Source of the DNA: a virus
DNA length: 20,395 bases
Virus record (IMG/VR): IMGVR_UViG_3300006750_000110
Location: 1 to 20,395 of that record
Direction: 5' to 3' (one strand)
The notes under the pieces: generated by a model
Databases searched by the model: none
Told to the model about the DNA's origin: nothing
Seen by the model: the letters and a program-made list of their open reading frames with translations, nothing else
Shown: piece after piece, positions 1 through 20,395 of the stretch
How the letters are laid out: every line of letters begins with the position of its first letter
Numbering within the stretch: the stretch's first letter is position 1
Translations under genes and position numbers: made by a program

Positions 1-1
1 C

Positions 2-1219
2 CACGTTTTAGGAGACTATCCCGATTGGTGGGAAGGGCATAGATTTGATACTCCAGTTAAGGTTTGGGCAGCAGGTAATACAACTGCCAATACAAGGGAT
101 ATAGTCCAGGCAGAGCTTCTAGGTGAGCCAGGAGACTTGGAAGATTGGGGTAAGGGGTTGATACCGAAAGATAGAATAATTCACACAGACAGGCTTCCAG
201 GCATCCCTAACGCTATTTCTGCAGTTACAGTCAAACATAAGTCAGGAAAGAATTCTAAAATCTGGTTCAAATCCTACGAACAAGGAAAAGAACAATGGAT
301 GGGTAAAGCAGTCGATATTGTCTGGTTAGACGAAGAACCTCCTCAAGATATCTATTCTCAAGGTTTAAGAGCGACTTTAAAAACCCAAGGCTTGATATTC
401 ATGACATTCACTCCTGAAAAAGGCATGACTAATACGGTTGCCCAATTCATGAATGATCTTAAACCAGGACAACAGCTTTATCATGCAACATGGGATGATG
501 CACCACACTTAGACATAGATACCAGAAATGAAATCCTTGCTGCCCTTCCACCGCATGAAAGAAATATGCGATCAAAAGGGATTCCTATCCTTGGTTCAGG
601 ATTGGTTTACCCAATTGACGAAGATGCTATCAAGATACCTTCATTTCCAATTCCAGAATACTGGCCCAGAATCTGTGCAGTCGATTTCGGATGGGATCAC
701 CCATTTGCATGTGTATGGGTTGCATGGGACAGAGAAACGGATACGGCTTATGTTTACGACACCTATTCTATTAGGGCTGAAACACCTGTTACTCATGCCC
801 ATTCGATTAAGTCTAAAGGTGCTTATATTCCTTGTGCGTGGCCTCATGATGGTATGCAACACGATAAAGGATCTGGTGAACCTCTTGCTCAACAGTATCG
901 GAGGCTTGGTGTTAATATGCTTGGTTCTCATTTCAGCAATCCTGACGGGGGTTTTTCTGTTGAGCCAGGTATTATGGATATCCTTCAAAGAATGCAGTCG
1001 GGCAGGTTTAAAGTCTTTGAACATCTTTCCGACTGGTTCGCAGAAATGAGAATGTACCATCGTAAAGAAGGAAAGATCATCAAAGAACGTGACGATATCA
1101 TGTCTGCAACAAGATATGCTGTTATGTCTTTACGCTATGCAACCATTCATAAGGAAATCCCTAAAATGGAGTTTGCTATAGGTACTCAAGATCACGAATA
1201 CCAATACTTTGCTGCTTAA
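2..1219 (+). CDS. terL: Phage terminase large subunit, C-terminal 405 aa (5' truncated by window edge)
   Basis: This is the DNA-packaging motor: an ATPase that drives DNA into the prohead and a nuclease that cuts the concatemer. The frame is open from base 2, so the gene enters from the left and the Walker A region is missing. Visible are a conserved block early in the fragment (YPDWWEGHRF, then a TRDIVQ stretch), a Walker B strand with catalytic acid (DIVWLDEEPP, about 314-340) and a coupling motif (FMTFTPEKG, near 400). The RNase H-like nuclease follows, with metal-binding acids in AVDFGWDHP (D codon at 683), PHDGMQ (D codon at 848) and RDDIMSATRYA (D codons at 1091 and 1094). A TTG at 137 is only an internal leucine codon, since the homologous sequence continues upstream. 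The next gene starts 14 bases later. Family assignment is firm from the motif order; the packaging type (cos, pac or direct repeats) cannot be told. Confidence 0.95.
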   Translation, partial: HVLGDYPDWWEGHRFDTPVKVWAAGNTTANTRDIVQAELLGEPGDLEDWGKGLIPKDRIIHTDRLPGIPNAISAVTVKHKSGKNSKIWFKSYEQGKEQWMGKAVDIVWLDEEPPQDIYSQGLRATLKTQGLIFMTFTPEKGMTNTVAQFMNDLKPGQQLYHATWDDAPHLDIDTRNEILAALPPHERNMRSKGIPILGSGLVYPIDEDAIKIPSFPIPEYWPRICAVDFGWDHPFACVWVAWDRETDTAYVYDTYSIRAETPVTHAHSIKSKGAYIPCAWPHDGMQHDKGSGEPLAQQYRRLGVNMLGSHFSNPDGGFSVEPGIMDILQRMQSGRFKVFEHLSDWFAEMRMYHRKEGKIIKERDDIMSATRYAVMSLRYATIHKEIPKMEFAIGTQDHEYQYFAA

Positions 1220-1233
1220 GAATAAAGGAATAT

Positions 1234-2997
1234 ATGGCATTTAATTTACAGGCTTTTCTAAAAACAAAAGAAAAAGGAGCAGCACTAGGTTTAAAGGGAG
1301 ATGATTTACAGGCTTACCTCGGATCAGAATTCTTTGATACTTATGATGATGACTGGGATAGTAAACCAGTAGGGCCACCTAAGACCACTACGGCTAAACC
1401 ACCTAAGACTACCATTGCTCAGTCTGCACCAAAGGATGCTGGAACTAAGCCTAAGCCTAAGCCTAAGCCTAAGCCTACTTCCACATTATCTGATAAAGAT
1501 AAGTTAGCTTTGAAAAGGTTAGGTGGTCTTTCTGGGGGTATTAGTTTACCTAATGTTGATCTAGGAAGTGTTAGTCAAATTACAGAAACTATTAAAAAAA
1601 AGGTTACTGCTACAGATTTGTCAGGTGGGCATAGTCTTAACACTACTCAAGACTTATCAGGTGGGCATAGTCTCAATACTACTCAAGACTTATCAGGTGG
1701 GCATAGCCTTAACACTGAACAGGACTTATCAGGTGGGCATAGTCTCAATACAAAACCATTTGGTAATAAACCACCAAAAGCTAGTACAGATTTACTCCAG
1801 GAAATAGGAGATGCGGACCAATTTGATATACAGGCTTTTCTTGCTCCATATTTAGAAGCAGCTAAAAAAGGTCTTCCACCTCCCGGAGTTACGTGGGATA
1901 TGCCTAAAGTTGATCTAGGAAGTGTTAGTCAACTTACAGAAAAGGTTAAATCAAAAGCTGGAGAAGGACTAGAGTCTATTAGTGATGCAGGAACTACAGT
2001 TACAGAACAAATAAAAGAGGGAAAAGAATCTATTAATGATGCAAAAACTTTTGTTGACAAACAAGTAGACGAAGGGAAAGAGTCTGCCACAGAATTCATA
2101 GATACACTAAAGACAAAAGCGACGGCACCAAGGCTACATCTTTCTAAAGACGAATTATTACAACAACTCCACGAAACGATTAAACAAAAAATTGATCTAG
2201 GAAGTGTTAGTCAACTTACGGAAAAGGTTAAATCAGAAGTTGGAGAACTCACAGAAAACATCGAAAATACTGATATTACAGATCCCCAAATAAATACAAA
2301 TCCATTAGGAGATACCAAGGTTGATCTGGGAAGTCTCAGTCAATTCACAGAAAAAGTTAAAACAGATGTCGGTGGGGGATTAGAAGAACTAAAGGAAAAT
2401 ATTGATACAACCTATAAAGGTTCAGATTTGAACATAGGTTTGGAGAATGTTCAAAAAGAAGGACAAAAAGCAATCACACAAGTAAAGCAAGAAGGTCAAA
2501 AGCTCTTAACAGGTGATTTTAATCTAGAAAATGCAGTAAAAGGGACTATCAGTGGAATAGAGGATACTTATAAAGGATCTGATGCACATTCTGTCTTACA
2601 ACAAGTTGAAGACTTTGTTAAAGATCCTACTAAAGGTATAAGAGACTATGCTGAAGATGTTAAAGAAGAAGGGGAAGCAGTTGTAACACAACTTCAAAAA
2701 ACAGGAAAAAATATAGAAACAACAGGTCAAAATATTCTGGGAGCCTTTGAAGATACTTTTAATACAGGAATGAATGTTTCCACTGCATTGGGTTCTAATG
2801 CAGCAAAACAGGTCATGAAAGCTAAATCAGATCTTTCTTCTGCTCTTACTTCTGCATTTGGAAGTTCAAAAGGTGCAGGTCCAAAAATTGGGAAGACAAC
2901 TTCTATAGGAACCTTATTGGAACGTGATAGAGATAAAAGGAGAGGTGGTTTAAGCCGATCTGGAACTTCAAGAACCTTAATTACAGGAAAATACTAA
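1234..2997 (+). CDS. Unrecognised 587-aa repeat-rich phage protein between terminase and portal
   Basis: I do not recognise a family. A GGA ribosome-binding site lies just upstream of the ATG. The N-terminus carries two LQAFL/LQAYL motifs 20 residues apart, with a third copy (IQAFL) near residue 199. Then come a Thr/Pro/Lys-rich linker with five KP pairs (residues 72-81), four tandem copies of DLSGGHSLNT (residues 128-173), and four dispersed copies of a VDLGSVSQ-x-TEKVK motif starting near residues 108, 226, 320 and 363. TYKGSD occurs twice (about residues 394 and 446). From about residue 230 to 510 the chain is rich in Lys, Glu, Thr and Gln in runs that suit amphipathic helix, resembling LEA or apolipoprotein-like sequence. 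The C-terminus is basic and Gly/Ser/Thr-rich (RRGGLSRSGTSRTLITG). No signal peptide or membrane segment is seen. It sits inside the structural operon and overlaps the next gene by one base, so a virion or assembly role is likely but unproven. Confidence 0.85.
   Translation: MAFNLQAFLKTKEKGAALGLKGDDLQAYLGSEFFDTYDDDWDSKPVGPPKTTTAKPPKTTIAQSAPKDAGTKPKPKPKPKPTSTLSDKDKLALKRLGGLSGGISLPNVDLGSVSQITETIKKKVTATDLSGGHSLNTTQDLSGGHSLNTTQDLSGGHSLNTEQDLSGGHSLNTKPFGNKPPKASTDLLQEIGDADQFDIQAFLAPYLEAAKKGLPPPGVTWDMPKVDLGSVSQLTEKVKSKAGEGLESISDAGTTVTEQIKEGKESINDAKTFVDKQVDEGKESATEFIDTLKTKATAPRLHLSKDELLQQLHETIKQKIDLGSVSQLTEKVKSEVGELTENIENTDITDPQINTNPLGDTKVDLGSLSQFTEKVKTDVGGGLEELKENIDTTYKGSDLNIGLENVQKEGQKAITQVKQEGQKLLTGDFNLENAVKGTISGIEDTYKGSDAHSVLQQVEDFVKDPTKGIRDYAEDVKEEGEAVVTQLQKTGKNIETTGQNILGAFEDTFNTGMNVSTALGSNAAKQVMKAKSDLSSALTSAFGSSKGAGPKIGKTTSIGTLLERDRDKRRGGLSRSGTSRTLITGKY
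1447..1476 (+). repeat. Lys-Pro dipeptide repeat (five aag-cct units)
   Basis: Five perfect tandem six-base units (aag cct) encode KPKPKPKPKP in the linker of the repeat-rich protein. The low-complexity unit could change copy number by slippage without breaking the frame, altering linker length. Confidence 0.9.
1555..2361 (+). repeat. Four dispersed copies of a VDLGSVSQ-TEKVK coding repeat
   Basis: Copies start at about 1555, 1909, 2191 and 2320, each about 33-42 bases. The core reads V/I-D-L-G-S-V/L-S-Q-x-T-E and is usually followed by KVK. The first three copies share the DNA core gatctaggaagtgttagtca; the fourth differs at silent and conservative positions (ctggg, agtctc). Spacing is irregular (354, 282 and 129 bases), so these are dispersed motifs rather than a tandem array. 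Such high DNA identity suggests recent duplication or recombination inside the gene. Confidence 0.9.
1615..1752 (+). repeat. Tandem 36-bp coding repeat, 3.8 units (DLSGGHSLNT-TQ)
   Basis: Units start at 1615, 1651, 1687 and 1723; the last stops after 30 bases. Each encodes DLSGGHSLNT followed by TQ or EQ. Silent differences alternate: units 1 and 3 use ctt-aac for Leu-Asn, units 2 and 4 use ctc-aat. This points to a 72-bp two-unit block that was itself duplicated. There are no unique spacers, so it is not a CRISPR array. Confidence 0.95.
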
Positions 2998-3314
2998 TGG
3001 GAGGATCAACAGGACGATTAATTGACCAAACTACTGGTTTTATATCTGGTGGACATGGAACTAATCTGGAAAAGGAAGCAAATAAGTTGGGTAAAAATTA
3101 TGAAAAACAATGGCAAGGGTTTACAGATAAGTTAGGTCTTCCTGATTTTAAGAACCCAGACGAATTGCCAAATCTAACAGAATTGACTGACGCCTTACCA
3201 AAATCTTCTGAAAGTAATAATCCTTTTTCAATGGCATCTTATGGAAACAACGTAAGACAAAGACGAAAATCAGGATTTGGTAGAAGGCAAACCTTTAAAG
3301 GTCTTACAGGCTGA
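2997..3314 (+). CDS. Unrecognised 105-aa phage protein before the portal gene
   Basis: The start codon overlaps the stop of the repeat-rich gene in a TAATG junction, and the stop overlaps the portal start in a TGATG junction, so translation is probably coupled on both sides. The protein is polar, with Asn, Lys and Gly in excess, no membrane segment and no recognised domain. The end is strongly basic (NVRQRRKSGFGRRQTFKGLTG without its last residues is the key stretch: RQRRK, GRRQT, GLTG). A basic, Gly/Thr-rich tail also ends the preceding 587-aa protein (RRGG, SRT, ITG), and both proteins contain an SGGH motif. The pair may therefore share a binding partner. Function is unknown; the junctions and position make the gene itself credible. 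Confidence 0.8.
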   Translation: MGGSTGRLIDQTTGFISGGHGTNLEKEANKLGKNYEKQWQGFTDKLGLPDFKNPDELPNLTELTDALPKSSESNNPFSMASYGNNVRQRRKSGFGRRQTFKGLTG

Positions 3315-4963
3315 TGGATTTATTCACACAGCTTACATCTGAGTTGGCATCTCTCAAAGACTCTAGACGTAACTGGGAAAGCACTTGGCAGGAAATAGGA
3401 GATCTTGTTTCTCCTAACAGAAGTGATTTCCTTACCCTAAGAACTGCAGGAGAGAAACGTAGAGAAAAGATCTTTGAATCTACACCTTTACGTGCCTTAA
3501 CCAGATTTTCATCTGGTATGCATAATCTGTTGACTCCCAGTACACAAAACTGGTTTGAGTTGAAGATGAGAAATAATGCACTCAATGAAGAACGAGATGT
3601 ACAGTTGTGGTTGGAAGAATCTACAAGAGTATTAATACAGACCTTTAATAGACCCAACAACAACTTCCATCCTGCAATGCATGAATACCTATTGGATTTA
3701 GGTGCATTCGGTACAGGAGTTATGCATGTTAAAGATATTCCAGGTGAAGGACCATATTTTGCGAGTTATCCACTCTATAACTGCTTCCTTGCAAAGAACG
3801 AAATGGGTCGTGTAGATACGATCTATAGAGTTTACGAACATACTGCAAAAGAAGTCCTGGAAGCATTTGGTGAAGAAAAACTTCCTGATAAAGTACAAAA
3901 AGCCATAGAAGCAGGAAAATACTATGACAAATTTGAATGCGTACATGTAGTTAAACCAATATCTACATTTAAAGATGCTCCCATCAAACGATTCCCATTT
4001 GTCAGTATTTATTTCATGCCTACTGCAAAAGCCATTCTGAATGTAGGTGGTTTTGAATCATTTCCATTTGTATGCAGTCGTTGGGAAAGAAATGCACAGG
4101 AAACTTATGGAAGAGGTCCAGGTGCTGAAGCATTGGCAGATATTAAAATGCTCAATGAGATGGAAAAGACCTACCTCAAAGCATTACAGAAGATTGTTGA
4201 TCCACCATTGATGATTCCTGATGACGGATTCTTAAACCCTATAAGAACAACACCTGGAGGAATCAACTACTATCGATCAGGACTAGGCAAAGACGAAAGA
4301 ATCTTTCCAATGCCTTCTGCACAAAGAGTTGACATTGCAGAAGCAAAAATGGCTCAAGTCAGAGAAAACATAGAAAAGTCGTTCTACCTAGACATGATGG
4401 AATTGCCAGGACCAGTTGCAAATGATGGTGATGTTTTAAGATTTACTGCAACTGAAGTTCAGGCAAGACAAAGAGATCGTTTACAGATTGTTGGACCTAT
4501 TGTTTCAAGACAGGAAATTGAAATGCTAGGACCAATGATAGAACGGGCAACTCAAATTCTTCTTACTAATAATCTGCTTCCTCAACCTCCTGATGTTGTT
4601 ATGGAACAAGAAGAATTTAAGATCGAATATCGAAATCCAGTCTCTGTAGCAATGCGGGGCTATGAATTGAACAGCATATCTCAACTGATTCAGTTCCTTA
4701 CTCCAATTGCCCAAATCGACCCAACCATTCTACAGAGGCTGGATACTTCTCAAGTAGTTAAACTTGGTGCAGATATCTTAAGAACACCACCAAGTGTTGT
4801 TAAAGATGAAGCACAGTTTCAACAAGAGTTGCAACAACAGCAGGAACAGTCAGCAATGATGCAACAATTACAACAAGCAGAAATAACAGCAAACATTGAC
4901 CAAGTAACTTCAACTGCAGAAAAGAATAGAGCAATGGCAGCACAGCAGATGACTGCAGTATAA
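3314..4963 (+). CDS. Portal protein (head-to-tail connector, T7 gp8-like)
   Basis: The portal is the dodecameric ring at one capsid vertex through which DNA enters and leaves and on which the tail is built. The 549-aa length is close to T7 gp8 (536 aa). The N-terminal region (residues 1-140) has the pattern of the podovirus head-tail connector family: a helical start (LTSELASLKDSRRNWESTWQ), the block LVSPNRSDF, then FESTPLRALTRFSSGMHNLLTP and a WF pair, followed by LLDLGAFGTGVMHV. The C-terminal 60 residues are Gln-rich (QQELQQQQEQ, MMQQLQQAE) and likely form the helical barrel or crown inside the head. It sits between the 105-aa gene and the Bbp19-like gene, joined by TGATG and TAATG overlaps. 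The assignment is strong from family pattern, length and position. Confidence 0.93.
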   Translation: MDLFTQLTSELASLKDSRRNWESTWQEIGDLVSPNRSDFLTLRTAGEKRREKIFESTPLRALTRFSSGMHNLLTPSTQNWFELKMRNNALNEERDVQLWLEESTRVLIQTFNRPNNNFHPAMHEYLLDLGAFGTGVMHVKDIPGEGPYFASYPLYNCFLAKNEMGRVDTIYRVYEHTAKEVLEAFGEEKLPDKVQKAIEAGKYYDKFECVHVVKPISTFKDAPIKRFPFVSIYFMPTAKAILNVGGFESFPFVCSRWERNAQETYGRGPGAEALADIKMLNEMEKTYLKALQKIVDPPLMIPDDGFLNPIRTTPGGINYYRSGLGKDERIFPMPSAQRVDIAEAKMAQVRENIEKSFYLDMMELPGPVANDGDVLRFTATEVQARQRDRLQIVGPIVSRQEIEMLGPMIERATQILLTNNLLPQPPDVVMEQEEFKIEYRNPVSVAMRGYELNSISQLIQFLTPIAQIDPTILQRLDTSQVVKLGADILRTPPSVVKDEAQFQQELQQQQEQSAMMQQLQQAEITANIDQVTSTAEKNRAMAAQQMTAV

Positions 4964-5223
4964 TGTTTGATAAAGACCGTAAACGGAGAGCAACTTATAA
5001 AGAAGTATTTTCTACCGAAGCTGGTAGAGAAGTGTTGGAAGACTTGATGAAGAATAACTTTATCTGGAATTCCACTATAACCAGTGATTTGCAGGAAACA
5101 TCATATAACGAAGGGCGAAGATCTGTTGTTCTAGCCATTCTCAATTATGTGTCGTTGGATGCAGATCGAATTCAAACCATGATGAAGCAAAATTATGAGC
5201 GAAGCATCGATGACAACTTCTGA
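4963..5223 (+). CDS. Small Bbp19-like phage protein (86 aa)
   Basis: A short soluble protein with no membrane segment. The pattern STEAGREVLEDL near residue 17 and the EGRRSVVLAILNYV block near residue 51 resemble the small Bbp19-type proteins found between portal and scaffold genes in BPP-1-like podoviruses. Their role is not well defined. The start is a TAATG overlap with the portal stop, with no clear Shine-Dalgarno sequence, so it probably depends on reinitiation by ribosomes leaving the portal gene. Its last 29 bases overlap the scaffold gene in another frame. Family resemblance is from memory of the motif, supported by gene order. Confidence 0.75.
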   Translation: MFDKDRKRRATYKEVFSTEAGREVLEDLMKNNFIWNSTITSDLQETSYNEGRRSVVLAILNYVSLDADRIQTMMKQNYERSIDDNF

Positions 5224-6046
5224 AGCTGCACCAAGCGATTCAGGAGCCATTGACTCTGGCGGTTCAATGCTTTCTGCAGAACAACCAGCAATCACTTCTA
5301 GTCCAATGGAGTTCAATCCTACAGGATTGCCTGATGGATTAGGAGAAGAACCATCCCTACAGACTTTTGACTCTGTAGATAAGTTGGCTAAATCGTATGT
5401 CAATCTTGTTAAAAAGATGGGTGTACCAGCAGAACAACTCCTACGTTTACCTGGAGAAGGTGAACCTATGGATGATGTTTATAATGCTCTTGGAAGACCT
5501 GAAGACCATAATGGTTACACTTTAGGAGATCATGATCCAGAGCAGACAGAAAACTATAGACAGTTTGCCCACCAGTTGGGATTAAACAACCAACAGGCAG
5601 AAACTATATTCCAAGCATATCAACAGGATATTGCTGAACGTGAAGAAACTTCTCAACAACAGTTTGAGCAGTTTGAAGTTGATAACCTAAGCACTTTACA
5701 ACAGGAATGGGGTGATGAGTTTAATCACAACCTGGAAATGGCAAGACGAGCGTTTATGAATTTTGCTACTCCTGAAGCAGTTAAGGTTATAGAAGAAACA
5801 GGAATGGGAAACCATCCAGAATTATTAAAAGTCTTTGCCCGAATAGGTGAAGTCTTGGCAGAAGATTCAGTTTTACCAGGATCAAATAACGCAGTTCTTG
5901 GTGGAATGAATCCAGCCAATGCTCAAGAAGAAATCAATTCATTATTGAATGATAAAGATTTTAGACAATCTTACATGGATACCTATGATCCTAATCATCA
6001 GGCAGCCGTTGCTAAGATGACTAAACTCTATAGCCACTTGAGCTAA
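5195..6046 (+). CDS. Capsid scaffolding protein
   Basis: Scaffolding proteins fill the prohead, guide capsid protein assembly and leave before or during packaging. This 283-aa protein is acidic and hydrophilic. It has a disordered Ser/Pro/Gly-rich N-terminus (residues 1-55), a segment typical of phage scaffolds with the pattern LGDHDPEQ, then FAHQLGLNNQQAETIFQAYQ (about residues 108-147), and a Gln/Glu-rich helical stretch (residues 145-175). The C-terminus is short and mixed-charge. It lies directly upstream of the capsid gene, the standard place. The first ATG (5195) overlaps the previous gene by 29 bases; an in-frame ATG at 5210 is an alternative start five codons later, and neither has a strong ribosome-binding site. 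Confidence 0.88.
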   Translation: MSEASMTTSEAAPSDSGAIDSGGSMLSAEQPAITSSPMEFNPTGLPDGLGEEPSLQTFDSVDKLAKSYVNLVKKMGVPAEQLLRLPGEGEPMDDVYNALGRPEDHNGYTLGDHDPEQTENYRQFAHQLGLNNQQAETIFQAYQQDIAEREETSQQQFEQFEVDNLSTLQQEWGDEFNHNLEMARRAFMNFATPEAVKVIEETGMGNHPELLKVFARIGEVLAEDSVLPGSNNAVLGGMNPANAQEEINSLLNDKDFRQSYMDTYDPNHQAAVAKMTKLYSHLS

Positions 6047-6062
6047 AACTTAGACCAGACAA

Positions 6063-6098
6063 GGTATTTTTATACCCCTGGCATTTAGATAATGTCAG
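6063..6098 (+). promoter_or_regulatory. Two adjacent RNA hairpins in the capsid gene leader
   Basis: The 115-base gap before the capsid gene is the longest noncoding stretch in the window. It contains GGTAT-TTTT-ATACC (6063-6076, five perfect pairs) and, one base later, CTGGCATT-TAGAT-AATGTCAG (6078-6098, eight pairs, one of them G-U). A further CGAA/TTCG pairing is possible between 6099-6102 and 6117-6120. Such structure could stabilise the capsid mRNA, act as an RNase III processing site, or form part of a terminator. I found no convincing sigma-70 promoter here, and a phage-specific promoter cannot be recognised from one copy. Confidence 0.45.
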
Positions 6099-6112
6099 CG
6101 AACCCCATGTGG

Positions 6113-6137
6113 ACAATTCGCAAATGTGCGTTTTTTT
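6113..6137 (+). terminator. Weak candidate intrinsic terminator before the capsid gene
   Basis: A short GC-rich hairpin CGCA-AATG-TGCG (6119-6130) is followed at once by seven T residues (6131-6137). The stem has only four pairs, with two mismatches before any extension, so it would be a poor terminator. Its place after the scaffold gene and 24 bases before the capsid start suggests partial attenuation or mRNA processing rather than full termination. Confidence 0.35.
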
Positions 6138-6161
6138 ACTCACTAATTGCGGAGATTTTAT

Positions 6162-7139
6162 ATGTCCACTCAAGTCACAACGGCATTTGTCAAACAATTT
6201 GATGCCAATGTACAACTTCTCGTCCAACAAATGGGAAGTAGACTGCGTAATGCAGTTACATTAGAAGCAGGAAAGATCGGTGAAGAAGTCTTCATGGATC
6301 GTATCGGTGCTACTTCAGCACAAAGAGTTACCAGCAGACATGCTGACTCACCATTAATCAGTACACCACATGATAGACGTAGGGTAACACCTGTTGACTA
6401 TGATTGGGGTGACATGATTGATAATCCAGACAAACTAAGGCTCTTGATTGATCCTGCATCTGCTTATTCCGTCAATGCTGCTATGGCAATGGGAAGAGCA
6501 ATTGATGAAGAGGTTATTGGTGCAATTGTAGGTACTGCGTCTGGTTCTGAAAATACTTCAGGAAGTGCTGCAAGTACAGATATATCTCTTGATGCATCTC
6601 AGCAAGTTGATGCTAATACCAACACATATGCTGTTGATAGCGAATCAGGTTATACCAATCTCACGGTAGGTAAATTGATTCATGCTCGTAAAATTCTGGG
6701 ATCAGGAGAAGCTGATGATTATGATGTGAATGGGAATAGTAATTTATTTCTTGTTCTCAACGCTAATCAATTAGCTCAATTATTGACTTCGACTAAAGTT
6801 AATAGTGCTGATTATAATCAAGTACGAGCTTTGGTTGCTGGTGATTTGAATCAGTATATGGGATTCAATATTATCAGAACTGAAAAGATTCCCACCACTG
6901 CTGGCACTGAATCTTACTCTGGTACTACTGCATGTCCGCAGGAAAATGGTGCTGACGTAGAGTATTGCTTAGCTTTTCATCGCAGAGGCGTAGGTCTTTG
7001 TATCTGGGAAGACATTGTAGCACGTATTTCTGAGCGTCCAGACAAGAGGTTCAGCCAGTATATTTATTACCGTATGACTGTTGGAGCAACCCGTCTTGAA
7101 GAAGAACGTGTTGTTCAACTCAGTTGCATGGCAGCTTAA
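6162..7139 (+). CDS. Major capsid protein
   Basis: The main shell protein of the head, about 325 aa. I start it at the ATG at 6162 (MSTQVTTAFVKQFDANV), because a GGAG ribosome-binding site (6151-6154) sits seven bases upstream. The longer reading from a TTG at 6147 would place that site inside the gene. Recognisable blocks are the N-terminal FVKQFDANVQLLVQQMGSRL, then GEEVFMDRIG, the segment DSPLISTPHDRRRVTPVDYDWGD shortened to its key words SPLIST, HDRRRV and DWGD, and DEEVIGAIVG near residue 115. This pattern, with sequence of the kind seen in many podovirus capsids, fits the HK97-type capsid family of BPP-1-like phages. Its place after scaffold and before a cement-like gene supports this. 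The upstream leader is structured, and the following gene is only 20 bases away. Confidence 0.92.
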   Translation: MSTQVTTAFVKQFDANVQLLVQQMGSRLRNAVTLEAGKIGEEVFMDRIGATSAQRVTSRHADSPLISTPHDRRRVTPVDYDWGDMIDNPDKLRLLIDPASAYSVNAAMAMGRAIDEEVIGAIVGTASGSENTSGSAASTDISLDASQQVDANTNTYAVDSESGYTNLTVGKLIHARKILGSGEADDYDVNGNSNLFLVLNANQLAQLLTSTKVNSADYNQVRALVAGDLNQYMGFNIIRTEKIPTTAGTESYSGTTACPQENGADVEYCLAFHRRGVGLCIWEDIVARISERPDKRFSQYIYYRMTVGATRLEEERVVQLSCMAA

Positions 7140-7159
7140 TCTCTTAAAAGGAAAATACT

Positions 7160-7666
7160 ATGGCCATAACAACGCAAAACAGCACACAGTACGCTAACAC
7201 TGTAGCTGTACCTTCAGTAATGAATGACCCTTCAGATCATCATGGTCGAATGAGAATTATGTATTTTTCTCATGATCAAGATGGTGCTGGAGAAGCAACT
7301 TCTTCTGTTGCATTAGGAAAGCTTCCTGCTGGTAAAGTCCGTTTATTTATAGGCTTATCCAGAGCTTATGTCAATTGGGTCACAAGTGGTGCAAAAATTG
7401 ATTTAGGTTGGGATGCTTATACTGATCTTGCAGGAGATGCAGTAGCAGCCGATCCAGATGGATTAATCAATGGAATCAGTGTCGATACCGTTGGTTATTT
7501 CAGTTTAGAAGGAGCTTCTGCTAATACTGGAGCACCTCTAAAAGCAACTGGTGGAACAAAGTTGTTTGAATCTCAAGGTGGTGTTCTAATCAGAGCAACT
7601 TCTGAAGATGAAGCACTAGTTGATGGCGATGATCTCGCTGGTTATATGGTTTACACCATTGACTGA
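7160..7666 (+). CDS. Probable capsid cement (decoration) protein, Bbp16-like
   Basis: A 168-aa protein with beta-rich, Gly/Ala/Asp-rich sequence and no membrane segment. Proteins of this length directly after this kind of capsid gene are the capsid cement or stapling proteins of BPP-1-like phages, which bind outside the shell and stabilise it. Visible pieces include a block ending in SDHHGRMRIMYFSHDQDG, a strand-rich core (KLPAGKVRLFIGLSRAYVNW), a DLGWDAYTDL segment, and an end with GGVLIRATS then DLAGYMVYTID. An AAGGA site lies upstream of the ATG. A strong terminator-like hairpin follows the gene. The assignment rests on gene order and overall pattern; another minor head protein is the alternative. 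Confidence 0.72.
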   Translation: MAITTQNSTQYANTVAVPSVMNDPSDHHGRMRIMYFSHDQDGAGEATSSVALGKLPAGKVRLFIGLSRAYVNWVTSGAKIDLGWDAYTDLAGDAVAADPDGLINGISVDTVGYFSLEGASANTGAPLKATGGTKLFESQGGVLIRATSEDEALVDGDDLAGYMVYTID

Positions 7667-7675
7667 TTAAACTTA

Positions 7676-7691
7676 GGGGGCTTCGGCCCCC
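7676..7691 (+). terminator. UUCG-loop hairpin terminator after the cement gene
   Basis: GGGGGC-TTCG-GCCCCC gives a perfect six-pair GC stem closed by a C(UUCG)G tetraloop, the most stable common RNA tetraloop. It begins ten bases after the cement stop. The trailing T-run is short (TTT, then CCC), so termination may be partial. T7 has its main late terminator in the same relative place, after the capsid gene and before gene 11, where read-through sets the capsid to tail protein ratio. A similar role is inferred here. Confidence 0.8.
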
Positions 7692-7707
7692 TTTCCCAAA
7701 GGAACTT

Positions 7708-7851
7708 ATGTCTAGAATTGTTTTGTATTCAACAGATGGTGATGAAAGAGAAGTCACTAGAGGTTCTTCAGAATTCAGAGAACTTTCTAAATTAGGTTGG
7801 TCTGCTGTAAAAAAAGAACCTGTAAAGAAACCTGCTAAGAAAAAAGCTTAA
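7708..7851 (+). CDS. Small 47-aa protein with Lys/Pro/Ala-rich tail
   Basis: A short gene between the terminator hairpin and tail tube protein A. It has an AAAGGA ribosome-binding site seven bases upstream of the ATG, and its TAA overlaps the next ATG in a TAATG junction. The predicted protein has a folded-looking front half (MSRIVLYSTDGDEREVTRGS, then SEFRELSKLGW) and a basic tail, VKKEPVKKPAKKKA, that resembles a histone H1-type or DNA-binding tail. There is no signal peptide. It closes the otherwise empty gap from 7667 to 7850. Function is unknown; nucleic acid contact or a minor virion role at the head-tail junction are guesses. Confidence 0.75.
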   Translation: MSRIVLYSTDGDEREVTRGSSEFRELSKLGWSAVKKEPVKKPAKKKA

Positions 7852-8486
7852 TGGCTACTGCAATTCAGATATCTAATATTGCCTTAAACAATATTGGTGA
7901 CGGGACTATTACAGCTTTTGATGATGCTAATGCACGGGCAAGAGCCTGTAAATTAAGGTTTGAAGATGTAAGAGATGCCGTGCTTCGTTCTCATCCTTGG
8001 AATTGTATGACTCATAGAACAGAGTTATCCAAAAGTGGAGACTATACACCTCCATTTGAATATAACTATGCCTATGTTTTGGATAATACGATTATTCTCA
8101 GGGTTTTAAACCTCTATGAAAGTGACCAATACGATTATCCATTCAAAGTAGAAGGTCAGTATCTTCTGACTGATGCTACTACTGCAAAGATCAAATACAT
8201 CAAAAAACCTAGTTCCAGAGATGATACTACTGATTTTGATGCACAATTGGTTCAGGCAATAGCAATGGGACTTGCATCAGAAATTGCAATGGATCTTACA
8301 GGTCAAGGATCATTGCGTGATTTGATGTTAGGTAAATTCCAGCAAGTGTTATCAGAAGCAAGAAGTATTGATGCACAAGTTGGTACTGCAGATGTTATTG
8401 AATCCAATGAATGGTTGAATTCAAGGAATACTTCCATGTCAGGAAACTTCAGACCTTTTTCTGCATCAACTGCAAATGGTGTATAA
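7851..8486 (+). CDS. Tail tube protein A (T7 gp11-like adaptor)
   Basis: This protein forms the ring beneath the portal that joins head to tail nozzle. The 211-aa length is close to T7 gp11 (196 aa). Key patterns are the N-terminal IQISNIALNNIGDGTITAF, a conserved block ARACKLRFEDVRDAVLRSHPW, then PPFEYNYAYVLDN and the C-terminal helix VQAIAMGLASEIAMDLTGQ. These match the podovirus gp11 family: small residue-rich N-terminus, RD.VLR.HPWN, and ALA..LA...T. The gene starts in a TAATG overlap with the 47-aa gene and abuts tail tube protein B with no gap, the usual pairing. Confidence 0.92.
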   Translation: MATAIQISNIALNNIGDGTITAFDDANARARACKLRFEDVRDAVLRSHPWNCMTHRTELSKSGDYTPPFEYNYAYVLDNTIILRVLNLYESDQYDYPFKVEGQYLLTDATTAKIKYIKKPSSRDDTTDFDAQLVQAIAMGLASEIAMDLTGQGSLRDLMLGKFQQVLSEARSIDAQVGTADVIESNEWLNSRNTSMSGNFRPFSASTANGV

Positions 8487-11400
8487 ATGAGAGTGACCCA
8501 AACTCAGACTAATTTCTGGGGAGGTCAGATTGCGGTTAAATCACAAGGTTTTGTAGATGAGGAATTGTATTCCAAATCTGTACAAGAACTTACCAACTTT
8601 GTGGTTACACCAAATGGTGGAATTGCAAGAAGACCAGGAACTCAATATATAGCGAGAACCAAACCAAATGCAGTAGGAGTTGGAAAAGAAGCAAATGCAG
8701 TAAAGTTGATTCCTTTTACTATAGGATTTGGAAGTTCAAACAACTATATACTGGAATTTGGAGTTTATCAGCCTGAAGTAGCAATCACTTCTGTAACAAC
8801 TGGAGATAATCTATTTACTGTTTCAGGAGGACATGGATTGTCGAGTTACGATGTTATTCAGTTAGAAGCAACTACGTTGCCTACAGGTGCTTCAGCAAAT
8901 ACTGATTATCATGTTCTAGTACTAAACAGCACTCAATTCAAAATTTGCACGACTGCAGCAAATGTAACTTCTACGACAGTAGTTGGTCTTAGTGGTAGTC
9001 TTTCTGCAGGTAAAATCAGTTCTAGAGGATATATAAGGTTTTATAAGGACAAGGCACAGTTGGCTTTATCAAGTAAACCTTATGAACTAACAACACCTTA
9101 TAATACGACTGCAAAAGTTAACTCTATACGTTTTATTCAATCGGCATCCTATTTGTTTCTTGTAAGTCCTGACGTTCCTCCACAACAGCTTGTTTATACT
9201 TCTGATACCTCATGGGCATTATCAGAAATATCTTTCTATGACGGACCTTATTTCAATTCTCAGGAACTTGCTGATGGTACTGCTTCTACAGTCACGATGT
9301 CTATATCAGGTGATCCTACTTTACCAACAGGAATCAATCAAACAGGATGGGTAGGAGAATGCGATAATGCGTATTATTGGTCTGGAGTTGGAGATTCTAA
9401 TCCTGCTCCTACAGATAATCTTCAAACCTTTTCATTCCTTCAGAATAAGAATCATGGTCTTCAGGATGGAATAAAGGTCAATCTTTCAGGAATTACTTTA
9501 GTCGTATCTGTATCTGCATCTTCTCCAGCTTCACCTACAGGAGGAGATTTATCAGATCCATGGGACGCAGATAAATCCCCTACATCAGATCCTTCTACAC
9601 ATGCAGATGTAAATCCATCAGCAACATCAGGAAGTGGTAATAAATCTAGTTTAAAAGCATCAATTACAACAGATGGTAATGGGAATCCTACCATTACAAT
9701 AACGACAATGGGTACTGGATATGATCCTACTGATACAATTACTTTTACAGATCCTGGTTCAACATCTGAAACTGCAACAATGACCCTGAATTCTGCACAT
9801 CCTTCCAATGGAGATTTCTTTGCAACTCAATGTACGGCTAATACCTTTAAATTAACCAGTGCTGTAGGAGATGCTCCTGTAGATTTTGGTCATAACCAGA
9901 AACCTACTGTAAAGGCTTATTTTTATAGAAAGAATTCAACTGTTCGTTTAACACAATCAGGAACTGGTGTATGGACAAATCAAGCTACTGATGGAGGAAG
10001 ATTATTCAGAATCAATACTTTAGGAAATGAACAGATTTATTGGGGTCATGTTCAAATTGATACAATAGATCCAGATGGTGACAATGCTAATGAAGCAGAC
10101 TGTACTGCAAAAACAGATATTCCTGTTTCGTTCACTTCTAATTTAAGAGATTGGAAATTAGGACAATGGTATACAGAGAACTATCCTCATTTTGTTTCTT
10201 TATTTCAACAAAGATTGGTCTTTGCAAGAGTTGATCATAGTCCACAGACTGTTTTCTTCTCTCAAACCAATGACTTCTACAATTTTGGCCCCTCAGAGTC
10301 TTTAGGATCGGCTACAGGACAAACAACAGCATCAGGAGCATCCATCATAGGAGAACAGGTATTAGCGTTCAATGCGATGACCTTTACGTTTGATTCTGGA
10401 ACTGTAGATGAAATCCAGTTTCTTGTACCACAAGAGAAACTTTTGGCAGGAACAACAGGTGGTATTTACGCAGTCTATGGATCAGAACAAGACTTAACGA
10501 TTACACCTACTAATTTTACAGTCAGAAGAGAAGGAACCCAACCAGCAGAAAAAACAGTCAATGCTGTAGCTGTAGATGAAAATGTTCTTTATGTCGAAGG
10601 TTCTGGAATCAAGGTTCGTTTAATCAATTTCGGTAAAGCAACTGCAGGAGAAAAATCATTCGATATCACCATAAGAGCTAATGATATTCTGAGCGATAAA
10701 GGTAAACAGATTATGGCAACCTCCATTCCTAACTATGCCAACTGGATCAGAGATGGTAATGGAGCAATCAGTTGTGTCACTTACATTCCTCAAAATACAA
10801 TATTGGCATGGCATAAACATCAAATTGCCGGCTCTTATGATTATACAAATACAAGAGGAGGTGATCCAACAGGACATTTAACAACAGATCAAACAAATGC
10901 AGTTGTAGTCGATATGGGAACTATTCCATATGATGATCAGGATCAACTATGGATGGTTGTCAGAAGAACCATTCCTACTGTAGATGGAGATAAAAGTCAT
11001 ACCATCATTGAAACCATTGAAGTAATGGAAAACTGGATGAAAGAAGAAACCATTGATAAATCCAGATTCATGGATGGTCATGTAGTCGCAACTACTGCAA
11101 CTTCAGTATCAGGTTTGAATCATCTGGAAGGATTAACAGTGAAGTTGCTTGGTGATGGTTCTCAATTGGATGATGTTGCTGTTTCTTCTGGATCTGCAGC
11201 ATCAGGTGCATCTTCGAACTATACAACTCTGGTTTCAGGATTAGGTTATGAATCTAAACTGGTAACACTTCCAGTTGCTCTTGGTCCTCGTGGAAATGTC
11301 AGAATTGGAAACAAGAAAAGGATTCACAGAGCATGGGTTAAAGTTTATAGAACACCAAATATTCAATATGGAATTTATCCAGCATCGGTTTCAGAAGGTA

Positions 11401-11591
11401 CTTTAACAGAAATGGTAACAAGAACTTTTTCTGACGAATATGGAGATCCACCAACTTTGGTTACAGGAGTTCAAGAATTGGTTCCGTCAAATCAAGGTTT
11501 TACTGATGCTCAGTTTCAGATACAGATTTCTGATTCAATGCCTACGAATATTTTAGCAATAGAACTGGATTACGAAACAAATGATAACTGA
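8487..11591 (+). CDS. Tail tube protein B (T7 gp12-like nozzle) with nested insertion
   Basis: The nozzle of the short tail. The N-terminus shows the family signature: NFWGGQI, then an ELTNFVVTPNGGIARRPGTQYI stretch shortened here to its key words NF, GG and RRPGT. Later family blocks include YPHFVSLFQQRLVFA, FSQTNDFYNFG and NWIRDGNGAISCVTYIP. At 1034 aa it is about 240 aa longer than T7 gp12 (794 aa). The extra length comprises two beta-type modules with an HGL motif (His at about residues 116 and 323); the second is interrupted by a Ser/Thr/Pro/Asp-rich insert (residues 339-434). The gene begins directly after the tail tube A stop, and the next gene starts 11 bases before its end. Confidence 0.93.
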   Translation: MRVTQTQTNFWGGQIAVKSQGFVDEELYSKSVQELTNFVVTPNGGIARRPGTQYIARTKPNAVGVGKEANAVKLIPFTIGFGSSNNYILEFGVYQPEVAITSVTTGDNLFTVSGGHGLSSYDVIQLEATTLPTGASANTDYHVLVLNSTQFKICTTAANVTSTTVVGLSGSLSAGKISSRGYIRFYKDKAQLALSSKPYELTTPYNTTAKVNSIRFIQSASYLFLVSPDVPPQQLVYTSDTSWALSEISFYDGPYFNSQELADGTASTVTMSISGDPTLPTGINQTGWVGECDNAYYWSGVGDSNPAPTDNLQTFSFLQNKNHGLQDGIKVNLSGITLVVSVSASSPASPTGGDLSDPWDADKSPTSDPSTHADVNPSATSGSGNKSSLKASITTDGNGNPTITITTMGTGYDPTDTITFTDPGSTSETATMTLNSAHPSNGDFFATQCTANTFKLTSAVGDAPVDFGHNQKPTVKAYFYRKNSTVRLTQSGTGVWTNQATDGGRLFRINTLGNEQIYWGHVQIDTIDPDGDNANEADCTAKTDIPVSFTSNLRDWKLGQWYTENYPHFVSLFQQRLVFARVDHSPQTVFFSQTNDFYNFGPSESLGSATGQTTASGASIIGEQVLAFNAMTFTFDSGTVDEIQFLVPQEKLLAGTTGGIYAVYGSEQDLTITPTNFTVRREGTQPAEKTVNAVAVDENVLYVEGSGIKVRLINFGKATAGEKSFDITIRANDILSDKGKQIMATSIPNYANWIRDGNGAISCVTYIPQNTILAWHKHQIAGSYDYTNTRGGDPTGHLTTDQTNAVVVDMGTIPYDDQDQLWMVVRRTIPTVDGDKSHTIIETIEVMENWMKEETIDKSRFMDGHVVATTATSVSGLNHLEGLTVKLLGDGSQLDDVAVSSGSAASGASSNYTTLVSGLGYESKLVTLPVALGPRGNVRIGNKKRIHRAWVKVYRTPNIQYGIYPASVSEGTLTEMVTRTFSDEYGDPPTLVTGVQELVPSNQGFTDAQFQIQISDSMPTNILAIELDYETNDN
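9501..9788 (+). other. Low-complexity plus GTGY-type insert inside tail tube protein B
   Basis: About 96 residues break the second HGL-type module of the nozzle protein. The first half is Ser/Pro/Asp/Thr-rich and probably disordered (SASSPASPTGGDLSDPWDAD region). The second half carries a short beta motif, TMGTGYDPTDTITFTDPG, of a kind often seen in phage receptor-binding or tail proteins. The flanks, HGLQDGIKVNLSGITL before and GDFFATQCTANTFKL after, read as one interrupted module when compared with the uninterrupted copy around residues 105-165. Confidence 0.6.
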
Positions 11592-11955
11592 TATCAAAGT
11601 CTGGCCTATAACGACTCAGGACGATATGGACCATATTCAAGAAGCAGCAGATGAAGATGGAGGAAGATCTTTAATTGGTCCAACTCATTTTGTTACTAAA
11701 GCTGGTTCTCCTATAGGTGCATTCTCTGTTGAAAGTCCTACTGTCTACTGGTGGATGCACTCTAAAAAAGCATCACCTAAAGATTCTAGAGCAGTCTTTC
11801 AGGCATTAGATGCAATCATGATGGACCGAAGACAAGAACATTACATCATTCCTTGTGAAGAATCTTCACCTTATTACGGACTTCTAGAAAAACATTGTTC
11901 TGTAATAAGACCTATTGAAGGTAGGGATTGGACACTTTTTACCAATAAACACTGA
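11581..11955 (+). CDS. gp13-position small protein, possibly GNAT-fold (124 aa)
   Basis: It lies between tail tube protein B and the gp14-like gene, the place of T7 gp13 (138 aa), and has a similar length. The arrangement resembles a small acetyltransferase fold: N-terminal helix with acidic residues (DDMDHIQEAADEDGG), a central strand (FVTKAGSPIGAFSVE), a helix rich in basic and acidic residues (KDSRAVFQALDAIMMDRR) and a C-terminal YYGLLEKHCSVI then DWTLFTN block. The classical acetyl-CoA loop (Q/R-x-x-G-x-G/A) is not visible, so enzymatic activity is doubtful. In T7, gp13 is needed for virion morphogenesis. The start overlaps tail tube B by 11 bases and the stop overlaps the next ATG (TGATG). 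Confidence 0.7.
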   Translation: MITDIKVWPITTQDDMDHIQEAADEDGGRSLIGPTHFVTKAGSPIGAFSVESPTVYWWMHSKKASPKDSRAVFQALDAIMMDRRQEHYIIPCEESSPYYGLLEKHCSVIRPIEGRDWTLFTNKH

Positions 11956-12551
11956 TGGGTCTTCCTTTAATTATAGCCGGAGCAATGGCAGTAGGTGCTT
12001 TAAGTTCACTTGCATCTAAAAACCAGCAGATTAATGCAGAAAAGGATCGACTTAATGCAATGGCTAGACAAGCAAGGAAAAATGCAACATTAGCAAAATC
12101 AGGTTTTTATGGTCAAGGCAATCGTTTTGGTCTTAATGCAGAACTTGAAACAGGAAGATTAGCAAGATCTCATGCACAACGAATTGGTTCTATGAGAGCA
12201 TCAATTGGAGGTTCTGGTGCAGTAGCAGATTCTGGAACAACATGGGATGTCATTGTTGCACAAGATGCAGAAAATCAATCAGAAATGAATGCATTCAGAA
12301 CACAAGTGGATTCAAGAATACAGGACTTCTTTGATCAAGGAGATTTACAGTTCAATTCTTATATGGATCAAGCAACTGCATATGAAAATGGTGCATTCCA
12401 ATTAGAACGTGGTCGACATGAAAGTATGCTCTATGCAGCAATGTCAGGTGGATCTTCAGGTGCTTCTACTGGAGCAGGTTTATATAGTGCAGGAGTTGAT
12501 CCTAAATGGCCTACTTTTGGGAAAAAAACTGGACATAATCCTCATAGGTAA
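11955..12551 (+). CDS. Internal virion protein B (T7 gp14-like)
   Basis: An ejection protein stored in the head and expected to insert into the outer membrane during infection. The length (198 aa) matches T7 gp14 (196 aa). An N-terminal hydrophobic, small-residue segment (LPLIIAGAMAVGALSSLA, residues 3-20) could span a membrane. It is followed by a long Ala/Gln/Arg-rich helical region with a conserved-looking block, RIGSMRASIGGSGAVADSGT (residues 76-95), the RASxGxSGV.xxSGS-type motif of this family. The C-terminus is Gly/Ser-rich (SGGSSGASTGAG). It sits between the gp13-like and gp15-position genes, as in T7. Confidence 0.87.
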   Translation: MGLPLIIAGAMAVGALSSLASKNQQINAEKDRLNAMARQARKNATLAKSGFYGQGNRFGLNAELETGRLARSHAQRIGSMRASIGGSGAVADSGTTWDVIVAQDAENQSEMNAFRTQVDSRIQDFFDQGDLQFNSYMDQATAYENGAFQLERGRHESMLYAAMSGGSSGASTGAGLYSAGVDPKWPTFGKKTGHNPHR

Positions 12552-12553
12552 TA

Positions 12554-14296
12554 ATGAGACTTAACTTTCAACAACAAAAACCAATCAATCTTTCTGCTGG
12601 AGGACCATCTTTTGTTCCTGATCAATCCAGAGAAGCAGATCAAGAAGCAAATATCAGACTTCAAATGATCAATGAACAGCAACAAGCCTTAAAAGATATG
12701 GCTCAAGCTGCTGTCATGGTTGCAAAAGCAAATCAACAAGCAAAAGAAGCAGAACAACAATCAGATTTAGCTGATGCTCGTTTAAAGATAATTAAAGTCA
12801 GAAAAGACATTGAATTAGGTGTAGATCTAAATAAAAGTACAGATTTAAATTATCAAAGAAGAGAAGAAGGCACATCAGGGTATTATCGATTAGATCCAAG
12901 TTTATCTGGATACTACAAATATTCAGATATGAATAAAAATCAGGATGCGACTACTTCTTGGCTTAAAGAACAAGTGATTTCTGATTACGAAGCAGAAGGA
13001 GATGAAAGGTTTGCAAAAGCATTGGAAAGAGAAGTTGAAGAACATATGGCAATTGCTTTTGGTAATGCAAAAAAAGCTGCAATCAAACATACTAAAAATA
13101 ATTTACTGAATTCTGTTAATAAAGATAATGAGAATTTCTTCAGATTGGTTGATGAACAAAAAACAATACAAGGTAAAACACAGGCCATTCAATCACGGTA
13201 TTCTGCAATTGGTAGGCAATTAGAAGGGACTCTAAGTCCTTTAGAAATAACAAAGGCTCAAGACAAATGGCTTGCAGATTCCATTAAACAAACTGTTACA
13301 AAACTTTCAGGACCAGATTCAACTGCAGCAGATCATTCTAAATATGATTTATTGTTAGAAGATGGAATAGCTGGTAAAGGAGTATTTAAGAATTCCAATC
13401 CTTTATTTTGGCTGAATTTAGATCGTGATGCTGGTAATCGAATCAATGGAATGAAAAGGACAAAGCAGATAGCCTTACAAAATGCTGCAGTAGATTATGA
13501 TCCAAGAAAATATATACAAAGTTTTTTAGGTGAAAATAGTCTAGAAATTAAAGTTGAAGATGGGAAAGTTAAAGTAAATTATAAACCAAGATTAAAAAAT
13601 GGGGCTATAGATCCTGAATGGGCTTCTCATTTTGCAGGACCAAAAGGATTACATCCTAGACTTACAGATGAAGATTTTAGAAGGCTTCTCAAAAGATCAA
13701 CTGATGCAATTCAAAAAGAAGAAAACGATAAATTAGGCAAGATTGACTTTAAAGGTGAAGAACGACGTGAATTTTTTGGAGAGGTTGATGAGTATTTCAA
13801 ATACTATAATGAAGCTTGGCAAGATAAAACTAATGATGGATTTATAAGGACCACAAAACCCACACCAGTTCCACCTTGGGAACTTCCTAAATATGCAGAT
13901 ATCAATACTCCTGAATATAAAGCCGTTGTAGTTCAATTAAAAATGATGCAAGGAGTTTTAGAAGATGGAGATGCTTTATTGGGTATGGCAAAAAACGAAA
14001 CTCTGGATACAACAAAATTAAAAAAGAAAGTAGATGCGATTTATGAGTTTGTGCATAACAAAGGATTTTCTGTTTACAGTGAAGGTATTCGTGATGCTGC
14101 CATTAATTATGAAAAAGGATTAAGAGCAAAAATAATGGGGCATATAAAACAAATTGGTAATGCAACAACAGATGGTCCTAACAGAGCAGAAAAAATTGCA
14201 GAGCTTAATAATCTAGATATGAATAATCCAGAAGATGCATTCATAATTAACGAAATAATGAAAGCTCAAAAGAAAAAAAAGGGACTAAATGACTGA
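12554..14296 (+). CDS. Putative internal virion protein in gp15 position (580 aa)
   Basis: No family is recognised by motif; the call rests on position after the gp14-like gene and on composition. T7 gp15 is longer (747 aa). The first 95 residues are Gln/Ala/Lys-rich and likely coiled coil (QQQALKDMAQAAVMVAKANQ, then AKEAEQQ). The middle is mostly charged helix with a short GTSGYYRLDPSLSGYYKY segment near residues 107-124. The C-terminus ends in a Lys-rich stretch (KAQKKKKG). No signal peptide or membrane segment is seen. It starts two bases after the previous stop and overlaps the next gene by eight bases. A soluble ejection protein that forms part of the DNA conduit is the likeliest role. 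Confidence 0.65.
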   Translation: MRLNFQQQKPINLSAGGPSFVPDQSREADQEANIRLQMINEQQQALKDMAQAAVMVAKANQQAKEAEQQSDLADARLKIIKVRKDIELGVDLNKSTDLNYQRREEGTSGYYRLDPSLSGYYKYSDMNKNQDATTSWLKEQVISDYEAEGDERFAKALEREVEEHMAIAFGNAKKAAIKHTKNNLLNSVNKDNENFFRLVDEQKTIQGKTQAIQSRYSAIGRQLEGTLSPLEITKAQDKWLADSIKQTVTKLSGPDSTAADHSKYDLLLEDGIAGKGVFKNSNPLFWLNLDRDAGNRINGMKRTKQIALQNAAVDYDPRKYIQSFLGENSLEIKVEDGKVKVNYKPRLKNGAIDPEWASHFAGPKGLHPRLTDEDFRRLLKRSTDAIQKEENDKLGKIDFKGEERREFFGEVDEYFKYYNEAWQDKTNDGFIRTTKPTPVPPWELPKYADINTPEYKAVVVQLKMMQGVLEDGDALLGMAKNETLDTTKLKKKVDAIYEFVHNKGFSVYSEGIRDAAINYEKGLRAKIMGHIKQIGNATTDGPNRAEKIAELNNLDMNNPEDAFIINEIMKAQKKKKGLND

Positions 14297-15791
14297 AATA
14301 GTAGGTGCTGATAGTCCTTTTACGAGAAATCAACGAAAAGGTATTGCAGCAAAAAATCCATATGAAAGAAATGATTTTTTAATGAGAATGACTAATGGAG
14401 ATAATGCTGAAAGAACAACACTTACTCAGAATCTAATGAAAGATGGTACATACAGATCAGGTGATGTTTTATGGCAATATCCTCAAAATGACAACGCATC
14501 TGTTCCTGTAATCCGATATACACGAGATAATGAAACAGGATTGCAAGAACCTTATAATGTAAATATAACTGCAAGCACTCCAGGTTTCGATCCAGAACTT
14601 CTTAAAACAATGGGAGATACTTGGAAAGCAACTGAGGCTACTGTTGCTAAAAATGTCTTTGGTGATAACTCAGAAGAAAAAAAATCAGTATATAAAGCAA
14701 TACAATCAGAATGGATGTATGTCAGTACTTTATATGATGATGAAAATCATAAAGGAGGAGTACGAGAAGAATTTTTTAAAATAGGAATGAAGCTTTATGA
14801 GAATCATAGAAAAGGCAGATTAGATGATCCTACTTACAAAGCATTTACATTTCAAGGATCAGATGTAACTGATGCAATCATAAGATCTCAATATTATTAC
14901 GGATCACCTCCTGGCAACGAATATGTAAAAATCATAATACCTAAAAAAGATTTATCTCCTTTTGGACAATATGATAATGATATTATCTTTGATGCATTAA
15001 GGTATTTGAGGCATTCCGATTTAAGTCCTTATATTAATTCTAAAATTCTAGGGACAATGATTGGTGATGAAGGTGCAAATACAATGGTATATTTTAATAC
15101 TGATGCACAAAATCGGGGTATTGCAATCTTCACAACTGAAACTAACATTCAAGGTGTAGAAAGTAAGCAACATGGTGTTATCCCATTTGATGTATTTGGG
15201 AAATATGTTGTTTACAGACATAGACTTTCAATGCTTGAAGAATTAAGTAGTTGGTTCGGAAGCAACTTAAACTACGAAGGTCTTTTAAATGAAGTTTCAA
15301 ACTTTGAAAAAGCATTAGGACCAAAATCAACACACAAACCTGTACTTCAAAGAAGTCTTGCTGAAATAAGATATACAGATCAAGGAACTATAAGTCCAGG
15401 TAGCCTTTTACATGGTGCATGGCTTTTACGATCAGTAGATCCTGTAGCAAGAGGTCTTTATAAACTTAGAGAGATGAATCCTGCTTTAGAATTCAACCAA
15501 TCTGTAAACTGGCTACGGAATATATTTTACAGTGAAACAGAAATTGGAATGAATGACAGGGATCTGATTATAGAAGTAATGAATAATATTACACCAAAGT
15601 CATCTCAAGAAGAAATAATGAATGTTATTTTTACAATGAAAATGAAAGAAGTTTCTGTAATAAGAGATCATTGGGATGAAATAGGATTAATTGCAGGAGA
15701 AATGGGAACCGCAATAAAAGAACAATTTCTGGAGGCTTATAACAATTTTGAAGCAGAACGTGCTAGATATCATAGAAATAAAAATAAATGA
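14289..15791 (+). CDS. Unrecognised 500-aa protein in the ejection-protein cluster
   Basis: A soluble, mixed-charge protein without a recognised domain, signal peptide or membrane segment. The N-terminus has the words NQRKGIAAKNPYERNDFLMR, and the middle has a beta-type run (VVYRHRLSMLEELSSWFG with VYFNTDAQNRGIAIF before it). I looked for the lytic transglycosylase pattern of T7 gp16 (catalytic Glu followed by GLMQ-type motif) and did not find it. T7 has no separate gene here; gp15 is followed directly by gp16. It could be an extra ejection protein or a piece of a larger ancestral protein. The gene overlaps both neighbours (eight bases upstream, four bases downstream), so it is co-translated with them. 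Confidence 0.65.
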   Translation: MTEIVGADSPFTRNQRKGIAAKNPYERNDFLMRMTNGDNAERTTLTQNLMKDGTYRSGDVLWQYPQNDNASVPVIRYTRDNETGLQEPYNVNITASTPGFDPELLKTMGDTWKATEATVAKNVFGDNSEEKKSVYKAIQSEWMYVSTLYDDENHKGGVREEFFKIGMKLYENHRKGRLDDPTYKAFTFQGSDVTDAIIRSQYYYGSPPGNEYVKIIIPKKDLSPFGQYDNDIIFDALRYLRHSDLSPYINSKILGTMIGDEGANTMVYFNTDAQNRGIAIFTTETNIQGVESKQHGVIPFDVFGKYVVYRHRLSMLEELSSWFGSNLNYEGLLNEVSNFEKALGPKSTHKPVLQRSLAEIRYTDQGTISPGSLLHGAWLLRSVDPVARGLYKLREMNPALEFNQSVNWLRNIFYSETEIGMNDRDLIIEVMNNITPKSSQEEIMNVIFTMKMKEVSVIRDHWDEIGLIAGEMGTAIKEQFLEAYNNFEAERARYHRNKNK

Positions 15792-17158
15792 ATATCCAGC
15801 CTATACCTGATTACAACCAGGAACGAGTATTTGAAAGCAACATAAGCAGTTATAAGCCTTCTATACCAACTTTATTTAAAGAATCAATAAAGTTTGGTTT
15901 TAGAACCATGTGGTGGCAGGAAGCATTAGATGAAGTTGCTTATGATTCTGCTAGTCAAGGTAACATCATTCCAGAAGACATTTATAAAGAAAGTGTGTTT
16001 TACAGACCAGGAATAAGTTGGTTTGAAGGAATGACTGAAGAACAAGCCCAAATATTAGCAGAAAACCATGATCGTAATAACTACTACGGACAATTAACCA
16101 GAAACGTATCTGGATTTTCAACTACTGGTGCAGTTGGAATGTTTGGTGGTTTGATCGTAGGTGGTTTTGCAGATCCTTTAAATTTTATTCCTTATTTTGG
16201 TATAGCAAAACAAGTTTCTAGAGTTAAAGGACTATTTTCTAAAGTCAATAAGGCAAGGCAAGCTGCAAAAACAGCAACAACTAGAGGTGTTTTAGGAGAT
16301 TCATTAGTTACATTTGCAGATCCTATCATTGGTGCTGGTCTTGCGAATCTTGCAATTAAAGATAAACGCTCCAAGTTTCAGGAACAGCATGATTTAAAGA
16401 TGGTCTTAATGGATATGGCAGTTGCAGGAGGTATTGGTGGAACAATGGTCTTTGGGAAAGCAGTTGCCAGAAAGATGAGAAATGTATCTCACAAGACTCA
16501 TATGAATCGTGTTCAACAAGCACTAGATCAGCTTGAAGAAGGTAAGACCCTTAACCTGAAGCCTCATCCTACAAAAGGATTGAATTACGAAGCTTTTGAG
16601 GTTCCTGAGAGCATAAATACAACAACAAGAGCAACAGTTCAGTCTGCAGTCAAAGCAAATGATGAAGTTCTTCTACATGTCATTGATTTAGGCATTACAG
16701 GAGAAGATGCAATATCTGCTACTGATTCTATAAAACAGATTCTAGATAAAGCAGAAGCAGAAGGATATGACGGAATTGCCTTAGATGAATTAATCCTGAG
16801 AGATAATGAAGACATATTGATGGAAACAGGATTATCTCATCTAGATATAGAAGTTAAAACCTTAGATGGAGAAGGAGGAGTTGAAGTAGTTGTTGTTAAA
16901 AGTCCACTAGATCAAGAAGTCAAATGGGATCATGTCGATGGAAATAAACAATATGAATATAACTTTGATGCTGAAGCAGAGTCCACAACACTTAAAGATG
17001 CAGTTAAGGAAAGTATTAACCGCTTTACGCAACTTCCTTCAAAAATTGTATCAAGACTCAAAAACATTGAGCTTAAGGCTAATCAAGTCAATGAGAAGCT
17101 AACAACAATGAAGAATGCTGTAAAATCTGCAGCCCAATGTGTGATCACTAATGGCTAA
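15788..17158 (+). CDS. gp16-like internal virion protein, N-terminal part (456 aa)
   Basis: The N-terminus (residues 1-100) has aromatic helical sequence (FGFRTMWWQEALDEVAYDSA) leading into a Gly-rich hydrophobic region at residues 109-137, with GGLIVGGFADPLNFIPYFG, and another at about 205-227 (MAVAGGIGGTMVFG). These resemble the membrane-active middle of large podovirus ejection proteins. Residues 270-380 form a separate domain with AEAEGYDGIALDEL and a late strand EVVVVKSPLDQEVK, faintly like ADP-ribosyltransferase-type domains of phage polyvalent proteins. The C-terminus (residues 400-456) is Lys-rich helix and ends abruptly in CVITNG. The next gene starts eight bases before the stop and continues the expected gp16 layout; together they total 1257 aa against 1318 aa for T7 gp16. 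Confidence 0.68.
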   Translation: MNIQPIPDYNQERVFESNISSYKPSIPTLFKESIKFGFRTMWWQEALDEVAYDSASQGNIIPEDIYKESVFYRPGISWFEGMTEEQAQILAENHDRNNYYGQLTRNVSGFSTTGAVGMFGGLIVGGFADPLNFIPYFGIAKQVSRVKGLFSKVNKARQAAKTATTRGVLGDSLVTFADPIIGAGLANLAIKDKRSKFQEQHDLKMVLMDMAVAGGIGGTMVFGKAVARKMRNVSHKTHMNRVQQALDQLEEGKTLNLKPHPTKGLNYEAFEVPESINTTTRATVQSAVKANDEVLLHVIDLGITGEDAISATDSIKQILDKAEAEGYDGIALDELILRDNEDILMETGLSHLDIEVKTLDGEGGVEVVVVKSPLDQEVKWDHVDGNKQYEYNFDAEAESTTLKDAVKESINRFTQLPSKIVSRLKNIELKANQVNEKLTTMKNAVKSAAQCVITNG

Positions 17159-19556
17159 GATCAATACTTGTCAATCTATGCTGATGAATGATTTCGGCAT
17201 GGATGAAAAATCTGCACAGAAGATGTTGGATGATTTGAAGAAAGGCAAATCTCCAGAAAAGATTCTAGATCGTGCAGAACGCTATGCTGCAACTAAGGAT
17301 TTTGAATTACAACAAGGTGAAGCAAGAGCAGAACTAGGAATGCATGCTTTTGAGAAAGCATATAATTTCATAATGATGCCTGTAAATGGTGTAAGTCCTG
17401 ACATTGATACTATCTTTACTCGTTTTAGAGCATTACTTACAGGATCAACCAAAGAAGGAGAAGGATTCTTAAATAGTATAGGAGCAGCACAAGATACAAG
17501 AACTCAGTTGATGCATGGAAGGATTCAAACAGAATTCTTAAACAATACAGGTCTTACAAGAACTCAAATGCATCGTTTGTTACGTAATAAGCGTTTTCAG
17601 GAAGATTTAGTCAAAGAACGATTTCCTCTTCAAAAGAAAAGCGTAACTGGAAATAAAGAAGCTCATGAACTGGCTAAGATTATAGAAAAAGAGAATCTAA
17701 GAGTTGTTCAAGAAGCAAATGCTGCAGGAGCAGCAATCCTTTATGATTCAACACATGTAACAACTCAATTCCATGATATTCCTCAAATGAAGTTAATGGG
17801 TGAAGATGAATGGATTGATTTCACAATGAGTCTTTTAGATAAAGATAAGACTTTTGGAGGGTTTGAACCTAATAGAGAAATATTAAGAAGAGTCTTCAAG
17901 AAGATAACTAAAGAACTTGAAGAAGAAGTAGATGCTACTGAAACAATGGCAGATGCATTATCTGCATCACGTTATCTTCATTTTGAAGATGCAAATGCTT
18001 GGTTAACTTACAATAAACGCTTTGGGCATCAAGATCCTGTTCTTGCAATGATTGAAGGATTGGAACTCCAAAGCGACAGAACTGTTCTTATTCAACGATT
18101 AGGACCAGATCCAGAAGCTACGTATAAAGAATTAAAACAAGCACTTTCAGAAGTTCCTCAAGTTAAACAACTTATTGAAGGAGAAGGATTAGATAAACGA
18201 TTTGATCTTCTTTCAGGAAAATCTTTAATACCTGGAAGTGTAACCCTTACTAAAATCACTTCAGGAGTAGTCAGTTGGCATTTGATTACTGATATGGGAA
18301 AGGCATTCCTTTCTTCATTCGGTGATCCTTTAATACAAGCCATGACCATGAACTATTATGGTAAGTCTTTTTTATCTTCCTACCATGATACGTTCAAGAA
18401 TCTGAAAAGATCTTTTAATAGAAACTTAGGCATGGAAGAACAAGACATGTTTAAGTTTCTTGGTATTGGTATCGATGGAATCCTTAATTCTTCATCTTCC
18501 AGATACATTAATTCAGATCCTGTAACAGGAACTTTGTCTCGTATGGCAGACAAAATGTTCATGTATAACGGACTCAATTACTGGACTAATGCAAATAGAG
18601 AAGGATTTGCACGAATGTCATCTGCATTTATGGGAGATCAAGCACGTTTTAAGTGGGATGGATTAACTTCACAGTATCAAAGGATACTTCAGCAATATGG
18701 TATAACAGAAAGTGATTGGAACTTAGTACACAAGATTGGTGCATATGACATAGCTGAAGATATAGATATTAAGAATAGATCTATTGACATATATGCAAAT
18801 GAAAGATACGTTACACCTGACCATATAAGAAAATTCTCTAAATCAAAACAAGCTAAAGAATTAGCTAATAAATTAGAGATTTTTTTTGTCAATGAATCAA
18901 AGATAGCAGTTCCTCAACCAGGGAAGAACGAAAAAGCTATCATGTCTTTTGGGTTCCAAAGAGGAACCGTACCTGGATCGTTAGCAGAACTCTTTTGGTT
19001 ATTTAGAGGTTTCTCGCTAACAATGGCTGTTCAGCAATATCCAAGGATGATGCAGAATGGCATGGGTAATTCAGCAATGCATTTAGCACCAGCAATTATG
19101 CTTGGTTATGCATCGCTCACCGCAAAGGATCTTTTCAAGGGGAAAGAACCAAGAGATCCTTTCGATTCTTCTACTGCAGCAGCTTCCTTAATTCAATCTG
19201 GTGTACCAGGAATTGTTGGAGATTTTGTCTACAACAGTTATTCACAATACGGGTTCAACTGGTCTGACTTTATTGTTGGACCTGTAGCATCTGATTTTAG
19301 AGATGCAGGAAGAATATTCTCAGGGATTGTCAATGGAGAAAAAGATGCAGCAAAAGCATGGAGTGCAGTTAAAAACAACATTCCTTATGCAAATCTCTTC
19401 TATCTTGAACCAGTAGTGAATTATGGGCTTATTTACCACATCCAAGAATATCTTAATCCAGGTTATCTAGGAAGAACGGAAAACATGCTTCGACATTTTG
19501 AGAATCAAGATTATATAGAAGCATTCCGTCCTAGTGCTGTAGTAGGAGGTTATTAA
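17151..19556 (+). CDS. gp16-like internal virion protein, C-terminal part (801 aa)
   Basis: A large ejection protein, mostly helical. The pattern SRYLHFEDANAWLTYNKRFG (about residues 280-300), then the QRLGPDPEATYKEL block, WHLITDMGKAFLSSFGDPL (near residue 382) and the late SFGFQRGTVPGSLAELFWLF with AVQQYPRMMQ, match the usual C-terminal layout of large podovirus internal proteins. It ends LEPVVNYGLIYHIQEYLNPGYL, the kind of closing block such proteins have. No transglycosylase motif is visible. The ATG at 17151 overlaps the previous gene by eight bases, and a TGA in this frame at 17142-17144 rules out an earlier start nearby. The stop overlaps the tail fibre ATG (TAATG). Expected to form the inner-membrane part of the DNA conduit. 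Confidence 0.75.
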   Translation: MAKINTCQSMLMNDFGMDEKSAQKMLDDLKKGKSPEKILDRAERYAATKDFELQQGEARAELGMHAFEKAYNFIMMPVNGVSPDIDTIFTRFRALLTGSTKEGEGFLNSIGAAQDTRTQLMHGRIQTEFLNNTGLTRTQMHRLLRNKRFQEDLVKERFPLQKKSVTGNKEAHELAKIIEKENLRVVQEANAAGAAILYDSTHVTTQFHDIPQMKLMGEDEWIDFTMSLLDKDKTFGGFEPNREILRRVFKKITKELEEEVDATETMADALSASRYLHFEDANAWLTYNKRFGHQDPVLAMIEGLELQSDRTVLIQRLGPDPEATYKELKQALSEVPQVKQLIEGEGLDKRFDLLSGKSLIPGSVTLTKITSGVVSWHLITDMGKAFLSSFGDPLIQAMTMNYYGKSFLSSYHDTFKNLKRSFNRNLGMEEQDMFKFLGIGIDGILNSSSSRYINSDPVTGTLSRMADKMFMYNGLNYWTNANREGFARMSSAFMGDQARFKWDGLTSQYQRILQQYGITESDWNLVHKIGAYDIAEDIDIKNRSIDIYANERYVTPDHIRKFSKSKQAKELANKLEIFFVNESKIAVPQPGKNEKAIMSFGFQRGTVPGSLAELFWLFRGFSLTMAVQQYPRMMQNGMGNSAMHLAPAIMLGYASLTAKDLFKGKEPRDPFDSSTAAASLIQSGVPGIVGDFVYNSYSQYGFNWSDFIVGPVASDFRDAGRIFSGIVNGEKDAAKAWSAVKNNIPYANLFYLEPVVNYGLIYHIQEYLNPGYLGRTENMLRHFENQDYIEAFRPSAVVGGY

Positions 19557-20395
19557 TGACAGTATCTGCAACAACTACAAGATCTTCTTTTTCAGGAAAC
19601 GCCACTCAAGGGCCACATACAATAAGCTTTATTGTACTTGATGCAACCCATATTGAAGTCTATTGGGAAAAAGGAGCTTCAGGTCCAGGTACTCCTATTA
19701 CTGGTGGAGGTTTTACTGCAGGAGCATCAGGATATCTTAAAAAAGATACTCATTATACTGTTCAGAATGCAGGAACTTCTTCTAATGCAACAATAACCTA
19801 TATTGAAGCAGGATTCACTGTAGATTCTACAGTAACTTATCCAACATCAGTTGATACAATTGTCATTACCAGAAGTGTTCCTTTAACTCAGGTTTCTGAT
19901 TATACGAATAACTCAACCATTGATGCAGAAACTATTGAGAACAGTTTTGATAAGTTAACTCAAATTTCTCAGCAGTTGGATGACAATGCTGGTCATTCAT
20001 TAAAGCTTTCATCTGCTTTAGAAGGAACCACAGGTTTTAATACAACACCTAGTGAAGCCTCTACTATAAGTCAAAATAAAGCAGATAGATTAAACAATGT
20101 AGTATCTTTTGATTCTAATGGTGACATCATTGCCACTCAGGAAATAGGATCTTGGCAAGGGAATTGGGTTACAGGAACAACATATGTTGAAAGAGATTTA
20201 GTTAAAGATGCTGAAACAGGTGCTGTTTATATATGTCTTGTAGGACATGATGCAGGAACCTTTGCAACTGATCTTTCTGCGAGTAAATGGGAATCAATAA
20301 TTGATGCAGGTGGTTTCAATGTTAAACTTACTGCAAACTTTACTATTGCTGCCGATGAAACCTACATCTGCCCGTACAAGATAGATCTTAACGGA
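19556..20395 (+). CDS. Tail fibre protein, N-terminal 280 aa (3' truncated by window edge)
   Basis: The host-recognition fibre. The frame is open to the last base with no stop, so the gene continues to the right. Residues 1-140 form the T7 gp17-like attachment domain that binds the nozzle: a beta-rich start (HTISFIVLDATHIEVYW), then TVTYP and TRSVPLTQVSDYTNN (from residue 105) and the helical end IDAETIENSFDKLTQISQQL. Residues 200-245 have the spacing of a small carbohydrate-binding module of the chitin-binding 5/12 type: W, W, Y, V, YICLVGH, then W near residue 245. After this, a beta-rich region begins (ANFTIAADETYI). The start lies in a TAATG overlap with the previous stop. Confidence 0.88.
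   Translation, partial: MTVSATTTRSSFSGNATQGPHTISFIVLDATHIEVYWEKGASGPGTPITGGGFTAGASGYLKKDTHYTVQNAGTSSNATITYIEAGFTVDSTVTYPTSVDTIVITRSVPLTQVSDYTNNSTIDAETIENSFDKLTQISQQLDDNAGHSLKLSSALEGTTGFNTTPSEASTISQNKADRLNNVVSFDSNGDIIATQEIGSWQGNWVTGTTYVERDLVKDAETGAVYICLVGHDAGTFATDLSASKWESIIDAGGFNVKLTANFTIAADETYICPYKIDLNG

Follow-up and report, generated by a model that had tools for sequence, protein, structure and literature searches.

A repeat-built protein encoded next to a phage portal gene combines a fixed C-terminal tail with a variable body

We analyzed a 20.4 kb stretch of viral DNA (IMG/VR record IMGVR_UViG_3300006750_000110, positions 1–20,395; the whole stretch is called the window here) and found that a repeat-rich protein of 587 amino acids (aa), encoded between the genes for TerL and the portal, is a much enlarged, hypervariable version of a known but little-studied portal-proximal protein. 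We consider it somewhat probable that this protein and its 105-aa neighbor are virion proteins of the T7 gp7.3/PHROG 831 type in a marine BPP-1-like short-tailed phage, each made of a fixed C-terminal anchor and a free body. The highly constrained TerL–portal stretch thus hosts two of the fastest-changing proteins of the phage, which are fixed only in their last ~20 residues, and this contrast between flanks and a tail that hardly change and a body that changes freely would surprise specialists.

The gene order of the window is BPP-1-like. TerL, the 587-aa open reading frame (ORF), the 105-aa ORF and a PF12236 portal are followed by a Bbp19-like gene, a scaffold/protease-like gene, the major capsid protein gene, a gene for a 168-aa protein in the cement position, and then the tail proteins and internal virion proteins. 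The TerL–portal block is composed as follows.

2–1219, plus strand: TerL, with its 5′ end cut by the window (Pfam PF17289, 8.6e-23; PF03237, 1.1e-18)
1224–1229, plus strand: AAAGGA, which probably serves the 587-aa gene as ribosome-binding site, as read in the sequence
1234–2997, plus strand: ORF with ATG start for the 587-aa repeat-rich protein (62.6 kDa, pI 5.4), with a basic C-terminal tail as putative anchor
2997–3314, plus strand: 105-aa partner of the 587-aa protein, similar in kind (pI 9.6) and coupled in translation to the genes on either side
3314–4963, plus strand: portal (head-to-tail connector; Pfam PF12236, 3.3e-121)

The stop codon of the 587-aa gene overlaps the ATG of the 105-aa gene, whose stop in turn overlaps the portal ATG. 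Since these stops and starts overlap and AAAGGA precedes the first ATG, the three genes form one coupled block, in which the 105-aa gene lies directly 5′ of the portal and the 587-aa gene is the next one out. The two proteins have in common an SGGHxxN motif and the same kind of C-terminal tail; the preliminary description of this DNA had overlooked both the conserved basic tail and the neighbor that carries these features.

Elsewhere in the window, the cement-position gene (7160–7666, 168 aa) has no DNA match in loci L004, L010, L011 and L044, which are >90% identical to the window on both sides of it, pointing to a second gene that was replaced wholesale. The tail protein in the nozzle position (8487–11591), which follows the adaptor (7851–8486), has 1034 aa; its best phrog_376 match begins at residue 405, and the stretch before this match looks expanded.

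Motif reading of the 587-aa protein recovered the frame and all of the repeats named previously, which, with further features, are located as follows.

1246–1344, plus strand: N-terminal helical hairpin, residues 5–37, the sole part predicted with moderate confidence (pLDDT about 65–81)
1447–1476, plus strand: KPKPKPKPKP linker, residues 72–81, whose repeat number differs among relatives
1555–1608, plus strand: VDLGSVSQ repeat 1, residues 108–125
1615–1752, plus strand: four tandem DLSGGHSLNT units repeating every 36 bp (L005 and L007 have three)
1909–1962, plus strand: VDLGSVSQ repeat 2, residues 226–243
1909–2793, plus strand: acidic, amphipathic-helical body, residues 226–520, net charge −22
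2191–2244, plus strand: IDLGSVSQ repeat 3, residues 320–337; the segment separating it from repeat 2 is lost in L007
2320–2373, plus strand: VDLGSLSQ repeat 4, residues 363–380

The best ungapped self-match of the protein scored 178, as against a maximum of 56 in 40 shuffled sequences. DLSGGHSLNT units start at residues 128, 140, 152 and 164 (TRF score 201, 87% matches), [VI]DLGS[VL]SQ motifs at residues 108, 226, 320 and 363, and QAFL/QAYL occurs at residues 6, 26 and 200. The DNA of the VDLGSVSQ copies is near-identical, which indicates recent duplication. Amphipathic-helix periodicity was significant at residues 226–300 and 400–520 (reached by none of 500 shuffles), and residues 521–587 are very basic (pI 11.1) in an otherwise acidic protein. 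AlphaFold modeling together with 11 relatives gave nearly all helix and coil, with a mean pLDDT of 40.7 and a pTM of 0.21; the 105-aa protein gave a pLDDT of 53 and a pTM of 0.18. From these models, both proteins look disordered or partner-dependent. The preliminary description had proposed a long flexible or helical virion protein: the flexible, helical character agrees with the models, while a virion role at the portal/tail axis is only probable.

Searches of Pfam, PHROGs and a phage collection with the 587-aa protein returned no significant match, in line with the earlier assignment to no known functional family. The PHROG 831 profile did not match the protein at E 0.1, single-sequence PDB searches gave only proline-rich chance matches, and Foldseek with the low-confidence model found nothing below 1e-3. 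Matches to ATG17, YtxH and tail fibres were weak and were set aside as coiled-coil background. We also rejected a chance origin of the reading frame, which has orthologues, is coupled to its neighbors and ends in a conserved tail.

The conserved part of the 587-aa protein is its C-terminus, SRSGTSRTLITG, and a tail of the same kind closes the 105-aa protein.

2929–2994, plus strand: putative C-terminal anchor tail of the 587-aa protein, residues 566–587, RDKRRGGLSRSGTSRTLITGKY (PSSM core 2950–2988)
3252–3311, plus strand: C-terminal tail of the 105-aa protein, RQRRKSGFGRRQTFKGLTG, with invariant columns G-G-R-R-Q-T-L-T-G in 14 relatives

When the 105-aa family and its relatives were aligned, the invariant block was the tail, GxGRRQTxLTG; the corresponding block in the 587-aa family is RRGGLSRSGTSRTLITGK, and the L012 tail, KFGRGQTARTLITGKY, links the two forms in the alignment. 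Because a full profile HMM of distant tails gave no significant match among the clade ORFs, we used a matrix restricted to the C-terminus, with 13 columns, built from 19 tails that were picked by eye from small TerL–portal proteins (PHROG 831 type) of distant phages and that included no sequence from the window's clade. The 587-aa protein and its orthologues scored 18.0 bits with this matrix, ranking first among 653 clade ORFs, and the 587-aa tail ranked first among the 64 frames of the window, where the next best reached 4.7 bits. A tail-bearing ORF (at least 5 bits) was present in all 31 intact TerL–portal intervals of the clade, compared with 19 of 465 ORFs elsewhere, some of these 19 being portal C-termini. 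The 105-aa tail scored only −2.5 bits owing to a two-residue insertion, yet it is related by alignment. As for the portals themselves, clade members such as L022:2073–3737 and L036:2288–3952 end in ExxRAQASxxIAG and score 7–11 bits, a weak resemblance to the anchor tail.

The preliminary description had regarded such a gene as foreign to the interval between terminase and portal. This view does not hold, as small PHROG 831-type genes occupy the same slot in BPP-1, BcepC6B, phiV10 and Pelagibacter phages, and T7 gp7.3 is encoded just 5′ of the portal; what is unusual in the 587-aa gene is its size and its repeats, not its slot. Small slot proteins ending in GRSSTILTG...KKTLLG include HTVC034P gp57 and gp59 and those of Skadi-1, HTVC028P and Greip, as well as BPP-1 Bbp22, BcepC6B gp04, phiV10 p06, AF_004 and that of Jess A. 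They come from cultured phages with the same portal class as the window and fall in or near PHROG 831. A PDB profile search with 14 PHROG 831 proteins yielded only proline-rich chance matches, and our literature search on epsilon15 gp3 and Bbp22 found nothing. Between TerL and portal, no tail-bearing ORF was seen in Vibrio phages VP5 and 131E34-1, Xanthomonas phage CP2 or Stenotrophomonas phage BUCT708; the tail-bearing slot is common among phages, not universal.

Scanning IMG/VR with the portal returned 67 loci. A genome scan for the host was not informative: its one finding was a distant portal on a MAG contig of an alphaproteobacterium. In the clade, the TerL–portal interval holds one to three small ORFs, with sizes of 587, 314, 244, 238, 237, 235, 222, 219, 214, 203, 141 aa and less. 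The bodies have been swapped at their N-termini, judging from the sequences: the window protein begins with MAFNLQAFL, those of L012, L015 and L019 with MGGSxG, and those of L016, L021, L027, L045 and others with LRPWDCExFPKSKxICxGGGG. L005 and L007, which carry one DLSGGHSLNT unit fewer, also have shorter KP runs. In L043 and L047, proteins of 296 and 280 aa are built from a different repeat, GG[GN]WxDRxG; thus, growth by repeats arose more than once in this slot.

L043:4507–6840, L047:1931–4183 and L041:689–1699 encode repetitive proteins of 777, 750 and 336 aa, which are a third kind of oversized protein between TerL and portal. Their C-termini are alike (KSKKxRKTKAGAGSYL type), and they lie beside a gene of GNAT-like type and one for a tail-bearing protein that contains GG[GN]WxDRxG repeats. 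By eye, the window ORF 11581–11955, located between the tail and internal virion genes, resembles the GNAT-like proteins that L041, L043 and L047 encode immediately 5′ of their portals, while a family search with it found no match; Pseudomonas phage AF likewise has a GNAT-like gene 5′ of its portal, AF_003, annotated as an acetyltransferase.

Comparison with L006 shows how sharply the body departs from its surroundings. L006 has the same TerL (0 nonsynonymous and 16 synonymous changes) and a near-identical portal (2 nonsynonymous and 11 synonymous changes in 548 codons), and it encodes a 214-aa version without the repeats of the window; DNA homology ends at 1212 and restarts at 2496. In residues 421–587, we counted 39.5 nonsynonymous and 7.5 synonymous differences, a cleaner figure than the multi-pair window–L006 body value, which includes codons that are not clearly homologous. 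As dS in this region (0.067) equals that of TerL (0.066), import of the body from a distant lineage need not be invoked. Against its nearest relatives, the window has dN/dS values of 0–0.05 in TerL and portal and of up to 0.6–1.7 in the bodies of the 587- and 105-aa proteins, whereas the tails of both show no amino-acid change; the 22-residue tail of the 587-aa protein is unchanged in L006 and L004. Other pairs behave similarly, with flanks at 0.01–0.05, bodies mostly at 0.2–1.2, and tails with 0–1 amino-acid changes. This pattern suggests that the last ~20 residues anchor the protein and stay constant, and that the body attached to them can vary almost freely.

Sequence comparison also indicates that body alleles are exchanged between strains, independently of the 105-aa gene. 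L015 and L019 have the 587-type body in common but not the 105-type, the reverse is true of L019/L037 and L045/L015, and L012 and L013 are identical throughout the interval and the portal, with TerL genes that stand at dS 0.25 from each other. In L007, 282 bp between VDLGS repeats 2 and 3 are missing, and both repeats align to one L007 stretch, which identifies the loss as a deletion by direct-repeat recombination. The L007 orthologue also carries a frameshift (L007:4714–4778), splitting it into two overlapping ORFs, which is either real or an assembly error.

These data bear on the preliminary proposal that the VDLGSVSQ motifs bind several copies of one partner, for instance the portal ring. 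Four near-identical copies might suggest such a role, but near-identity of the DNA indicates recent duplication, the array was altered by recombination in L007, and the repeats are absent from L006, L015, L016, L019, L037 and L045, where the portal is nearly the same. The motifs are lineage-specific and missing from several close orthologues. Since they vary in this way, we regard the repeats as a source of length change and not as a conserved binding array, and a multivalent binding function as very improbable.

The free variation of the body beside an almost invariant TerL and portal likewise argues against a non-structural assembly or packaging factor that acts on TerL or the portal and stays outside the mature virion. 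Coupling of the gene between TerL and portal would suit such a factor, as would the requirement for gp7.3 in T7 assembly, where it may scaffold the nozzle; the T7 and LUZ19 counterparts are particle proteins, however, and we judge this explanation improbable. A hypervariable delivered protein, in which the tail would be a loading tag and the body would act in the host envelope or cytoplasm and diversify under host pressure, accounts for one tail common to bodies of different origin, for dN/dS of 0.6–1.7 beside frozen flanks, and for allele exchange independent of the 105-aa gene, and T7 gp7.3 is ejected first. Body dN/dS is not significantly above 1, however, and is explained just as well by relaxed constraint, the body being disordered, as by diversifying selection; moreover, we found no enzymatic or toxin domain in Pfam and PHROG searches, nor a confident fold. 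We consider such a delivered protein unlikely.

The gp7.3-type explanation draws on what is known of T7, in which gp6.7 and gp7.3 are both encoded just 5′ of the portal. Cryo-EM places six copies of gp7.3 at the adaptor–nozzle junction, with the C-terminal loop (residues 84–98) anchored to the nozzle, K84/K85 on the DNA end, and the remainder flexible along the DNA; the protein is ejected (first), infective particles are not assembled without it, and it may scaffold the nozzle (PMC11784390). Its unstructured body gains substitutions and in-frame deletions during passage (PMC12798971). PHROG 831 connects to gp7.3 through a chain of sequence matches. AF_004, which has the PHROG 831 tail and lies directly 5′ of the portal in Pseudomonas phage AF, matches with its N-terminal half the ORF that immediately precedes the portal gene in the Pseudomonas autographivirus LNA8 (E 1e-5 by tblastn over the phage collection; 1e-14 pairwise), and this LNA8 ORF aligns to IME15 gp7.3 (1e-5 pairwise). 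LUZ19 gp29, whose gene also lies immediately 5′ of the portal, carries the annotation 'phage particle protein'. It is on the T7 gp7.3 data, this AF_004/LNA8/IME15 bridge, LUZ19 gp29 and the variation of the gp7.3 body that we base our proposal of a gp7.3-like working. The 587-aa protein has no direct sequence match to gp7.3, and the tail matrix gave T7 gp7.3 1.8 bits, a non-significant score reached by 12% of ORFs; our claim is therefore that the protein works like gp7.3, not that it belongs to the same family.

By analogy with T7, the 587- and 105-aa proteins would be present in the virion, where the basic tail ([KR]-rich, then GxxxTxxTG) would seat them on the inner wall of the portal–tail channel (adaptor/nozzle) and contact the DNA end as the gp7.3 loop does. 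The flexible, mostly helical body would run along the channel or in the base of the head and exit with or ahead of the DNA. Having little sequence constraint, the body could change fast, swap between strains, and lengthen or shorten by repeat duplication and recombination, by which it may have reached 587 aa here.

The chief obstacle to this model is size. By our estimate, six copies of a 62.6-kDa protein are unlikely to find room beside the DNA in the channel; some of the body may instead sit at the base of the head, compare gp6.7, or the copy number may be low. This size, together with the amphipathic helices, would better suit the head interior, as in an inner-core protein like T7 gp6.7, of which 12 copies are bound to the portal barrel and ejected. 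The tail would then bind the outer portal barrel inside the head, and the body would join the ejected core and envelope channel; the presence of two small virion protein genes 5′ of the portal in T7 (gp6.7 and gp7.3), and of two genes in the window, is consistent with this. On the other hand, the bridging homology leads to gp7.3 and not to gp6.7, which scored a non-significant 0.8 bits with the tail matrix, and core genes have their own place downstream: internal-core families (T7 gp14, gp15 and gp16 type) matched the downstream ORFs 11955–12551, 15788–17158 and 17151–19556, with hits to phrog_418, 342 and 684, and not the 587-aa protein. We see a gp6.7-like role as a possibility, though a doubtful one.

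The gp7.3-type explanation gives PHROG 831, with members in epsilon15-like and BPP-1-like phages and pelagiphages, a concrete hypothesis, that of a portal–tail-channel protein with a C-terminal anchor. Owing to the pattern of fixed tail and variable body, the role of the anchor and the purpose of the body are directly testable. A more speculative extension, which we think quite unlikely, is that short-tailed phages in general use the conserved tail as a loading tag, by which whatever body it carries is placed in the portal–tail channel and delivered first into the cell, and that the fast-diversifying, repeat-grown body of this marine clade faces host selection. If the tail were a sufficient loading signal, it would provide a simple means of tracking the entry of a protein into the virions of a laboratory phage.

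Among known systems, PHROG 831 proteins (phiV10 p06, HTVC034P gp59, BcepC6B gp04 and BPP-1 Bbp22) resemble the 587-aa protein in the position of the gene between TerL and a PF12236 portal, in a basic GRSSTILTG-type C-terminal tail, and in a flexible body, which in PHROG 831 is proline-, glycine- or lysine-rich. They are mostly 65–135 aa long and free of repeats, whereas the 587-aa protein is 4–9 times longer, acidic and repeat-built; their second C-terminal motif, KKTLLG, is not found in the window tails, which end in TGKY and LTG. Elongated tail-bearing proteins of 187–217 aa occupy the same slot in Pelagibacter phages (HTVC028P gp49, Skadi-1 62 and Greip gp18), with different bodies that contain neither DLSGGHSLNT nor VDLGSVSQ repeats. 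T7 gp6.7 is comparable as a second small and flexible virion protein that is ejected and whose gene lies 5′ of the portal, but it binds the portal barrel and has no detectable sequence similarity to the window proteins. T7 gp7.3 (PHROG 1320; PDB 9JYZ) differs in having 99 aa and a basic body, as opposed to the acidic body of the 587-aa protein, and homology to the window proteins runs only through AF_004 and LNA8. Its gene stands directly 5′ of a portal of the same class (PF12236 type), apart from the 7.7 insertion of T7, and, like the 587-aa protein, it combines a basic C-terminal loop with a disordered body, which in T7 tolerates in-frame deletions.
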